64,000 nucleotides of DNA, taken from assembly GCA_949948735.1 (NCBI GenBank), contig CATLGV010000008.1, positions 1 through 64,000 of the forward strand, read 5' to 3'. Source of the stretch: an uncultured Lachnospiraceae bacterium (GTDB lineage Bacteria > Bacillota > Clostridia > Lachnospirales > Lachnospiraceae). Numbering within the stretch: position 1 is the stretch's first letter; each line of letters starts with the position of its first letter. This document shows positions 1-64,000 of this stretch, in pieces. A program made the translations under genes and the position numbers. A model generated the notes under the pieces. That model did not search any database and was not told the origin of the DNA. It saw only the letters and a list, made by a program, of their open reading frames with translations.

Positions 1-3
1 TTT

Positions 4-711
4 ATGGAAATGACCGCATTACCTGCGGCTTTATTCTGCAATATACAAATCAGGGATATTGAACCGATTTATTTCTCTTTGATGATAAATTTTTGTATTG
101 CTTTTGCTTTATGCTATGTATGTAGGAAAACCATTATAAAAGAGTGGAATTTTGGATTACAATTTCAAAATATTCCGAATGGCTTGAAGAAATATGGTAT
201 TCCTTCCATTGTTGCTACGCTTATAGTGGCAGTTGCTTTTTGCATAGGACTTTCACCATTCAATAATAAACCAACAATATATAGAGTTATTGTAGAGGGC
301 ATTGTGTATTACATAGGTGTTGCAATAATGGAGGAAATTTATCTGAGAGGATTGTTGCAGAATATCATTGAAAAATGGTTTGGCAAACGAGATAATGCTA
401 CATTATATGCAGTTATTATTTCATCTGCACTATTTGGTTTTGGGCATATTTTTGGTGCACTTGGGCAACCAATTTTAACAATTATTTGCAAAGCTGTTTG
501 GGCTACTGCATTAGGAGTTTACTTTGGGGCGGTTTATGTCAAAACCCGAAATTTATGGATACCAATTATTTTACATTTTGTAGTGGATTTGTGCGGTATA
601 CCATTTTGTTTTTCTAAAAGTAATCAATATCCAACAATAGGATTAGTTTGCTGTTTATCAATGTATTTGTTATTAGGACTATATGGCATTTATATTATTC
701 GCAAAAAATAA
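4..711 (+). CDS. CPBP family intramembrane metalloprotease
   Basis: A 235-residue, very hydrophobic protein with about six to seven membrane segments. The CPBP (CAAX protease/bacteriocin-processing) motifs are visible: the EExxxR motif (E110, E111, R115 in MEEIYLRG), then FGFGHIFG carrying the FxxxH-type histidine, then a third polar membrane motif LHFVVDLCG. Members are glutamic-type membrane proteases used for prenyl-protein or peptide processing, bacteriocin self-immunity or peptide-pheromone maturation. The first ATG is only four bases from the window edge, so the true start could lie upstream, although the length fits the family. The base composition is clearly more AT-rich than the chromosomal genes after 2600, and the neighbours are mobile-element remnants, so I infer it is accessory. 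Substrate unknown. Confidence 0.85.
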   Translation: MEMTALPAALFCNIQIRDIEPIYFSLMINFCIAFALCYVCRKTIIKEWNFGLQFQNIPNGLKKYGIPSIVATLIVAVAFCIGLSPFNNKPTIYRVIVEGIVYYIGVAIMEEIYLRGLLQNIIEKWFGKRDNATLYAVIISSALFGFGHIFGALGQPILTIICKAVWATALGVYFGAVYVKTRNLWIPIILHFVVDLCGIPFCFSKSNQYPTIGLVCCLSMYLLLGLYGIYIIRKK

Positions 712-797
712 GATAATTTCTGCCCTATTTGCAAGCATTAAAATTGTAAAATCATTTAACGGGGTGGAAAAAAGAAAATAAATATTGTTTACCTTTT

Positions 798-836
798 GGT
801 AGCGGTTATCTTAACAGACAATCAGCTACCTTTTTT
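798..836 (+). terminator. Possible intrinsic terminator
   Basis: GGTAGC (798-803) and GCTACC (825-830) form a six-base-pair stem over a long 21-nt loop, followed immediately by six T residues (831-836). It sits between the CPBP gene and the relaxase remnant. The long loop makes it a weak terminator call. Confidence 0.4.
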
Positions 837-884
837 ATTTTCAGAAACTATCAACACAGACATAGAAAGAATGAGGTATCAGAA

Positions 885-1496
885 ATGATTGAGAGCATGA
901 ATGACGCAAGCAGAAACTTAGAGAAAGCGTTGCACCTAAGAAAAATATCTGACAGAACCGCCTTGCAGTCAGCCGACAATGCGGAGAAATTTATCACCAC
1001 AAGGAAGATAGACAGCTTTGAGAGCTTTGCGAAATTCACAGAGGACAGGGAGCAGAAATATCAGCAGTTGGAAACGGTACATCTTTCAAAGGGGCAGAAA
1101 CTAAACCGATTAAATGAACTGTCAAAAATGTATGCCCTCTTTGCGCCAATCCAAGCTGCCTATAAGGAGAGCCAGTCACTCAAAGGACTTGCAAAAATGA
1201 AATACGATAAGGAGCATAAGGACAGCTTATCGAAGTACCCCGAATTAAAGGAGCGTATGCAGAGCCTTTTACAGAATGGGGAGAAGATAACGCCGAAACA
1301 GTGGAAAGCTGAGATACAGTCCTTACAATCCGAGTATGGCAGTATCGGAAAGGAGCAGACCAAGACCGCCACAGAATTAGCGTATGCCGAGGTAGTCAGC
1401 TACAATAGGAAGAACCTTGCGAAGGAACTTCAGAACGAGAGCCGACAGCACAACAGGCAACAAGGCAAGATTAAGCGGAGGGAGGAGGAAATTTAA
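885..1496 (+). pseudogene. C-terminal remnant of a mobilisation relaxase
   Basis: An open frame of 203 residues, almost entirely charged alpha helix (repeated Lys/Glu/Gln), ending in a strongly basic tail with KIKRREEEI. This composition and ending resemble the C-terminal helical region of relaxases from Firmicute integrative and mobilisable elements. The N-terminal relaxase domain (catalytic Tyr and the HxHxH metal triad) is absent here and upstream. No good ribosome binding site precedes the ATG. I therefore call it the 3' remnant of a relaxase gene left after deletion. Alternative: a stand-alone coiled-coil protein of unknown role. The family assignment is from recognition of the tail and context, not from a diagnostic motif. 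Confidence 0.55.
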
Positions 1497-1572
1497 TGAA
1501 AATGTGATAGAAATATAGGCGTGATTGTGGTAGTATTTTAATTGAATAAATCGTAGCTTATGGAGGTACATT

Positions 1573-2040
1573 ATGAAAATAAAAAAAATGCTTGGTGCAG
1601 GAATGATTGCTGTTTGTTTAATAACAGGTTGTGCAAATCCTATGGTTGCCATATATGACAACGATATAAAAATAGCAAGTAGTACAAATTCATATAACCT
1701 TAATAATTATGAACAAACAGCAGAGGACGGACATTTTACGGCATGCGTTGAAAAAATGGAGGGCATGGACACCATATGGGTTTTTGACGCAGAGGAAGAT
1801 AAATCTTTAGATATAACATACACAATAAATGTTTCCTCTGGAAAGATGAAACTGGTATTGATAAATCCAAAGGGAGATGTTTCAATCATTGCTGAATGTG
1901 ACACCGAAATGTCAGAGCCTATTCAAAGCACTTTGAATGTAGAAAGTGGAAACAATAGAATTAAGATAGTTGCAGGCGAGAACACAAAATTTGATATTGA
2001 AATTTCTATTCAGGAGGGGGAATTTAAGGAGTTAGGTTAA
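1573..2040 (+). CDS. Putative lipoprotein of unknown function
   Basis: 155 residues with a clear lipoprotein signal: Lys-rich N-terminus, hydrophobic stretch and lipobox LITGC with the acylated Cys near residue 20. GGAGG lies seven bases before the ATG. The mature part is acidic and beta-rich with no motif I recognise. It sits alone between the relaxase remnant and an element-type small ORF and shares their AT-rich composition, so it is probably cargo of the same former mobile element. It would be anchored on the outer face of the membrane. A strong hairpin terminator follows 58 bases downstream. Confidence 0.75.
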   Translation: MKIKKMLGAGMIAVCLITGCANPMVAIYDNDIKIASSTNSYNLNNYEQTAEDGHFTACVEKMEGMDTIWVFDAEEDKSLDITYTINVSSGKMKLVLINPKGDVSIIAECDTEMSEPIQSTLNVESGNNRIKIVAGENTKFDIEISIQEGEFKELG

Positions 2041-2098
2041 ATATTAGAATAACTGTCAACTATTACTACAATCACAAATGAATAAGTAACATAGCGTC

Positions 2099-2136
2099 AG
2101 AGCGTATAGAAAAAAGTCTATGCGCTCTATTTTATT
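2099..2136 (+). terminator. Intrinsic terminator after the lipoprotein gene
   Basis: AGAGCGTATAGA (2099-2110) pairs with TCTATGCGCTCT (2117-2128), a 12-bp stem with one T-G wobble and a six-base A-rich loop, followed by ATTTTATT. Confidence 0.8.
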
Positions 2137-2152
2137 GTAAAGGAGCAGATTT

Positions 2153-2317
2153 ATGAGCAAAGACAGCAAGGCACAGCATAGAGCCACCCGACAGCACCCA
2201 CCCACAAAAATAATCGTGGAAAGGCATTATGTAGGCACTGAAAAAATGGAAACGGTATTCAAGAGGATAGCCGAGGAACTGGCAGACGCAGGACAAAAAG
2301 ACATTAAAGCGTATTAA
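2153..2317 (+). CDS. Small mobile-element protein, 3' end replaced
   Basis: A 54-residue ORF too short for routine calling. AAGGAG lies eight bases before the ATG. The sequence (RQHPPTKIIVERHYVGTEKM) resembles small TnpW-like proteins encoded in clostridial mobile elements next to recombinases and relaxases; that resemblance is from memory and moderate. Its last dozen codons (from about 2280) overlap, in another frame, DNA that codes for the YoeB toxin, so the native C-terminus has probably been lost at a recombination joint and the stop at 2315 is fortuitous. Function unknown; possibly non-functional. Confidence 0.5.
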   Translation: MSKDSKAQHRATRQHPPTKIIVERHYVGTEKMETVFKRIAEELADAGQKDIKAY

Positions 2318-2495
2318 TATGATGCTGAAAGATATTGAAAGAGGAAATTTTGATGGTATTGGAAAACCGGAGCCATTGAGGGGAGATATGAGTGGGTTTT
2401 GGAGCCGGAGAATTGATGAGGTGAATAGGCTGGTGTACCGTATTAGAGGGGATGTGATGGAGATTGCTTCCTGCAAAGGGCATTATGAAAATTAA
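2271..2495 (+). pseudogene. yoeB: 5'-truncated YoeB/Txe family toxin gene
   Basis: In the frame read from 2271 the codons give WQTQDKKTLKRIN then MMLKDIERGNFDGIGKPEPL, and later SRRIDEVNRLVYRI and SCKGHYEN, the classic body and C-terminus of the YoeB ribosome-dependent mRNA interferase, including the terminal His-Tyr pair of the active site. The N-terminal 15 or so residues of the family (usually beginning MKIWF...) are absent; upstream, the frame meets a stop at 2268-2270 inside the small element ORF. No YefM-type antitoxin is present upstream. Internal ATGs at 2319 and 2322 could only give a 57-58 residue fragment. The gene is almost certainly dead, cut where mobile-element DNA joins. Confidence 0.85.
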
Positions 2496-2597
2496 GTTAG
2501 GATTAGCAGGTTCTTCTTTTTTGCATATACTATCATTAATGACAGTGCCAAGAGCGATTGGCGCTGAAATAAGTGCAGAAAAGGAGCATGAAACGAA

Positions 2598-3380
2598 ATG
2601 TTGGTTGAAGTGGCAAAAGGGCTTGCGCTTCCCTTCATAGGAACTTCGCTTGGCGCGGCCTGCGTGTTCTTTATGAAATCAAAAATGAATAGGGCGGTAC
2701 AGAGGATGCTGACGGGGTTTGCGGCCGGTGTTATGGTTGCGGCTTCCATATGGAGTCTGTTGATTCCTGCGATGGAGCAGTCAGAGGGAATGGGGATATT
2801 TGCCTTTGTGCCCGCGGCTGCGGGTTTTTGGATTGGAATTTTTTTTCTGCTTATGCTTGACCACCTCATTCCGCATCTGCATATGAACAGTAAGGATGCG
2901 GAAGGCCCCAAAAGTAAGGTCGGGAAGACGACGATGCTGGTGCTTGCCGTCGCGCTCCATAATATTCCGGAGGGGATGGCGGTCGGCGTAGTCTATGCAG
3001 GACTGCTTGCGGGGAATGCGCAAATTACGGTTCTGGGTGCTATGGCGCTTTCGATTGGAATCGCGATTCAGAACTTTCCGGAGGGCGCGATTGTCTCTAT
3101 GCCGCTTCGGGCGGAGGGCATGAAGAAGCCGAAGGCATTTCTCTGCGGGGTGCTCTCGGGCGTCGTGGAGCCCATCGGCGCGGTGCTTACGATTCTGGCC
3201 GCAGGGGCGATTGAAAAGGCGCTGCCGTATCTGCTGGCATTTGCGGCCGGCGCAATGATGTATGTGGTGGTAGAAGAGCTGATTCCGGAGATGTCGGAGG
3301 GGGAGCATTCCGATATCGGGACAATATTTTTCGCGATTGGCTTTACGGTGATGATGAGCCTGGATGTGGCGCTGGGGTAG
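2598..3380 (+). CDS. ZIP family divalent metal transporter
   Basis: 260 residues with about eight membrane segments. The two signature ZIP motifs are present: ALHNIPEGMAVGV in the fourth segment, carrying the His and Glu metal ligands, and IQNFPEGAIVSM in the fifth. The family (ZupT-like) imports zinc and other divalent metals down their gradient into the cytosol. An AAAGGAG box precedes the start by 11 bases; an ATG nine bases earlier is out of frame and quickly stops. It marks the return to chromosomal-type, GC-richer DNA after the element remnants. Monocistronic as far as can be seen. Metal specificity cannot be decided from sequence. Confidence 0.92.
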   Translation: MLVEVAKGLALPFIGTSLGAACVFFMKSKMNRAVQRMLTGFAAGVMVAASIWSLLIPAMEQSEGMGIFAFVPAAAGFWIGIFFLLMLDHLIPHLHMNSKDAEGPKSKVGKTTMLVLAVALHNIPEGMAVGVVYAGLLAGNAQITVLGAMALSIGIAIQNFPEGAIVSMPLRAEGMKKPKAFLCGVLSGVVEPIGAVLTILAAGAIEKALPYLLAFAAGAMMYVVVEELIPEMSEGEHSDIGTIFFAIGFTVMMSLDVALG

Positions 3381-3433
3381 GGCGCGGGTATGCGCGCCTG
3401 CGTTTGGCGTATAGGAATATAACCTAAGAAAAC

Positions 3434-3462
3434 TTGAATAAGTGTCAGGAATCTGATATAAT
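3434..3462 (+). promoter_or_regulatory. Promoter of the candidate small RNA
   Basis: TTGAAT (3434-3439), a 17-base spacer, and a consensus TATAAT (3457-3462). Start of transcription expected near 3469. Confidence 0.8.
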
Positions 3463-3468
3463 GTAAGC

Positions 3469-3559
3469 ACAAAAGGAATAACCGTTACAAGTGGTTTGAC
3501 CTGTGAACAAAGTAGAAAATACCACTCTGAGACCTGCCAAAGTCCAAGGGTGGTTTTTC
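3469..3559 (+). ncRNA. Candidate ~90-nt small RNA, antitoxin-like
   Basis: A near-consensus sigma-A promoter fires into a stretch without an ORF that ends about 90 bases later in a strong terminator: ACCACTCT (3521-3528), internal loop, GAC/GTC inner stem, AGGGTGGT (3547-3554), then TTTTTCT. The layout and the ACCAC...GTGGTTTTT 3' end resemble antisense RNAs that pair with small holin-like type I toxin mRNAs in Firmicutes. I looked on the opposite strand (3560-3700) for the short hydrophobic toxin ORF and did not find it, so this is either an orphan antitoxin remnant or an unrelated sRNA. Promoter and terminator are seen directly; the functional class is inferred. Confidence 0.6.
3521..3559 (+). 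terminator. Intrinsic terminator of the small RNA
   Basis: Eight-base-pair outer stem (one G-T), 2x2 internal loop, three-base-pair inner stem, eight-base loop, then TTTTTCT. Confidence 0.8.
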
Positions 3560-3667
3560 TATGCAATATTATTGACTGATCAAATAAATAAATGACGATT
3601 ATTCCTAAAAATTTGCAGGCCCTTCTTTAATTTTGGGGCAACTTAATGTGATTGCAGTTTTCGCAAT

Positions 3668-4156
3668 TTATGAACGAATATATTTTTCAAAAAACGGATA
3701 CAGAATAATGCATAACCCCATAGGAAGCCCGAACAATACGCCGCCAATCAGGATTCCCAGAGCAAATTGCGCCATGGAACCGGAGGCAGACAGGATAAAG
3801 CTTCGTAATCCCATAACGGAGTTGATAAGAAAAATAACACCAGTTATCAACCCGGGGGAATATTTTTGATCTTTTATGGTGTAGAAGAAATGGTCACCGA
3901 AGTTGATGATTCCCCATATAAGGATGCCTATGCCAAAGCAGGTAAATTGCCTATTGAAGATATACAAAAATACGGCGGCCAAAAGCAGCGGATAATAGAT
4001 AAACAGGTTATTTGCCATCCAATGCCCGTGGGTCATGTGATAGGGCAGCCATTTGTGCTCATACATCCACTTCGGAAAGTCCCCGACTGCTTCCTCAAAC
4101 AGATGAAAGGGAAGGTAAATCATCAGATTTAACAGGACAAAGTTTATCAGGTTCAT
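3668..4156 (-). CDS. HXXEE-motif membrane protein
   Basis: 162 residues, about four to five membrane segments, carrying HLFEE near the N-terminus, the hallmark His-x-x-Glu-Glu of an uncharacterised membrane family named for that motif. Further conserved-looking histidines follow in the next segments (THGHW, GDHFF), suggesting a metal site within the membrane. Function is unknown. Its ATG overlaps the stop codon of the PadR-type regulator (ATGA at 4153-4156), so the two are translationally coupled and the regulator probably controls this protein, as PadR proteins often do for the membrane protein encoded with them. Confidence 0.75.
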   Translation of the reverse strand: MNLINFVLLNLMIYLPFHLFEEAVGDFPKWMYEHKWLPYHMTHGHWMANNLFIYYPLLLAAVFLYIFNRQFTCFGIGILIWGIINFGDHFFYTIKDQKYSPGLITGVIFLINSVMGLRSFILSASGSMAQFALGILIGGVLFGLPMGLCIILYPFFEKYIRS

Positions 4157-4689
4157 GGCTTGCCGGCCTCCTTTTTCAATTCTTTTTCAAAATTATCTTC
4201 CCATTTTTCCAGCGTTTCCAAAAGCATAAACTGTTGCTCCAATATGGTTCGCCCAAATAAAGGAATATCCTGATGCGTGGGAAGCTGTTCCGCAATCTGC
4301 GCTTTTGTGGTCTGGATGCTCTTTCTGATATTTTTAATGCATTCGGCGGCAAGGCCGTTTTCCAGTAGCGCCATGTTTACAATGACGGCGTTAAAATCCA
4401 GAAATACCCGGGTCTCGGCTAAAGAAAACCGAATCATCCATTCCCGGAAACATTCCCTGCCTGTGGGTGTGACGGTGTACAGGGTCTTTTCCGGCATATT
4501 TCCGTTTTTGACGGTTTCGCTGACGACGTAGCCCTTCGCTTCATATTGAACCACTTTTTTGTAAACGGTAAAGGAACCGATTTTTACCCAGCGGGAAAGA
4601 TTCCTGGCTTCGATTTGCTTTTGCAGGTCATAGGCGCTTTTCGGGCTTTGGCAGAGCGAACCCAAAAGGATTAAATCAATTGTTGACAT
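4153..4689 (-). CDS. PadR family transcriptional regulator
   Basis: 178 residues. The N-terminal winged helix begins MSTIDLILLGSL and SAYDLQKQIE, typical of PadR, with the wing YTVTPTGRECFREW, followed by an all-helical C-terminal dimerisation region of the Vir type. The start at 4689 has AGGGAG just upstream; a longer reading frame to 4929 lacks a ribosome binding site and covers the promoter. A perfect 10-bp inverted repeat overlaps the promoter just upstream, consistent with autorepression. It is co-translated with the HXXEE membrane protein. Ligand unknown. Confidence 0.9.
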   Translation of the reverse strand: MSTIDLILLGSLCQSPKSAYDLQKQIEARNLSRWVKIGSFTVYKKVVQYEAKGYVVSETVKNGNMPEKTLYTVTPTGRECFREWMIRFSLAETRVFLDFNAVIVNMALLENGLAAECIKNIRKSIQTTKAQIAEQLPTHQDIPLFGRTILEQQFMLLETLEKWEDNFEKELKKEAGKP

Positions 4690-4706
4690 ATTAAGCTCCC
4701 TCCTTG

Positions 4707-4734
4707 CTGTATTATATATTATTGTATAATACAG
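4707..4734. promoter_or_regulatory. PadR operator palindrome
   Basis: CTGTATTATA (4707-4716) and TATAATACAG (4725-4734) form a perfect 10-bp inverted repeat with an 8-base spacer. It covers the minus-strand -10 box, ideal for autorepression; the TGTAT...ATACA shape is like known PadR sites. Confidence 0.8.
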
Positions 4735-4754
4735 TATGAAAAGAATATTGTCAA
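4726..4754 (-). promoter_or_regulatory. Promoter of the PadR/HXXEE operon
   Basis: On the minus strand TTGACA (4754-4749), 17-base spacer, TATTAT (4731-4726). Confidence 0.75.
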
Positions 4755-4756
4755 GC

Positions 4757-4785
4757 TGGTAAATAGTGAAGTAGAGTGATATAAT
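4757..4785 (+). promoter_or_regulatory. Possible promoter of the PAS gene
   Basis: Consensus TATAAT (4780-4785) with a poor TGGTAA -35 (4757-4762) at 17 bases. Divergent from the PadR promoter. Confidence 0.5.
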
Positions 4786-4833
4786 CAGAAAAGTAAATGA
4801 TAATTTCAGAAAAACTTCGCGGAGGGAACGCTT

Positions 4834-5226
4834 ATGAAAGAGAACAAAGATTTTAGGCAGTATGGAGATTTTTATAAGAGCATCGTTGACCAGGACGCAA
4901 GCCCGATTGTCATCTGCAGTCCGGAGCATGAAATCCTTTATATGAATCCTGAGGCAGTTTCAAGATATGCCAAAAGCGGCGGGGAGAAGCTGATTGGACA
5001 GAGCATTATGGTCTGTCATAACGCGGAGACACAGAAAAAGATGCGGCAGGTCGTGGAATGGTTTGCCGCATCCCCGGAGCACAACCTTGTCTACACTTAT
5101 TATAATGAGCAGCAGAATAAGGATGTCTATATGGTTGCGCTGCGGGATGGCGGCAGGCTGATCGGATATTATGAGAAGCATGCGTACAGGAGCAGGGAGA
5201 CGATGAAGCTGTACGACCTGTGGTAG
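4834..5226 (+). CDS. Stand-alone PAS domain protein
   Basis: 130 residues. Residues ~15-65 (IVDQDASPIVICSPEHEILY, then MNPEA and LIGQSI) match a PAS fold, and the remainder fits the beta-sheet half and a short C-terminal helix. No output domain (kinase, GGDEF, helix-turn-helix) is attached, so it is probably a soluble cytosolic sensor acting through a partner. GGAGGG lies eight bases before the ATG. It is followed 56 bases later by a GNAT acetyltransferase, probably co-transcribed, with a strong terminator after that gene. Ligand and partner unknown. Confidence 0.75.
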   Translation: MKENKDFRQYGDFYKSIVDQDASPIVICSPEHEILYMNPEAVSRYAKSGGEKLIGQSIMVCHNAETQKKMRQVVEWFAASPEHNLVYTYYNEQQNKDVYMVALRDGGRLIGYYEKHAYRSRETMKLYDLW

Positions 5227-5282
5227 GAAACGGACGGTGCCGCTTATTACAGAACAAACGTCCGCATATTGAGGAGGATGAC

Positions 5283-5702
5283 ATGGAAATCAGCTATACA
5301 CAGGAAAGATGCTATAGACAGGAACAAGTACAGGTGTTATTTCAATCGGTGGACTGGATTTCGGCAAATTATCCGGAACGGGTGATAAAGGCGCTTGCAA
5401 ACTGTGAAACCGTGATTACGGCATGGGACGGCGAGCGCTTGGTGGGATTAATCAACGCGATTGACGACGGGGAGCTGACGGCATACGCGCATTATCTGTG
5501 CGTGCATCCCGATTATCAGGGCTGCGGCATCGGCAGGGAGCTTTTGCGGCAGCTGAAGGAAAAGTACGCGCGGTATCTGTATTTGATTCTGATTGCGGAG
5601 AACGCACCGTTGATTGCGTACTATGAAGCCAACGGGTTTGAGCAGATCGGGGAAAGCTTTATTATGGAAATCCGCAATCCGCGGACGGAAATCACTTTTT
5701 AA
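5283..5702 (+). CDS. GNAT family N-acetyltransferase
   Basis: 139 residues. The acetyl-CoA binding motif A is clear: LCVHPDYQGCGIGRELLRQL (R/QxxGxG/A loop), followed by YYEANGFEQIGES, the motif B end of the GNAT fold. Start chosen at 5283 because GAGGAGG sits just upstream; a longer frame to 5220 overlaps the PAS stop. GNAT enzymes move acetyl from acetyl-CoA to an amine; the substrate cannot be read from the sequence. A 16-bp hairpin terminator directly follows the stop. Confidence 0.9.
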   Translation: MEISYTQERCYRQEQVQVLFQSVDWISANYPERVIKALANCETVITAWDGERLVGLINAIDDGELTAYAHYLCVHPDYQGCGIGRELLRQLKEKYARYLYLILIAENAPLIAYYEANGFEQIGESFIMEIRNPRTEITF

Positions 5703-5703
5703 G

Positions 5704-5753
5704 CGGCATAGCAATGCTGTCGTCGGCCGCAGCATTGCTATGCCGGAATTTTT
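5704..5753 (+). terminator. Strong intrinsic terminator
   Basis: A perfect 16-bp stem (5704-5719 with 5730-5745), 10-base loop, then GAATTTTTA. It separates the PAS/GNAT unit from the convergent MFS/TetR operon. Confidence 0.85.
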
Positions 5754-5763
5754 AACGCCCTGC

Positions 5764-6999
5764 TTATTCAGACACAAGTCTTTTGAAAAATCCCCTCGCG
5801 CATAAGCCTATAGCGCATACGATGATGCCCGTCGGAAGAAAAACAAGCCAGACTGCGCCGCAAAGCGTGTCAAACAGAAGGCCGTACATGATTTGCCCCG
5901 CCGGCTGGGCGCATAAGGTGACCGCGGCGGTATAGGCCATAACCTTTCCGATAAGGCCGCCGGGCGTTCTCTGCTGAATCAGGGAGACGGCAAAAATCGA
6001 GAAAATACTGATTACAGCCTGCATACCGCAGAACGAGACCACGATGAGGGCATACCGGACGAGGGGCGGGAGTGCAAAAAGGAAGGCAAGCCCGGCAGGA
6101 ATCATAAATATGCCGGGAGCAGCCAGCAGAAGGAATAATCTGTGCGGCCGCAGCTTTCCGGCAAGCAGCCCGGCAGCGGCGCTTCCAAGGATGGTGGCAA
6201 CCGCCAGTGCGCTTTCGGCGGCGCCGTAATATTTGGCGTCAAAGCCCAGCGCCGTGCGTACGATATAGGGAAGGCCAATGGCGGTAACGCCCATGACAAA
6301 AAATCTGGAGACGGCGGTTAAAAACAGCATCTTTGCAATATCCGCCTGTTCTTTGAAGATGTATTTTATACTTGATGTCAAATCCTCCCGGATAATCGAA
6401 AGGATGCATCCCTGTCCCGTGGAAGGCTGACAATGCAGTTTAATAAAGCACTCAAACAGCGCGGTGACAAAGAAGAGGCCTACAGCTGCCGCCATGACGG
6501 GCTTCAGGCCAAAAGCGGCATAGAATATGCCGCCGAGCATGGGAGCCGTCAAGTAGGATACGGAAGCGATTTGATTTACGAGAGCGTTGCCCTTTGTTAT
6601 ATTGTCACCTGTCAGCATGGCGGGAATGCATGCCTGCACCGTAGGCGTCTCGAAGGCGCCCAGAACAGAAAGGACGATAAGTAGCGCGCTGATTACGATA
6701 AGGGCGTTTCCTTCGGACAAAAGGAGCGCGGCGCATAAGACAGAGAGGCCGCTGAGGGTATCCAGCGCAGCCATAATGCTTCGTTTGTCTGCCCTGTCGG
6801 CAAGAATGCCGCCCAGCGGGGAAAGCAGAATGGTCGGAACCACTGCGGCGGAAAGGATGCCGGCAAAGGCGGCAGCGGATCCCGTCGCCTCCAGTACATA
6901 CATGGACAGCGCAAGCTTCAGTATAAAATTTCCGAACAGGGATGAGATCTGCCCCAGAAGGAGCAGTATGAAATTCTTTGAAAACAGTCTTTCCGTCAT
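5764..6999 (-). CDS. MFS efflux transporter
   Basis: 411 residues with 12 predicted membrane segments. The N-terminal half has the MFS motif A region LGGILADRADKRSIMAALD between segments 2 and 3. It belongs to the MFS_3 type (macrolide efflux Mef / enterobactin exporter EntS-like), which expel small hydrophobic compounds using the proton gradient. Its ATG overlaps the last codons of the TetR regulator by four bases, so the pair is a typical drug-inducible efflux operon. Substrate unknown. Confidence 0.88.
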   Translation of the reverse strand: MTERLFSKNFILLLLGQISSLFGNFILKLALSMYVLEATGSAAAFAGILSAAVVPTILLSPLGGILADRADKRSIMAALDTLSGLSVLCAALLLSEGNALIVISALLIVLSVLGAFETPTVQACIPAMLTGDNITKGNALVNQIASVSYLTAPMLGGIFYAAFGLKPVMAAAVGLFFVTALFECFIKLHCQPSTGQGCILSIIREDLTSSIKYIFKEQADIAKMLFLTAVSRFFVMGVTAIGLPYIVRTALGFDAKYYGAAESALAVATILGSAAAGLLAGKLRPHRLFLLLAAPGIFMIPAGLAFLFALPPLVRYALIVVSFCGMQAVISIFSIFAVSLIQQRTPGGLIGKVMAYTAAVTLCAQPAGQIMYGLLFDTLCGAVWLVFLPTGIIVCAIGLCARGFFKRLVSE

Positions 7000-7655
7000 G
7001 TCCGGTCGCCTCCTTTTTTCGCAATATCCGATATGAGCTTTTCTGCAAAGGACAGGCCTTCGTCATCAAAGACCGGCAGTCCCATATGAGTCAGCGCCTC
7101 CGCTACAAAGCGGTATTTCCGGTGCAGCGCTTCCTCGTCCGCGGGGAATATTGACGGCATAAACCAGAAGTTGATAAGCGGCAAAAGCTCGGACAGCTCC
7201 CTGGCGTATGCTGTCTGGATGGAGCCGTCTCTTTGTCCCTCCTCTAACAATTCCAGCCACAGGGGCGTCAGAATACGCCGGTTTTCTTCGATGGCCGCTG
7301 CCAAAATGCGCGGGTCGTTCAGGATAGGGACTGCCTGTGCATTCAGGCTACTGCGCGCGGTATCGGATCGATTCAGCGCAAGCACTGCGCGGATCTTTTG
7401 TAAGCCGTTCAGGCCGGTGCGCCCTCTGACTGCCTCAAAGGGATTATTTTCAAAAAACAGCCGGTTTCCCAGCGCATGCATAACGTCCTCCTTGCTTTGA
7501 AAGCAGTGGTAAAACATTCCCTTTGCGCCTCCCGCCCTGCGCATAATATCTGCGACAGAGGTCTCTTCATATCCCTTTGCGGCAAACAGCTGCTGCGCCG
7601 CGTTCAGGATTTCTTCCTTCCATTGCTCCGGGGGTTTCTTTACAGGTCTGGCCAA
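6996..7655 (-). CDS. TetR family repressor (TTG start)
   Basis: 219 residues from a TTG start. The N-terminal helix-turn-helix is classic: ILNAAQQLFAAKGYEETSVA, then DIMRRAGGAKGMFYHCFQSKE. The frame is open to a GTG at 7694, but that start is embedded in a perfect palindrome (probable operator) and has no ribosome binding site. TTG at 7655 has GAGGAGATGAGG six bases upstream and gives the familiar family start (M)ARPVKKP. An ATG at 7667 has its GGAG directly abutting and is less likely. It probably represses itself and the downstream MFS pump. Confidence 0.85.
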   Translation of the reverse strand: MARPVKKPPEQWKEEILNAAQQLFAAKGYEETSVADIMRRAGGAKGMFYHCFQSKEDVMHALGNRLFFENNPFEAVRGRTGLNGLQKIRAVLALNRSDTARSSLNAQAVPILNDPRILAAAIEENRRILTPLWLELLEEGQRDGSIQTAYARELSELLPLINFWFMPSIFPADEEALHRKYRFVAEALTHMGLPVFDDEGLSFAEKLISDIAKKGGDRT

Positions 7656-7687
7656 TTTAATCCTCATCTCCTCTGTAAAATAATTAA

Positions 7688-7700
7688 TGACCACTGGTCA
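7688..7700. promoter_or_regulatory. Probable TetR operator
   Basis: TGACCACTGGTCA is a perfect 13-bp palindrome 33 bases upstream of the chosen TetR start. Confidence 0.6.
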
Positions 7701-7754
7701 AAAACTATTTTACAGCGCTGCACTTGTTTTGGCAAGTACTTTTTTCCGGCATAA

Positions 7755-7800
7755 TAAAAACGCTCTCATCGGCAGCGGTATTTCTGTCAATGAGAGCGTT
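7755..7800 (-). terminator. Terminator of the transglutaminase-like gene
   Basis: AACGCTCTCAT (7759-7769) pairs perfectly with ATGAGAGCGTT (7790-7800). On the minus strand the stem is followed by TTTTTATTATG, so it ends the leftward transcript from 8721. Confidence 0.8.
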
Positions 7801-7812
7801 CTGATTATTATC

Positions 7813-8721
7813 TTACTGAAAAACGTCATGGTAGATATTCTGCGTATTGTTTGTCAGGACAGACAGCTTTTCGTTTGCGGCCAGCAGCTGCTCGAGCTGT
7901 TCCATGTTTTTATCGGGCTCTGCCAGCAGCTGCGCCAGATAATCAAGCTCGCACAGCTCGCTTTCGCTCAGGGCCTGTATTCCGCCGCGGAGATATAAGG
8001 GCTGATAGGAGTAAAAGATTTCATTGTTCATCAGCGCGTGAAAATCCATAAACAGGTATTCACAGACGCCCTGCAGCGGATCCGGTGAAAACAGGTCCAG
8101 GTTCTTTTGCAGCGTATTGTTTCTCAGGCCCAGCCATGCTTCGGAGGCCGTTACAAACTTACGGCGCGGTAAATCAAATTGACTGTAACCAAAACGCTGC
8201 TCGTATTCATAATAGCCGTCGACGTCTGCCAGAACCCATCGATTCTCATCAAAATCCCAATATTCATTGACCCAATGCTCCATATAGCTGTCGCCCGTAT
8301 TGCCAAAGTCCATGAACCCGGCTCTTGAACGGCACGGGATTCCCTTTGCTTTTAATATGGCGCTGAATAATACGGAGGCCTGCCGGCAGGATACGGTAAT
8401 TCTTTTGGACACATCCCTGTTCTTTGTAAAGCCGGCTTCATCCAGACGCAAAATGCCGGCAAGCATTGAAACGGCAGTGATATATAACTCGTCTTCGTTT
8501 TTAAAACGATTCCTCGGATAGGACGCGAATTTCCCGAAATAAGTGTCCTCCAAATAAGGGGACGGCTCTGTAAAATACATGGACGGATGGGTAATCTGGC
8601 CGCACACCAGCATGCCGATGGAAGGAATATCGTCCGGCAGAGATAAGACAAAGTCCTTATAATTCCCTACATAGGTGTAGACGCTGGTTTCCAGATAACG
8701 CCGATATACTTTTTCGTTCAT
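7813..8721 (-). CDS. Transglutaminase-like protein
   Basis: 302 residues. The catalytic Cys-His-Asp triad of the transglutaminase-like superfamily is visible: Cys in ITVSCRQASVLFSAILKAKG, His in MEHWVNEYW, and Asp in VLADVDGYYEY. No signal peptide, so cytosolic. In bacteria this fold usually serves as a peptidase or amidase rather than a cross-linker. The C-terminal 100 residues are helical with no recognised domain. AGGAGG precedes the ATG by about 10 bases. Transcribed alone, with a good terminator. Substrate unknown. Confidence 0.8.
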   Translation of the reverse strand: MNEKVYRRYLETSVYTYVGNYKDFVLSLPDDIPSIGMLVCGQITHPSMYFTEPSPYLEDTYFGKFASYPRNRFKNEDELYITAVSMLAGILRLDEAGFTKNRDVSKRITVSCRQASVLFSAILKAKGIPCRSRAGFMDFGNTGDSYMEHWVNEYWDFDENRWVLADVDGYYEYEQRFGYSQFDLPRRKFVTASEAWLGLRNNTLQKNLDLFSPDPLQGVCEYLFMDFHALMNNEIFYSYQPLYLRGGIQALSESELCELDYLAQLLAEPDKNMEQLEQLLAANEKLSVLTNNTQNIYHDVFQ

Positions 8722-8803
8722 GCTTTTGTAACCTCCTGCTGTTTTTAAGCGGGTGCCTGCTCGGATTTATCTTAGCAAATTTAAAAAATTACGCCAATCT
8801 GAT

Positions 8804-10897
8804 TTAATCCACCTTATTCAACGTAAAATCGTCAACCGTTCCCCATCCCTTTGCGCCGCACTGGATGCGCACGCCGATGGTGAGCGTACCGTCTGTGACG
8901 ACGATGCTGCCGATTGTCGGCTCCTGCCAGTTGGCGTAGCCCTGCGCGGTAAAGGCGGCGGTCTGTTCTTCGCCGTTTACGGCCGCGTACAGCTCCATCT
9001 GTGCGGAGGCGTCAATATCGCCGCCCTGGAAGTACGCCTTCAGCGTATAAGTGCCCGGCTCCAGATCCGTAAACTGCTGTTCGATGGCAAATGACATATC
9101 GGCTTCCGACCAGAAGTGGAAGGAGTAGTCCCCGGTGTGCGCATCCGGCCCTTTTTCCTGATAATCCGTAGGATTTTTGTCGCCCTCATAGGTTACGCTC
9201 CACATGGAGGTGTCGCTTTCCTCGAAGCTGGGATTGACAACATAGTTGAGCATCTCCACCTTAACTGTGCAGCAGACCTGCGTGGGGGCATCGGAAGAGG
9301 CATTCTCGTCGAGGACTCTGCCCCATACCTCATAGGTGCCCGCCTTGGCGGTATCAACGCCGGCTGCCTGTTCAGCGGCCCATTCCACAGGCATCGCTTT
9401 ATTTAAGGAGCGGTCGTTGTAGACGACGTCCACCGTCTCGGGCAGCGTAAGCCTGGCGCCGATATTGCAGGTGACGCTGGGTGCGACAACCATATCAATA
9501 GCGGGCTCGGTCTTGGTGCCGTATTTCAGCCATTTATAGGTATTTAACGATTCGAGCGGCATCCCGTCGGGAGAAAACAGCGCCTGATTATCCCAGGAGC
9601 AGCCGCCGTAGTATTTGCCTGCGTCATCGGGATCGTAGCCGGCCGCGTAGCTGCTGGCCCAGCCGGAGCCGTTGGCCTCCCAAATCGCGGAGTTGTTGGC
9701 GGGGCCTACGGCGATCCATGCGCCTTCCCAGTAAAATACGCCAAGTGCGCCCACTTCATCTGCGGCGGCGCATACATCGCGCAGCGCGGCAGCCTGACTC
9801 TGTACGGTCGCGCCGTATTCGTCCAGCAGATCGTCTGCGCCCACACTGTTTCCGGAGCCGTCGCTGTCCTCGAGGGTGTAGCAGTAGGCGGTCTCCGCTA
9901 TAAGTGTTTCCTTACCGTACTTATCCTGAACATGGGCCATAATTTTTTTGATATCGTCAAAGGTTCCGTGCCAGTACGGATAATAGGAAAGTGCGAAAAT
10001 ATCGTAATCTACCTGAAAGCTGGCAAGCTTGTACAGGATGGAATCCAGGCCGTCGAAGTCGTTGGCATTGGTATAATGGAGAGCGACCTTGATCTCCTTG
10101 CCGTAGCTTGCGGATACTTCGCGGACGGCCCGGCTTCCTGCGTTCATCAGCTGGGCGACGTTGGGGATCATGGTCTCGCCGGACATGCCGTTGTTGGTCT
10201 CGTTGCCGACCTGCACCATGCAGACGTTGACGCCTGCGTCGAGCAGCTGTGTCAGGCTGTCCTTTGTAAATTCGTACAGTGCGTCGGATTTCTCCTCGAG
10301 GGACATGCCCGCCCATGCCTTAGGAACCATCTGTTTCTTGGGGTCGGCCCAGAAGTCTGAATAGTGAAAATCAATGCAGACCTTCATGCCGTACTGAGTA
10401 GCGCGCCTGCCCAGCTCGATTGCGGTAGCGACGTCATTGTTTCCGCCGCCGTAGCCGTTCCCGTTCTCGTCATAGGGATCGTTCCACACGCGGATACGGG
10501 CGTAATTGACGCCAGATTCCGCCATCGTCTGAAAGACGTCCTGCTCCTGGCCGGCGGCGTTATAATATTTGACGCCGCTCTTTTCCTCCACAAGGACTGA
10601 GGATACGTCCATCCCGCGGATGAAATCATCGGAAATGTCCGGAACAGGCTCGATGTAAATACCGGCGTCCTCAGCGGCAGTCGGCAGCGGATAGGCCGGG
10701 ACAGTCTCCAAAACCGCACCATTTGGTACGGCTTCCGGTGTGGAATCCTCAGCGGCGGTAGTGCCGGCCTGCTGTGTTTCGGGTGCGGCGTCTGCCGGCG
10801 TATCCCTGGAGCCGCAGCCGGACATGCCGGCGCCGATTAAGGCGGCAGTCATGGATATTGCCAGAAGGCGGCGTAAAAAATTGTTTTGCTTTTTCAT
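8804..10897 (-). CDS. GH53 endo-beta-1,4-galactanase lipoprotein
   Basis: 697 residues. Lipoprotein signal with lipobox GMSGC (Cys28), then an Ala/Thr-rich linker. Residues ~91-445 are the GH53 catalytic domain: DFIRGMDVSS, WNDPYDENGNGYGGGNN, general acid Glu in VQVGNETNNGM and nucleophile Glu in LIAETAYCYT. An Ig-like Big_4 module follows (ETVDVVYNDRSLN), then a C-terminal jelly-roll of the CBM4/9/61 type (NPSFEES to DDFTLNKV) that likely binds galactan. The enzyme cuts beta-1,4-galactan side chains of pectin RG-I at the cell surface. Start at 10897 chosen for GGAG upstream; the frame extends further without one. It complements the RG-I genes near 49-54 kb. Confidence 0.95.
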   Translation of the reverse strand: MKKQNNFLRRLLAISMTAALIGAGMSGCGSRDTPADAAPETQQAGTTAAEDSTPEAVPNGAVLETVPAYPLPTAAEDAGIYIEPVPDISDDFIRGMDVSSVLVEEKSGVKYYNAAGQEQDVFQTMAESGVNYARIRVWNDPYDENGNGYGGGNNDVATAIELGRRATQYGMKVCIDFHYSDFWADPKKQMVPKAWAGMSLEEKSDALYEFTKDSLTQLLDAGVNVCMVQVGNETNNGMSGETMIPNVAQLMNAGSRAVREVSASYGKEIKVALHYTNANDFDGLDSILYKLASFQVDYDIFALSYYPYWHGTFDDIKKIMAHVQDKYGKETLIAETAYCYTLEDSDGSGNSVGADDLLDEYGATVQSQAAALRDVCAAADEVGALGVFYWEGAWIAVGPANNSAIWEANGSGWASSYAAGYDPDDAGKYYGGCSWDNQALFSPDGMPLESLNTYKWLKYGTKTEPAIDMVVAPSVTCNIGARLTLPETVDVVYNDRSLNKAMPVEWAAEQAAGVDTAKAGTYEVWGRVLDENASSDAPTQVCCTVKVEMLNYVVNPSFEESDTSMWSVTYEGDKNPTDYQEKGPDAHTGDYSFHFWSEADMSFAIEQQFTDLEPGTYTLKAYFQGGDIDASAQMELYAAVNGEEQTAAFTAQGYANWQEPTIGSIVVTDGTLTIGVRIQCGAKGWGTVDDFTLNKVD

Positions 10898-10961
10898 GTA
10901 ATCTCCATTTCCGCGCACGTTTCCTGCGCATTTCAAATTCTTGATATGAGTATAACATATT

Positions 10962-10975
10962 CCGCGATTACGCGG
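10962..10975. promoter_or_regulatory. Small palindrome upstream of the galactanase gene
   Basis: CCGCG ATTA CGCGG, 65 bases upstream of the GH53 start, next to a minus-strand TATACT-like -10 (around 10951). Possible operator. Confidence 0.35.
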
Positions 10976-11124
10976 ATAGTAAATTAGGGCGAAAAAGGTG
11001 CAAATTCAATCATTTTGGGCAGAGGAAATTTTTACAAGGCGCAAATTCTTTCTTGCTCTTGCCGGACAAATACACTAAGATAAAAGAAGGCTTTGGTAAA
11101 GGTCCATACAAAGGAGAGTTCTCA

Positions 11125-12384
11125 ATGAAAGCTTTAAAGCGTGCGATTATACTGTTTGCCACATTTGGGGTTCTGCTTTTCGCAAAATCCTTTATGGGAA
11201 GGGCGGCAGCCGCGGAGGCATCCGCCGGCGCCATATACTATGTCCGGTTTTCCGGGCAGGGCCTGAATGTCTATGCGGATCCTTCCCTGCAGGGGGAGCC
11301 TGCAGCGGTGCTTCCCGACAATACTTATGTACAGATTATACTTGGCCCGCTGGATTTTCTTGTGAAGATACGGGTGTATGATACAGGGCTGGAGGGGTAT
11401 GCGGATATGAGATACCTCCGGCGGCTGGATGCGGCGGTATTTGATTATGACGTCTATACATACGAGGAGCTGGAGGAGGATATTGCACAGCTGCAGGCCC
11501 GCTATCCCGAGCTGCTCCATGTAAATATAACGGGGCAATCCGCCGACGGGAGGAATCTGTACGAGCTGATTCTGGGAAATACGGCGGCTCCGCGGCATAT
11601 GCTGGTGCAGGCCGGTATCCATGCCCGTGAATATGCCAATCCGTATCTTGTGATGGAACAGCTGGAGCAGTGCCTTTACTATTATGACTGCGGATATTTC
11701 CATGAAACAAGCTACAGAGAGCTGTTTGAAAATGTAGCGGTTCACATTGTGCCGATGGTCAATCCGGACGGCATTGCGCTCAGCCAGTCCGGGGAAAGCG
11801 CCCTGCGCTCGCCCGAGCTGCTGCAGACCGTGCGCAGCTGCTATGCGTATGACCGCGCAGCCGGGCGGACGAAGAACAGCTATGAGCGATACCTTCAAAG
11901 ATGGAAGGCCAACGCGCGCGGCGTGGATCTCAACGGCAATTTTGCCCCGGGCTTCGGACTTGATACAAAAGCGACGCAGCCCTCCTATGCGGGATATCCG
12001 GGGGCTGCGCCCTTCTCGGAGCCGGAAACCATGTCTCTTGGCGCAGTGACGCTGCTGTGCCGGCCCTGCGTTGTCATCAGCTACCACTCGATGGGGGAGG
12101 TTGCCTACTGGAATACGGCCGAGAGCAGATACACGGAGATGAACAGGATGTTTTCAAGCTATATGCTGTCGCTTGTCCCGTATAAAAGGATGGGGAGCGG
12201 GACCGCATCGGGCAGCTATCTGGACTGGATTTACAGCGGGGATGCGCCCGTCTGCTCCATCACCTTTGAGACGGGGGATACGGACTGCCCGTTTACGCTG
12301 GCGCATTACCCTAAGATATGGCTGGAGCACTCTCTTGTGATGCAGGCGGCTGCGGCATACGCGTACAGCCACGCCGCGGAGTAG
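11125..12384 (+). CDS. Secreted M14 family zinc carboxypeptidase
   Basis: 419 residues. An N-terminal signal sequence or anchor (RAIILFATFGVLLFA) is followed by an SH3-like module (residues ~32-95) and a zinc carboxypeptidase domain. Zinc ligands appear as HAREY (HxxE) and the later His in VISYHSMGE; the catalytic Glu is in ITFETGD; substrate-binding features are VNPDG and DLNGNF. M14 enzymes remove C-terminal residues from peptides; with an SH3 module, cell-wall peptides are plausible. Start chosen at 11125 because GGAG lies upstream; the longer frame has none. Divergent from the galactanase gene. Confidence 0.93.
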   Translation: MKALKRAIILFATFGVLLFAKSFMGRAAAAEASAGAIYYVRFSGQGLNVYADPSLQGEPAAVLPDNTYVQIILGPLDFLVKIRVYDTGLEGYADMRYLRRLDAAVFDYDVYTYEELEEDIAQLQARYPELLHVNITGQSADGRNLYELILGNTAAPRHMLVQAGIHAREYANPYLVMEQLEQCLYYYDCGYFHETSYRELFENVAVHIVPMVNPDGIALSQSGESALRSPELLQTVRSCYAYDRAAGRTKNSYERYLQRWKANARGVDLNGNFAPGFGLDTKATQPSYAGYPGAAPFSEPETMSLGAVTLLCRPCVVISYHSMGEVAYWNTAESRYTEMNRMFSSYMLSLVPYKRMGSGTASGSYLDWIYSGDAPVCSITFETGDTDCPFTLAHYPKIWLEHSLVMQAAAAYAYSHAAE

Positions 12385-12458
12385 GCATCCGGCGATAAGA
12401 CAGGAAGCTTCGCAGCTTTCGAAAAGCGTCACAAAGTCAACGGAAACGGAGGCAGATT

Positions 12459-12713
12459 ATGTTTGGATTTATGAAAGGCCCTGGCAAAAACAGGCAGCTC
12501 GATGAAATCATCGGGCGGATTGAAATGAACATGTCGAATAATTATAAAGACGCCGCGCAGGACAATCTCAGGGAGCTTGCGCGCGCCCTTGAGGAGCTGA
12601 CGGCTTCCGGGAAAATGGGTGAAAAGCAGCGCCTTTACTATGAAGGGCGGCTTTCCACCTTCCGGGAGCGGATGAAGAACTTTACGCATAAAGATCAGAA
12701 GCCGACGTGGTAG
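12459..12713 (+). CDS. Small hypothetical protein
   Basis: 84 residues, soluble, largely alpha-helical and charged, with no recognised domain. GGAGG lies eight bases before the ATG. It follows the carboxypeptidase gene by 74 bases and converges on the MATE gene, whose stop is seven bases away. Codon use matches the neighbours, so I regard it as real, but function unknown. Confidence 0.65.
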   Translation: MFGFMKGPGKNRQLDEIIGRIEMNMSNNYKDAAQDNLRELARALEELTASGKMGEKQRLYYEGRLSTFRERMKNFTHKDQKPTW

Positions 12714-12719
12714 GATCTC

Positions 12720-14048
12720 TCAATAATGATATTTGTCCTTCTTGGCCGCAAGAAATATCATCGAGATGATAAAAGCGAAAATCTCCGCGACGGTAATCGC
12801 CCACCAGATTCCGTCCAGTCCCAGGAGGGCCGGCAGGAGCAGGACGGAGAGCATCTGGAACACGAGCGTCCGCAAAAACGAGATTGCCGCGGAGATGCCG
12901 CCGTTGTTGAGCGCCGTAAAAAACGAGGACGTAAAGATATTCGCGCCGGCCAGGATAAAGGCAAAGGCAAACAGCCGGAAGGCGTGCGTGGTCATCTCCA
13001 GCAGCCCGCTGTCGTAGCCGACGAAAACCTTCGCCATCGGATGTGCCAGCAGCTGGGAGAGCAGCATCATGGCGACGCCCGCCGCGCCCATAATGATATA
13101 GCTTTTGCGGCGGATGCTGCGCAGCTCAGCGTGATTTTCCGCGCCGTAATGGTAGCTGATGACGGGGGCGGTTCCGATGGTGTAGCCGATAAAGACCGCA
13201 ATAAAGATAAATTGCACATACATCAGGACGCCGTATGCAGCGATGCCGTTTTCTCCGGCGTATTTTAAAAGCTGGAAGTTGTAGAGCATGCTGACCAGCG
13301 AGCCGGAGATGTTCGACATCAGCTCGGAGGAGCCGTTGATGCAGGCATTCAGCAGGACTTTGCCCTCAAGGCGGGTCGGGACAAGCCGCAGCAGGCTGCT
13401 GTTGGGGCGCAGGAAGTAGAAAAAGGGCAGCACGCCGCCGACACACTGGCTGATGCCTGTGGCCAGCGCCGCGCCCGCGACGCCCCAGTGGAACCCGGCG
13501 ATAAACAGCGCGTCCAGCGCCATATTGGTAAGGCCGGCGGCAACGGTGATATAGAGGCCGAGCTTGGGCTTTTCCGCGGTGGTCAGGAAGGCCTGGAAGG
13601 TGTTTTGCAGCATAAAGGCGATATTAAATAACAGGATGATGCGTCCGTAAACGACACAGTCCCCGATCATGGCCTCTGTCGCGCCAAGCAGACAGGAGAT
13701 GGGCCGGATGAAAACAATACCGATAACAGACAGCGCGATACCGCAGATGCCGGTAAGGGTAATCAGCATGGAAAAATAGCGGTTGGCGTCCGCCCGCCGG
13801 TTTTCGCCCAGCGTCTTTGCGACGAGCGCGCTGCCGCCGGTACCGATCATAAATCCGAATCCGCCCAGTATCATCAGAAAGGGCATGATCAGGTTGATAG
13901 CGGCAAACGGCGTTTTTCCCGCGACATTTGATACAAAAAGCCCGTCGACAACGCCGTATATGGATGTGAAGATCATCATCATAATCGACGGGAAGCAGAA
14001 CCGGAACAGCTTCCGGTAAGTAAAATGATCAGATAACTGGATTGCCAT
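12720..14048 (-). CDS. MATE family multidrug efflux transporter
   Basis: 442 residues with 12 membrane segments in two homologous halves; the pattern FTSIYGVVDGLFVSNVAG and AINLIMPFLMILGGFGFMIG is typical of the Na+/H+-coupled MATE exporters of Clostridia. AAAGGAGG precedes the ATG at 14048; the open frame further upstream is out-of-frame readthrough over the kinase-like gene. The start lies 20 bases inside the preceding gene, indicating one operon with the kinase-like protein and MarR regulator. Confidence 0.92.
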   Translation of the reverse strand: MAIQLSDHFTYRKLFRFCFPSIMMMIFTSIYGVVDGLFVSNVAGKTPFAAINLIMPFLMILGGFGFMIGTGGSALVAKTLGENRRADANRYFSMLITLTGICGIALSVIGIVFIRPISCLLGATEAMIGDCVVYGRIILLFNIAFMLQNTFQAFLTTAEKPKLGLYITVAAGLTNMALDALFIAGFHWGVAGAALATGISQCVGGVLPFFYFLRPNSSLLRLVPTRLEGKVLLNACINGSSELMSNISGSLVSMLYNFQLLKYAGENGIAAYGVLMYVQFIFIAVFIGYTIGTAPVISYHYGAENHAELRSIRRKSYIIMGAAGVAMMLLSQLLAHPMAKVFVGYDSGLLEMTTHAFRLFAFAFILAGANIFTSSFFTALNNGGISAAISFLRTLVFQMLSVLLLPALLGLDGIWWAITVAEIFAFIISMIFLAAKKDKYHY

Positions 14049-14673
14049 GATCCGCGTTCCTCCTTTCGAACCAGCTTTGCGCGAAAGCGGCAAGATGCGG
14101 CACAATAACCGGAATATCAATGTCTGTCGTATTGATGCATAGATGATAGCCGCGCCTGTCGCCCCACGGATATGACGCCGCAAGCGCGTGGTCAGCGGCC
14201 CTTGCCTTGTCGATTTGACGGATTTTGCGCTCCAGCCCGCGCGCGGACAACGCTTCACCTGCATCCGCACGCTGGCGGCAGCGCGCAATCCGCGCTTCCA
14301 TATCCGCATATATAAAGAGCTTGAGCGGCTGGAAGGCCTCCAGCACCGCGTCGGCGCCCCTGCCCACAATCACGCAGTCGCCCTTTGCGGCAAGCGTTTC
14401 GATAAGCCTGTGCTGCTGCGCGAGAATTTGGGGCGCGTTGCCTGCGGAACGGGGCGCGTGCTGTGTGAGCGTGCGCGAGAAGGTGAGCGGATACTGCCTG
14501 GCCACCCCGTTTTCCAGGGTCCGCTCGATATAGGCCTCGTCCAGCCGGGACTGTCTGGCCAGCATGGTTATAATCTCCTTGTCGTAATAGGCAATGCCGA
14601 GCGCGTCTGCAAGGCGTTTGCCCAGCTCTCTGCCGCCGCTGCCAAATTCGCGGCTTACGGTAACAATTCTCAT
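14029..14673 (-). CDS. Cytidylate kinase-like protein
   Basis: 214 residues. Begins [22 protein letters not shown], the variant P-loop of the cytidylate-kinase-like family (SREFGSGG in place of GxxGxGK), followed by AYYDKEIITMLAR and GRGADAVL. Members resemble P-loop nucleotide kinases but their substrates are mostly unknown. The canonical cmk is usually found elsewhere with rpsA, so this is probably an accessory paralogue. It overlaps MarR (ATGA at 14670-14673) and MATE, suggesting a three-gene unit. What a kinase-like protein does for an efflux pump is not evident. Confidence 0.85.
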   Translation of the reverse strand: MRIVTVSREFGSGGRELGKRLADALGIAYYDKEIITMLARQSRLDEAYIERTLENGVARQYPLTFSRTLTQHAPRSAGNAPQILAQQHRLIETLAAKGDCVIVGRGADAVLEAFQPLKLFIYADMEARIARCRQRADAGEALSARGLERKIRQIDKARAADHALAASYPWGDRRGYHLCINTTDIDIPVIVPHLAAFAQSWFERRNADHGNPVI

Positions 14674-15158
14674 ATGCGTCCTCCTTCTTCATTTCGGGGC
14701 CGGCAGGCGTTCGCCTGTAAAGCCGTCATGTTTTCCTTCAACAGCTTCGTGTATTTGTGAAACAGCGCAAGAAAAGCCTCCTGTTCCTGGTCGGTCAGGC
14801 AAGACAGCGCATGCTGCTCTGCGTCAATCACCCGGTCTACCGTCTGTCCGGCAAGGCTGCGGCCCCGGTCGGTCAAAAGAACCTGCTTGCTTCTGCGGTC
14901 TGCCATTTCCGTCAGGCGGATGACGCCGTCCTGCTCGAGCTTTTTCAGCGCGGAATTGACCGTCTGCTTGGGCTGGTACATGGTATTGCAGATTCCGCGC
15001 TGCGTGACTGGTTCGGTCTCCGTCCGGAGCGTGTACAGAATCCAGAAGGCGCAGTCGGGAAGACCCAGCGCTTTTGCGGCGCAGCGGTAGATGTCGTCGC
15101 TTTCCTTTATAATGCTGTTAAATTCGGATAATTTTGTGCCGATAGCAGTCTCGTTCAT
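14670..15158 (-). CDS. MarR family transcriptional regulator
   Basis: 162 residues with the winged helix: [28 protein letters not shown] and the wing [22 protein letters not shown] precedes the ATG. It heads the kinase-like/MATE operon, and two copies of the palindrome TCCGAAATCGGA sit in and beside its promoter, so autorepression relieved by a drug-like ligand is likely. Confidence 0.92.
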
Positions 15159-15224
15159 ACAAATATCGAAGTCCTTTCCTTCTGTAATGTAATCATTTAT
15201 GCGTATTCAATGCAGAAAATCAAT

Positions 15225-15238
15225 GTCCGAAATCGGAC
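15225..15238. promoter_or_regulatory. MarR operator copy 1
   Basis: GTCCGAAATCGGAC, arms GTCCGA/TCGGAC around AA. Located just downstream of the minus-strand -10, near the transcription start. Confidence 0.75.
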
Positions 15239-15248
15239 TGATTTTCAC

Positions 15249-15277
15249 AGTATAATCCGAAATCGGACTTTTGTCAA
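15249..15277 (-). promoter_or_regulatory. Promoter of the MarR operon with operator copy 2
   Basis: On the minus strand TTGACA (15277-15272), 17-base spacer, TATACT (15254-15249). The second copy TCCGAAATCGGA (15256-15267) lies inside the spacer, so bound repressor would block polymerase. The two operators are 30-31 bases apart, three helical turns. Confidence 0.8.
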
Positions 15278-15467
15278 TCCTTTTTTAAACCGCAATGCGT
15301 ACCCGAAAAACCGCGAGGTATACCCGGGGGCTTCAAAATCCGTTTATTTCCTATTATGCTGTATATTAAGGTGTTTTCGCGGCCTGCCGCTCAGGGGCGG
15401 TGCGAAAATATACGGATATACGAAAGGGATTGCGCCCCGGTTTGCGGTGGCAGGAATGGAGATGAAT

Positions 15468-16967
15468 ATGGACGGGCAGATGGATTTTTTTGAGCAGAAT
15501 GATCAAAAGGTTTGTAAACGACTGGCGAAGGTGCTGCTGTGGATGACGCTGGTGTTTCCGGTATTGTTTCTGGCGACTGCCGCGGGGGCGTTTCAGATTC
15601 GCTATCCGGATCTGGCGGTATTGTCCGCAATCGGCTGTGTGTGTACGGTGGGACCGACCTTTTTGCAAAGAACGGGCGTGCCTGTCCGTGTGATGCGCTA
15701 TGTCAGCGTATTGGCGGTTGGCTTTATCGTTATGCTGCTGGGTGGGAATTCCGCGATTGGAATCTATATGACATACGGCCTTGCGATGCTTTTCAGCTGT
15801 ATGTTTTTTGACAAAAAATTCACGCTGCGGATTGCGGCTGTAAGCTACGTTTTTCTGCTGATATCGCTGTTTCTGCGCGCACAGAATGTGCAGCAAATCG
15901 AGTACCCGACCAATATGGAGTGGTTTTTGACCCGTTCAATGGGCTTTACGATAGAGCAGGTGGTTATGGCGGCGGTATTTGTAAATATTGCAGGGGCGTC
16001 CAGGGCGCTTCTGGAAAATCTGCACAGCGCCAGACAGGTGGCCGCCGTGGTGGAAACCTGCGGGAACGTGTCTTCGGAACTGGTGGGGATGACAGGAGAG
16101 CTCGCCGAAAATATGAGCGAATCCAGAAGAGTCAACGAGTCTATTGCAGGCTCGGCGCAGGAAACAACCGAGGACTGCCGCAGAAGCCTGCTCCATGTCA
16201 ATTCCATGCAGGCTTCCGTAGGGGAAATGGTAAAATCAATCGGCATGATTGACGAACGGACAAGGGAGATGCTGGAAATCTCGGACGATATCGGACAGCG
16301 CATGGATCATTATGTGGAAATCATGGATTATGCGATGGAGAGTATGCGGGATATTGAGAAGACGGCCAATCTTACCGGGGAATCCGTTCAGCATCTGGAG
16401 CAGGTTATTACGCAGATATCCTCCTTTGCCGGGGAGATCTCCGATATTACGGCGAAGACGAATATGCTTGCGCTGAACGCGTCTATCGAGGCGGCGCGCG
16501 CCGGGGTGCACGGTAAGGGGTTTTCCGTGGTTGCGGAGGAAATCCGTGTACTGGCGGAAAATTCCAAGAAGGCAAGCACCTCCATCAAGTCCGTTGTCGA
16601 TAACGTGCTCACAATGCTGGACGAGGTAAAGGCGTCGAACGGGCAGAATCTGATGTCGGTGGACGCGGGGCTTACGCAGATTTCCGGAGCAAGGCAGGAA
16701 GCGCAGGAGCTTGGCAGGCTGCAGGGCGCTTCCAGGGAAAAGACGGAGCAAATCGCCCAAAACAGCGGAGAGACACAGCAGCACAGCCGGCAGGTACGGG
16801 AGATGGCGGAGGAAATGACAACGCTGGTGCAGAATTCCCTCGAACGCGCGGATTCTATTGTAGGCGAGGCGAAACAGCAGGAAAAGCTCACGGATATGAC
16901 AGGGCAGACCTTTTCGGGCGTGGAGCGGATTGCAAAGGAATTATACGAGCTGAGCCGGAGCATTTAG
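15468..16967 (+). CDS. Methyl-accepting chemotaxis protein
   Basis: 499 residues. About six N-terminal membrane segments (residues ~25-180) replace the usual periplasmic sensor, so it probably senses within the membrane or internally. The C-terminal two thirds is the coiled-coil signalling domain with the conserved hairpin tip [20 protein letters not shown] then [20 protein letters not shown], which contacts CheA/CheW. No obvious HAMP domain. Three in-frame ATGs are spaced six bases apart; 15468 has GGAG at six bases. The frame upstream to 15210 overlaps the MarR operators and is rejected. No che genes lie nearby, so it feeds a remote chemosensory array. Confidence 0.9.
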
Positions 16968-17043
16968 CTTCGCCTCTAAGGAGACGCTGATAAAAGCGTT
17001 TCCCTAAATATTGATTGACAGATATGAAAAAAAAGCGCAGGAT

Positions 17044-17069
17044 AGTATTTAGAAATTTCCCTAAATACT
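17044..17069. promoter_or_regulatory. Inverted repeat upstream of the ArsR gene
   Basis: AGTATTTAG (17044-17052) and CTAAATACT (17061-17069), a perfect 9-bp dyad with 8-base spacing, 80 bases upstream of the ArsR start. The word TTTCCCTAAATA-T/C-TG also occurs at 16999 and 17056. Likely ArsR operator; it could instead be a terminator stem for the chemoreceptor gene, but no T-run follows. Confidence 0.5.
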
Positions 17070-17148
17070 GCTCTCAATTGACAAAGGCAAGTACCTTTGC
17101 CAGAGGGAGGGAATCCTGATTGACAGTACGAAGCAGGGAGCGGTGCAT

Positions 17149-17430
17149 ATGGGATTTGCGGAGACCTTTAAGGCCTTGTCCGATCCGGCCAGACGGGAGA
17201 TACTGATGCTGCTGAAGAAGGGACGTCTGTCCGCCGGAGAAATCAGCAGCCATTTTGAGACGACGGGAGCGACGATTTCCTACCATCTCAATATATTGAA
17301 GAGGGCAGGGCTTGCCTTTGAAAGCCGTGAGAAGAATTTTATCTATTATGAACTGGATACATCCGTGCTGGAGGAGGTACTGCTCTGGTTGTCGGATTTG
17401 AAAGGCGCCGATGCGCAGGACGGTAAGTAA
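17149..17430 (+). CDS. ArsR/SdpR-like transcriptional regulator
   Basis: 93 residues. MGFAETFKALSDPARREILMLL and the recognition helix ATISYHLNILKRAGLAFESR match the ArsR fold, closest in style to the SdpR autorepressors; no metal-binding Cys pair (CxC) is present, so it is not an arsenic sensor. GGGAG is eight bases before the ATG; an in-frame GTG six bases earlier is less well placed. SdpR-type proteins usually precede an SdpI-like immunity membrane protein; here a glycosidase gene follows 48 bases downstream instead. Confidence 0.88.
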   Translation: MGFAETFKALSDPARREILMLLKKGRLSAGEISSHFETTGATISYHLNILKRAGLAFESREKNFIYYELDTSVLEEVLLWLSDLKGADAQDGK

Positions 17431-17478
17431 GGGGACTGTTTGTCATAAAGACACGGCGCCTGACATTTGGAGGCTGCG

Positions 17479-19482
17479 ATGGGAATAATAATAAACTATA
17501 ACACACAAGTGGCTGGCGCGCAGACTGCGGCGGTCAGACACGCGGCGGAAAATCTGCACAGGGACATCAGAAAGGTATGCCGCAGGACGGATGCCTCGGG
17601 ATGCCGGATTGTGCTGGAAAAGGGGACTCTGGAAAAGGAATGCTTTTATATTGCCGCCAAAGAAGGCAGCCTTGTGATACAGGCGTCCGACGAAATGGGA
17701 TTTGTTTACGGCATTTATGAGATCAGCAGGAGCTTTTTGGGCGTCTGCGCGTTCTGGTTCTGGAATGATCAGGAGCCTGCCTGCAGGGAAGAAATACCCA
17801 TTCCTGAAGATTATAGCTTTCGTTCAAAGCCGTTCCGGGTAAAATACAGGGGTTGGTTTGTCAACGACGAAGTGCTGATTCACACATGGATGGTGGACAG
17901 GGAGAAGGACAAGCCGTGGGAAATGGTGTTTGAGGCGCTGCTCCGGTGCGGGGGCAATATGGTTATTCCGGGAACGGATCAGAATGCCAGAAAGTATGCA
18001 AAGCTGGCATCAGGCATGGGGCTGATTCTCACGCACCACCATGCGGAGCCGCTGGGCGCGGAGATGTTTGCCAGAGCCTATCCGGAGCTGACCGCTTCGT
18101 ATGACCTGTATCCCGAAAAGTTTCACGGTCTGTGGAGGGACGCGCTGGAGCGGCAGAGGGACAAAAAAGTCATCTGGAATCTGGGCTTCCGCGGGCAGGG
18201 AGATAAGCCGTTTTGGGCTGACGACGCGAGATACCGGACCGATGAGGCGCGCGGGCGGCTGATGAGCGAGCTGATTAAAAAACAATATGATCTCGTCAGG
18301 GAGACGGATGCGGAGGCCGTGTGCAGCTCCAATCTTTATGGGGAGACGATGGATCTGTACCAGAAGGGGTGTCTGCAGCTGCCGGCGGATGTGATCAAAA
18401 TATGGGCGGACAACGGTTACGGAAAAATGGTCAGCAGGCGGCAGGGAAACGACAATCCGAGGATCTGCTCGCTTCCGGAGAAAAAGGAGGAGGCAAACGG
18501 TATCTACTATCACGTATCCTTTTATGACCTGCAGGCGGCCAATCATATCACCATGCTGCCCAATGCGCCGGAATTTGTCAAAAGAGAGCTGCTTGAGGTG
18601 CTGGAAAGAGGCGGCGATGATTTCTGGATTATTAATTGCTCCAACGTGAAGCCGCATGTTTATTATCTGGATTTTGCAGCGCAGCTGTGGCGGGACGGAA
18701 ATATCGATATTGAGCGGCACAGAAAAGAATACGTGGAACAATACTACGGTCCGGAGGGAAGCGGACAGATTGCGGAACGCCTGAGCGAATATCCCCGGTA
18801 CGCGGCGGCGTACGGAGCAGAGGAGGATGAGCATGCGGGGGAGCAGTTTACCAATCATATTGCGAGAACCCTGGTGACGCAGTATATGAAGGATCATACC
18901 GGGCGCAGCCAGGAGCTTGTCTGGGCAGCGGCAGGCAGTACGCTTGAGGAGCAGGCGCGGTGGTATCAGGATATCTGCGGCGGCGCGGCGGCAGCCTATC
19001 AGGAATATCTGCGCAAATGCATGCTTACGGATGCCGTGCTTGCCGGCAGGGGACAGGAGCTGTTTCGGGATTCTTTGCTTTTGCAGGTTCGCGTTCAATA
19101 CCATTGCTTCCAGGGGGCGTTACTGGTATGCCGGAGTCTGTCGGAAGCGTTTGCGGGCAATTATCAGGCGGCTTTTTATCAGGCGGGAAAGGCAAGAAAG
19201 GAATATCTGAGGGCGGACGGCGCCCTGCGGGACAGGGAACACGGAAAATGGCACGGCTTTTACGAAAACGAATGTCTTACCGACATCAAGCAGACTGCGT
19301 GGGTATTGCAGGGCTTTATGAGCTATCTGCGCGCGCTGGGGGACGGGCCGCATTATTACCAGTGGCAGAGGGAATATCTGTATTCGGAAAAGGACAGACG
19401 CGTAATGCTCATTTTGAATATGGAGAACCATCTGCGGGACGAGGAACTGTTTGCATTGATGGAAGCAAAAATAAAAGAATAA
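17479..19482 (+). CDS. GH115 family glycosidase (alpha-glucuronidase-like)
   Basis: 667 residues with no signal peptide. The GH115 pattern is clear: N-terminal small domain with ASDEMGFVYGIYEIS, then FRVKYRGWFVNDE, GLILTHHHAEPLG, IWNLGFRGQGDKPFW and IWADNGYGKMVSRRQGND. GH115 enzymes remove 4-O-methyl-glucuronic acid from xylan. This protein is shorter than most GH115 members (often 800-1000 residues), lacking the C-terminal accessory domains, and appears cytosolic, so it would act on imported oligosaccharides. ATG at 17479 has GGAGG five bases upstream; a TTG 12 bases earlier overlaps that box. Confidence 0.85.
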   Translation: MGIIINYNTQVAGAQTAAVRHAAENLHRDIRKVCRRTDASGCRIVLEKGTLEKECFYIAAKEGSLVIQASDEMGFVYGIYEISRSFLGVCAFWFWNDQEPACREEIPIPEDYSFRSKPFRVKYRGWFVNDEVLIHTWMVDREKDKPWEMVFEALLRCGGNMVIPGTDQNARKYAKLASGMGLILTHHHAEPLGAEMFARAYPELTASYDLYPEKFHGLWRDALERQRDKKVIWNLGFRGQGDKPFWADDARYRTDEARGRLMSELIKKQYDLVRETDAEAVCSSNLYGETMDLYQKGCLQLPADVIKIWADNGYGKMVSRRQGNDNPRICSLPEKKEEANGIYYHVSFYDLQAANHITMLPNAPEFVKRELLEVLERGGDDFWIINCSNVKPHVYYLDFAAQLWRDGNIDIERHRKEYVEQYYGPEGSGQIAERLSEYPRYAAAYGAEEDEHAGEQFTNHIARTLVTQYMKDHTGRSQELVWAAAGSTLEEQARWYQDICGGAAAAYQEYLRKCMLTDAVLAGRGQELFRDSLLLQVRVQYHCFQGALLVCRSLSEAFAGNYQAAFYQAGKARKEYLRADGALRDREHGKWHGFYENECLTDIKQTAWVLQGFMSYLRALGDGPHYYQWQREYLYSEKDRRVMLILNMENHLRDEELFALMEAKIKE

Positions 19483-19485
19483 AAG

Positions 19486-19567
19486 GGCGGAACTTTTTCC
19501 GGATTGGTTACCCTATATCAGTGAAAAGAGCAATCTTTTCCCGATATAGGGTACCTTATTTTCCGCC
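19486..19567. other. Nested long hairpin after the GH115 gene
   Basis: Three nested inverted repeats: GGCGGAA (19486-19492)/TTCCGCC (19561-19567), ACCCTATATC (19510-19519)/GATATAGGGT (19543-19552), and GAAAAGA (19523-19529)/TCTTTTC (19534-19540). It begins three bases after the stop codon. No T-run follows the outer stem, so it is not a textbook terminator; an mRNA 3' stabiliser or a small palindromic repeat is possible. Confidence 0.6.
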
Positions 19568-19666
19568 GCATCCATGGCAGCGGCGGACAGACACAACTAT
19601 ACAGAAAGGCATGGCACCCTCGACTGGCAAGGCGCATGCCCCTGCCAACGGAGGGTATATAATACC

Positions 19667-20203
19667 ATGAATATCAAAATGAGCCAGAAAGAACTTGAAC
19701 AGTACATATATACTTACGGCAGAGAGCTATATTCGTTTTGCTGCTCGGTGACGCGCAGCCGTCAGGAGGCCGAGGATTTATATCAGGATACCCTTCTCAA
19801 ATTTTATGAGCTGGGAGAAAATCTGGTGATCGAGAAGAATCCGAAAAGCTATCTGATGGGCATCTCTGTGAATCTGTACAGGAATTATAAGCGAAAGCTT
19901 TCCGTCCGGCAGAGAATCACAGGGACATGGCAGTCTGTGGAGGAGCTGGCGGGTGATATTCCCGCGGACCGGCGGCTGACGGAGGAGGAAGTGATCGTGC
20001 GGGAGGCGTGCAGGGCGCTTCGCTCCGCGGTCGGGCAGCTGCCGGACAAATACCGGATTCCGATACTGCTGTTCTATATGGAGGAGCTGTCCCTGACGGA
20101 AATCGCGGCGGCGCTGGGACTGCCGGAGGGAACTGTCAAGAGCAGAATCCACAGAGCAAAAAAAATTCTGAGGCAAAAGTGTGCGGGAAATTGCGAGGTT
20201 TGA
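19667..20203 (+). CDS. ECF RNA polymerase sigma factor
   Basis: 178 residues. Sigma region 2 spans about residues 15-85 (ELYSFCCSVTRSRQEAEDLYQDTLLKF) and region 4 about 115-172 (LPDKYRIPILLFYMEELSLTEIAAALGLPEGTVKSRIHRA). No C-terminal extension. GGAGG is 12 bases from the ATG, a long gap; an internal ATG at 19679 is no better placed. Followed 38 bases later by a membrane-anchored protein that is probably its anti-sigma factor. Confidence 0.9.
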   Translation: MNIKMSQKELEQYIYTYGRELYSFCCSVTRSRQEAEDLYQDTLLKFYELGENLVIEKNPKSYLMGISVNLYRNYKRKLSVRQRITGTWQSVEELAGDIPADRRLTEEEVIVREACRALRSAVGQLPDKYRIPILLFYMEELSLTEIAAALGLPEGTVKSRIHRAKKILRQKCAGNCEV

Positions 20204-20241
20204 GAATACCCGAACAAACCATATAGGAATGGAGAATGGTT

Positions 20242-21405
20242 ATGAATAAGAATATGGACGAATTGCTCAAGGCGGCGCTTGCGCCGACACAGGAGCCGCC
20301 GGAGCGGCTCAACCAACGGGTTCTTCTGGAAATAAAGGAGAGAAAAAGCATGAAGAATAAAAAGAGATTTCCGGCCGCGGTACTTGCAGCGGCATGCGTA
20401 TTGGCATTAGGCTCGATTACGGCAGTGGCGGCGCACCGGTACTTAAGCCCCGACGAGGTGGCGACGGAGGTAAACGACGGCACGTTAAAGGAGGCGTTTT
20501 TGAGCGGGGATGCGGTTCTGGTAAATGAGACGCAGGAGAGCGGCGGTTACCGTATTACACTGATGGGAAGCGTCGCGGGCAGGAATATCAGCGATTATCT
20601 GGAAACGGACGATGCCGGCGATGTGCAGGAGGATAAGATCTATACGGTTGTGGCGATTGAGCGCGCCGACGGCACGCCGATGCCGGATACCGCATCGGAC
20701 GAGTACGGAAAGGAGTGCTTTTACACCTCCCATTACATCCGGGGATTGGATCCGAAGGAATACAGCATTATGAGCATGGGCGGCGGATACACGGAGCTTG
20801 TAAAGGACGGCATCACATACCGGCTGATGAGCATGGATAATATCGAGATGTTTGCGGACAGGGGAATCTATGTCGGCGTGAGTACGGGGCCGTTTTACGA
20901 TGTGGACGCATACCGCTATGATGAAAGCACGGGAAGCATAAGCCGTAATGAGGATTATGACGGTGTGAACGCGCTGTTTGAGCTGCCTGTGGATAAAAGC
21001 AAGGCGGATCCCGCGGCTGCAGCCGCTTATCTTGAGGCGCTGCAGGCCTCATGGGCAGCGCCGGATACGCCGCCCGAACAGGACGCAACGGATAGAACGG
21101 TGGAAGCGTTTATGGAACAGCTTACGGCGCAAAATCTTGACCAGTATGCGGAACCGGTCGAATCGACCAGGATGGAATGCGGCACGCCGGACGAGGACGG
21201 AGCGGTCATGTACAGCTATGAGCTGGCGGACGGCAGCAGCGGAAGCGGCCCGTTCTGGGTGACGCCCGAGATGGCGGCGGGGGAATATCAGATTGCAGGA
21301 TACTCTTATTCCGAGAACGGGCTGGAGGACCTGCTGATTAACGTGTTTGTCGTAAATGAAGACAAAACCGTGACCTTTGTGCTTTACCGGCCGATATTGC
21401 AGTAG
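20242..21405 (+). CDS. Putative anti-sigma factor, membrane-anchored
   Basis: 387 residues. Short cytosolic N-terminus (MNKNMDELLKAALAPTQEPPERLNQRVLLEIKERKS), one membrane helix at about residues 42-65 (AAVLAAACVLALGSITAVAA), then a large extracytoplasmic domain with beta-rich character. This topology and the position behind an ECF sigma gene argue for an anti-sigma factor; the ZAS zinc motif (HxxxCxxC) is absent. ATG at 20242 has GGAG seven bases upstream; an ATG six bases earlier is too close to it. The signal is unknown. Confidence 0.75.
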   Translation: MNKNMDELLKAALAPTQEPPERLNQRVLLEIKERKSMKNKKRFPAAVLAAACVLALGSITAVAAHRYLSPDEVATEVNDGTLKEAFLSGDAVLVNETQESGGYRITLMGSVAGRNISDYLETDDAGDVQEDKIYTVVAIERADGTPMPDTASDEYGKECFYTSHYIRGLDPKEYSIMSMGGGYTELVKDGITYRLMSMDNIEMFADRGIYVGVSTGPFYDVDAYRYDESTGSISRNEDYDGVNALFELPVDKSKADPAAAAAYLEALQASWAAPDTPPEQDATDRTVEAFMEQLTAQNLDQYAEPVESTRMECGTPDEDGAVMYSYELADGSSGSGPFWVTPEMAAGEYQIAGYSYSENGLEDLLINVFVVNEDKTVTFVLYRPILQ

Positions 21406-21490
21406 CGCGGACTTGTGCATTTTGCTAAAATTTTAAAAACATGTAGCTTTTTGGAGCCCAATATTGTATCTCTGGTGAAGGAGGTACAAC

Positions 21491-22033
21491 ATGAAATCTA
21501 TGCATAGAGAAAAAACAGAGGAGAAGAACAAAGAAAACGCGGAAATCTCATATGAGGAAGTAATCCGCAGGAACTCGGATACAGTGTACCGGCTGGCGTA
21601 TTCCCTTGTCAGGACGCGCGCCGACGCGGACGACATTTATCAGGAGGTATTCCTGCGCTATGTGCGCAGGCCTCCTGCTTTTGACAATGCGGAGCACGAA
21701 AAGGCATGGTTTATGCGGGTGACGGTCAACTGCTGCAAAAACTTCTGGAAATCCCCATGGATAAAGCGCAGGAGCGCGTATGAGGACGACACGCCCGGGC
21801 AAAGCGCGGCGGGAAAGACCGGAGAGGAGGACGCGCTCCTGATCGAGACGGTGAAGCGGCTGCCGGAAAAGTACCGCGCGGTCATTCATCTGTTCTATTA
21901 CGAGCAGCTTCCCGTCGAGGAAATCGCCAGGATTACGCAGTCCAAGGCGGCTACTGTAAGAACGCGGCTGACAAGGGCAAGGAGACGGTTAAAAGAATTG
22001 TTCGAGGAAAAAGGAGAAGGGTTCCATGTTTGA
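21491..22033 (+). CDS. ECF RNA polymerase sigma factor (second)
   Basis: 180 residues. Region 2: DTVYRLAYSLVRTRADADDI YQEVF; region 4: LPEKYRAVIHLFYYEQLPVE then EIARITQSKAATVRTRLTRARRRLKELF. AAGGAGG lies seven bases before the ATG. Its 3' end overlaps the next gene by eight bases. The upstream element TGTAGCTTTTTGGAG...GTATCTC (about 21441-21474) resembles an ECF-type promoter and may reflect autoregulation. Confidence 0.92.
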   Translation: MKSMHREKTEEKNKENAEISYEEVIRRNSDTVYRLAYSLVRTRADADDIYQEVFLRYVRRPPAFDNAEHEKAWFMRVTVNCCKNFWKSPWIKRRSAYEDDTPGQSAAGKTGEEDALLIETVKRLPEKYRAVIHLFYYEQLPVEEIARITQSKAATVRTRLTRARRRLKELFEEKGEGFHV

Positions 22034-23117
22034 AAGCAAATATAAAAAAACATATGATATCATTACGCCCGCGCCTGCGCTTTTGGCGGATACGATTGCG
22101 CGGGCAAATGCGGAAGCAGCAGACGCGCGGGGACGGTCCGGCAGGAGGCGTCTTGCGGTAAAGGCTTCGATTGCCGCGGCGGCTCTGCTGTGCCTTGTGA
22201 CGGCGGTTCCGGTCTGTGCGGCGCGTATTCCGGCGTGCTACAGGATTGTGGAATATCTCTCGCCTGCGCTTGCCGACCGTCTGGTGCCGATTGAAAAGAG
22301 CAGCACCAGCCAGGGCATTACGATGCAGGTGGAGGCTGTTTATCTGGAGGGTAACAAGGCGGAAATCATCGTATCGCTGCAGGACGCGCCGGACAGTACG
22401 CAGGATTTGGTGCACGGTGAGATGGATTTGTTTGACAGCTATGGACTGTCCGACTATACCAATGACAGTATTATCGGCGGGTGCTATTTCCTGACATATG
22501 ACGCGGAGGCCGACAAGGCTTATTTTAAGGTCAGCGTCCAGGCCGGGCAGGCTTACCGGGCCGATAAGCTTCAATTCCGGGTGCGCTCCGTGCTGTGCGG
22601 AAAGTATGAGGACACGAGGGATGTGGACTTATCGGGAATTGTCTGTTCGGCGGATACCAAAAGGGTAACGCTGAGCGGCAGCGGCGGAGCAATGTCCGCG
22701 GAGGAGCTGCCGGCTTCGCTCAAACGGCTTCCCGGAACGGCGGAGGATCCGAGGCCGGGCGCAAATGTTCTGGATATCCGGGAGCTTGAGGAATGCGCGG
22801 CGGATGATTTTACGGTGACCGGCGCAGCCTACATGGACGGCGTGCTGCGCGTCCAGATCTGCATGGGCGATAACCGGCGTGCGGACAGGCATGTCGAGCT
22901 GTTTCTGAAGGCTTCGGACGGAAGCGAACGGTATCCGGATCACAGCGTGAGCTGGGACGAAGAGGAGGGGGATACGCGCTATACGTTTTATGAGTTCTGG
23001 TATGTGGAGGACATTGCGGATATGGGAGCGTACTCTATGTACGGGATATTCCATGATTCCGGCGCGCTCGTAGAGGGCGACTGGAGGGTGACCTTCCGCG
23101 TGGAGCCGGAGGAGTAG
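22026..23117 (+). CDS. Putative anti-sigma factor with DUF4179-like ectodomain
   Basis: 363 residues. A ~45-residue cytosolic N-terminus precedes one membrane helix (IAAAALLCLVTAVPVCA, about 49-66), then an external domain with PACYRIVEYLSPALADRLVPIEKS and STSQGITMQVEAVYLEGNKA, the pattern of DUF4179 ectodomains found on Clostridial anti-sigma proteins. Translationally coupled to the preceding ECF sigma gene (8-base overlap), which supports the pairing. Ligand or stress sensed is unknown. Confidence 0.8.
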   Translation: MFESKYKKTYDIITPAPALLADTIARANAEAADARGRSGRRRLAVKASIAAAALLCLVTAVPVCAARIPACYRIVEYLSPALADRLVPIEKSSTSQGITMQVEAVYLEGNKAEIIVSLQDAPDSTQDLVHGEMDLFDSYGLSDYTNDSIIGGCYFLTYDAEADKAYFKVSVQAGQAYRADKLQFRVRSVLCGKYEDTRDVDLSGIVCSADTKRVTLSGSGGAMSAEELPASLKRLPGTAEDPRPGANVLDIRELEECAADDFTVTGAAYMDGVLRVQICMGDNRRADRHVELFLKASDGSERYPDHSVSWDEEEGDTRYTFYEFWYVEDIADMGAYSMYGIFHDSGALVEGDWRVTFRVEPEE

Positions 23118-23139
23118 GAAAGTGCCGGCCGGAAGGCAG

Positions 23140-23166
23140 CCGGGTGCGCTGCCACCCGGATTCTTG
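23140..23166 (+). terminator. Possible terminator after the second anti-sigma gene
   Basis: CCGGGTG (23140-23146) and CACCCGG (23153-23159) with a six-base loop, followed by ATTCTTG. Convergent with the deacetylase gene. Confidence 0.5.
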
Positions 23167-23174
23167 TGCGGGAA

Positions 23175-24044
23175 TCAGGGCTGCGCCTTCGCAAAATCCT
23201 CCAGCGTGCGGAAGGTGTAGCCCTGCGCCTCCCACTGTGTCAGCAGCTCATCCAGAATCTGGCCGTTTGTCTGGGAGGTGCTGTGCAGCAGGACAATCGC
23301 GCCGGGGTGAATCCGCCCGATCAGCTTTTTGAAGGCCTCCTCCTTTGTCGGCTGCTTATCCTGATACCAGTCCACATAGGCGAGGCTCCAGAAAAAGGTG
23401 TGATAGCCCAGCTCTTTTGCCATCTCCAGATTTTTGGTGCTGTACTTCCCCTGCGGGGGGCGGTAGAACCGCGCCAGCTCCTGGCCGGTGATTTCACGGA
23501 ACAGGTCTTCTACGTCCTGCATTTCCTTTTTAAAGGCTTCCATGGAGGAAATCGACGACATGTCTAAGTGATGGTAAGTGTGGTTGCCCACAAAGTGACC
23601 GTCGGCAACCATCTGCTTTACCAGCTCCGGCGCGGATTCCAGATAGTGGCCCACCACGAAAAAGGTCGCGTGTACGTTGTGCTTTTTCAGCGCATCCAGA
23701 ATCGGCTGCGTGTTTCCGTTCTCGTAGCCTGCGTCAAAGGTCAGGTAGATGACTTTTTCGGCGTCGCTTCCGACATAATAGGCGTCGTATTTTTTCAGCT
23801 CCTCGGCGGAGGCGTTTCCGGTGGGCTGGCTGCCCGCCTGCCCAAAGCCAAGGCCCCAGTTTTCCCCGGACACGTTCCCGCTGACAGGGGCTGCCCGCCC
23901 GTCCAATTTTTCGTATTTGACATATGCGGCGCCTCTGCCCAGCAGGAAGGCGGCGGCCAGAATCAGCGCGAGCTTTCCTGCTTTTTTCAGCTTTTGAACG
24001 GATGTGCCGTGGGGCGTGCGTTTCGAAAAGAATTTTAGCTTCAT
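23175..24044 (-). CDS. PdaA-type polysaccharide deacetylase
   Basis: 289 residues. One N-terminal membrane helix (LALILAAAFLLGRGAA), then NWGLGFG and the NodB (CE4) domain: LTFDAGYENGNT with the metal-binding Asp, HTYHHLDM with the two metal His, RPPQGKYS, and LLHSTS. TFDAGYENGN instead of TFDDG is typical of the PdaA subfamily, which deacetylates N-acetylmuramic acid to make the muramic delta-lactam of spore cortex. That role fits a spore-forming lineage, but a vegetative wall function is also possible. Extracytoplasmic, membrane-anchored. Confidence 0.9.
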   Translation of the reverse strand: MKLKFFSKRTPHGTSVQKLKKAGKLALILAAAFLLGRGAAYVKYEKLDGRAAPVSGNVSGENWGLGFGQAGSQPTGNASAEELKKYDAYYVGSDAEKVIYLTFDAGYENGNTQPILDALKKHNVHATFFVVGHYLESAPELVKQMVADGHFVGNHTYHHLDMSSISSMEAFKKEMQDVEDLFREITGQELARFYRPPQGKYSTKNLEMAKELGYHTFFWSLAYVDWYQDKQPTKEEAFKKLIGRIHPGAIVLLHSTSQTNGQILDELLTQWEAQGYTFRTLEDFAKAQP

Positions 24045-24182
24045 ATCAAGTCTGCTCTTTCGAAAAGGTTCTTGCTTTAAGCATATTTCCGGTAAATAAA
24101 AAAATGCCTGTCTGGGAGATTTTTGGGCGGCAAAATGCGCAAATCCTGCCGTGGCCGGTCATAGGAGAGAGTAATTTTATAA

Positions 24183-24226
24183 AAACAGTGTACATTGCCG
24201 GTCAGTATGATGTATACTGTTTTTTA
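24183..24226. other. Imperfect palindrome with T-runs on both strands
   Basis: ACAGTGTACA (about 24185-24194) and TGTATACTGT (24211-24220) form a 10-bp stem with one G-T, followed by TTTTTTA; A-rich on the other side. May act as a bidirectional terminator or an operator between the deacetylase and ABC genes. Confidence 0.45.
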
Positions 24227-24258
24227 TGTGATAGTAAGGTGTGAAAAGGGATGTAAAA

Positions 24259-24299
24259 TTTTTATCCGGCATATCACACCAAATATTGCGTGCTACTGA
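24259..24299 (+). repeat. 41-bp direct repeat, copy A
   Basis: Shares 36 of 41 positions with 28015-28055 (core TCCGGCATAT and AAATATTGCG then GCTACTGA). Lies 30 bases before the first ABC gene. Confidence 0.75.
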
Positions 24300-24328
24300 T
24301 TTTATATTAAGAAATGGAGGCCGTTGGC

Positions 24329-26095
24329 ATGGGGCAGCTTCGTTTTATCTGGCAGTATATCAAACGTCATAAATGGCAGTATCTGGGCGGTATCGTCACC
24401 CTGTTTATACTGGATTTTGCCAATCTGTATATCCCAAAAGTAACGGGTGTTATTACGGATGGGCTTGCGGCGCGCACGATGGACAAAAACGGCGTGCTCA
24501 AAAATATCGGTATTATTCTGGCGATTGGCTTTACGCTGGCAGTCGGGCGGTTTTTGTGGCGCTATTTTATTTTCGGCGCGGCGCGGTCGATCGAGCATGA
24601 GGTGCGCGACAACATGTTTGCGCATCTGGAAACACTGGATGTGGAGTACTATAACGAGCACAAGACCGGCGATTTGATGACGCGCTTTACCAGCGATTTG
24701 AACGCCGTGCGCATGGCAATCGGGCCGGCGGTCATCGCGGCGTTTGACGCGATTGTGATGACTGTTATGGTCATCGGTCAGATGATGGTCTATGTCAATG
24801 TGAAGCTGACGCTGGCAGCGATTATTCCCATGGTATTTATCGCTGCGGGAGAGCTGTATTTCGGGAAAATCATGCAGAAATATTTTCTGGAGCGGCAGGA
24901 GGCCGTGTCGGATTTGACGGATTTTGTACAGGAGAGCTTTTCCGGCGTGCGCGTCGTGAAGGCTTTTGTGCGGGAGCGGTCACAGATAAAGGCGTTTGCA
25001 AGGGCCAACGCGATGACGCAGAAGAAAAACCTCAAAATTGCGAAGCTGCAATCCATTGTGATGCCGCTTTTGGACGTGGTCATCGGCATCAGCAGCCTGA
25101 TTACGCTTCTGTACGGCGGATACCTTGCGCTGACAGGAGAGATTACCGTCGGGCGTTTTGTCGCCTTTAACCAGTATATTATGATGCTGGTGTGGCCGAT
25201 GCTTGCCTGCGGGGAGGCGATCAATATGTTTTCCCAGGGCGGCGCGGGCATTCGGCGGATACAGGAGGTGTTCGAGCAGCAGCCTGAGATTGCGGACAGG
25301 GAGGATGCCGCGCCGGTCGGGACGATTCGGGGAGACATCCGTCTCAATCACCTGACCTTTATCCACAGGGGGCACAGCGAGCCGACGCTGAAGGACATCA
25401 GTCTTGACATTCGGGCGGGGACGACGCTTGCAGTGATCGGGCGCACCGGCAATGGCAAATCGACGCTGGTAAATCTGCTGCTTCATCTGTATAATGCGAA
25501 GCCGGGGATGATTTTTATCGACGGCAGGGATATCAATACGATACCGCTCAAGGAGCTGCGGGAGAGCATTGCGTATGTGCCGCAGGACAATTTTCTCTTT
25601 TCGGATACCCTAAAGTCCAATATTGCGTTTGGTACGGATGATCAGGAGATGGAGGCGATTATCCGGGCGACCAGGACGGCGTGCATCCATGACAATATCA
25701 TCGCGTTTCCGGACGGCTATGAGACGATTGTGGGCGAGCGGGGCGTCACGCTGTCCGGCGGGCAGAAGCAGAGAAGCTCGATTGCGCGGGCGCTGAAAAA
25801 GGACGCGCCGATTCTTATTCTGGACGATGCGCTCTCGGCGGTGGATACGGATACGGAGGAAAAAATACTCAAAAATCTCAGGGAGAACCGGCGCGGCAAG
25901 ACGACGATTCTGATTGCGCACCGCATATCCACAATACAGAACGCAGATCTGATTCTGGTGCTGGAGGACGGCGAGGCAAGGGAGTGCGGCAGTCATAAGG
26001 AGCTGATGGCGCTCGGCGGTATCTATAAGGACATGTTCGAAAAGCAGCAGCTGGAGGCGGCAATCGGTGAGCAGCGGGCCGCGGTCTTTTCGTAG
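24329..26095 (+). CDS. ABC exporter half-transporter, degenerate-site subunit
   Basis: 588 residues: six membrane helices (residues ~15-310) then a nucleotide-binding domain with Walker A GRTGNGKST, signature LSGGQKQR and Walker B ILILDDALSAVD. The residue after the Walker B Asp is Asp rather than the catalytic Glu, as in the degenerate subunit of heterodimeric exporters such as TM287. Start at 24329 has GGAGG eight bases before; an ATG at 24314 overlaps that box. The partner follows after 86 bases. Substrate unknown, commonly drugs or lipids. Confidence 0.93.
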   Translation: MGQLRFIWQYIKRHKWQYLGGIVTLFILDFANLYIPKVTGVITDGLAARTMDKNGVLKNIGIILAIGFTLAVGRFLWRYFIFGAARSIEHEVRDNMFAHLETLDVEYYNEHKTGDLMTRFTSDLNAVRMAIGPAVIAAFDAIVMTVMVIGQMMVYVNVKLTLAAIIPMVFIAAGELYFGKIMQKYFLERQEAVSDLTDFVQESFSGVRVVKAFVRERSQIKAFARANAMTQKKNLKIAKLQSIVMPLLDVVIGISSLITLLYGGYLALTGEITVGRFVAFNQYIMMLVWPMLACGEAINMFSQGGAGIRRIQEVFEQQPEIADREDAAPVGTIRGDIRLNHLTFIHRGHSEPTLKDISLDIRAGTTLAVIGRTGNGKSTLVNLLLHLYNAKPGMIFIDGRDINTIPLKELRESIAYVPQDNFLFSDTLKSNIAFGTDDQEMEAIIRATRTACIHDNIIAFPDGYETIVGERGVTLSGGQKQRSSIARALKKDAPILILDDALSAVDTDTEEKILKNLRENRRGKTTILIAHRISTIQNADLILVLEDGEARECGSHKELMALGGIYKDMFEKQQLEAAIGEQRAAVFS

Positions 26096-26181
26096 AGGGG
26101 AGCGCGAAAGACAGGGCTTTCCCGAACAGGTATGCGTGGCTGTAAGCCTGCGGGCTGTGGCCCAATGGAGGTATTTATTTT

Positions 26182-27915
26182 ATGAAACGATTACTGGCTT
26201 ATTTAAAACCGCATAAATGGAGTATGCTTCTTGCCGCCGTTCTTGTGACCGCGCTGATTGGGGTGGAGCTGTACAAGCCCATTATCATCGGCGATGCGAT
26301 TGACGATTATATAAACGGTCTGGGCGGGCTTTCCGTGGAGGCGGCCTATTACGGTATCCTGCGGGCCGGCGTGCTGTATGCGCTGATGCTTTTGCTCGGC
26401 TTTGCGCTCAACGCGTCGCATACATGGATTCTGCAGCGGGTCGGGCAGTCGATTATCTATAGGATGCGCGAGGAGGTATTTACGCACATCCACAGTCTTT
26501 CGGTCAATTTTTTCAACACGCAGCCGGTGGGAAAGCTGGTGACCCGGGTGTCGAACGACACGGAGGCCGTCAACGAGCTGTTTTCACAGATTCTCGCCAA
26601 GCTGTTCAAAAATACCGTGAAGATTATCGGCTTTGCGGTGGTAATGCTCTCTATCAACGTGCGGTTGGCGCTGTATTCCTTTCTGATGCTTCCGCTCGTT
26701 ACCGCGCTGACGTTTTTCTTCCGGTATATGTCGAGGAAGGCGTACCGGATTACGCGCAACCGGATTACGGAGCTGAATACCTTTTTGTCGGAGCATATTT
26801 CCGGCATGAAGCTGATACAGATCTTTGCGCGGGAACAGGAAAAATACAAGGAATTTGAGGGCAAGAGCGAGCAGCTTTTCCGGGCGAACTGGCGGGAGGT
26901 GATGACCTTTGCCATTTTCCGCCCGTCGATTTATATGCTGTCCGTGATTGCGATGGTCATCGTGATCGGGCAGGGCAGCGCGTCCGTGCTGGACGGGACG
27001 GTCTCTCTGGGCACCCTGTTTGTGTTTATCAACTATATCAGCTCTTTCTTTGAGCCGATTCAGGAGCTGGCGGAGCAGTTTGGGACCCTGCAGTCCTCGC
27101 TTGCCTCCGCGGAGAAAATCTTCTCTATTCTGGACGAGCAGCCGGAGATTGTCAATCCCGAAAATCCGGTATCAGTGGAGATTACAGGGCGAATCGAATT
27201 CCGCCATGTGTGGTTCGCCTATGAGAAGGACGATTATATTTTAAAGGATGTGAGCTTCACCATTGCGCCGGGCGAAAAGGTGGCGTTTGTGGGCGCGACC
27301 GGCGCGGGGAAGTCTTCTATTTTGAATCTGATCGGACGTTATTACGATGTTCAGCGCGGTGAGATTTTAATCGACGGAGTCGATATCCGCCAAATCGATA
27401 AGGACGCGCTGCGGCGCGCCATCGGGCAGGTGCAGCAGGACGTATTTATCTTTACGGGGGACGTCAAGGGAAATATTTCTCTGGACAACGAAGCGATTTC
27501 GCGGGAGGAAATCGAGCGGGCGGCGCAGATTGTGAACGCGGATTCCTTCATCAAAAAGATGCCGGGCGGCTTTGACGAGCCGGTGACGGAGCGCGGCAGC
27601 ACGCTTTCCGCAGGGCAGCGCCAGCTGCTGTCCTTTGCGAGGACGCTTGCCTATCAGCCGACAATCCTCGTGCTGGACGAGGCGACGGCCAATATCGACA
27701 CGGAGACGGAGAGCCTGATTACGGCGGCGCTGGAAAAGCTGATGGAGGGGCGCACGACGATTATGGTGGCGCACCGCCTCTCGACAATCCAGCACGCGGA
27801 CAAAATCATCGTCATGCACAAGGGAGAAATCCGCGAGAGCGGCTCCCATCAGGAGCTGCTGCAGCTTGGCGGGATGTACAAGAAGCTGTATGATTTGCAG
27901 CTGGTGGAGGCGTGA
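26182..27915 (+). CDS. ABC exporter half-transporter, catalytic subunit
   Basis: 577 residues: membrane domain with six helices, then Walker A GATGAGKSS, signature LSAGQRQL (Ala in place of the second Gly), Walker B ILVLDEATANID with the catalytic Glu and H-loop MVAHRLS. This is the canonical-Walker B partner of the preceding protein, so together they make a heterodimeric exporter. TGGAGG is 12 bases before the ATG. The transcript likely ends at the hairpin near 28152-28173. Confidence 0.93.
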   Translation: MKRLLAYLKPHKWSMLLAAVLVTALIGVELYKPIIIGDAIDDYINGLGGLSVEAAYYGILRAGVLYALMLLLGFALNASHTWILQRVGQSIIYRMREEVFTHIHSLSVNFFNTQPVGKLVTRVSNDTEAVNELFSQILAKLFKNTVKIIGFAVVMLSINVRLALYSFLMLPLVTALTFFFRYMSRKAYRITRNRITELNTFLSEHISGMKLIQIFAREQEKYKEFEGKSEQLFRANWREVMTFAIFRPSIYMLSVIAMVIVIGQGSASVLDGTVSLGTLFVFINYISSFFEPIQELAEQFGTLQSSLASAEKIFSILDEQPEIVNPENPVSVEITGRIEFRHVWFAYEKDDYILKDVSFTIAPGEKVAFVGATGAGKSSILNLIGRYYDVQRGEILIDGVDIRQIDKDALRRAIGQVQQDVFIFTGDVKGNISLDNEAISREEIERAAQIVNADSFIKKMPGGFDEPVTERGSTLSAGQRQLLSFARTLAYQPTILVLDEATANIDTETESLITAALEKLMEGRTTIMVAHRLSTIQHADKIIVMHKGEIRESGSHQELLQLGGMYKKLYDLQLVEA

Positions 27916-28014
27916 CAGGCAGGGCGGGAATATGGATTTGCTGGTGAAGCAGATGGTAAAGTGGGAGGAAATTATATACTGCTTATGGTTAGGGGGGCAA
28001 AAGGTATATAGATG

Positions 28015-28055
28015 TTTTTGTCCGGCATATTGCACAAAATATTGCGCGCTACTGA
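28015..28055 (+). repeat. 41-bp direct repeat, copy B
   Basis: Partner of 24259-24299, 36 of 41 identical and with no gaps, 100 bases after the second ABC gene. The ABC pair is therefore bracketed by the repeats. Confidence 0.75.
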
Positions 28056-28119
28056 CTGCGGCAAATGGATTTACTAAATATTCCGGTAAAAATTATGCCG
28101 CCGACCGCAACCGCCCTCT

Positions 28120-28139
28120 ATGCGTCATCCGTGACGCAT
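28120..28139. other. 8-bp hairpin downstream of the ABC operon
   Basis: ATGCGTCA (28120-28127), loop TCCG, TGACGCAT (28132-28139). No T-run; 12 bases before the terminator. Confidence 0.5.
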
Positions 28140-28151
28140 TATGGGCTTTTC

Positions 28152-28173
28152 AAAAAGCTGGAACAGCTTTTTT
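28152..28173 (+). terminator. Terminator of the ABC exporter operon
   Basis: AAAAAGCTG (28152-28160), loop GAA, CAGCTTTTT (28164-28172) and a further T. Canonical and compact. Confidence 0.75.
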
Positions 28174-28324
28174 ACATTCATGTCCCGAAATTGCTGCTTA
28201 TCTAACGGAATATTAAGAAAATCTCATTTGCCTCCGCAATTGTAGCTTTACAACATTTTGTGCAATTTGCCTCATTGAAAAAGAAAGTATACCTTTTGAC
28301 ATCCTAACCTGTGTATAAAATTGC

Positions 28325-28351
28325 GGAGCAGAGAAATCTGCTCCTGTTTTA
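28325..28351 (+). terminator. GAAA-tetraloop hairpin terminator
   Basis: GGAGCAGA (28325-28332), tetraloop GAAA, TCTGCTCC (28337-28344), then TGTTTTAT. No gene directly precedes it; it lies in the AT-rich border zone before the AAA/HNH/DUF262 island. Confidence 0.65.
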
Positions 28352-28444
28352 TATTCTAATGAAAATTATTGCTTTTCCAATAAAAATACTACATAATAAA
28401 ATAGAAATACAAATGGTTCGCGACTGAATGCTGTACAATCCGGA

Positions 28445-28615
28445 ATGATGGGAGCAACAGATAAGGTGTATCTTGTTGAGGCGGGAAAGCAGGCACTAAC
28501 AAAGGATATTGTACGTATTTGGGATTATGCAGAGATAGATGCTTTTCCAGATACAAAACAGCAAAGTACTTTTTTTGAACAATGGATTAGCCCAAGGTCA
28601 CATGAATTCCCCTGA
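28445..28615 (+). CDS. Short ORF of uncertain status, possibly a gene fragment
   Basis: 56 codons from ATG, containing KVYLVEAGKQALTKDIV, RIWDYAEIDAFPD and FFEQWISP. It reads like protein rather than random sequence, but has no ribosome binding site and no recognised family. It sits in the AT-rich zone between the ABC operon and the AAA gene. Most likely the relic of a gene displaced by the island; a small functional protein cannot be excluded. Confidence 0.35.
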   Translation: MMGATDKVYLVEAGKQALTKDIVRIWDYAEIDAFPDTKQQSTFFEQWISPRSHEFP

Positions 28616-28693
28616 AAAACCTTGAGAGTGAACATGCAAAACAAACACATGTTATGATATTGGAAAACAGTGGAAGAACAGAAAGGAATTTTA

Positions 28694-29677
28694 TTGAATA
28701 ACCATATGAAAATAATGTTGCCAAAACAGGGAATCATCAAAAAGCAGAGCGTGGATTTATCGGAGGGCGTAACCATCCTGTACGGGTTGAACAACTGCGG
28801 GAAGACATCGGCCCTGAAGCTGTTGGATCAAGCTCTGGACAGGCAGTCGATGGAGATAATATTCGGACAGGCTTCGGATCAGGACGCATGCGGATTGTCG
28901 CTCTATATTCCAACGAACAGGGTTGTTGTCAGCACAAGATTTACGGAAATAAAGGCTTTTGAAGATGCAGAAGGCATTATTGCGTATAAGCGGAGCTCCT
29001 ATGCGGAATATGATCTTCATTTAAAGGGGCTTCGCGATTATCTGCTGCAATCGGCTCTTGTCAGAGCGTTTATCCAAAAGGCGGTTGGGCGGATCTTTCA
29101 TATCGGCCTGTCCGGTTTTGATGTCCGGTACAGCGACGGTATTGAGAATATTATCAACATTTATATCAATATTTTATGGATACTGACCTGGGATATGAAG
29201 CTTGAAAGAATTAGCGAAAAGGAGCTTTGGGAACGAATCAAAGGTACGCGGGCATACATATTAATCGATGAGATAGAGATGTTTCTGCATGTAAGTGTGC
29301 AGAGCGATCTGATTGAGAGCCTGGCGCAGGACTTTCCGTCATGCAGCTTTGTACTTTCGACGCACTCGCCCCTGCTGCTTACAAGATATCGGGATTCAAA
29401 TGTCTTTCATTTGGAGAACGGAGTATTGAGACCGATTTGTGACGATTTGTATTTTAAGGATTTGGATGTCATTTATGAGAGCTACTTTCAGGTTAAGGAA
29501 TTTCCGGCGAAGGTGGGAGAGGATATCCGTTATCTGGGGGATGTCCTGCTTGGCGAGCAGGCACCGGATAAGAGCCGGATAGAGGAGGCTGCAGCCCGTA
29601 TGCACGCGCAGTACCCTAATTTATACCGTAAATATATTAACCTGATTACCAAAGCAAAGGACAGAGCCGGCCTATGA
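28694..29677 (+). CDS. AAA ATPase of a candidate defence module
   Basis: 327 residues from a TTG start preceded by AAAGGA; ATG at 28706 and GTG at 28670 are alternatives. SMC/ABC-like ATPase: Walker A GLNNCGKTSAL near residues 31-41, Walker B AYILIDEIEMFLH and the downstream LSTHSPLLL switch, the pattern of AAA_15/AAA_21 proteins used in OLD, RloC and Septu PtuA systems. It is small, lacking a long coiled-coil and a TOPRIM domain, and the sequence LSEGVTILYGLNNCGKT is typical of this class. The stop overlaps the start of the HNH gene (ATGA), so the ATPase and nuclease are made together. Probably senses a threat and licenses the nuclease. Confidence 0.85.
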   Translation: MNNHMKIMLPKQGIIKKQSVDLSEGVTILYGLNNCGKTSALKLLDQALDRQSMEIIFGQASDQDACGLSLYIPTNRVVVSTRFTEIKAFEDAEGIIAYKRSSYAEYDLHLKGLRDYLLQSALVRAFIQKAVGRIFHIGLSGFDVRYSDGIENIINIYINILWILTWDMKLERISEKELWERIKGTRAYILIDEIEMFLHVSVQSDLIESLAQDFPSCSFVLSTHSPLLLTRYRDSNVFHLENGVLRPICDDLYFKDLDVIYESYFQVKEFPAKVGEDIRYLGDVLLGEQAPDKSRIEEAAARMHAQYPNLYRKYINLITKAKDRAGL

Positions 29678-30321
29678 ATTATATCGCACGGGAGAAGAAG
29701 AAGCCAGAGGGCTTAAGCGAAACAGACAGACAATTTAAAGAAAAAATCAAAGGGAAGACGCCAGCGCAGGCATATCGGTTTTTCAAAAGGCACCAGAGCG
29801 TTTATCAGTACAATACAGCGGAGACGAAGGAAGTGTTTGCCCGGATGAATCACAAGCGCTGCTCTTTTTGCACGAAGTGGATTTCGGAATTTAATACAGA
29901 GATGACGATTGAGCACATAGAGACCAAAAGCAGCTGTCCGCGGAAAATATTTCAATGGGACAATCTGCTTTGCAGCTGCCGCACCTGTAATACCAAGCGT
30001 GGTCGGAAAGAGTACAAGGCGGACGCCTATCTGGATCCTTCCAGCATTAAGGATATTGAACGGTATTTTTGTTTTCATACGGACGGAACAATATCGGTAA
30101 GCAAAGCGCTTTCTCAGGCAGAGGCCGATAAGGCAAAATATATGATACGATTGTATCGGCTTGACCGGGACGAATTAAATGCGGAGCGGAGAGAATTTTT
30201 TAACAGCCTGCTGGATGACGAGCTGTTTGAAATACTGAAGAGGAGAAGCCGGGACGCGCAGGATATACATTATTTGTCGGTTTTTACATATTATAAGAGG
30301 AGAACGGAGAATGGAAAATAA
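29674..30321 (+). CDS. HNH endonuclease of the candidate defence module
   Basis: 215 residues. An HNH (McrA-like) nuclease with zinc-holding cysteines: CSFCTKW, catalytic region MTIEHIETKS, then DNLLCSCRTCNTKRGRKEY. This is the layout of the TIGR02646/PtuB-like HNH proteins partnered with AAA ATPases. The C-terminal 80 residues are charged and helical, maybe for contacts with the ATPase. Overlaps the ATPase gene by four bases and the DUF262 gene by eleven. Confidence 0.88.
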   Translation: MNYIAREKKKPEGLSETDRQFKEKIKGKTPAQAYRFFKRHQSVYQYNTAETKEVFARMNHKRCSFCTKWISEFNTEMTIEHIETKSSCPRKIFQWDNLLCSCRTCNTKRGRKEYKADAYLDPSSIKDIERYFCFHTDGTISVSKALSQAEADKAKYMIRLYRLDRDELNAERREFFNSLLDDELFEILKRRSRDAQDIHYLSVFTYYKRRTENGK

Positions 30322-31657
30322 GGAGTTTATATTGGATCAGACAACCATAAAAAGCCTGTTGACGGCGTATAAGCTGAAAATCCCTGATTTCCAGAGAAGC
30401 TTTGTGTGGAAGAAGGCGAAAAAGTCTCAGCTGTTGGAATCCCTGTTCAGGGGGTTCCCGATTGGCGCGATCACGCTCTACGAGGATGACGGCGCATACT
30501 ATATTATCGACGGCCTGCAGCGAATCAATACCTTAAAGCAGTATTTGACCAGCCCCAAAGAGGTCATAGGGTTTAACGAGTTTTATGAAAAGGTGCAGGA
30601 AAAAATCGAGGATTTTTTAGAAAAAAACAATATAAAGACAGATATACGGATGCTGAAGCGGTGCATTAAGCTGTGGTATAACGGGCTTGGCAGTCTGTAC
30701 GAATATGAGCGTGTCAGCGTGCTGCACCGCGCGATAAAGGAAAACGGTCCCGCGGTTTTTGACAAGCTTGGTGATTTGCTGCTGATAGAGGAATTAAGGG
30801 ATATTTTGAAGAGCAAAATCGAAATATCCCATGATGCGATAGCGATTATCATTTATAAGGGCGACAAGGAGGATCTGCCGGCCTTATTTAAGAATATCAA
30901 TACCGGGAGCGTAGCGCTGTCGCAGTATGAAATCCTGCAGTCGGTTTGGACGGATTATTGTCTGGACAAGGATGCGGTTTATGAGGAGTACGAGGCGTTT
31001 TGCCAGGAGCTGGAGCTGATTCGGGATGAGTATGAGATTAATGCGGTCAAGGAGGACGGGGCATTTGATATTTTCAAGAATATCATTGGCCTGAATCACC
31101 GGATTTGCTGTATTGAAAATTGTGACTGGCTGTTCCGGTTTAACGCGTTTAAGCGGCTTCCACAGCCGGATAACGGGGAAGAAGACGAGACGGAGGGCGC
31201 GGTAAAATATTACGACAACGACACGATAGGCTTCGAGATATATTCCACGCTTCTGTGCCATTCCTCCAATAAGATTGTCAAGGCGATTGACAGCGTTTTT
31301 AAGGAGCATCCGGGTCAGGACGATCAAATCAACGCGTTTATCGCCGCGTTAAACGGGATTATTATGGAGGCGGTCGAGACGGCGATTGAGTGCATTGAGG
31401 AGGCTTGTGTGGATGAAGAATACGCGATTGTAAGTAAATATCACTCGCTCTATATTCTCGCAGGGGTTGTTTTCTCACGTTATATTATTGACGTACAGAC
31501 GCTCGAAATCACAGAAACAGATCTCAATGAGGAAATCCTTGATTTGTGCATGGATCTGGCGCGGCATGAACGGGAAAAATGGTTTGTGGATGAGAAACGT
31601 CAACTGAGCTTTTTTATTGAAAAGATTAACGAGCTTGCGGCATTGCAGGAGGATTGA
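30311..31657 (+). CDS. DUF262 protein (GmrSD N-domain-like)
   Basis: 448 residues. N-terminal DUF262 features: IPDFQRSFVWKKAKKSQLLE, FPIGAITLYED and the ParB/Srx-like catalytic signature IIDGLQRINTL, then the helical stretch LFKNINTGSVALSQYEILQ characteristic of the family. DUF262 is the nucleotide-hydrolysing half of GmrSD and BrxU and occurs in phosphorothioation-sensing SspE. The usual fused DUF1524 HNH domain is missing; an HNH nuclease is instead encoded by the overlapping upstream gene. GGAG lies in the end of the HNH gene before the ATG. Role inferred: nucleotide-controlled regulator or sensor for the nuclease. Confidence 0.9.
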   Translation: MENKEFILDQTTIKSLLTAYKLKIPDFQRSFVWKKAKKSQLLESLFRGFPIGAITLYEDDGAYYIIDGLQRINTLKQYLTSPKEVIGFNEFYEKVQEKIEDFLEKNNIKTDIRMLKRCIKLWYNGLGSLYEYERVSVLHRAIKENGPAVFDKLGDLLLIEELRDILKSKIEISHDAIAIIIYKGDKEDLPALFKNINTGSVALSQYEILQSVWTDYCLDKDAVYEEYEAFCQELELIRDEYEINAVKEDGAFDIFKNIIGLNHRICCIENCDWLFRFNAFKRLPQPDNGEEDETEGAVKYYDNDTIGFEIYSTLLCHSSNKIVKAIDSVFKEHPGQDDQINAFIAALNGIIMEAVETAIECIEEACVDEEYAIVSKYHSLYILAGVVFSRYIIDVQTLEITETDLNEEILDLCMDLARHEREKWFVDEKRQLSFFIEKINELAALQED

Positions 31658-31669
31658 GAAGAGAAAGGC

Positions 31670-32116
31670 ATGGATACAAATATGAGAGTCTTGGTGAGCG
31701 CCTGTCTTATGGGAGAAAACTGTAAATACAACGGAAAGAGCAATAAAAACGACGCAGTTATCGACTTCCTCAAGGATAAGGAGGTTGTGCGCATCTGCCC
31801 GGAGCTGCTGGCGGGAATGCCGGTGCCGCGTCCCTGCGCGGAGCTTGTGGATGGCGTTGTGACGGATGAAAACGGACAAAACGTCGATGCGGCGTACCGA
31901 AGGGCGGTGGAGCTTGCGCTGGCGGGTATCTGCCCGGAGGCGTTCGACCTTGTAATCCTTCAGTCAAGAAGCCCGACCTGCGGAGTCAATCAAGTCTACG
32001 ACGGCAGCTTTACCGGAAGTCTGACGCCCGGACAGGGCCTGTTTGCCAGGGCGCTTATGGAACGGGGCTGTAAGGTCGTGGACGCGGAGGAAATCGTTTC
32101 GCAGGCAAAAAGATAA
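31670..32116 (+). CDS. DUF523 / TudS-like desulfidase
   Basis: 148 residues. Cysteines placed as in DUF523 proteins: VSACLMGENCKYNG, RICPELLAGMPVPRPCAE and LQSRSPTCGVNQVYDG. Some members (TudS) hold a [4Fe-4S] cluster and remove sulfur from thiouracil. Ser-Pro-Thr-Cys-Gly with the two N-terminal cysteines gives the expected cluster ligands. GAGAAGAG lies six bases before the ATG. Only 12 bases separate it from the DUF262 stop, so it may be read from the same transcript, but it looks like chromosomal housekeeping. Substrate not determined. Confidence 0.88.
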   Translation: MDTNMRVLVSACLMGENCKYNGKSNKNDAVIDFLKDKEVVRICPELLAGMPVPRPCAELVDGVVTDENGQNVDAAYRRAVELALAGICPEAFDLVILQSRSPTCGVNQVYDGSFTGSLTPGQGLFARALMERGCKVVDAEEIVSQAKR

Positions 32117-32131
32117 CTCATGCATGCGCTC

Positions 32132-32161
32132 TTGTCAATAACGGGCCCGATATGGTAAAAT
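32132..32161 (+). promoter_or_regulatory. Promoter of the phosphohexomutase gene
   Basis: TTGTCA (32132-32137), 18-base spacer, TAAAAT (32156-32161). Confidence 0.6.
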
Positions 32162-32200
32162 ACACCATATAAACGCGGTTTGAAATGGAGGAGAGGGTAC

Positions 32201-33703
32201 ATGGAAAGTATTATGAAGCTTCAGAACGGGAGCGACGTCCGCGGGATTGCCTGCGAGGGCGTTGAGGGAGAGACGGTCAATCTCACGGAGGATGCCGGAA
32301 ACCGGATCGGCGGGGCGTTCGCCAGATGGCTTGCGGCCAAAAAGGGCAAGGCAGTGCAGGCGCTGAGAATCGGCATCGGACATGATTCGCGCATCACGGC
32401 GGACAGTCTCTTTGCGGCAGCGGCCAAGGGCATTGCGGCAGCGGGCGCGCGCGTATACGACTGCGGTCTGGTGTCCACGCCGTCTATGTTTATGACAACC
32501 GTCTTTGACGAATTTCAATTTGACGGGGCCGTAATGATTACAGCCAGTCATCTGCCGTTTAACAGAAACGGCTACAAATTTTTCGACCGGGACGGCGGAC
32601 TTGAGCACGACGACATTACTGCGATTCTGGAAACTGCGTCCACGCTTGCGCCGGCGCAGGCGGATCTGGCATCGGTGGAAAAAGTTGATTCCATTTCGGT
32701 ATATTGCGGATTTCTGCGGGATAAGATAAAGAAGAGCATTCAGGCGGCGGATTATGACAGGCCGCTTGCGGGACTGCATATCGTTGTGGACACCGGTAAC
32801 GGTGCGGGCGGTTTTTTTGTGGAAAAGGTGCTTGATCCGTTGGGCGCGGATACCTCGGGCAGCCAGTTTTTGGAGCCGGACGGCAGATTTCCCAATCATA
32901 TCCCGAATCCGGAGAATAAGCAGGCAATGGAGTCCATCCGCCAGGCGGTGCTGAACAACAAGGCGGATCTGGGCATTATTTTTGATACGGATGTGGACAG
33001 GATGTCGGCGGTGCTCCCCAACGGGGATGAGGTCAACCGGGATGCGATTATCGCGATGATGACGGCGATTGTGTCGGAGGATTACCCCGGCGGGACGATT
33101 GTCACCGACTCTGTGACGAGCGACCGCCTGACGCGGTTTATCGAGAGCATCGGCATGAAGCATCACCGGTATATGCGCGGCTACAAGAATGTGATTAACG
33201 AGTCGATTCGGCTCAATAATGCGGGAATCGTATCGCCGCTGGCGATAGAGACCTCCGGGCACGGCGCGTTAAGCGAGAATTATTTCCTCGACGACGGCGC
33301 TTATATGGCGGTGAAGCTGTTGATCGCGCTTGCCAGGGCGGCGCGGGAGAACAAGCCGCTTTCCAGCTTTATTGACAAGCTGGAGAAGGGCTTTGAGGAG
33401 AGAGAGTACCGCTTTAAGATTGACTGTGAGGATTTTAAGGCCTATGGCAAAAAGGCCCTCGATGCCTTTGAGGAGCGCGCGCGCGCAAAGGGCTATGATA
33501 TTGCGCCGAACTCCTACGAAGGAATCCGTATCAGCTTTGATACCGATGAGATGAAGGGCTGGCTGCTGCTGCGCATGTCCCTGCACGACCCGCAGATGCC
33601 GTTGAATATAGAAGGCGTGCGGGAAGGAGACTGTGACCGGCTGTTTGAGACGGTGCTTGCGCTGCTGGAGGGCTTTGATCAGCTGGTGATTCCGGCAAAG
33701 TAG
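32201..33703 (+). CDS. Alpha-D-phosphohexomutase (PGM/PMM family)
   Basis: 500 residues, four-domain phosphohexomutase. Active-site serine loop TASHLPFNRNGYKFF, magnesium loop DTDVDRMSAV (consensus DGDGDR changed to DTDVDR), sugar-binding loop ETSGHGAL, and the C-terminal phosphate loop region YEGIRISFD. It interconverts 1- and 6-phosphates of glucose or mannose; the loop changes leave the preferred sugar open. Start at 32201 chosen for GGAGGAGAGG upstream; the frame opens 21 bases earlier without one. Confidence 0.88.
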   Translation: MESIMKLQNGSDVRGIACEGVEGETVNLTEDAGNRIGGAFARWLAAKKGKAVQALRIGIGHDSRITADSLFAAAAKGIAAAGARVYDCGLVSTPSMFMTTVFDEFQFDGAVMITASHLPFNRNGYKFFDRDGGLEHDDITAILETASTLAPAQADLASVEKVDSISVYCGFLRDKIKKSIQAADYDRPLAGLHIVVDTGNGAGGFFVEKVLDPLGADTSGSQFLEPDGRFPNHIPNPENKQAMESIRQAVLNNKADLGIIFDTDVDRMSAVLPNGDEVNRDAIIAMMTAIVSEDYPGGTIVTDSVTSDRLTRFIESIGMKHHRYMRGYKNVINESIRLNNAGIVSPLAIETSGHGALSENYFLDDGAYMAVKLLIALARAARENKPLSSFIDKLEKGFEEREYRFKIDCEDFKAYGKKALDAFEERARAKGYDIAPNSYEGIRISFDTDEMKGWLLLRMSLHDPQMPLNIEGVREGDCDRLFETVLALLEGFDQLVIPAK

Positions 33704-33715
33704 ATAGGAGAATCA

Positions 33716-34267
33716 ATGAGAATAGGAACGGGCTATGACGTACACCGCCTTGCGGCAGGCAGGCCGCTGATTATCGGGGGCGTGACAATACCATATGAAC
33801 AGGGGCTTTTGGGGCACTCTGACGCGGATGTGCTGCTGCATGCGATTTCGGACGCGCTTTTGGGAGCGGCGGCGCTGGGGGACATCGGGAAGCATTTTCC
33901 GGATACCGACCCTGCCTATAAGGGGATTTCCAGCCTGCTTCTGCTGGAGCGCGTCGGTGCGCTGTTAGAGGAGAATATGTTCTTTATAGAGAATATCGAC
34001 GCGACGATTATCGCGCAGGCGCCCAAAATGCGGCCGCATATCGACGCGATGCGGGAAAATATCGCAAACGCGCTTCACATATCGACGGATCAGGTCAGCG
34101 TCAAGGCCACGACGGAGGAGGGGCTTGGCTTTACCGGAGAGGGCATGGGCATCTCCGCACAGGCGGTCTGCCTGCTGACAAGCCCGCGCGAGATGGCGAC
34201 GATGGAGGCAGCTCAGAACGGCGCGTGCGCCCAGTGTTCCGGGTGTCCTGTGGAAAAGGCTAAATAA
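33716..34267 (+). CDS. ispF: 2-C-methyl-D-erythritol 2,4-cyclodiphosphate synthase
   Basis: 183 residues. Metal ligands in DVHRL and [11 protein letters not shown], then [10 protein letters not shown] and [16 protein letters not shown]: a clear IspF of the MEP isoprenoid pathway, making the cyclic diphosphate from CDP-ME-2P. The body ends at about residue 158; a 25-residue tail with CAQCSGCP (three Cys) extends beyond the normal length. TAGGAG precedes the ATG by six bases. The next gene's ATG follows the stop directly. The phosphohexomutase gene ends 12 bases upstream, so the genes form one unit. Confidence 0.95.
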
Positions 34268-35404
34268 ATGGCCGTTTGTCATATGTCCTTCGGGAATGCG
34301 TATGATTTTTGCGCGGAGAAGAATTGCAAGGCAGGGATGGAGATGGAGCAGATTATAAAATCAGAGCTGGCGGAGCAGGAAATCCGAAGCGGCGTTGAGG
34401 CGCGGCACGGCGTTTTGACCAGCCGGTGCGGAGAGCAGATAATCTTTCGGGCGATGGCGGAGGGGATTGCGCAGGAGGCGGACAATGCGTCGGCGGCGCT
34501 TCGGCTTACGCCATGCGCGGCAGCTCTGCGGCGCAATCCGCCTCTGCCCGGTGCGAACAGGCTTCCCTGTATGGCCGACGTTGTCCGGGTCGTGCCGCAT
34601 TATATCAGCGACGCTGCCGGCGATATGGCTGCGCTGTCTGCGGATTGCGGGAAAAAGCTGATGTCGGCGGCGCTGGCATATCAGAACCGGATGCGCGTGC
34701 CGTTTGCCCTGGTCAATGTCGGTACGGGGCAGGGAGAGGCTTACGCACAGTACGGATTCCACTATATTTATGACAAACCGGCGTACCGGCTGCGGGAGGG
34801 CGCTGCGTATTCTGTACCGGATAAGAGCGGACAGCTTGCGCTTGCGCATTTTGTCAACGCCGTGCTGTGCAGGCGGTACGGCCTTTTTGCAATCAGAAGC
34901 GCCGCGTATTACGAAAAGCTGCAGGAGCGGCTCGCGGCAAGGGGCGGGAAGGTATGTGTAATCAGGGAAGATGGGAAGCTCAAAGGCTGCTTTACATATA
35001 CGGATGCGGAAACGATCGGGGAGGTCGTTTTTGAGGACGAGACAGATATCGGACGTTATTTCACGACAGAGAACGAAAAAAGGCCCGCCACAATGGCGCG
35101 AATCGTCAATCTGTCTGAAATGCTGTCACATATATCGAGCAAAGGCAAGGTTACAATTGCAATCCGGCTCCAGGACCCGGTTTTTGCACAGAATGACGGG
35201 CTTTTTATCTGGTATCTGGATGAGAGCGGCAGCCGCATGGAGCGCGTTGACGAAGCAAAGGAGAAGAATACGATGCGCCCGGAGATCACGACGACTATCG
35301 GCGAGCTGACGGCATTCTTTTTTGGGTATATTAAGTTGAAACAGAATATGAAATTTGATAGTATATATCTATCCGGTCCGGCATGGATTCACGAAACGAT
35401 ATAA
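34268..35404 (+). CDS. Eis-like GNAT acetyltransferase
   Basis: 378 residues. The first half carries a degenerate GNAT fold with MADVVRVVPHYISDAAGDMA and YAQYGFHYIYDKPAYRL, the typical motif A/B regions of Eis-like acetyltransferases; the C-terminal part (IAIRLQDPVFAQNDGLFIW to TIGELTAFFFGY) is the SCP2-like domain that occurs at the end of such proteins. Motif A does not retain the full R/QxxGxG, so activity is uncertain. The ATG touches the ispF stop; a start near 34337 (MEMEQ) is also possible. Substrate unknown. Confidence 0.75.
   Translation: MAVCHMSFGNAYDFCAEKNCKAGMEMEQIIKSELAEQEIRSGVEARHGVLTSRCGEQIIFRAMAEGIAQEADNASAALRLTPCAAALRRNPPLPGANRLPCMADVVRVVPHYISDAAGDMAALSADCGKKLMSAALAYQNRMRVPFALVNVGTGQGEAYAQYGFHYIYDKPAYRLREGAAYSVPDKSGQLALAHFVNAVLCRRYGLFAIRSAAYYEKLQERLAARGGKVCVIREDGKLKGCFTYTDAETIGEVVFEDETDIGRYFTTENEKRPATMARIVNLSEMLSHISSKGKVTIAIRLQDPVFAQNDGLFIWYLDESGSRMERVDEAKEKNTMRPEITTTIGELTAFFFGYIKLKQNMKFDSIYLSGPAWIHETI
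35336..35364 (+). promoter_or_regulatory. Promoter of deoD
   Basis: TTGAAA (35336-35341), 17-base spacer, TAGTAT (35359-35364), inside the 3' end of the Eis-like gene. Confidence 0.6.
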
Positions 35405-35445
35405 TATGCCACTGCCGGGCGATTTACAAAAAAGGAGGAATTGCT

Positions 35446-36207
35446 ATGTCCATGATCACAACACCGCATATCAACGCCGAGGCCGACGCCTTTGGCAAAA
35501 CCGTCCTGATGCCGGGCGACCCGCTGCGCTCCCAATATATCGCGGAGCATTATCTCGAGAACAGTCAACTGGTCAATAATATCCGCGGCATTCAGGGATA
35601 TACGGGAACCTACAAGGGCGTAAAGGTCAGCGTGATGGCAAGCGGCATGGGGATGCCGACCATCGGAATCTACTCGTACGAGCTGTACAATTTCTTCGGC
35701 GTGGAGAATATCATGCGAATCGGTTCGACCGGCGCGCTGCAGGAGAAGGTCCGGGTGCGCGATATTGTAATCGGCATGGGCGCCTGTACCAATTCCAACT
35801 ACGCAGGCCAGTACGGCCTGGGGGGAACCTTTGCGCCGATTGCAAGCTATCCGCTGATGAAGGAGGCGGTTGCGCAGGCCCAGAAGGCAGGCGCGTCCTA
35901 TCATGTCGGCAATATCCTCTCCTCCGATACCTTTTACAGCGACGACAAGAACGCGAACGAAGGCTGGAAAAAGATGGGCGTTCTGTGTGTGGAGATGGAA
36001 GCGGCGGCGCTCTATATGAACGCGGCAAGGTGCGGGAAGAATGCGCTCGCGATATTGACCGTATCGGACAGCCTGGTGACCGGCGAGGAGACTACGGCGG
36101 AGGAACGCCAGAATTCCTTTACCCAGATGATGGAAATCGCGTTGAATACCGCTGTCAGCATTGACGAATACGCCGGACAAACACCATTTGCCGGTGGGAA
36201 CATATAG
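35446..36207 (+). CDS. deoD: Purine-nucleoside phosphorylase DeoD
   Basis: 253 residues, hexameric low-molecular-weight type: TVLMPGDPLRSQYIAEHYL, SGMGMPTIGIYSYEL, IMRIGSTGAL, then CVEMEAAALYMNAA and ILTVSDSL with the catalytic Asp. Splits purine (deoxy)nucleosides with phosphate into base and (deoxy)ribose-1-phosphate for salvage. ATG at 35446 has AAAGGAGG at the right distance; the upstream frame lacks one. Followed after 21 bases by a protein phosphatase gene. Confidence 0.96.
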   Translation: MSMITTPHINAEADAFGKTVLMPGDPLRSQYIAEHYLENSQLVNNIRGIQGYTGTYKGVKVSVMASGMGMPTIGIYSYELYNFFGVENIMRIGSTGALQEKVRVRDIVIGMGACTNSNYAGQYGLGGTFAPIASYPLMKEAVAQAQKAGASYHVGNILSSDTFYSDDKNANEGWKKMGVLCVEMEAAALYMNAARCGKNALAILTVSDSLVTGEETTAEERQNSFTQMMEIALNTAVSIDEYAGQTPFAGGNI

Positions 36208-36228
36208 TATAATAGCGGGGCATAAGGT

Positions 36229-36813
36229 ATGAGTTCTCTGTTTCAATCGACAAGAAATACGCGCGCGCTGCCGACAGGAACGCTGCGCTATATCAGAAGC
36301 GATGTGCCGCAGCGGCTGACCGGTGAGGAGCTTCAGTGGCTGCTGGCACATAACATAACCACGATTGTGGATTTGCGGTCCAAAGAGGAGGCCGCCCAAA
36401 AGCCGTGCTGTCTGAATGCGCAGGACGGCTTTCGATATATTCATCTTCCTGTTACGGGCGGCGGCGATACGCCGAAATCCATGGAGCATTTGCACACTGT
36501 ATACCGGCAGATGGTAGACGGGCAGATGGAGAAGATTGTCGATACGATTATGCAGGCACAGACCAACGTGCTGTATTTCTGTACGGCGGGGAAGGACCGT
36601 ACCGGCGTGGTATCGGCAATAATATTGAAACGGCTTGGCTTTGACGACGAGGTTATTATCAGGGATTACATGGCGTCCGGGGACAATCTGATGGAGATGC
36701 TCACGGCATATGCGGATGCGCATCCGGAGGTCGATATAGAGATTATCACGCCGCACCGGGAAAACATGGAGCGGCTGCTGGCGCACCTGCGGAATATGAC
36801 GCGGGGCTGTTGA
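36229..36813 (+). CDS. Tyrosine/serine protein phosphatase
   Basis: 194 residues. P-loop FCTAGKDRTGVVS matches the Cx5R active site of dual-specificity phosphatases of the Y_phosphatase3 (LipA/IphP-like) family; the residue before Cys is Phe instead of the usual His. N-terminal RNTRALPTGTLRYIRSDVPQ and TTIVDLRSKEEAAQ fit the family, including the DLR motif. Cytosolic. Targets may be phosphotyrosine proteins or phosphoinositides. Confidence 0.87.
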   Translation: MSSLFQSTRNTRALPTGTLRYIRSDVPQRLTGEELQWLLAHNITTIVDLRSKEEAAQKPCCLNAQDGFRYIHLPVTGGGDTPKSMEHLHTVYRQMVDGQMEKIVDTIMQAQTNVLYFCTAGKDRTGVVSAIILKRLGFDDEVIIRDYMASGDNLMEMLTAYADAHPEVDIEIITPHRENMERLLAHLRNMTRGC

Positions 36814-36840
36814 CTTTGGGGGAGGGCAGGGTATAAAATA

Positions 36841-37572
36841 ATGGGGCTTATCAGGAGCATAAAGAATGAGATCAAGGTGATACGCGAGCGGGATCCTGCC
36901 ATTCACTCCAATATGGAAGTATTTCTTTATCCGAGCTTTAAGGTGATGCTGCATTACCGGATAGCGCACCGGCTGTACAGGGGCGGGCATTTTTTTCTCG
37001 CAAGGTGGGTGTCCCAGCGCGGCGTGCGCAAGACCGGTATAGAAATCCATCCGGGCGCAGTGATTGGAGAGAACTTCTTTATCGATCACGGGAACGGCGT
37101 GATTATCGGGGAGACGGCGGTCGTCGGGAACAATGTGACGCTCTACCAGGGCGTGACGCTTGGCGGTACCGGCAAGGAGCATGGGAAACGTCATCCGACT
37201 ATCGGCGATAACGTGATGATCAGCGCGGGCGCGAAGGTGCTTGGCTCCTTCAAGGTGGGTGAGAACTCCAAAATCGGCGCGGGAAGCGTCGTGATCGAGG
37301 AGGTGCCGCCCAACTGTACGGTGGTCGGCGTACCGGGCCGCATCGTAAAGCGCGACAATAAGCGTCTGGTGTGCGAGGAGCTGAATCAGACGGACCTGCC
37401 GGATCCTGTCAACGAGGATATCCGCGGGCTGCAATACGCCAACACGGAGATTGCCAATCACATTATCGCGCTGGAGCAGGAGATTAAGGGCTTAAAAAAG
37501 GAGCTCGAAAAAAGGCAGGGGCAGCAGGATACAGGAGAGAACGGGGAGGTTTCGGCAGAAGATGGAAAATAA
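36841..37572 (+). CDS. cysE: Serine O-acetyltransferase
   Basis: 243 residues. An N-terminal helical part (IHSNMEVFLYPSFKVMLHYRIAHRLY) and the left-handed beta-helix hexapeptide repeats: IHPGAVIGENFFIDHGNGV, TLYQGVTLGGTGKEHGKRHP and IGAGSVVIEEVPPNCTVVG. Makes O-acetylserine from serine and acetyl-CoA, the first step to cysteine. A charged C-terminal tail (EQEIKGLKKELEKRQ onward) extends past the usual end. Overlaps cysS by 11 bases, so cysteine synthesis and charging are coupled. Confidence 0.95.
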   Translation: MGLIRSIKNEIKVIRERDPAIHSNMEVFLYPSFKVMLHYRIAHRLYRGGHFFLARWVSQRGVRKTGIEIHPGAVIGENFFIDHGNGVIIGETAVVGNNVTLYQGVTLGGTGKEHGKRHPTIGDNVMISAGAKVLGSFKVGENSKIGAGSVVIEEVPPNCTVVGVPGRIVKRDNKRLVCEELNQTDLPDPVNEDIRGLQYANTEIANHIIALEQEIKGLKKELEKRQGQQDTGENGEVSAEDGK

Positions 37573-38983
37573 ATTATCCTTTTATAATACATTGACGAGA
37601 AAGGTGGAGCAGTTTGTGCCGAATACGGCAGGCAAGGTGGCGATGTACACCTGCGGGCCTACCGTGTACCATTTTGCGCATATCGGCAATCTGCGAAGCT
37701 ATGTGATGGAGGACGTGCTGGAAAAGACCCTCCGCTACATCGGCTACGATGTGAAGCGCGTAATGAATATCACGGACGTAGGCCATCTTTCCAGCGACGC
37801 TGATACCGGCGAGGACAAAATGCTCAAGGGCGCAAAGCGGGAGCACAAGAGCGTGATGGAGATTGCGAAGTTTTACACGGACGCGTTTTTTGCCGACTGC
37901 AAAAAGCTCAATATCAAGACGCCGGATGTGGTAGAGCCTGCGACGAACTGTATCGACGCCTTTATCCATATGATTGAAGCACTGATAGCGAAGGGATATG
38001 CCTACGAGAGCGGCGGCAATATATATTTTGACACCGCCAAATTAGAGGAGTACTATGTCTTTTCCGGTCAGAGTGAGCAGGAGCTGCTGGTCGGCGTCCG
38101 CGAGGATGTGCAGGAGGATGCGAATAAGCGCAACAAGAGCGATTTCGTGCTCTGGTTTACCAAGTCCAAGTTTGAGGACCAGGAGCTGAAATGGGAGAGC
38201 CCGTGGGGGCTTGGGTACCCGGGCTGGCATATCGAGTGCTCCTGCATCAGCATGAAGCATCTGGGCGAATATATGGACATCCACTGCGGCGGCGTTGACA
38301 ATATTTTCCCGCATCACACCAACGAGATTGCGCAGAGCGAGGCCTATCTGGGTCATAAATGGTGCAATTACTGGTTCCATGTGCATCATCTGACAAACAA
38401 AACCGGCAAGATGAGCAAGTCCAAGGGGGAGTTCCTTACGGTTTCCCTGGTGGAGTCCAAGGGGTATGATCCGCTCGTTTACCGGCTGTTCTGCCTGCAG
38501 TCGCATTACCGCAAGCCGCTGGAGTTTTCCTATGAGGCGCTGGATAATATGACCGCGGCCTATGACAAGCTGGTAAAGAGAATCGGCGGACTGAGCCGTG
38601 ACGGCGAGGTGCAGCAGGACGCATATCATGTGTACAGGGAACAGTTTGAAGCGGCGCTGTGCGACGATTTGAACTGTTCAATGGCAATTACCGTGCTCTA
38701 TGACATGCTCAAGGCGGATATTTCCGAGGCGACCAAATATGCGCTGGCAGAGAGCTTTGACGAGGTGCTTTCCCTGAATCTGACGACCGCACATGCGGCA
38801 AAGGAGGCGGATAGCGGCGTTGACGAGGCGCTTGAGCGCTATATACTGGAGAAGATTGAGGAGCGCAAAGCGGCAAAGAAGGAAAAGGATTTTGCGAAGG
38901 CGGACGCGATTCGCAATGAACTGCTGGAGAAGGGTATTGTGCTGGAGGATACCCGTGAGGGCGTGAAATGGAAGAAGGCATAA
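37562..38983 (+). CDS. cysS: Cysteinyl-tRNA synthetase
   Basis: 473 residues, class I synthetase: TCGPTVYHFAHIGNLRSYV (HIGH motif variant HIGN with the first zinc Cys), HIECSCISMKHLG, HCGGVDNIFPHHTNE (zinc ligands) and KTGKMSKSKG (KMSKS). Charges tRNA-Cys with cysteine in the cytosol. Its end overlaps mrnC by 16 bases. Confidence 0.97.
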   Translation: MENKLSFYNTLTRKVEQFVPNTAGKVAMYTCGPTVYHFAHIGNLRSYVMEDVLEKTLRYIGYDVKRVMNITDVGHLSSDADTGEDKMLKGAKREHKSVMEIAKFYTDAFFADCKKLNIKTPDVVEPATNCIDAFIHMIEALIAKGYAYESGGNIYFDTAKLEEYYVFSGQSEQELLVGVREDVQEDANKRNKSDFVLWFTKSKFEDQELKWESPWGLGYPGWHIECSCISMKHLGEYMDIHCGGVDNIFPHHTNEIAQSEAYLGHKWCNYWFHVHHLTNKTGKMSKSKGEFLTVSLVESKGYDPLVYRLFCLQSHYRKPLEFSYEALDNMTAAYDKLVKRIGGLSRDGEVQQDAYHVYREQFEAALCDDLNCSMAITVLYDMLKADISEATKYALAESFDEVLSLNLTTAHAAKEADSGVDEALERYILEKIEERKAAKKEKDFAKADAIRNELLEKGIVLEDTREGVKWKKA

Positions 38984-39417
38984 AGACATTCTCTCTGCTG
39001 ACGCAGCTTCATAAGGAATTCGGCGCATGCGAGGTCGATATCCGGACATATTCGCCGCTGACGCTGGCCTATATCGGAGACGCGGTCTTTGAGATTATCA
39101 TACGGACGTTGATTGTGGAGAAGGGACAGCGGGCGGCCAATACGCTGCACAGGCACACGACGAGGCTTGTCTGCGCGCAGACGCAGGCAAGGATGGCGGA
39201 GGCGCTGTACGATTTGCTGACGGAGAAGGAGCAGGATATCTATCGGCGGGCGAAGAATACCAAAATCAATTCGTCCGCCAAAAACGCGAGCCTTTCCGAT
39301 TACCGCAAGGCGACCGGCTTTGAGGCGCTGTGCGGCTATCTTTTCCTGACGGACGACGTGGCGCGGATAACAGGGCTGCTGAAGAAGGCGATGGACTTGC
39401 TGGGACTGGCTTTGTAG
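38968..39417 (+). CDS. mrnC: Mini-ribonuclease III
   Basis: 149 residues, an RNase III catalytic domain without the double-strand binding domain. YSPLTLAYIGDAVFEIIIR contains the catalytic core, and AKNTKINSSAKNASLSDYRKATGFEALCGYL matches the second signature. In Bacillus it matures 23S rRNA ends. Position behind cysS is the standard Firmicute order. Confidence 0.95.
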   Translation: MEEGIKTFSLLTQLHKEFGACEVDIRTYSPLTLAYIGDAVFEIIIRTLIVEKGQRAANTLHRHTTRLVCAQTQARMAEALYDLLTEKEQDIYRRAKNTKINSSAKNASLSDYRKATGFEALCGYLFLTDDVARITGLLKKAMDLLGLAL

Positions 39418-39481
39418 CGACAGGCGCCAGACCTGTTGTCTGCAGGTATAAATAACATATGTTTTTAGAAAGGCGTTACGG

Positions 39482-40228
39482 ATGCGATACGAAGAATTTA
39501 CGATAGAGGGCAGAAATGCCGTGACAGAGGCTTTCCGTTCCGGCAAGCCCATAGACAGGCTTTTTATTCAGGACGGGTTACAGGACGGGCCGATACAGAC
39601 GATTAAGCGGGAGGCCAAAAAGCACGATACGATGATAAAGTTCGTGACAAAGGAGCGTCTGGATCAGATGAGCGATACCGGAAAGCATCAGGGCGTCATT
39701 GCCTACGCTGCTGCGTATGCGTATGCCGAGGTATCAGACATTCTGGAGCGCGCGCGGCAGAAGGACGAGCCGCCGTTTCTTTTTCTGCTGGACAATATCG
39801 AAGATCCGCATAATCTCGGCGCGATCATCCGGACGGCGAATCTTGCGGGCGCGCACGGGGTGATTATTCCCAAAAACCGTGCGGCGGGATTGACGGCGAC
39901 GGTGGCAAGGACGTCGGCGGGCGCGCTGAATTATACGCCGGTGGCCCGGGTTACCAATCTTGCGCGGACGATTGAGGATCTGAAAAAAGAAGGAATGTGG
40001 TTTGTCTGTGCGGACATGGGCGGGACAGCAATGTATGATCTTGATTTGAAAGGCGCAATCGGTCTTGTGATCGGAAACGAGGGAGAGGGCGTGAGCCGGA
40101 TTGTCAGGGAAAAGTGCGATTTTACAGCGTCGATACCCATGAAAGGGGATATTGATTCGCTGAATGCCTCCGTGGCGGCGGGCGTACTCGCCTATGAGAT
40201 TGTCAGGCAGCGGCTTTTGCGGCCGTGA
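39482..40228 (+). CDS. rlmB: 23S rRNA (guanosine-2'-O-)-methyltransferase RlmB
   Basis: 248 residues of the SpoU/TrmH family: EGRNAVTEAFRSGKPIDRLF with the N-terminal L30e-like substrate-binding domain, then LLDNIEDPHNLGAIIRTANL, GLVIGNEGEGVSRIV and IPMKGDIDSLNASVAAGVLAYE, the SPOUT knot motifs for SAM binding. Methylates the 2'-O of a 23S rRNA guanosine. Some clostridial neighbours of cysS in this position act on other sites, so the exact base is inferred. Confidence 0.92.
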   Translation: MRYEEFTIEGRNAVTEAFRSGKPIDRLFIQDGLQDGPIQTIKREAKKHDTMIKFVTKERLDQMSDTGKHQGVIAYAAAYAYAEVSDILERARQKDEPPFLFLLDNIEDPHNLGAIIRTANLAGAHGVIIPKNRAAGLTATVARTSAGALNYTPVARVTNLARTIEDLKKEGMWFVCADMGGTAMYDLDLKGAIGLVIGNEGEGVSRIVREKCDFTASIPMKGDIDSLNASVAAGVLAYEIVRQRLLRP

Positions 40229-40273
40229 TGCAGCCCAAGCTTGCAGACTATTGGAAGGAGTATCGTTATAAAA

Positions 40274-40903
40274 ATGCACGGATACGCGGATGCGACGGAT
40301 GAGGAGCTGATTGACCGGCTGCGGCAGGGGGAATCGGCAGTTACGGATTACATCATGGAAAAGTACAAAAATCTTGTGCGGAAGAAAGCGAAGTCCATGT
40401 ATATATTAGGCGCGGATTCCGACGACCTGATACAGGAGGGGATGATCGGGCTGTTTAAGGCAGTGCGCGATTACGATGCCGGCAGGGATGCGAGCTTTTA
40501 TACCTTTGCCGATTTGTGTGTGTCGCGGCAGATGTATAACGCGGTGCAGGCGTCGCGCCGGGCCAAGCACGCGCCGTTAAACACCTATGTATCGCTGTAT
40601 GCGGATATTGCGGAGGACGGAAACAGCGAGGGCGGCATTGCCCTTGCGAATGTGATTGCCTCCGGGATAGAGACAAATCCCGAGGAGCTTCTGATAGACC
40701 GCGAGAATGTGGCGGATATCGAGGCGATTATCGAGAAGGAGCTGAGCGGCTTCGAGAAGCAGGTGCTGGATCTCTATATAACGGGCATGGCGTATTCCCA
40801 AATCGCAAGGGTTCTGGGACGGGACGAAAAGTCAACGGACAACGCGCTGCAGCGCCTGAAGGGGAAGCTGAGGCGCGCCGTGAATTATAAGGCCGGGAAG
40901 TAG
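40274..40903 (+). CDS. sigH: RNA polymerase sigma-H factor
   Basis: 209 residues. Region 2 (EKYKNLVRKKAKSMYILGAD, SDDLIQEGMIGLFKAVRDYD) and region 4 (SGFEKQVLDLYITGMAYSQIARVLGRDEKSTDNALQRLKGKLRR) match SigH/Spo0H, the early sporulation and stationary-phase sigma factor. The conserved order mrnC-rlmB-sigH supports it. ATG at 40274 is preceded by GGAAGGAG at 13 bases, a long spacing; a TTG at 40241 overlaps nothing better. The yacP gene usually between rlmB and sigH is absent. Confidence 0.9.
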   Translation: MHGYADATDEELIDRLRQGESAVTDYIMEKYKNLVRKKAKSMYILGADSDDLIQEGMIGLFKAVRDYDAGRDASFYTFADLCVSRQMYNAVQASRRAKHAPLNTYVSLYADIAEDGNSEGGIALANVIASGIETNPEELLIDRENVADIEAIIEKELSGFEKQVLDLYITGMAYSQIARVLGRDEKSTDNALQRLKGKLRRAVNYKAGK

Positions 40904-40950
40904 CGCGCAGCAGTGGGCGCATTCTTTTGCGGCGCAGATTGGAAGAGAAG

Positions 40951-42561
40951 ATGAACATGACGGATAAATATGAAGTCCTGCGCACTTATTTTGGCTACGA
41001 TGCGTTCCGGGACGGTCAGGAGGCGTTGATTGACGCGCTCCTTGCCGGACAGGATGTGTTTGGCATTATGCCGACCGGCGCGGGAAAATCATTGTGCTAT
41101 CAGATTCCGGCGCTGATGTTTTCCGGGATTACCCTGGTGATATCGCCGCTGATCAGTCTGATGAAGGATCAGGTGGCGGCATTGAATCAGGCCGGTATTT
41201 ACGCGGCTTATCTGAACAGCTCTCTTACGCAGGGGCAGTATTTCAAGGCGCTCGACTTTGCAAAAAAGGGTAAATATAAGATTATCTATGTCGCGCCGGA
41301 GCGGCTGATGACGGAGTCGTTTCTGGACTTTGCGCTTCATGCGGATATTTCGTTTGTCAGTGTGGACGAGGTACACTGCGTGTCGCAGTGGGGGCAGGAT
41401 TTCCGGCCAAGCTACCTCAAAATCGTAGAATTTATCGAAGGGCTCCCCCAACGTCCCATTGTAGGCGCATTTACGGCTACTGCGACAAAGGAAGTAAAAA
41501 ACGACGTTATGCGCATCTTGAAGCTCAGGGATCCCCGGCTTGTGACAACAGGCTTTGACAGAAAAAATCTGTCCTTCTTTGTAAGGAAGCCCAGGGATAA
41601 GAATGCGGAGCTGTACAGGATTCTTCGGGAGCATTATGATGAGAGCGGTATCATTTACTGCATTACAAGGAAGCTCGTGGAGGAGGTGTATGAGCTGCTC
41701 AGCGGGCATGGTATGGAGGTATCGAAATATCATGCGGGGATGTCCGATGAGGAGCGGCAGCGCAGTCAGGAAGAATTTACATACGACAGGACGCGGCTGA
41801 TGGTGGCGACCAATGCCTTTGGCATGGGCATTGACAAGCCGGACGTGCGTTTTGTCATTCATTATAACATGCCGAAGAATATGGAGAGCTATTATCAGGA
41901 GGCGGGGCGCGCCGGGCGCGACGGGGAGAAGGCGGCCTGCTATCTGCTGTATGGCCCCAAGGATGTGCATATCAACCGTTTTTTTATCGAGAACAACCGG
42001 GAAAACGAGGAGCTGGATGCGGCGGAGCTGGAGACCGTATTGGAAAAGGACCGGGAACGGTTAAAGCAGATGACCTTTTACTGTCATACCAAATACTGTT
42101 ACCGCCGGTTTATGCTCAATTATTTCGGGGAAAAGGCGGAGCGCTTCTGCGGCAGCTGCGGCAACTGTCTTGGGCAGACGGCGTCGGCTGTGGAGCCGGA
42201 ACGGACAGACCGGTATCCGGCTGCTGCCGTGCCGGCGCTTCGGCCTCCTTCCGACGCGGGCCGGGAGCTTCGGCCGTCTTCGCGTAATCCGGAGCTGTAT
42301 GACCAGCTCCGTCTGCTCAGAAACAGTACGGCAAAGCGTCTGGGGGTGCCGGCGTACGTGATCTTTACGGATAAGACGCTGGGGGAAATGAGCGCCTTCC
42401 TGCCGGCCAGCCGGGAGGAAATGCTCCAAATCAGTGGTGTCGGCGTGACAAAATATGAGAAATTCGGCAAAGAGTTTGAGGCGCTGATTCGGGATTATAA
42501 GGCGGAGCACGGCGACAGGCGCAGACCGCCGCAGGCAAAGGCCAGGATTACTTTCGATTGA
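40951..42561 (+). CDS. recQ: ATP-dependent DNA helicase RecQ
   Basis: 536 residues. Helicase motifs: FRDGQEALIDALL (motif 0), MPTGAGKSLCYQIPAL (I), SVDEVHCVSQWGQDFRPSY (DEVH, II and RecQ loop), GRAGRDGE (VI). Zinc-binding CHTKYCYRRFMLNYF and FCGSCGNC follow, then a linker and a C-terminal HRDC domain (ELYDQLRLLRNSTAKRLGVP to FEALIRDY). Restarts forks and aids recombination. ATG at 40951 chosen; 40957 is a near equal. Confidence 0.95.
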   Translation: MNMTDKYEVLRTYFGYDAFRDGQEALIDALLAGQDVFGIMPTGAGKSLCYQIPALMFSGITLVISPLISLMKDQVAALNQAGIYAAYLNSSLTQGQYFKALDFAKKGKYKIIYVAPERLMTESFLDFALHADISFVSVDEVHCVSQWGQDFRPSYLKIVEFIEGLPQRPIVGAFTATATKEVKNDVMRILKLRDPRLVTTGFDRKNLSFFVRKPRDKNAELYRILREHYDESGIIYCITRKLVEEVYELLSGHGMEVSKYHAGMSDEERQRSQEEFTYDRTRLMVATNAFGMGIDKPDVRFVIHYNMPKNMESYYQEAGRAGRDGEKAACYLLYGPKDVHINRFFIENNRENEELDAAELETVLEKDRERLKQMTFYCHTKYCYRRFMLNYFGEKAERFCGSCGNCLGQTASAVEPERTDRYPAAAVPALRPPSDAGRELRPSSRNPELYDQLRLLRNSTAKRLGVPAYVIFTDKTLGEMSAFLPASREEMLQISGVGVTKYEKFGKEFEALIRDYKAEHGDRRRPPQAKARITFD

Positions 42562-42645
42562 CATCGGGCGTAACATAAAATAATATCAATATGAAGGAGA
42601 CGCGCCGCCGGGGGCGGTGTGAAAAAGAAAGGAGCAGGATGCAGT

Positions 42646-42957
42646 ATGGTAAAAGGTTTTAAAATGAAGCTGTTTGCGGGGCAGGAGGAGGAGTATGAGA
42701 GACGTCACAATCTTCTGTGGCCCGAGATGAAGGACATGATTCACGAGCACGGCGGAAAGAATTATACGATTTTCCTGGATAAGGAGACGTTGACGCTTTT
42801 TGGCTATATTGAGATTGAGGACGAGGAAAAGTGGGCCAAAGGCGCGGATACGGCAATCAACCGCAAGTGGTGGGATTATATGGCGGACATTATGGAGACG
42901 AATCCGGACAACAGCCCGGTTTCGATTGACTTGAAGACCGTATTCCATCTGGATTGA
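42646..42957 (+). CDS. rhaM: L-rhamnose mutarotase
   Basis: 103 residues, the family's normal length. FKMKLFAGQEEEYERRHNLLWPEM carries the Tyr and His of the active site and NYTIFLDKETLTLFGYIEI the beta-strand pair of RhaM/RhaU. It speeds the alpha/beta anomer interchange of L-rhamnose before isomerisation. A GTG 27 bases upstream opens the frame but ATG at 42646 gives the right length. It introduces the pectin/RG-I gene group; no rhaA, rhaB or rhaD is in the window. Confidence 0.9.
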   Translation: MVKGFKMKLFAGQEEEYERRHNLLWPEMKDMIHEHGGKNYTIFLDKETLTLFGYIEIEDEEKWAKGADTAINRKWWDYMADIMETNPDNSPVSIDLKTVFHLD

Positions 42958-42982
42958 CGGCGCGGATGGAGGGTTATGCGAA

Positions 42983-43813
42983 ATGAAATGTGAGAATATT
43001 AAAATCGAGATTGGAGATTCCGTGCAGGCGACGCTGTCCTTGTATATACAGGAAAGCTATCCGGAGCTCTACGGAGAGCGGAGACGGCCGGTGGTGCTGG
43101 TCTGTCCGGGCGGCGCTTACGAGCATGTCTCCCCGCGCGAGGCAGAGCCGATTGCGCTTCAGTTCCTGACGGCGGGCTGTCATGCGGCGGTGCTCTGGTA
43201 TGATATTGCCAGGCAGGGCGTCGCGCATCCGCAGGAGCTTTTGGAGCTTGCAAAGGCAGCGGCATATCTCAGAGAGCACGCGGACGAATACGCCATCGAC
43301 AGGGACAAGCTTCTGGTAGCCGGATTTTCGGCAGGAGGGCATCTGGCGGCGAGCCTTGGCTGCTTCTGGCATGAGGACTGGCTGGAAAAAGAAATGGGGA
43401 TGCCTGGAGAGAATTACCGGCCAAACGGCCTGATACTGGCATATCCGGTGATTTCCTCCGGTGAGTTCGCGCACAGAGGGTCCTTTATCAATCTGATGGG
43501 AGAAGGCGCATCGCCCGAGCTGGAGGAAAAGCTCAGCCTTGAAAACCAGGTGACGGAGAAGGTACCGCCGGTATTTATGTGGCATACCTTTGAGGACGGC
43601 GCCGTACCGCTTGAAAATTCACTGCTGTTTGCCATGGCGCTGCGCCGGGCGGGGGTAAGCCTTGAGTATCATGTGTTCCCGCACGGCGGACACGGCTATT
43701 CTCTTGCCACGAAGGAGACGGCCATGCCGTCGCTGGTGGAAATCGAACCGCAATGCGAACAGTGGATGCAGCTTTGCAAGAACTGGCTGAAATACAATTA
43801 TATCGAAAAATAA
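42983..43813 (+). CDS. Alpha/beta hydrolase, carbohydrate esterase-like
   Basis: 276 residues, no signal peptide. LVCPGGAYEHVSPREAEPIA is the oxyanion-hole loop (HGGxW-like), VAGFSAGGHLAASLG the nucleophile elbow (GxSxG), catalytic Asp in HTFEDGAVPLEN and His in FPHGGHGYSL. This is the BD-FAE / acetyl-xylooligosaccharide esterase type of hydrolase. By context it may deacetylate imported pectin or hemicellulose fragments. Lies 25 bases after rhaM, probably one transcript. Confidence 0.85.
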   Translation: MKCENIKIEIGDSVQATLSLYIQESYPELYGERRRPVVLVCPGGAYEHVSPREAEPIALQFLTAGCHAAVLWYDIARQGVAHPQELLELAKAAAYLREHADEYAIDRDKLLVAGFSAGGHLAASLGCFWHEDWLEKEMGMPGENYRPNGLILAYPVISSGEFAHRGSFINLMGEGASPELEEKLSLENQVTEKVPPVFMWHTFEDGAVPLENSLLFAMALRRAGVSLEYHVFPHGGHGYSLATKETAMPSLVEIEPQCEQWMQLCKNWLKYNYIEK

Positions 43814-43826
43814 CGGAAGCGGGCTG

Positions 43827-44780
43827 TCATTTCTCGGGATACATCCATCCGGTGTATTCCAGAATCGACAGCTTTTCCTGTCCCTCCTTTGTCCACAGTG
43901 TTTCGTTGCGGTAATTTCTCGGCGTGGTCTTCATCATTTCCATGAAATGGCGGTTGAAGCTGGAAACAGAACGGAAGCCTACCATCTCCGAGATGGACAG
44001 GATGGAGTACTCCGTGCTTCGCAGCAGATTGCAGGCTTTGTTGATGCGGGTCGTGTTGAGAAATTCCAGCGGACTCGCGCCCATAATCGTGTGGAACAGC
44101 CGCCTGAAGTGCGTCGGGCTCAGACGGCAGATGTCTGCCAGATAGTTCATGTCAAACTGCTCGGCATAGTGGTCTTCTATGTAATCCAGCACCGGAGAAA
44201 GGACCATGGCGTTTTCCGGCGGCTGGTTTGTCAGCGTGCTCTCCCGGCCGCCCTCGCTCTGGATGCGGTGCAGCTCGATGCACAGCGATAGCAGAAGCCC
44301 CATGGCGCCGGTCTGATAGTGCGCCGCGTGCCTTTCGATTTCCTGCTCCGCCAACACCGCCAGCTCATAGACACGGGGATATTCGTCGCGGCCAAGGATA
44401 TGCCGGTAGGTCTTGTAGGCGCTGAGCGACAGGTCGAAGCCGCGGATATTGGGTGCGATATTCTTGAAAAGATCCTGTGTATTGAGGAACAGATAGGACC
44501 AGCGGCTTTCCGTCCCGGGAGAGCTGTAGGTGGTATGCGGGATATTTCTGGGCACGCAGGTGATGTCGCCTTCCTTGAAATAAAGCGGCTCCTTTCCGCT
44601 GAATGCCATATAGCCGCTTTCCGAGTGACAGATGCCGATTTCCAGACAGTTGTGGAAATGCAGGTGCTTGCTGGGAATGCTGGATATTTTCCAGTGCTCG
44701 CCGGATAAAAGGAGAACCGGAAAGTCCGAGGGCAGATAGTAGTTTCTGTATTCTGCAATATCGTTCTTTTGCTTTGCCAT
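43827..44780 (-). CDS. AraC family transcriptional regulator
   Basis: 317 residues. N-terminal cupin sensor (HLHFHNCLEIGICHSESGYMA, then CVPRNIPHTT) and C-terminal double helix-turn-helix: MNYLADICRLSPTHFRRLFH then ILSISEMVGFRSVSSFNRHF. The divergent orientation to the sugar ABC importer suggests it activates that operon in response to an RG-derived sugar. Its ATG has AAGGAC-type Shine-Dalgarno upstream. The 350-bp intergenic region to 45138 is AT-rich and should hold its binding sites; no clear repeat was spotted. Confidence 0.9.
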   Translation of the reverse strand: MAKQKNDIAEYRNYYLPSDFPVLLLSGEHWKISSIPSKHLHFHNCLEIGICHSESGYMAFSGKEPLYFKEGDITCVPRNIPHTTYSSPGTESRWSYLFLNTQDLFKNIAPNIRGFDLSLSAYKTYRHILGRDEYPRVYELAVLAEQEIERHAAHYQTGAMGLLLSLCIELHRIQSEGGRESTLTNQPPENAMVLSPVLDYIEDHYAEQFDMNYLADICRLSPTHFRRLFHTIMGASPLEFLNTTRINKACNLLRSTEYSILSISEMVGFRSVSSFNRHFMEMMKTTPRNYRNETLWTKEGQEKLSILEYTGWMYPEK

Positions 44781-45137
44781 AAGTGAACAGTCCTTTCTTT
44801 AATCAAAAATCTAATCTTATGCTTTTTGTCAGTAGAAACAGCCAAAAATAACCAAAATCTCAAAACAATTTCAAAAAAAGTGAAAAGAAAAATAAAATAA
44901 ACTTTGAACAAAGTGTAAACAGCAACATAAATACTGGTCAACATGTATAAGAAAAATAACAAAAAAAGGCAAATGCTATACATTTCGTCGACATATTTAC
45001 AAGAAAAGTATAGCATAAATGGTCGGAAATGCATAGTATTAGATTCTCATTGCTTAGACATTCGTGAAAAATTGTATAATAATATACCTATAGTAAGCAT
45101 GAAACTATGCAAAATAAACGAAGAAAAGAGGATGATT

Positions 45138-46088
45138 ATGGGCAAAGCGAAGAGCGGCGGTAGCAAGGTTATCGTCAAGACGAGTTGGAAGAGCGCCTTT
45201 AAAAGAGACTGGCAGCTCTATGTAATGCTGTTATTTCCGCTGATCATGGTGTTCGTATTCAGCTATGCGGCGTATCCGGGCATGCGGATGGCGTTTATGG
45301 ATTACAAGCCCATCAAAGGCTATGCGGGCAGCGAATGGGTCGGCTTCGGTATGTTCCAGAAGATTTTTTCGGATCCGGAGTTCACAAAAGCATTGCGCAA
45401 TTCCATCATATTCAATCTGTTGGATTTGCTGGTAGGCTTTCCGATGCCCATCATTTTAGCGTTGATTTTGAACGAGCTGCGTTACGCGCGGTTTAAGAAG
45501 GTAGCGCAGACCATTCTGTATCTGCCGCACTTCCTGTCATGGGCGATTGTCGGAAGCGTTGCGTATACGATGTTCCGTCCCAGCACCGGTCTGGTCAACA
45601 TCGTGCTGACAAACGCGGGAATTATCAGTCAGGGTATTCCGTTTATGACGGAGAAGTGGCACTGGGCCGTAACCTATCTGCTGATCAATGTATGGCAGAC
45701 AATGGGCTGGGGTACCATTCTCTACCTGGCGGCAATCACGGGTATCAGCGGAGAGCTGTATGAGGCAGCCATGATCGACGGCGCAAACCGCTGGAAGCGG
45801 ATGTGGTATATTACCCTCCCCGGTATCAAGAGCACGGTTGTTACACTGTTGATTATGAACCTCGGCAAGGTGATGGGAAGCAATCTGGAGCGTCTGACGG
45901 CGCTTGGCAATACGCAGGTAGCGGACTTCCAGTTCCAGCTGGCGATATACATATATAACAGAGGTATCAGCAACGGCAGATTCAGTCAGGCGACCGCGGC
46001 AAACCTGTTCCAGTCTCTGGTGGGTCTCGCATTGGTACTGATATCCGACAGAATCGCAAAGAAGCTCGGCGAAGACGGCTTGTTATAG
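45138..46088 (+). CDS. Sugar ABC transporter permease (LplB-like)
   Basis: 316 residues, six membrane helices. The EAA loop is present: YEAAMIDGANRWKRMWYITLP. Belongs to the LplB/YteP subgroup of CUT1 permeases that take up oligosaccharides such as rhamnogalacturonan or aldotetrauronate fragments. Start at 45138 has AGAGG at six bases; the upstream reading frame to 44943 crosses the promoter region. No ATPase gene is adjacent; a shared MsmK-like ATPase encoded elsewhere is typical. Confidence 0.92.
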   Translation: MGKAKSGGSKVIVKTSWKSAFKRDWQLYVMLLFPLIMVFVFSYAAYPGMRMAFMDYKPIKGYAGSEWVGFGMFQKIFSDPEFTKALRNSIIFNLLDLLVGFPMPIILALILNELRYARFKKVAQTILYLPHFLSWAIVGSVAYTMFRPSTGLVNIVLTNAGIISQGIPFMTEKWHWAVTYLLINVWQTMGWGTILYLAAITGISGELYEAAMIDGANRWKRMWYITLPGIKSTVVTLLIMNLGKVMGSNLERLTALGNTQVADFQFQLAIYIYNRGISNGRFSQATAANLFQSLVGLALVLISDRIAKKLGEDGLL

Positions 46089-46100
46089 GAGGTGTACATA

Positions 46101-47027
46101 ATGGCGAAGAAAGATAAAAATAACGAGGTAACAACCTCCTCCGGCGGCGAGCATGCCGTAAATAAGTTCCGTTTCAGTGATTTTATAATGATGGCGGTGA
46201 TTGTGCTTCTGTGCGCGACCTGTGTGCTGCCGTTTATCCATGTGGCGGCCAAGTCGATTTCCGGCAATACGGCGGTTATGGCAAAGGCTGTATATTTCTG
46301 GCCCAAGGATATTACGTTTGACGCGTTTAAGCGGGTGTTTGGCGATGAGTCCATGACTTATTCCATCGTATTCTCAGCGGGTATTACGTTGATATTTACG
46401 CTGCTGGGCATGATTGTATGTACCTGCGCGGCGTATCCGCTTTCCAAGAAGCGCTTGAAGGGCAAGCAGGTCATTACGTTTTTGCTGATGGTTCCGATGT
46501 ATTTCGGCGCAGGTATTATTCCCTGCTATCTGCTGTATCAGGATTTACATATTCTGGACACGTGGTGGGTGCTGGTGCTGCCGCTGATTTACTCGCCGTA
46601 CAATATGCTGATTATGAAGAACTTTTTTCAGAATACAATACCGGACAGCCTGGAGGAGTCGGCGTTTCTTGACGGCGCGAGCAATTTCCAGATTTTGTGG
46701 AAGATCGTGCTGCCGCTGTCAAAGCCCATTCTTGCGACCCTCTCCCTGTTCTATGCGGTAGGCCGTTGGAATGCATACTCTGACAACATGTACTATACCC
46801 GTGACAACAAGCTGAAGATGATACAGTATAAGCTCTACCAGCTTGTGGCGTCTGCCAACGAAGCGCAGACCGCATCACTGGCGGATACCGGCGGCGCAAG
46901 CCAGTCCGTGCCGGAGGTGCTGCAGGCGGCGAGCATTATGTTCGTTACCGTGCCGATAATCATCATCTATCCGTTCCTTCAGAAGTATTTCGTGAAGGGA
47001 ACCATGATTGGAGCAGTTAAGGGCTAG
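46101..47027 (+). CDS. Sugar ABC transporter permease (YtcP-like)
   Basis: 308 residues, six membrane helices, EAA loop LEESAFLDGASNFQILWKIVLP. The second CUT1 permease, 12 bases after the first. AGGAGG lies eight bases before the ATG at 46101. With the LplB-like protein it forms the transmembrane channel for the substrate delivered by the following lipoprotein. Confidence 0.92.
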   Translation: MAKKDKNNEVTTSSGGEHAVNKFRFSDFIMMAVIVLLCATCVLPFIHVAAKSISGNTAVMAKAVYFWPKDITFDAFKRVFGDESMTYSIVFSAGITLIFTLLGMIVCTCAAYPLSKKRLKGKQVITFLLMVPMYFGAGIIPCYLLYQDLHILDTWWVLVLPLIYSPYNMLIMKNFFQNTIPDSLEESAFLDGASNFQILWKIVLPLSKPILATLSLFYAVGRWNAYSDNMYYTRDNKLKMIQYKLYQLVASANEAQTASLADTGGASQSVPEVLQAASIMFVTVPIIIIYPFLQKYFVKGTMIGAVKG

Positions 47028-47058
47028 AAGAGCCGGCTGGAAATCATCAGGTAGTTTT

Positions 47059-47083
47059 CCCCTGGCGCTCAGGGCGTCAGGGG
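47059..47083 (+). other. Hairpin between permease and binding-protein genes
   Basis: CCCCTG (47059-47064) and CAGGGG (47078-47083) with a CGC/GCG-type inner pair. No T-run; probably protects or attenuates mRNA so that the binding protein is made in excess. Confidence 0.55.
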
Positions 47084-47125
47084 ATACATATAAACTATAT
47101 TAATTCATTTAAGGAGGAATTCATT

Positions 47126-48895
47126 ATGAAGAAGAAAACTCTTCAGAGAGCGGCTGCACTGACCTTGTCAGGCGTAATGGTAATGGGCGCGTTAACAGGC
47201 TGCGGCGGTAAGAAGGACGACAGCAGTACATCTGCTCCGGCAGACAACAGCACTACTGCGACGGACACAAGCACAAAAACAGACACAAGCAGCACGGATA
47301 CATCCGCTCCTGCAGATACGACGGCGCCGGCTGAGAATACAGCGGCAGGGATGGACGGCTGGACAGCGTTTGACAATCAGGTAACCCTGCAGATTCCGGT
47401 TTATGACCGCGGCGATGCGGGCAACGGCTGCTCCGACGTAGTCAACAACTACTGGACCAACTGGGTACAGGAGAATTTTGGCGACAAGTACAATATCAAG
47501 GTAGAGTATATCGCAATCACCAGAAGCGATGTTATGACGGACTATACGCTGCTTGCGACCGGTCAGGATCTGCCGACCGTATTGATGGAGTACGACTATG
47601 ACAAGCTCGCTACATGGCAGGCTGAAGGCTATCTGCAGCCGTACGATATGGAGCAGTTAAAGCAGGTTGCGCCGACCTACTATCAGAACATGGTAGACAA
47701 CGGCATCGACATCTACACGGAGCTTGCGGATGAGGATTACCTCTGCCTGGGCATGAGACCTTACGGTAACACCAACTATACCTGGATTACCTGGTATCGT
47801 CAGGACTGGGTTGAGGAAGCAGGCTTTACAGGCTATCCCAAGACAAGCTCAGAGAAGCTGCAGCTTTTTGAAAAGCTTGTTGAGCTGGGACATGAGCATC
47901 CGGCAGGAGGCACCAAGGTAGCCGGCGCGGGCGCTGACCAGAACTATGGCTGGAGAACTTATCCGCAGGATGAGGAGACATGGGCAACAACCGGCGATTA
48001 TCAGATTCCGGCACTCTCCACAGAAGCGCAGAAGCGTTACCTGAGATTTGAGAACGAGCTGTACAACAAGGGCTACAAGGATCCGGAGTACTACACAAGA
48101 GACGCTTCCGAGGCAGATGCGGACTTTATCAACGGCAAGACCTTTGAGTGGTCAAATTATACTTCTTCTACAATGGAAGTGTTAAAGTCCTTCTATGACA
48201 CGAATCCGGATGCGAAGCTTGGCGTTGCGGTATGCAGCAGCGACCTTATCACAGACGAGGAGTGGGGCTCTAACAACGCATTCCGTCCGACCAACGTATT
48301 TGGTGCGATGACGGCGTTTGCACACGACGCGACAGAGGATGAGGTAAAGGCAGCGATGATGTATATGGAGTGGATGTCACAGGACGACGTTCTCTTCACC
48401 ATGCAGTGGGGTCTTGAAGGCGTAAACTTCAATTATGATGGCGATACGCCGGTCGCTGTAACGGATCAGAAGGGTCTTGCAGAGCAGCAGGGACACAACA
48501 ACAACGTAGACTACTGGATGATCGTTACGGCTTCCAAGACGCTGGGCAGCGTTGAGAAGGACATCGCGGCGATTTCTCCGCAGGGACTTCCGCAGGATTT
48601 CTACGAGGATATTCTGGCAAACTACAAGGGACAGAACGACCTGTACAACAAGAACCTTGCAAACTCCGACTGTAACTTTGCGACATCCTTTGATGCAGTT
48701 ACCGAGTACGGCAACATTCTGAAGGAAGAGCTGTATCCGCAGTACCGTGACCAGCTGACAATGTGCGCACCGGAAGAGTTCGACGCGCTGTATGATGAGC
48801 TGAGCCAGAAGTATCTGGATGCAGGATATCAGGAGGTTATCAACCAGAGATTGTCAGCATACAACTCCGGTCTGAGCACAAAGCTTCCGCAGTAA
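47126..48895 (+). CDS. Sugar ABC transporter substrate-binding lipoprotein
   Basis: 589 residues. Lipobox LTGCGG (Cys at ~27), then a 50-residue Ser/Thr/Asp/Ala spacer, then a large periplasmic-binding fold (VTLQIPVYDRGDAGNG to the end) of the LipO/YtcQ class that pairs with LplB/YtcP permeases. AAGGAGG is nine bases before the ATG. Captures the oligosaccharide outside the membrane. By context RG-I fragments; no residue proves this. Confidence 0.92.
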   Translation: MKKKTLQRAAALTLSGVMVMGALTGCGGKKDDSSTSAPADNSTTATDTSTKTDTSSTDTSAPADTTAPAENTAAGMDGWTAFDNQVTLQIPVYDRGDAGNGCSDVVNNYWTNWVQENFGDKYNIKVEYIAITRSDVMTDYTLLATGQDLPTVLMEYDYDKLATWQAEGYLQPYDMEQLKQVAPTYYQNMVDNGIDIYTELADEDYLCLGMRPYGNTNYTWITWYRQDWVEEAGFTGYPKTSSEKLQLFEKLVELGHEHPAGGTKVAGAGADQNYGWRTYPQDEETWATTGDYQIPALSTEAQKRYLRFENELYNKGYKDPEYYTRDASEADADFINGKTFEWSNYTSSTMEVLKSFYDTNPDAKLGVAVCSSDLITDEEWGSNNAFRPTNVFGAMTAFAHDATEDEVKAAMMYMEWMSQDDVLFTMQWGLEGVNFNYDGDTPVAVTDQKGLAEQQGHNNNVDYWMIVTASKTLGSVEKDIAAISPQGLPQDFYEDILANYKGQNDLYNKNLANSDCNFATSFDAVTEYGNILKEELYPQYRDQLTMCAPEEFDALYDELSQKYLDAGYQEVINQRLSAYNSGLSTKLPQ

Positions 48896-48966
48896 TTCAG
48901 AAAATCTGAAGAAAAATCTAAAGAGAAAAATCTAAAGAAAAAAATCTGAAGATTTTGAAAAAAAGA

Positions 48967-48996
48967 TATAGCCCCCGACACCCGTTGGGGGCTATA
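48967..48996. terminator. Terminator-like hairpin after the importer operon
   Basis: TATAGCCCCC (48967-48976) and GGGGGCTATA (48987-48996), 10-base loop. The T-run is on the minus-strand side (upstream A-run), so it would terminate best leftward, but can also stop rightward transcripts. Confidence 0.6.
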
Positions 48997-49001
48997 ATAA
49001 A

Positions 49002-49015
49002 TGAAAGCGTTTGCA
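49002..49015. promoter_or_regulatory. Candidate cre site (CcpA/LacI family)
   Basis: TGAAAGCGTTTGCA fits the catabolite-response consensus TGNAANCGNTNNCA at every fixed position, in the leader of the GH105-CE12-GH112 genes. Confidence 0.65.
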
Positions 49016-49052
49016 CATCCCTGATAAAGGACGGAAGCTGCTGCGTGTTCCC

Positions 49053-49088
49053 GCAAGAGGCCGGTTGACAGACGAGACGGCCTCTTGC
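49053..49088. other. Perfect 11-bp hairpin in the GH105 leader
   Basis: GCAAGAGGCCG (49053-49063) and CGGCCTCTTGC (49078-49088) with a 14-base loop, no T-run. Possible regulator site or mRNA structure. The rest of 48895-49258 shows no gene. Confidence 0.6.
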
Positions 49089-49257
49089 GAAAGCATGAAG
49101 CATCGGCTTTTGGGGCGCTATGCAGAACGCGAATCTGCGCGCATATGCGTATTGCCGATATCCGTATACAATTCGTGCATATGGCAGGGCTTTTCATGCA
49201 GAAAGATTTTTTCCGGAAAGCAATATGATATGATATAAATACAAGGAGGGTTTACTT

Positions 49258-50310
49258 ATGTTGAAGCTGGAGTATGACAAGAAAGAAATCGAGGCTGTGA
49301 TTGACAGAATCGTCAAAAGGACGATGAAGATGGATCTCACCTGGGACTGGCCCTGCGGCGTGGCATATTTCGGAATTGCCGATGCTTATGAGAAGACCGG
49401 AAACGAGGAGTATTTAAAGCTCCTGAAGGACCGGGTGGATGAGCTGATCGATTTGGGGCTTCCGACCGTATGGACAGTAAACGCGTGCGCGATGGGGCAC
49501 TGCCTGATTACGCTCTATAAGGCGACAGGAGAGCAGAAGTACTGGGATATCGTGATGGACAAGATTCACTATATCCGTAATGACGCGCTGCGATTCGGGG
49601 ATCATGTTTTGCAGCACACGGTTTCGGCAGACAATGACTTTCCGGAGCAGTGCTGGGCGGATACGCTTTTTATGGCGGCGTTTTTCCTGCTGCGCGTCGG
49701 CGTGGAGCTTGCGGATGAGGAGATTATTGAGGATGCGCTGAACCAGTATTACTGGCATATCAAGTATCTTCAGGACCCGGCGACGGGACTTTATTATCAT
49801 GGCTACAACAATATCAACAAGGACCATATGTCCGGATTTTACTGGGGGCGCGCAAATGCATGGGCGGCATTTACGATGTCGCAGGTGGGCGATATCCTTC
49901 CCAAATGCTATTTGTACCCGAAATATATGGACGTGGCAGGCTCGCTGAATGAGCAGCTGTCGGCGATCAAGCTGCTTCAGACGGAGGACGGACTGTGGAG
50001 AACCATACTCAACGACGAAAGCTCTTATGAGGAGGTATCTGCTTCCGCGGGTATCGCGGCGGCGATGGTATCGAGAGCGAATCCGCTGCATTCGAAGTAT
50101 ATTAACAAATCAATCAGGGGAATGCTGGCAAACGTAAGTCCGGACGGCAGAGTGATGAACGTTTCGGGCGGCACGGCGGTAATGAACGACGCGGACGGCT
50201 ATCGCAATATTTCCCGCGACTGGATACAGGGCTGGGGGCAGGGTCTTGCGCTTGCGTTCTTTGCTAAGGTGCTGGTATCCGATGAATTACAGAAAGATGG
50301 TGCGTTATAA
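49258..50310 (+). CDS. GH105 unsaturated rhamnogalacturonyl hydrolase
   Basis: 350 residues, no signal peptide. (alpha/alpha)6-barrel features of GH105/YteR: WPCGVAYFGIADAYEKTG, FPEQCWADTLFMAAFFL with the catalytic Asp, FYWGRANAWAAFTMS and RDWIQGWGQGLALA. Removes the delta-4,5-unsaturated galacturonyl residue from RG disaccharides released by RG lyases, in the cytosol. AAGGAGGG precedes the ATG. The next gene starts right after its stop. Confidence 0.93.
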   Translation: MLKLEYDKKEIEAVIDRIVKRTMKMDLTWDWPCGVAYFGIADAYEKTGNEEYLKLLKDRVDELIDLGLPTVWTVNACAMGHCLITLYKATGEQKYWDIVMDKIHYIRNDALRFGDHVLQHTVSADNDFPEQCWADTLFMAAFFLLRVGVELADEEIIEDALNQYYWHIKYLQDPATGLYYHGYNNINKDHMSGFYWGRANAWAAFTMSQVGDILPKCYLYPKYMDVAGSLNEQLSAIKLLQTEDGLWRTILNDESSYEEVSASAGIAAAMVSRANPLHSKYINKSIRGMLANVSPDGRVMNVSGGTAVMNDADGYRNISRDWIQGWGQGLALAFFAKVLVSDELQKDGAL

Positions 50311-52044
50311 GTGTGTAAGACAACCTTTGACTTCAGAAAGGAGAAAGCCGGCCTTTATGATAAAAAGCGCGGGTACGGCTTTGTGACGGAAGAAAACCGA
50401 AGAAAAGACGAGCTGCTGCAGCTTGCGGAGCTGAATACGGGCTTTGATGTGCCGTACTGGTACCGCGATGAGACCGTGACGGAGATTTTGTCTGACGAAC
50501 ACGGCTGTTATGTGGATTCGGAGGCTGCGGTGCGCAGAATCGGCGCGGCTGCGGGGCGTCTCATTCCGCTCTGCTTTAAGGCGGACGTGGAGCGTCAGGG
50601 CAATTATGAGGTTCATATGACACTCTACGGAGCGGGAGAAATCCTGGTATTTGCGGGGGCAAGGCGGCTGGTATACAAGGGGGCTGTACCTGAGGAGCGT
50701 GCGGTCGAGTGCAGCTTTATTCTGAACGTATGCGACATTGTTCCGCGGGGAAAGACCTGCGTATATGAGAAGCGGAGCATTGATATCGCGGTGCTGGGCT
50801 GCGGGGTGCGGCTTTCGGCGCTGCGCATTGAACAGGCGGACTGTCCGACCTTGTACATAGCGGGGGATTCCACTGTAACGGATCAGTCGGCGGAATACCC
50901 GTATTCGCCCGCGACAAGCTATGCCGGATGGGGGCAGATGCTGGGGCTTTATCTCTCCAGGCAGATTGCCGTTTCCAATCACGCGCATTCCGGCCTTACA
51001 GTCGAAAGCTTTCGGTCGGAGGGGCATTATGCCATTGTCCAGGCGAACTTTAAGCCGGGTGATTATCTGTTTATGCAGTTTGGGCATAACGATCAGAAGC
51101 TGGCGCACCTGAAAGCGGAGGGCGGCTACAGCGAGGGGCTTGAGGCCTACATCGAGGAGGCGCGGCAAAGAGGCGGTTATCCGGTGCTGGTCACGCCGCT
51201 TGCGCGCAACACATGGAAGGCGGACGACGGTACTTATAACGATCTGCTGGCAGCGTATGCAAAGGCCTGTATTGCGCTTGGAGAGCGGCTTCATGTACCG
51301 GTGGTTGATTTGCACCGCAGAAGCATGGATTTTGTGACGGAGAGAGGACTGGAGGCGGCGAAGCCGTTTTTCTTCCCGAAGGATTATACACATACGAACG
51401 ATTACGGCGCTTATAAGATGGCGGGCTTTGTCGCACGGGAGTATATGGAGACGGCGCCCCGGGTGCAGGCGGAGGCGTACCGCCGCCTTGCCGGGATGAT
51501 GCGTCCCGCGGCGGACGTGTGGGAAGCGCAGGGAGAGATTACGGCGCCGACGGCGCCTGAAGGCTATCGCGATATCCCGAATCCGGAGGGAGATACGACG
51601 CTCTTTGCGAAGCTCGAGCGGCCGGATGCGCCGCTGACCCGTGTGGAGGCGCTGGATATGGTGATCAAAACGGCCAGATTTTTCCCGACGAACGTGTTTA
51701 ACGATGTCTATGAAGATATTGTCGGACACGAATGGTATGCGGGGACGGTAGAATGCGCGTACCAGAACGGCATTATCCCGGCCGATATGACGCCGGGGAA
51801 TCGGTTTGAGCCCCAAAAGCAGGTGACCGTGGAAGAGTTTCTTGCGCTGATCATGGGCGGTTACCGGAGCAGAAGAAATCTGCCCGAGGAGACGCCGTGC
51901 GCGCTGGATTCCGGATGTACGGGCTATTGCAGGCCTTATGTGCGCGCAGCCTGCGCGCTTGGCGTCGTCAGGGAGGATGCCGTTCCAAAGGCTCTGATAA
52001 CAAGAGCGCATGCCGCCGAGATTTGCAGGGCGTTGAATATATAG
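50311..52044 (+). CDS. CE12-type rhamnogalacturonan acetylesterase with SLH-like tail
   Basis: 577 residues from a GTG touching the GH105 stop. N-terminal beta domain (FDFRKEKAG, GYGFVTEEN), then an SGNH hydrolase: LYIAGDSTVTDQ (GDS nucleophile), NHAHSGLTVESF, FMQFGHNDQK and HTNDYGAYKMAGF (His of the triad). This order is the CE12 RG acetylesterase (YesT/RhgT type). Residues from ~430 (LTRVEALDMVI, FNDVYEDIVGHEWYAGTVEC, AYQNGII, FEPQKQVTVEEFLALIMGGY, then a second ALITRAHAAEICRAL) look like S-layer homology repeats, yet there is no signal peptide. Deacetylates RG oligosaccharides, presumably in the cytosol. Confidence 0.87.
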   Translation: MCKTTFDFRKEKAGLYDKKRGYGFVTEENRRKDELLQLAELNTGFDVPYWYRDETVTEILSDEHGCYVDSEAAVRRIGAAAGRLIPLCFKADVERQGNYEVHMTLYGAGEILVFAGARRLVYKGAVPEERAVECSFILNVCDIVPRGKTCVYEKRSIDIAVLGCGVRLSALRIEQADCPTLYIAGDSTVTDQSAEYPYSPATSYAGWGQMLGLYLSRQIAVSNHAHSGLTVESFRSEGHYAIVQANFKPGDYLFMQFGHNDQKLAHLKAEGGYSEGLEAYIEEARQRGGYPVLVTPLARNTWKADDGTYNDLLAAYAKACIALGERLHVPVVDLHRRSMDFVTERGLEAAKPFFFPKDYTHTNDYGAYKMAGFVAREYMETAPRVQAEAYRRLAGMMRPAADVWEAQGEITAPTAPEGYRDIPNPEGDTTLFAKLERPDAPLTRVEALDMVIKTARFFPTNVFNDVYEDIVGHEWYAGTVECAYQNGIIPADMTPGNRFEPQKQVTVEEFLALIMGGYRSRRNLPEETPCALDSGCTGYCRPYVRAACALGVVREDAVPKALITRAHAAEICRALNI

Positions 52045-52105
52045 GCAGATGCAAGGGCGCGCAGACAGGGCCTTACAGTGAAACAATATAATTTGGAGGA
52101 TAGAG

Positions 52106-54268
52106 ATGGAAACGATGGAAAAGGGAAGCTTTACACTGCCGGGGGAGGCAGGATTCGAAAAATTGACATTGGCGCTTGCGGACAAGTGGGGCGCCGACGT
52201 GATTCGCGACAGCGACGGGACGGTGCTTTCCGACGAGATTACAAAGGCCGGATATGGCATTTATTCGACGATTTGCATTATCAGGGACCACAACGAATGG
52301 GCAAAGCAGAATCCGGATAAGCTTCAGCAGAGTTTTTTGATGACACAGCCGTTGACTGCGGACAGCGGGAGCCTCACCATCGCGCTGATGGCGGATTTCT
52401 TTGCGGAGCAGTTTCGCGTGAATGACAGCGCGGACGCAATGAAATACTGGCAGGTTTACGACCGGACGACGGATACGGTGGTCGAGACGTCCAGGTGGCG
52501 TTATGACCGGGAGGCACAGACGGTGGTACTGACAGGAATTACCCCGTGGCATACTTATACGGTAAGCTTTCTGGCATACCGCATCTGGGAAGAGATTTCC
52601 ATGTACAATCATACCACGAACAATTGGGATAAAGAGCATCTGATGCAGATTGACCCTGTTTACCCCGAGACACAGGCTTATATGAAGGACTGGATGACGA
52701 AATGGTGTGAGACGCATCCGGATACGACGGTGGTACGCTTTACATCCATGTTTTATAATTTTGTGTGGATCTGGGGAAGCAGCGAGCGCAACCGGCAGCT
52801 CTATTCCGACTGGGCTTCCTATGACTTTACGGTAAGCCCCAAAATGCTGGACGACTTTGCGGCGAAGAACGGGTATGCCCTGACGGCCGAGGATTTTGTC
52901 AATCAGGGAAAGCTGCATGTAACGCATGTGCCCGGTAACAGGAAGAAAGCGGACTGGATTGACTTTGTCAACCGGTTTGTGGTGGATTTTGGCAAAGAGC
53001 TGATTGATATTGTACATCAGTACGGTAAAAAAGCCTATGTATTTTACGATGACAGCTGGGTTGGCGTGGAGCCGTATAAGCCGACGTTTAAGGAGTTTGG
53101 ATTTGACGGACTGATCAAGTGCGTATTTTCGGGTTATGAGGCAAGGCTTTGCTCGGGCGTCGACGTGGAGACCCATGAGCTGCGGCTGCATCCGTATCTG
53201 TTTCCGGTGGGGCTTGGCGGCGCGCCGACCTTCATGGAGGGCGGGAATCCGACCTTAGATGCCAAGAAATACTGGAACAGCGTGCGGCGTGCGCTGCTGC
53301 GCTGCCCGATTGACCGTATCGGTCTTGGCGGGTATCTGCACCTGGTGCAGGATTTCCCGGATTTTGTGGATTATATCGCGAAGATTTCCGATGAGTTCCG
53401 CGCAATTAAACAGCTGCATAAGGCAGGAAAGCCTTATTGCTGTAAGACAAGGGCTGCGATTCTGCATTTCTGGGGCAGCATGCGGTCCTGGTCCCTGTCC
53501 GGACATTTTCACGAGACGTATATGCATGACCTGATTCACATCAACGAGGCGCTCAGCGGACTTCCGCTGGAGGTTCGCTTTATCGATTTCGAGGATGTAA
53601 AGAACGGCGCGCTGAAGGATGTGGATGTGGTTATCAACGCCGGAGCGGCGGGAAGCGCATGGAGCGGCGGAGACGCATGGAAGGACGAGGGCGTGATAGC
53701 GGCCTTGACGAAATGGGTCTACGACGGCGGAACACTGATCGGCGTCGGCGAGCCCTCCGCAGCGGCAGGCTATGACAGCTATTTCAGAATGGCGCATGTG
53801 CTGGGCGTCGACGAGGACACCATCGACCGGGTATGCCATGGTAAATGGTCATTTGAGGTTGATACGGCGGCGGCAAAGGCTGTGATGCCGGACGGTGCGG
53901 CCGTACCGGAGCGGGTATCCTGCCATCTGACGGACGGAAAGGCGGCGGTGCTTGCGGCCAGGGACAACAACCCGCTGTTTACGAGGAATTCGTTCGGAAA
54001 AGGTCAGGGAATCTACCTTTCTTCCTTTGAAGTGACAAACGCCAATACCCGAATGCTTTTAAACCTGATTCTGCAGGCAGGGGGAGAGGCGGCCGACGGC
54101 AATTACCTGACGGACAACGCGGATATGGAGTGCGCGTTCTACCCCGAGAGCCGGACGCTGATTGTCATCAACAATTCCGACACGGCGCAGGAGTGCAGTA
54201 TCCGGACGGAGTCCGGCATGGAGCACATTCGTCTTGAAGCATTTGACACGGTGATCACGAAAATATAA
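52106..54268 (+). CDS. GH112 phosphorylase, likely D-galactosyl-1,4-L-rhamnose phosphorylase
   Basis: 720 residues, cytosolic, typical length for GH112. Recognisable family stretches: RWRYDREAQTVVLTGITPWH, RFTSMFYNFVWIWG, YVFYDDSWVGVEPY and LRLHPYLFPVGLGGAPTF. The family phosphorolyses beta-galactosides: galacto-N-biose/lacto-N-biose in some members, D-galactosyl-beta-1,4-L-rhamnose in others. Position in an RG-I operon with GH105, CE12 and rhaM favours the galactosyl-rhamnose activity, yielding galactose-1-phosphate and rhamnose. GGAGG is seven bases before the ATG. Substrate choice is inferred from context only. Confidence 0.88.
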   Translation: METMEKGSFTLPGEAGFEKLTLALADKWGADVIRDSDGTVLSDEITKAGYGIYSTICIIRDHNEWAKQNPDKLQQSFLMTQPLTADSGSLTIALMADFFAEQFRVNDSADAMKYWQVYDRTTDTVVETSRWRYDREAQTVVLTGITPWHTYTVSFLAYRIWEEISMYNHTTNNWDKEHLMQIDPVYPETQAYMKDWMTKWCETHPDTTVVRFTSMFYNFVWIWGSSERNRQLYSDWASYDFTVSPKMLDDFAAKNGYALTAEDFVNQGKLHVTHVPGNRKKADWIDFVNRFVVDFGKELIDIVHQYGKKAYVFYDDSWVGVEPYKPTFKEFGFDGLIKCVFSGYEARLCSGVDVETHELRLHPYLFPVGLGGAPTFMEGGNPTLDAKKYWNSVRRALLRCPIDRIGLGGYLHLVQDFPDFVDYIAKISDEFRAIKQLHKAGKPYCCKTRAAILHFWGSMRSWSLSGHFHETYMHDLIHINEALSGLPLEVRFIDFEDVKNGALKDVDVVINAGAAGSAWSGGDAWKDEGVIAALTKWVYDGGTLIGVGEPSAAAGYDSYFRMAHVLGVDEDTIDRVCHGKWSFEVDTAAAKAVMPDGAAVPERVSCHLTDGKAAVLAARDNNPLFTRNSFGKGQGIYLSSFEVTNANTRMLLNLILQAGGEAADGNYLTDNADMECAFYPESRTLIVINNSDTAQECSIRTESGMEHIRLEAFDTVITKI

Positions 54269-54304
54269 GCGCAGGCAGCTTCACCGGGCTTTTGCGCATC
54301 GTTT

Positions 54305-54330
54305 AACGCGGGCCTTTGGGCCTGCGTTTT
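54305..54330 (+). terminator. Terminator of the RG-I enzyme operon
   Basis: AACGCGGGCC (54305-54314), loop TTTG, GGCCTGCGTT (54319-54328), running into TTTT. Confidence 0.85.
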
Positions 54331-54358
54331 CCTGCTTTTAAGAAAGAAACGGCGGAGC

Positions 54359-54387
54359 TTGATTTTCGCATGCAAAAGTGTTAAAAT
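54359..54387 (+). promoter_or_regulatory. Promoter of the HD-GYP gene
   Basis: TTGATT (54359-54364), 17-base spacer, TAAAAT (54382-54387). Confidence 0.65.
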
Positions 54388-54433
54388 TTATGTTGAAATG
54401 ACCATAAACCATTACATGTAGGAGACCAAGGAT

Positions 54434-55579
54434 ATGAATGAGACCACAAATATCAATGAAAGTGCAAAGAATGCTGCAGATGTGATCGCATTAAAGGACA
54501 CGTTGTTAATTGCCGATGATGCGGAAATCAACAGAGAACTGCTGAAGGATATTTTCGAGGAGCAGTATGTGATTCTGGAGGCGGCCGACGGCGTGGAGAC
54601 CATAGATCTGATAAAGAAGAACAGCGACCGGATTGCGCTGATTTTTCTGGACCTGATTATGCCCAACAAGTCCGGTCTTGACGTGCTCTCCTTTATGGAA
54701 GAGAACGGATATGAGCTGATACCGGTGATTATGATTACGGGCGAGGCGACCGCGATGAGCGAGGAACGGGCATATGAGCTTGGTGCTGCCGACGTTATCT
54801 ATAAGCCCTTCCAGCCGAATGTGGTTATGCGCCGTGCGCAGAATATCATCGAGCTGTTCCAGCACAGGATAGATCTGGAGATCAAGCTTGAGGAGCGGAC
54901 AAGAGAGCTCGAGGCGACCCGGCGGATTATCGAGAACAGCAACAGCTTCCTGATCAATGCGCTCAGCTCGGTTGTAGAGTTTAGAAGCCTCGAGTCGGGT
55001 GAGCATGTTCAGCGCGTGAAATATTTCACGAAGATCCTGTTAAAGGAAATCCGGAAGATGTATCCGGAGTACCGGCTTACCAAGGAAAATATCCGGCTGA
55101 TGTCGGATGCCTCCGCGCTGCATGATATCGGGAAGATTGCGATACCGGACAGTATCCTGCTCAAGCCCGGTAAGCTTACCAGAGATGAATTTGAGGAAAT
55201 GAAAAAGCATACTACATACGGCTGCGAGCTTCTGGAAAAGTTCAAGCAGGAGGAGGAGAACGAATTCTATCAATACTGCTATGATATTGTCAGATGGCAT
55301 CACGAGCGCTATGACGGGAAGGGATATCCCGATGGTATCGGCGGTGACGACATCCCGATTTGGGCGCAGGCCGTTTCGATTGTGGACGTTTACGACGCCC
55401 TTGTAAGCAAGCGTGTGTATAAGGCGCCCTATGCGGTGGATGAGGCGGTGCGGATGATTGAAGCCGGCGAATGCGGAACCTTCTCTCCGCAGCTGCTGGA
55501 GTGCTTCCAGATGGCAAAGAGCAAGCTGTTTGAGGCCACAGAGATGGAAGTTTCATATGCGGACGCAATGATTAAATAG
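54434..55579 (+). CDS. Response regulator with HD-GYP phosphodiesterase domain
   Basis: 381 residues. Receiver domain about 20-140 (LLIADDAEINRELL acidic pocket, LIFLDLIMPNKSG with the phospho-acceptor Asp, MITGEA, YKPF), a short coiled coil, then HD-GYP: SGEHVQRVK, ALHDIGKIAIPD (HD), HHERYDGKGYPDGI (the GYP part, here YP) and SIVDVYDAL. HD-GYP enzymes hydrolyse cyclic di-GMP. The Hpt protein 20 bases downstream may deliver its phosphate. No histidine kinase is adjacent. Confidence 0.92.
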   Translation: MNETTNINESAKNAADVIALKDTLLIADDAEINRELLKDIFEEQYVILEAADGVETIDLIKKNSDRIALIFLDLIMPNKSGLDVLSFMEENGYELIPVIMITGEATAMSEERAYELGAADVIYKPFQPNVVMRRAQNIIELFQHRIDLEIKLEERTRELEATRRIIENSNSFLINALSSVVEFRSLESGEHVQRVKYFTKILLKEIRKMYPEYRLTKENIRLMSDASALHDIGKIAIPDSILLKPGKLTRDEFEEMKKHTTYGCELLEKFKQEEENEFYQYCYDIVRWHHERYDGKGYPDGIGGDDIPIWAQAVSIVDVYDALVSKRVYKAPYAVDEAVRMIEAGECGTFSPQLLECFQMAKSKLFEATEMEVSYADAMIK

Positions 55580-55599
55580 TTTGGAAATGGGGGATTAAA

Positions 55600-55959
55600 A
55601 TGACAGTAAGAGAATGCTATGCAGCGATGGGCGCAAGCTACGAAGAGATTGTGGGCAGATTGGCCAATGATGACAGAATCAAAAAGTTCCTGGGGAAATT
55701 CCTGAACGAAAAGAGCTTTGAGCTGCTGTGCAGCTCCCTGGAGGAACGCAATATGGAGGAGGCGTTCCGGGCGGCGCACACCTTAAAGGGTGTCAGCCAG
55801 AACCTTGCTTTTACGCCGCTTGTGAAGTCGGTGAGCGTGCTGACAGAGCAGCTTAGAGGCAGAGAGGCGTACGGCGAGGAGCTTGAGCCTTTGCTGCAGC
55901 AGGTAAAGGAGGATTATGACAAGACCTTCTCCCTGATAAGCAGTCTGCTGGAAGAATAG
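55600..55959 (+). CDS. Hpt domain histidine phosphotransfer protein
   Basis: 119 residues, a lone Hpt four-helix bundle. EEAFRAAHTLKGVSQNLAF contains the phospho-accepting His (HTLKGxxxNLA). GGGG-type ribosome site precedes the ATG. Linked to the HD-GYP response regulator gene, so it likely carries phosphoryl groups to that receiver from a distant hybrid kinase. Convergent with the VanZ-like gene seven bases downstream. Confidence 0.9.
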   Translation: MTVRECYAAMGASYEEIVGRLANDDRIKKFLGKFLNEKSFELLCSSLEERNMEEAFRAAHTLKGVSQNLAFTPLVKSVSVLTEQLRGREAYGEELEPLLQQVKEDYDKTFSLISSLLEE

Positions 55960-55966
55960 GCGTGCT

Positions 55967-56467
55967 TCAGTGCCTTAAGGCGGCAAGCGGCTCCGTGATG
56001 CATTTTCGTGCGATATAACCAAATACGCGGACGAAAATGATACCCAGCAGGGAGCCGAAGCTGTCGATAAGCACATCTTTGACCGAAGCCCCGCGGCCGA
56101 CTACAAAGAGCTGGTGCATCTCGTCGAGCGCGGCAAAGCCGATACAGAGGATGCCAGAGGTCAGGATAATCCATATGCCCCGTATCCCGTACACATAAAT
56201 CGGGATAGAGATGGATACGGCAAGCAGGAAGTATTCCGTTATATGGGCGAGCTTCCGGACATAATAATGGATTCTGCTGATACACCGGTTGATCTGTTTG
56301 GGCGTAAGCTCCAGATCCAGTACCCGGTCAACCGCGGATACAAAGTCATGGGATACGCCGTAGCTGAGCTTGGAGCTGGCGGCGCCGTCCTGCGCGGAAA
56401 GTGAAAAAATAATATACATCATGGCAATCGCCGGCAGCAGCGAGAGCGGCTTTATAAAGTAACGCAT
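55967..56467 (-). CDS. VanZ-like membrane protein
   Basis: 166 residues, four membrane helices. HYYVRKLAHITEYFLLAV and ALDEMHQLFVVGRGASVKDV are the two conserved motifs of the VanZ family, whose first member gives low teicoplanin resistance. General function unknown. A promoter with TTGTGA and TATAAT lies 80-105 bases upstream on the minus strand. Confidence 0.9.
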   Translation of the reverse strand: MRYFIKPLSLLPAIAMMYIIFSLSAQDGAASSKLSYGVSHDFVSAVDRVLDLELTPKQINRCISRIHYYVRKLAHITEYFLLAVSISIPIYVYGIRGIWIILTSGILCIGFAALDEMHQLFVVGRGASVKDVLIDSFGSLLGIIFVRVFGYIARKCITEPLAALRH

Positions 56468-56544
56468 AGGCTCGTCTCCTTATTCAAATCAAATGTTCTG
56501 CCCTCATCCGGGGCATGCTCCTGACATATCGGGGCGCTGCTTTT

Positions 56545-56573
56545 ATTATAGCGTCTTCCCAATAGTATCACAA
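56545..56573 (-). promoter_or_regulatory. Promoter of the VanZ-like gene
   Basis: On the minus strand TTGTGA (56573-56568), 17-base spacer, TATAAT (56550-56545). Confidence 0.7.
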
Positions 56574-56690
56574 GTTCAAAGTATTTTATGATAAATTATC
56601 CTTTAAAGTGAAAACATTTGTGTTTTTTGCTGTACTTTTTGTGTTTTTGTGTTAGAATAAAAGGAGTAATGTACGGAGGAGGAGCCCTAT

Positions 56691-57155
56691 ATGCTGGACA
56701 GCTCAAGGCTTTCAAGAGAAGAGATTGTCATTTGTTATGAAGAAGATGTGGTAAAGCTTCTGCAGTTCCTGCCGTGGCTTCAGGCGTCAAGCGGAGGGGT
56801 ATCCTCGAATGTATACGGCGGAGAGGGCATTGAGAAGAATTCCCTGCCGGTGCCGGTGTATGACTCGACGCTGCTCCGTTTTGTAAAGGAAGTAAAGACA
56901 ACGGATTTTATCAATCGGAATTATGTTTATACGCTTTCCCGGTACAATATCAGGACGGCGGCGGATGAGCGCCGGGTGATCGATGCGTGCTCTCTGCAGG
57001 ATATCAGCGTTCTGGGCGATATTTTGTCAAAGTATATCCTGAAGGGGGATGTAAAAGGCGCCGTCTGGTCGGAGGGAGTCGGCAACGGCATATATCTTGC
57101 GATTATTCTCAAAATGAAGGAGCTTTTGGAGAGCATACGGCCGTTGGCGTATTGA
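56691..57155 (+). CDS. Conserved hypothetical protein
   Basis: 154 residues, soluble. KLLQFLPWLQASSGGVSSNVY and LPVPVYDSTLLRFVKEVKTT then YVYTLSRYNIRTAADERRVI are the noticeable stretches; I recall similar uncharacterised proteins in Lachnospiraceae but know no function. GGAGGAGG precedes the ATG. The TetR gene begins 23 bases later, so the two may be co-transcribed. Confidence 0.75.
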   Translation: MLDSSRLSREEIVICYEEDVVKLLQFLPWLQASSGGVSSNVYGGEGIEKNSLPVPVYDSTLLRFVKEVKTTDFINRNYVYTLSRYNIRTAADERRVIDACSLQDISVLGDILSKYILKGDVKGAVWSEGVGNGIYLAIILKMKELLESIRPLAY

Positions 57156-57178
57156 GCAAATATAGTGGGAGTTGTGAT

Positions 57179-57766
57179 ATGGGAGATAAGTCAATACAGA
57201 AGAAAAACTATATTGTGGAGAAGGCGCGGGACGTATTCCGGAGACGGGGATACCGGGCAGTGACCATGAAGGACATCGTGGAGGCCTGTGAGATCAGCCG
57301 GGGAGGGCTTTATCTTTACTTTGCAAGCACGCGGGAGCTTTTTGAAGCTGTGCTGGAGCAGGAGCTTGCAGGCGTTTCCGGTATCATGGAGACGGCGGGC
57401 ACCAGAGCGGAGACGCCGGGTGAGATTATGCTGATTTATCTGAGCAATCAGAAAAAGTCCATCTTAAAGAAAAAGGACAGCCTTTTTCCCGCTGTCTGCG
57501 AGTACCTGTTTGAGAATAAGCTTTCCGGAAATGACAATCCTGTCAGAAATCAGTTTGACAGAACTGTCGGGGAGCTGGAATTGCTGATCAGGGACGGCGT
57601 GGAGCAGGAATGGATGATATGCGACGATGCAGCTGCAGCGGCGCGCAATATTGCCTATATCATTCAGGGGATGCGGATCACGGCGCAGACGACAGGCCTG
57701 ACCGCCGATGACGTGGACAGGGAGATTGAGTATATTATGGGTACGCTGGGCATGGTGATCGAATAG
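57179..57766 (+). CDS. TetR family transcriptional regulator
   Basis: 195 residues. Helix-turn-helix: ARDVFRRRGYRAVTMKDIVE then ACEISRGGLYLYFASTRELF. The C-terminal ligand domain is unrelated to the TetR protein near 7 kb. GTGGGAG is seven bases before the ATG at 57179; a frame extending to 56987 overlaps the upstream gene. Target genes unclear; no efflux gene follows. Confidence 0.9.
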   Translation: MGDKSIQKKNYIVEKARDVFRRRGYRAVTMKDIVEACEISRGGLYLYFASTRELFEAVLEQELAGVSGIMETAGTRAETPGEIMLIYLSNQKKSILKKKDSLFPAVCEYLFENKLSGNDNPVRNQFDRTVGELELLIRDGVEQEWMICDDAAAAARNIAYIIQGMRITAQTTGLTADDVDREIEYIMGTLGMVIE

Positions 57767-57791
57767 CCCTTAATTACATAGGACCAGAGAT

Positions 57792-57820
57792 AAAAGCATG
57801 GCGGACAAAACCATGCTTTT
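57792..57820 (+). terminator. Terminator after the TetR gene
   Basis: AAAAGCATGG (57792-57801) and CCATGCTTTT (57811-57820), nine-base loop. Confidence 0.75.
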
Positions 57821-57834
57821 CGCATAAATTGGAG

Positions 57835-57862
57835 TTGAAAAAAGTTCGGAATCGGATATAAT
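57835..57862 (+). promoter_or_regulatory. Promoter of purL
   Basis: TTGAAA (57835-57840), 16-base spacer, TATAAT (57857-57862). No purine riboswitch was recognised in the leader. Confidence 0.7.
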
Positions 57863-57907
57863 GAAACTGTCGGCAACTATAGATAAAATATACGGAGGAC
57901 GCATTGA

Positions 57908-60900
57908 ATGGGAAATGTAAGACGGATTTATGTGGAAAAGAAGGATTCCTTTGCGGTAAAGGCCAGAGAGCTCGAGGAGGAGCTTGTCAGCTATCTTGGT
58001 ATTGACGGGTTGGAAAAGGTAAGAATATTCATCCGGTATGATGTTGAGAATATTTCGGAGGCTGTTTTTGAAAAAGCCTGCCAATGTGTGTTTTCAGAGC
58101 CGCCGGTTGATATTCTGTACAGGGAGCGATTTGACATGCCGGAAAACAGCCGCTGCTTTTCCGTGGAGTTCCTGCCCGGACAGTTTGATCAGAGAGCGGA
58201 TTCCGCAGTGCAGTGCGTGCAGTTTTTGAAGGAGGACGAGGAACCGATTATCAAGACGGCGGTTACGTATCTTCTGATAGGGGACATTTCCGACAAAGCG
58301 TTTGACAAGATTAAGGCATATTGCATCAATCCGGTGGATTCGAGGGAGACGGATATGGTCAAGCCGCAGACGCTGGTGACTGTTTTTGACGAACCGGCGG
58401 ATGTTGCGGACTTCGACGGGTTTACCGGGATGGCGGAGGACGCGCTGAAGGCGCTTTACGATTCGCTTGGACTTGCAATGACCTTTAAAGATTTTCTTCA
58501 TATACAGAATTACTTTAAAAACGAGGAGTACAGAGATCCGACGATGACGGAGATTCGGGTGCTGGACACCTACTGGTCCGACCACTGCCGCCATACGACG
58601 TTTGCGACGGAGCTGAAGGATATTGATTTTGAGCAGGGGTATTATACGGCGCCCATAAGAGCGGCCTACGACCGGTATCTTGCCGACAGGGAAGAGGTTC
58701 TTGCGGGCAGGACGGATAAGTATGTCTGCCTGATGGATCTGGCCCTGATGGCGATGAAAAAGCTCAAAAAGGACGGAAAGCTTGCGGACATGGAAGAGTC
58801 GGATGAGATTAATGCCTGCTCCGTTGTGGTTCCTGTTGAAATCGACAAGGAGGACGGGAACGGCGTCGTCACTGAGGAGTGGCTGGTCTGCTTCAAGAAT
58901 GAGACGCACAATCACCCCACGGAAATAGAGCCGTTTGGCGGCGCGGCAACCTGCCTTGGCGGTGCGATTCGCGACCCGCTTTCGGGCCGTTCCTATGTAT
59001 ATCAGGCAATGCGTGTGACCGGCGCGGCAGACCCTACGGTTCCGGTTGAGGAGACGCTCAAGGGGAAGCTGCCGCAGAAAAAGCTGGTGCGCGGCGCGGC
59101 AAGCGGTTACTCCTCCTACGGCAATCAAATCGGGCTTGCTACCGGCTTTGTGAAGGAGGTCTATCATCCGGATTATGTGGCGAAGCGGATGGAAATCGGC
59201 GCCGTGATGGGCGCAGCGCCCAGGGCCAATGTCATTCGGGCCAATTCCGACCCGGACGATATTATTATCCTGCTTGGCGGCCGTACCGGACGCGACGGCT
59301 GCGGGGGCGCAACCGGCTCCTCCAAGGTGCATACCGAGAGCTCCATCAAGACCTGCGGAGCGGAGGTGCAGAAGGGAAACGCGCCGACGGAGAGAAAGCT
59401 GCAGCGGCTGTTTCGACGTGCCGAGGTCAGCCGTTTGATTAAGAAGTGCAATGATTTCGGCGCGGGCGGCGTTTCCGTTGCCATCGGGGAGCTTGCCCCG
59501 GGGCTTGTGATCGATATGGACAAGGTGCCAAAAAAATACGCGGGCCTTGACGGCACAGAGCTTGCCATATCAGAATCGCAGGAGAGAATGGCGGTGGTCG
59601 TTGACCCCGGGGATGTGAAGCAGTTTCTGGCATACGCGGCGGAGGAAAACCTCGAAGCGGTTGAGGTGGCCACCGTTACACGGGATCCGAGGCTTGTGAT
59701 GCTTTGGCGCGGGAAGGAGATTGTCAACCTTTCCAGAGCATTCCTCGACACAAACGGCGCGCATCAGGAGACGGGCGTGTATGTGGACACGCCGGTCAAG
59801 GAGGACAATTATTTTCACAAAATAGCGGTCAGCCGTGTTGCGGACGCACTGCATGGCGGAGATGTGCGGACAGCGCTGCTGGAAACCTTAAATGATTTGA
59901 ACGTATGCTCCCAGAAGGGACTCGTGGAAATGTTTGACGCGTCCATCGGCGCGGGCAGCGTGTTCATGCCCTACGGCGGCAAATATCAGCTGACGGAGAC
60001 GCAGTCGATGGTGGCGAAGCTCCCGGTATTAAAGGGCAGGACGGATGTTGTGACGATGATGGCGTATGGGTTTGACCCGTATCTCTCAAGCTGGAGCCCT
60101 TATCACGGAGCGGTATATGCGATTACCGAATCCATGGCAAAGATTGTGGCTGCGGGCGGCGATTATAAGAAAATCCGGTTTACGTTTCAGGAGTATTTCC
60201 GCCGTATGACGCAGGAGCCTTCCCGGTGGAGCCAGCCGTTTTCGGCGCTTCTGGGTGCATATGACGCGCAGATGAGCTACGGCCTGCCGTCTATCGGCGG
60301 CAAGGATTCCATGTCGGGAACCTTTAACGATATTGACGTGCCGCCCACGCTTGTCTCCTTTGCGGTGGATACTGCAAAGAAGCAGGATATTCTTACACCG
60401 GAGCTAAAGCATGCGGGGGATAAGCTCGTCGTATTCGAAATTCCCAGGGATGCATATGATTTGCCGCGGTATGATGCGGTGATGCAGCTTTACGATAAGG
60501 TTGCACAGCTGATTGCGGACAGGACGATTGTCGCCGCGTATGCGCTCGATTCCAAGGGCATTGCGGCTGCCGCGGCGAAGATGGCGTTTGGCAATAAGCT
60601 GGGGGTTGCCTTTGACAATGACCTGGAGGCAAATGAGCTGTTTGTGAACGGCATGGGCAGCATCATTGCCGAGATTTCGGCGGACAGAATGGATGCGGCG
60701 GTCAGAAGCGGCGCTTCCTATAAGGTCGTCGGAACGGTCTTGGAGGAGAATGCGGGCTTTGTATACAGGAACGCGGCCGTTTCGGAACAGGAGGCGCTGA
60801 CGGCATGGACCTCCAGGCTTGAGAAGGTTTTCCCGACTAAGGCGGTTAAGGCGGCGGACGCGATAGAGACAAAGCTTTATGAGGCGAAGGAGATATACGT

Positions 60901-61717
60901 CTGCAAGCATAAGGCGGCAAAGCCGGTGGTATTTATTCCGGTATTTCCGGGGACGAACTGTGAGTATGACTCCGCCGTCGCGTTTGAGCGCGCGGGCGCG
61001 GAGGTGGTGACGAAGGTATTCCGCAACCGGACGGCGGAGGACATCAGGGACTCGGTTGAAGCGTTTACCCGGGCGATTTCGCAGGCGCAGATTATCATGT
61101 TCCCGGGTGGATTTTCGGCGGGAGACGAGCCGGACGGAAGCGCAAAGTTCTTCGCGACGGCATTTCAGAATGAGAAGATAAAAGAGGCCGTGAACCGGCT
61201 TCTGCATGAGCGCGACGGTCTTGCGCTTGGCGTCTGCAACGGTTTCCAGGCGATGATCAAGCTGGGGCTGGTGCCCTGCGGGGAGATTGCGGGGCAGAAG
61301 GCGGATTCTCCGACGCTGACCTACAATACAATCAACCGCCATATTTCCAAGATGGTATATACGAAGGTGGTCAGCAACAAATCGCCGTGGCTGCAGAAGG
61401 CGGAGCTTGGCAAGACCTATGTGACGCCGGCTTCCCATGGAGAGGGGCGCTTTGTAGCTCCCGCTGAGTGGCTTGATAAGCTCTTTGCAAACGGTCAGGT
61501 TGCGACGCAGTACGCAGACTTTAACGGCGGCGTTTCCATGGACGAGGAGTGGAATGTAAACGGCTCCTATGCGGCGATTGAGGGCATTACATCGCCGGAC
61601 GGCAGATGTCTGGGCAAGATGGCGCATGTAGAGCGCCGGGGCGATGCGGTGGCAATGAATATCTACGGGGATCAGGATCTGAAAATATTTGAGTCCGGCG
61701 TCGCGTATTTTGAATAA
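57908..61717 (+). CDS. purL: Phosphoribosylformylglycinamidine synthase (large single-chain)
   Basis: 1269 residues, all of FGAM synthase in one chain as in proteobacteria and many Clostridia. N-terminal PurS-like region, two AIRS-type ATP-binding halves (DTYWSDHCRHTTFATEL, FKNETHNHPTEIEPFGGAAT, GGRTGRDGCGGATGSSK; later SIGGKDSMSGTF) and a C-terminal glutamine amidotransferase with PGTNCEYD, the nucleophile Cys in LALGVCNGFQAM and SHGEGRF. Converts FGAR to FGAM with glutamine and ATP in purine synthesis. No other pur genes are adjacent. CGGAGG precedes the ATG. Confidence 0.97.
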   Translation: MGNVRRIYVEKKDSFAVKARELEEELVSYLGIDGLEKVRIFIRYDVENISEAVFEKACQCVFSEPPVDILYRERFDMPENSRCFSVEFLPGQFDQRADSAVQCVQFLKEDEEPIIKTAVTYLLIGDISDKAFDKIKAYCINPVDSRETDMVKPQTLVTVFDEPADVADFDGFTGMAEDALKALYDSLGLAMTFKDFLHIQNYFKNEEYRDPTMTEIRVLDTYWSDHCRHTTFATELKDIDFEQGYYTAPIRAAYDRYLADREEVLAGRTDKYVCLMDLALMAMKKLKKDGKLADMEESDEINACSVVVPVEIDKEDGNGVVTEEWLVCFKNETHNHPTEIEPFGGAATCLGGAIRDPLSGRSYVYQAMRVTGAADPTVPVEETLKGKLPQKKLVRGAASGYSSYGNQIGLATGFVKEVYHPDYVAKRMEIGAVMGAAPRANVIRANSDPDDIIILLGGRTGRDGCGGATGSSKVHTESSIKTCGAEVQKGNAPTERKLQRLFRRAEVSRLIKKCNDFGAGGVSVAIGELAPGLVIDMDKVPKKYAGLDGTELAISESQERMAVVVDPGDVKQFLAYAAEENLEAVEVATVTRDPRLVMLWRGKEIVNLSRAFLDTNGAHQETGVYVDTPVKEDNYFHKIAVSRVADALHGGDVRTALLETLNDLNVCSQKGLVEMFDASIGAGSVFMPYGGKYQLTETQSMVAKLPVLKGRTDVVTMMAYGFDPYLSSWSPYHGAVYAITESMAKIVAAGGDYKKIRFTFQEYFRRMTQEPSRWSQPFSALLGAYDAQMSYGLPSIGGKDSMSGTFNDIDVPPTLVSFAVDTAKKQDILTPELKHAGDKLVVFEIPRDAYDLPRYDAVMQLYDKVAQLIADRTIVAAYALDSKGIAAAAAKMAFGNKLGVAFDNDLEANELFVNGMGSIIAEISADRMDAAVRSGASYKVVGTVLEENAGFVYRNAAVSEQEALTAWTSRLEKVFPTKAVKAADAIETKLYEAKEIYVCKHKAAKPVVFIPVFPGTNCEYDSAVAFERAGAEVVTKVFRNRTAEDIRDSVEAFTRAISQAQIIMFPGGFSAGDEPDGSAKFFATAFQNEKIKEAVNRLLHERDGLALGVCNGFQAMIKLGLVPCGEIAGQKADSPTLTYNTINRHISKMVYTKVVSNKSPWLQKAELGKTYVTPASHGEGRFVAPAEWLDKLFANGQVATQYADFNGGVSMDEEWNVNGSYAAIEGITSPDGRCLGKMAHVERRGDAVAMNIYGDQDLKIFESGVAYFE

Positions 61718-61869
61718 CAGAAACAGGATACCCTCAATGGAGGGTACACAAAGAGTATCGCTGACGCCGGCGGTACTTTTTGCGGTATGGAATTCGCGGC
61801 GGGGCAGTGCCGGTTTAATGCGGGCTGCCGGGCTTGCGTTTGGGGAAAGGCAGGAAGGGGAACGGGATT

Positions 61870-62097
61870 ATGATGGATTTTACAGCAGTTATGAAAATGA
61901 AGGGCGCCTGGGATACGTTTACGCGTAATCATCCGAAGCTTGTGCCGTTTATGCAGGCAGTCGGGCGGGAGGCCATCGGCGACGGCACGATTATCGAGGT
62001 CAAAGTAAAAAGCCCGGACGGGAAAGAGTACAATACCAACATGCGCCTGACGCAGAGCGACCTGGAGCTTTTTGCACAGTTTAAAGGGATGATGTAG
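61870..62097 (+). CDS. Small conserved-looking hypothetical protein
   Basis: 75 residues, no signal peptide or membrane segment. AWDTFTRNHPKLVPFMQAV and IIEVKVKSPDGKEYNTNMRL then QSDLELFAQFKG are plausible folded sequence. Upstream GGAAGGGG acts as a loose ribosome site before ATG at 61870. Sits between purL and the repeat block upstream of carA. Function unknown. The region 61718-61869 holds only a weak TACCCTC/GAGGGTA hairpin. Confidence 0.65.
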   Translation: MMDFTAVMKMKGAWDTFTRNHPKLVPFMQAVGREAIGDGTIIEVKVKSPDGKEYNTNMRLTQSDLELFAQFKGMM

Positions 62098-62100
62098 ATA

Positions 62101-62168
62101 TCACAATTATGTGAACACAATTGTGATCACATAATTGTGTTCACATAATTGTGATCACATAATTGTGT
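62101..62168. repeat. Tandem and inverted 14-bp repeats upstream of carA
   Basis: Three tandem copies of TCACATAATTGTG(T/A) at 62127-62140, 62141-62154 and 62155-62168, preceded by two reverse copies (62101-62114 and a 12-base 62115-62126). Arms 62102-62122 and 62133-62153 form a perfect 21-bp inverted repeat with a 10-base centre. It ends 12 bases before the carA -35. Confidence 0.85.
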
Positions 62169-62180
62169 GGGAAATAGTTC

Positions 62181-62209
62181 TTGAACGCCATATTTACATG
62201 TGATATAAT
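62181..62209 (+). promoter_or_regulatory. Promoter of carAB
   Basis: TTGAAC (62181-62186), 17-base spacer, TATAAT (62204-62209), directly behind the repeat block. Confidence 0.8.
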
Positions 62210-62244
62210 TAGCCGATTATGCGAAAGGGAACACGGGTGATAAA

Positions 62245-63432
62245 ATGAAGGCATTTTTAATATTGGAAGACGGCACTGTATTTGAAGGGCTTCATATCGG
62301 CGCCGACAGGGAAGTGATCAGTGAGATTGTTTTTAACACCTCCATGGCGGGTTACCTTGAAGTGCTCACAGACCCTTCTTATGCGGGACAGGCGGTGTGC
62401 ATGACATATCCCCTGATAGGAAATTACGGAATCTGTCAGGACGATATGGAGTCGGCAAAGCCCTGGCCGGACGGCTTTATTGTCAGAGAGCTGTCGAGGA
62501 GCTTCAGCAATTTCCGGGCGGATTACGCCATACAGGATTTTCTGGAAAAAAATGACGTACCGGGCATTGCGGGGATTGATACGAGAGCGCTGACCAAGAG
62601 ACTCCGCGAAAAGGGTACGATGAACGGCATGATAACCGCAAATGCGGATTACCGTTTGGAGGAGATACTGCCCCGATTAAAAGCCTACACGACCGGCAAG
62701 GTGGTAGAAAAAGTTACCTGTAAAGCCAAATATCAGATCAAAGGCTCCGTAAGCCTGGAGGAGAACGGCGCGGTTTCCGGAAGCGCCCGGTTTGACGCGG
62801 CAGCGTACAAGGCGGGGAAAAGGGAGATAAAGCCGTCGCTGGTAAAGGCGCTGAACGGCGCCGGCAAGCGGGTGGCGCTTCTGGATCTGGGCACGAAGGG
62901 CAATATTGCTTATTCCCTGAAAATTAGAGGCTGCGATGTGACCGTCTATCCGGCGGGGACGCCGGCGGCGGAGCTGATTGCGGACAGGCCCGACGGTATT
63001 ATGCTTTCGAACGGGCCGGGAGATCCCAAGGAGTGCGGGAGCATTATTGCGGAGATTAAGAAGCTTTATGATACGGATATTCCGATATTTGCAATCTGCC
63101 TGGGGCATCAATTGATGGCGCTGGCGACGGGCGCGGATACCTACAAGATGAAATACGGGCACAGGGGCGGGAACCATCCCGTGAAGGATCTTGCGACCGG
63201 AAGGGTATATATTTCTTCACAAAACCACGGCTACGTGGTGGATATGGACAAGCTGGATCCCAGGGTGGCCACGCCCGCGTTTATCAATGTAAACGACGGG
63301 ACGAACGAGGGACTCAATTATACGGGCAAAAATATTTTTACGGTGCAGTTTCATCCGGAGGCGTGCTGCGGGCCGCAGGATTCGGGATACCTGTTTGACC
63401 GGTTTATACAGATGATGGAGGTGACGAAATAA
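62245..63432 (+). CDS. carA: Carbamoyl-phosphate synthase small subunit
   Basis: 395 residues. N-terminal CPSase small-chain domain ([38 protein letters not shown]) and a class I glutamine amidotransferase: [24 protein letters not shown] with the nucleophile Cys, and [15 protein letters not shown] with His/Glu of the triad. Supplies ammonia from glutamine to CarB for arginine and pyrimidine synthesis. Stop and carB start overlap by one base (TAATG). Confidence 0.97.
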
Positions 63433-64000
63433 TGCCAAAGGATCCGAAGGTAAAAAAGGTACTGGTTATTGGGTCGGGCCCTATCATTATCGGCCAGGCG
63501 GCGGAGTTTGACTATGCCGGCACGCAGGCGTGCCGTTCCCTTAAGGAGGAGGGTATCGAGGTCGTGCTGGTCAATTCCAACCCGGCGACCATTATGACAG
63601 ACAGGGATATTGCGGATAAGGTCTATATAGAACCGCTTGCGGTAAAGGTTCTGGAGCAGATTATCGAGAAGGAGAAGCCGGATTCGATTTTACCCACGCT
63701 TGGCGGGCAGGCAGGGCTGAATCTCGGCATGGAGCTGGAGGAGAGCGGGTTTCTTGCGTCCCACAATGTGAAGCTGCTGGGAACGACTGCGGCCACCATC
63801 CGAAAGGCGGAGGACAGGCAGGAGTTTAAGGACACCATGGAAAAAATCGGGGAGCCCTGTGCGGCGTCTATGGTGGTCGAGAATGTGGCGGACGGCGTGG
63901 CGTTTACCAATACCATCGGGTATCCGGTGGTGCTTCGTCCCGCATATACGCTTGGCGGCAGCGGCGGCGGCATTGCGCACAATCAGGCGCAGCTGGAAGA
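63432..64000 (+). CDS. carB: Carbamoyl-phosphate synthase large subunit (partial)
   Basis: The first ~189 codons; the frame is open to the window end. [20 protein letters not shown] and [20 protein letters not shown] then [19 protein letters not shown] are the N-terminal carboxy-phosphate domain of CarB. Makes carbamoyl phosphate from bicarbonate, ammonia and two ATP. Translationally coupled to carA. Confidence 0.97.

Follow-up and report, generated by a model that had tools for sequence, protein, structure and literature searches.

The question raised by this locus is whether three overlapping genes, encoding an ATPase (A), an HNH nuclease (B) and a DUF262 protein (C), form an anti-invader system of their own or a familiar pair beside a third gene. 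They lie in the window, that is, the whole 64-kb stretch of DNA (64,000 nucleotides, from an uncultured Lachnospiraceae bacterium of the gut) that was analysed, and a preliminary description had taken them as one unit and a candidate new defence system. All three reading frames are on the plus strand, and their positions, as well as the overlaps of 4 (A/B) and 11 bases (B/C), were confirmed. The features of the locus are as follows.

27987..28309, no strand assigned: palindromic dispersed repeat of about 323 bp, not part of the system; Rfam TwoAYGGAY at 28053-28239, minus strand
28629..28658, plus strand: promoter-like site upstream of A (TGAACA, 18 nt, TATGAT, with TG; consensus match)
28694..29677, plus strand: gene A, a short ABC/AAA ATPase of PtuA type (start TTG 28694, 327 aa, or ATG 28706, 323 aa)
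29674..30321, plus strand: gene B, PtuB-type HNH nuclease, 215 aa
30311..31657, plus strand: gene C, DUF262 (GmrSD_N) protein of 448 aa, alpha-helical in its C-terminal part and without DUF1524

Where A starts is uncertain: its length would be 335 aa from GTG 28670, 327 aa from TTG 28694 and 323 aa from ATG 28706, the last of which aligns with the start of the nearest homologue. Around the -10 of the promoter-like site lies ACATGTTATGATA, which is also present 5' of A in the nearest relative (G019); sites of such a consensus number 15 in the region against 8.4 expected in shuffles. Consensus match and conservation in one relative, which are not proof, make 28629..28658 a candidate promoter.

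Protein A matches Pfam AAA_21/AAA_15 and the PADLOC PtuA profile (2.6e-27), and in the fold comparison ranks 1-20 are all PtuA, the best being PtuA of the retron Ec83. Its motifs (Walker A G31-N33-GKT38, signature S147-D-G149, Walker B I191-D-E193 and H-loop H224, numbered from 28694) are intact, and they are invariant across the trio loci. It is without the long insertion of Septu and retron PtuA, and its length of 323-327 aa compares with 384-445 aa for the ATPases of four intact bare Septu pairs; the ATPase is indeed unusually short, as had been noted. Protein B matches the PADLOC PtuB profile (3.3e-25) and NCBIfam TIGR02646 (62.6 bits, cut-off 52.15), and its PADLOC matches are PtuB or HNH_I-A throughout those listed (25 of 52). 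Its key residues are E80-H81, N97, N106 and the cysteine pairs C63/C66 and C102/C105, and these columns are invariant in 12 sequences, a count from which L041, with a short frame, and L043 were left out. The spacing of H81 and N97 equals that of H75 and N91 in PtuB of Septu EcB88, two residues that immunity requires there (PMC13096335). Solved PtuA and PtuB structures are also sequence matches of A and B, and together with the PtuA/PtuB profiles and TIGR02646 they bear out the Septu-like plan of ATPase and HNH nuclease that had been proposed.

Protein C matches PF03235 (GmrSD_N/DUF262) at 5.6e-26, and the DUF1524 HNH domain, fused or as GmrD, has no Pfam match up to E 1 in any of the three proteins; C is thus a GmrSD-type DUF262 protein without fused DUF1524, in agreement with the first reading. 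The motifs QR (Q28-R29), DG(Q)QR as DGLQR (D67-G-L-Q-R71) and FxxxN (F193-xxx-N197) are invariant in 13 sequences. The model of C aligns with BrxU as far as residue 416 of that 587-residue protein, which leaves out the C-terminal end of BrxU; the helical part of C is weakly similar to BrxU and DndI. A C-terminal domain of about 110 aa is present in eight of 13 loci and absent in five, and has no Pfam match and one weak PHROG match (0.0053). The same domain also ends a protein elsewhere (L054, 9176-9931) with predicted membrane helices and no Pfam name, which adjoins methylase-like genes in a locus that looks like restriction-modification.

The trio is a conserved unit. When a set of 60 genomes (the source genome and its relatives) was searched with C, matches were found in 22, mostly to the DUF262 core alone; each of the seven near-full-length homologues besides that of the source genome (56-76% identity) is preceded by A and B in unchanged order. 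No A or B is present in the stretch covered of the 11 partial loci (L010-L020), and in G015 there is a remnant that joins the N-terminus of A to the C-terminus of C. The genome_contigs collection searched with C gave 14 loci, 13 of them near relatives, and A and B accompany C in 12 of these 13; eight of the 13 are the same records as in the 60-genome or family-sample searches with C. Among the 12, L041 has a B frame that stops early, at 172 aa; in the exception (L043) the contig end cuts C, the last 55 aa of B are present and A is missing. As labelled, the 13 comprise 11 Lachnospiraceae, one Oscillospiraceae bin and one 'Mucispirillum' bin (L043). Since A and B are kept upstream of C in 7/7 and 12/13 relatives, the trio is not a chance arrangement, and the view of the three genes as one unit holds.

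A search of a family sample with C gave six of 397 at E<=1e-15, two of them near full length (the source genome and G714), two with only the C-terminal domain and two with partial DUF262; in a phylum sample, three of 398 matched at E<=1e-20, one being the source genome and the other two partial DUF262 proteins. With B as query, 299 family genomes gave three matches, the source genome and G714, each with C, and G574, which is a bare pair. This was the sole B-based search able to show A and B without C, and both of its branch members have C. Thus the trio is conserved together, rather than A and B always occurring without DUF262, and no intact copy of its A/B branch without C was seen in a small sample of loci mostly chosen by C. 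The search with C gave one match in the source genome, that is, no second copy of the trio; an NsnA-like gene on its contig C7 (L030) and an NsnB-like gene on C30 (L029) were rejected as such a copy, being separate genes. Across 13 loci the pairwise distances of the three proteins are correlated (0.85-0.90, by a statistic that ignores the species tree), and the genes overlap or lie close.

How far does this branch stand apart from ordinary Septu? The phylum sample of 398 searched with TIGR02646 gave five matches at E<=1e-8, the source genome and four pairs of ATPase and HNH genes, one of them interrupted. In the five bare Septu pairs, these four and that of G574 (one interrupted), no GmrSD_N was found by Pfam in the next ORF on either side (0/10 proteins); this Pfam run was added because our home-made DUF262 profile, with nothing below E 0.3 in the five pairs, is weak, giving 0.006 for L030 and 3.3e-17 for L070 on true DUF262 genes. 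With this weak profile, an ORF of L102 scored E 0.032. In a tree of 17 rows (nine trio rows of the 13 loci and eight pair rows, one from a retron), a single branch unites the trio rows both for A (100/100) and for B (99/99, flagged for long branches); the trio rows were picked by having C, so the tree asks only whether rows cluster. The trio loci L034, L037, L039 and L044, the interrupted pair of G088 and the Pantoea and E. coli plasmid matches (L103, L105) were left out of it. Given the DUF262 gene in every intact branch copy seen, plain Septu is rejected as a full description of the trio.

The trio is supported as a mobile cassette by its lower GC and its changing neighbourhoods, in line with the earlier view of an inserted element. 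Its GC content is 45.5% against 52.0% for the whole window, and in all 12 loci compared the trio is poorer in GC than the remainder of its locus (in L038 by little, 31.2 vs 32.6%). The three-gene order of the 7/7 and 12/13 relatives recurs in different loci, with at least seven neighbourhoods in all: the flanks, read by eye, show an ABC exporter and a DUF523-type gene in the window and L032, a dipeptidase-like gene downstream in L033, L039 and L044, an AAA-like gene downstream in L034 and L035, and other neighbours for L036, L037, L038 and L041, while L040 and L042 have too little clear flank and were left out of the count. The window and G019 share the site; among the matches listed, identity is 85-94% for the flanking proteins except one (63%) and 69-76% for the trio proteins. 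The second ABC exporter gene, intact in the window, is broken into two ORFs beside the trio in G019 (L021, 8434-10170). No empty site was found: of 38 genus genomes, 10 (the source genome included) have a match to the downstream gene, and only G019 shares the neighbourhood.

Among mobile elements, searches with C gave partial matches in 28 plasmid records, none covering 80%, and in five phage records and eight loci of viral_contigs, with no near-full-length homologue. Searches of viral_contigs with B and A confirmed no relatives, and plasmids searched with B gave 11 weak matches; no DUF262 product is annotated in five of the 11 plasmid neighbourhoods and one of the two phage records of B, the plasmid gene table being incomplete. 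On a Rhizobium rhizogenes plasmid (L101, 2569-4546), a PtuAB-like pair is flanked by a helicase gene on one side and a DUF1156 gene on the other, an ATP-binding protein adjoining, and this is another larger setting of PtuAB.

The borders of the island had been described as AT-rich spacer DNA with a gene fragment on one side and a housekeeping gene on the other, and both descriptions needed correction. The AT-rich spacer stands; it is largely an imperfect palindrome of about 323 bp with arms at about 27987-28088 and 28203-28309, followed by an ORF of 56 aa (28445-28612) between repeat and trio, which has no Pfam match and no plasmid match and is possibly a gene fragment. In the Rfam scan of 27500-32500, TwoAYGGAY covers the middle of the repeat on the minus strand (89.2 bits vs a cut-off of 43). 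The repeat occurs at ten separate places of the source genome among the 18 matches listed, at more places in G019 and G009 and as one partial match in G017; the remaining 34 of the 38 genus genomes gave no match at E<=1e-5 (at most 19 candidates scored per genome). G019, the nearest relative, has a short spacer without the repeat at the same site, and four other loci scanned with Rfam hold five further copies of TwoAYGGAY. Rfam classes TwoAYGGAY as a cis-regulatory RNA; here it is inside a dispersed palindromic repeat and seems to belong to a MITE-like mobile element rather than to lead a fixed gene. At the other border a gene does adjoin, starting 12 bases after C, and its type is DUF523-type/2-thiouracil desulfurase.

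What the trio may do can be approached from reports on its relatives. According to PMC11555353, PtuAB of retron Eco7 arrests growth when expressed alone and is neutralised by the reverse transcriptase (RT) with msr-msd, a known case of PtuAB under a separate controller; the same paper reports that this PtuAB depletes or cuts tRNA-Tyr, and it tells of an action on DNA for the Septu of E. coli ATCC25922. Septu EcB88, in PMC13096335, cleaves the variable loop of tRNA-Tyr and needs PtuA K43/D316 and PtuB H75/N91. For SspE, PMC13251355 describes recognition of a DNA mark after which GTP hydrolysis licenses the nuclease, the arginine of DGQQR being required for GTP hydrolysis and nicking.

Putting this literature on Eco7, the two Septu systems and SspE together, we lean towards the reading that the trio is a mobile three-protein anti-invader module in which C acts as sensor and switch of the PtuAB effector A-B, and regard it as rather probable. 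A and B would form an effector of the Septu/retron type, whose ABC-type ATPase assembles and controls the HNH nuclease. C would be a GmrSD-family protein that keeps the NTP-hydrolysing DUF262 half and the helical part and has no nuclease domain. Coupled physically to A-B, C would most likely detect a feature of invading nucleic acid as the trigger; NTP hydrolysis would change its shape, and the A-B complex would thereby be set free or activated, control running from C to A-B. B would then cut its substrate, which may be invader DNA or host tRNA, and phage defence would result, either through destruction of the phage genome or through growth arrest of the infected cell.

The likelihoods of this and the other readings overlap. 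We tentatively consider a chimera, in which a type IV-restriction sensor uses NTP hydrolysis to read a mark or structure of the invading DNA and is wired to a PtuAB that halts the cell through cuts in tRNA or DNA; PtuAB would be a general effector plugged by evolution into different sensors (msDNA in retrons, DUF262 here), and the optional C-terminal domain of about 110 aa would set specificity. A somewhat doubtful alternative is a toxin-antitoxin-like module, which shares with the sensor/switch reading the gating by C: C would keep A-B silent, as RT-msDNA does in Eco7, and would itself be the phage-disturbed target, with no DNA recognition. The toxicity of Eco7 PtuAB without RT and msr-msd (PMC11555353) would suit such a module, as would the C-terminal domain found in 8/13 and absent from 5/13 loci, which is expected of a changing trigger part; however, the invariant DUF262 NTPase motifs suggest that C is an active switch, not a passive lid.

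Unlikely in our judgement, and partly a special case of the sensor/switch reading, is a split type IV restriction enzyme, where C would recognise modified phage DNA like GmrSD or BrxU, B in trans would replace DUF1524 and cut the DNA, and A would only load or power it. B groups with PtuB, and the PtuAB of Eco7 and of EcB88 cuts tRNA-Tyr (PMC11555353, PMC13096335), which argues against this enzyme, although C keeps the GmrSD_N motifs and aligns with BrxU minus its C-terminal end, B is an HNH nuclease of the same broad class as DUF1524, and the Septu of ATCC25922, as told in PMC11555353, was reported to act on DNA. Very improbable is an ordinary Septu pair with an accessory neighbour, in which A and B work alone and C is independent or dispensable: PADLOC names A and B as PtuA and PtuB and the five sampled bare pairs (one interrupted) have no DUF262 gene as the next ORF, but C stands in every intact copy of the branch seen (loci mostly found by C), the three genes overlap or lie close, A and B have branches of their own and A is without the long insertion of Septu/retron PtuA.

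If the sensor/switch reading is correct, it would bear on other systems. Known settings of PtuAB are Septu, where it is on its own, and retron I-A, where RT-msDNA controls it; a conserved branch with a DUF262 protein in the place of that control would show that the effector is exchangeable between sensors. The role of DUF262 proteins without DUF1524 (Menshen, ptuXYZ and the trio) would become testable in one small operon whose effector has solved relatives. Judging from the PADLOC profile matches, an automatic annotator would probably file the trio locus as plain Septu and miss the third gene.

Among known systems, Septu is like the trio in that an ATPase gene adjoins an HNH gene and the PtuA/PtuB profiles and solved structures match A and B; it differs as a two-gene system without further conserved component, whereas the trio has a DUF262 gene and a shorter ATPase that is without the long insertion and forms its own branch. 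Retrons of type I-A (Ec78/Eco7, Ec83) likewise place a PtuAB effector under a further component, and the best fold match of A is a PtuA of this type; however, the trio has a DUF262 protein in place of reverse transcriptase and msr-msd. Eight Pfam-scanned flanking proteins include no reverse transcriptase, and the Rfam scan of 27500-32500 gave no retron RNA (some of these RNAs may be absent from Rfam); a retron is rejected on both counts.

The GmrSD, BrxU, SspE and DndI proteins (type IV-like) share with C a DUF262 domain with QR, DGxQR and FxxxN, and its helical part is weakly similar to BrxU and DndI, but C is without a DUF1524 nuclease and the trio has a separate ATPase and nuclease. Menshen (NsnA-NsnB-NsnC) also combines a DUF262 protein, an SMC-like ATPase and a third protein, and the review PMC10952713 connects the DUF262 gene of Menshen with a predicted OLD nuclease. 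NsnA, NsnB and NsnC lie side by side in L070, a viral contig, which is Menshen; its ATPase carries DUF3696 and its third protein is NsnC, in both of which it differs from the trio. The NsnA profile matches C in part (2.1e-22 vs 1.1e-102 for L070), the NsnB profile, which also matched 14 of 14 control genomes, matches A in two pieces (E 0.0013 and 0.019), and the one NsnC profile tried of the several in PADLOC has no match at the trio (an NsnC search of 249 phylum genomes matched one); by these profiles Menshen proper is rejected. Parts of Menshen occur elsewhere: an NsnB-NsnC pair with no DUF262 gene in the stretch covered, and so without NsnA (L078, 6982-9064), and in the source genome an NsnB-like AAA_15 ATPase near a contig end (L029, 6751-7758, 1.1e-25 to NsnB), whose partner genes on one side, if any, are beyond that end. 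The source genome also has another DUF262 gene (L030, 1297-3944, NsnA profile 4.2e-37) after a small gene and a C5-methylase-like gene, which, read by eye, looks like a separate defence operon. For the PADLOC candidate PDC-M55, the PDC-M55B profile PDLC04708 had no match in the source genome, nor in any control genome.

A further comparison is ptuXYZ, which in PMC11980606 comprises, as three proteins, a DUF262 protein without DUF1524, a PtuA-like ATPase and a separate PIN-like/YoeB-type RNase. As described there, the DUF262 gene is first and the nuclease is an RNase, whereas in the trio the DUF262 gene is last and the nuclease is an HNH PtuB, matching TIGR02646 above its cut-off. The earlier statement that no described system uses all three parts as separate proteins was thus too strong, since ptuXYZ (PMC11980606) and Menshen have DUF262, an ATPase and a third protein; a description of DUF262, PtuA and HNH PtuB together was not found among the open papers searched. 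The trio is a variation on a known plan, a Septu pair with a third protein, and not a wholly new system, and its unusual feature is the HNH PtuB as effector.
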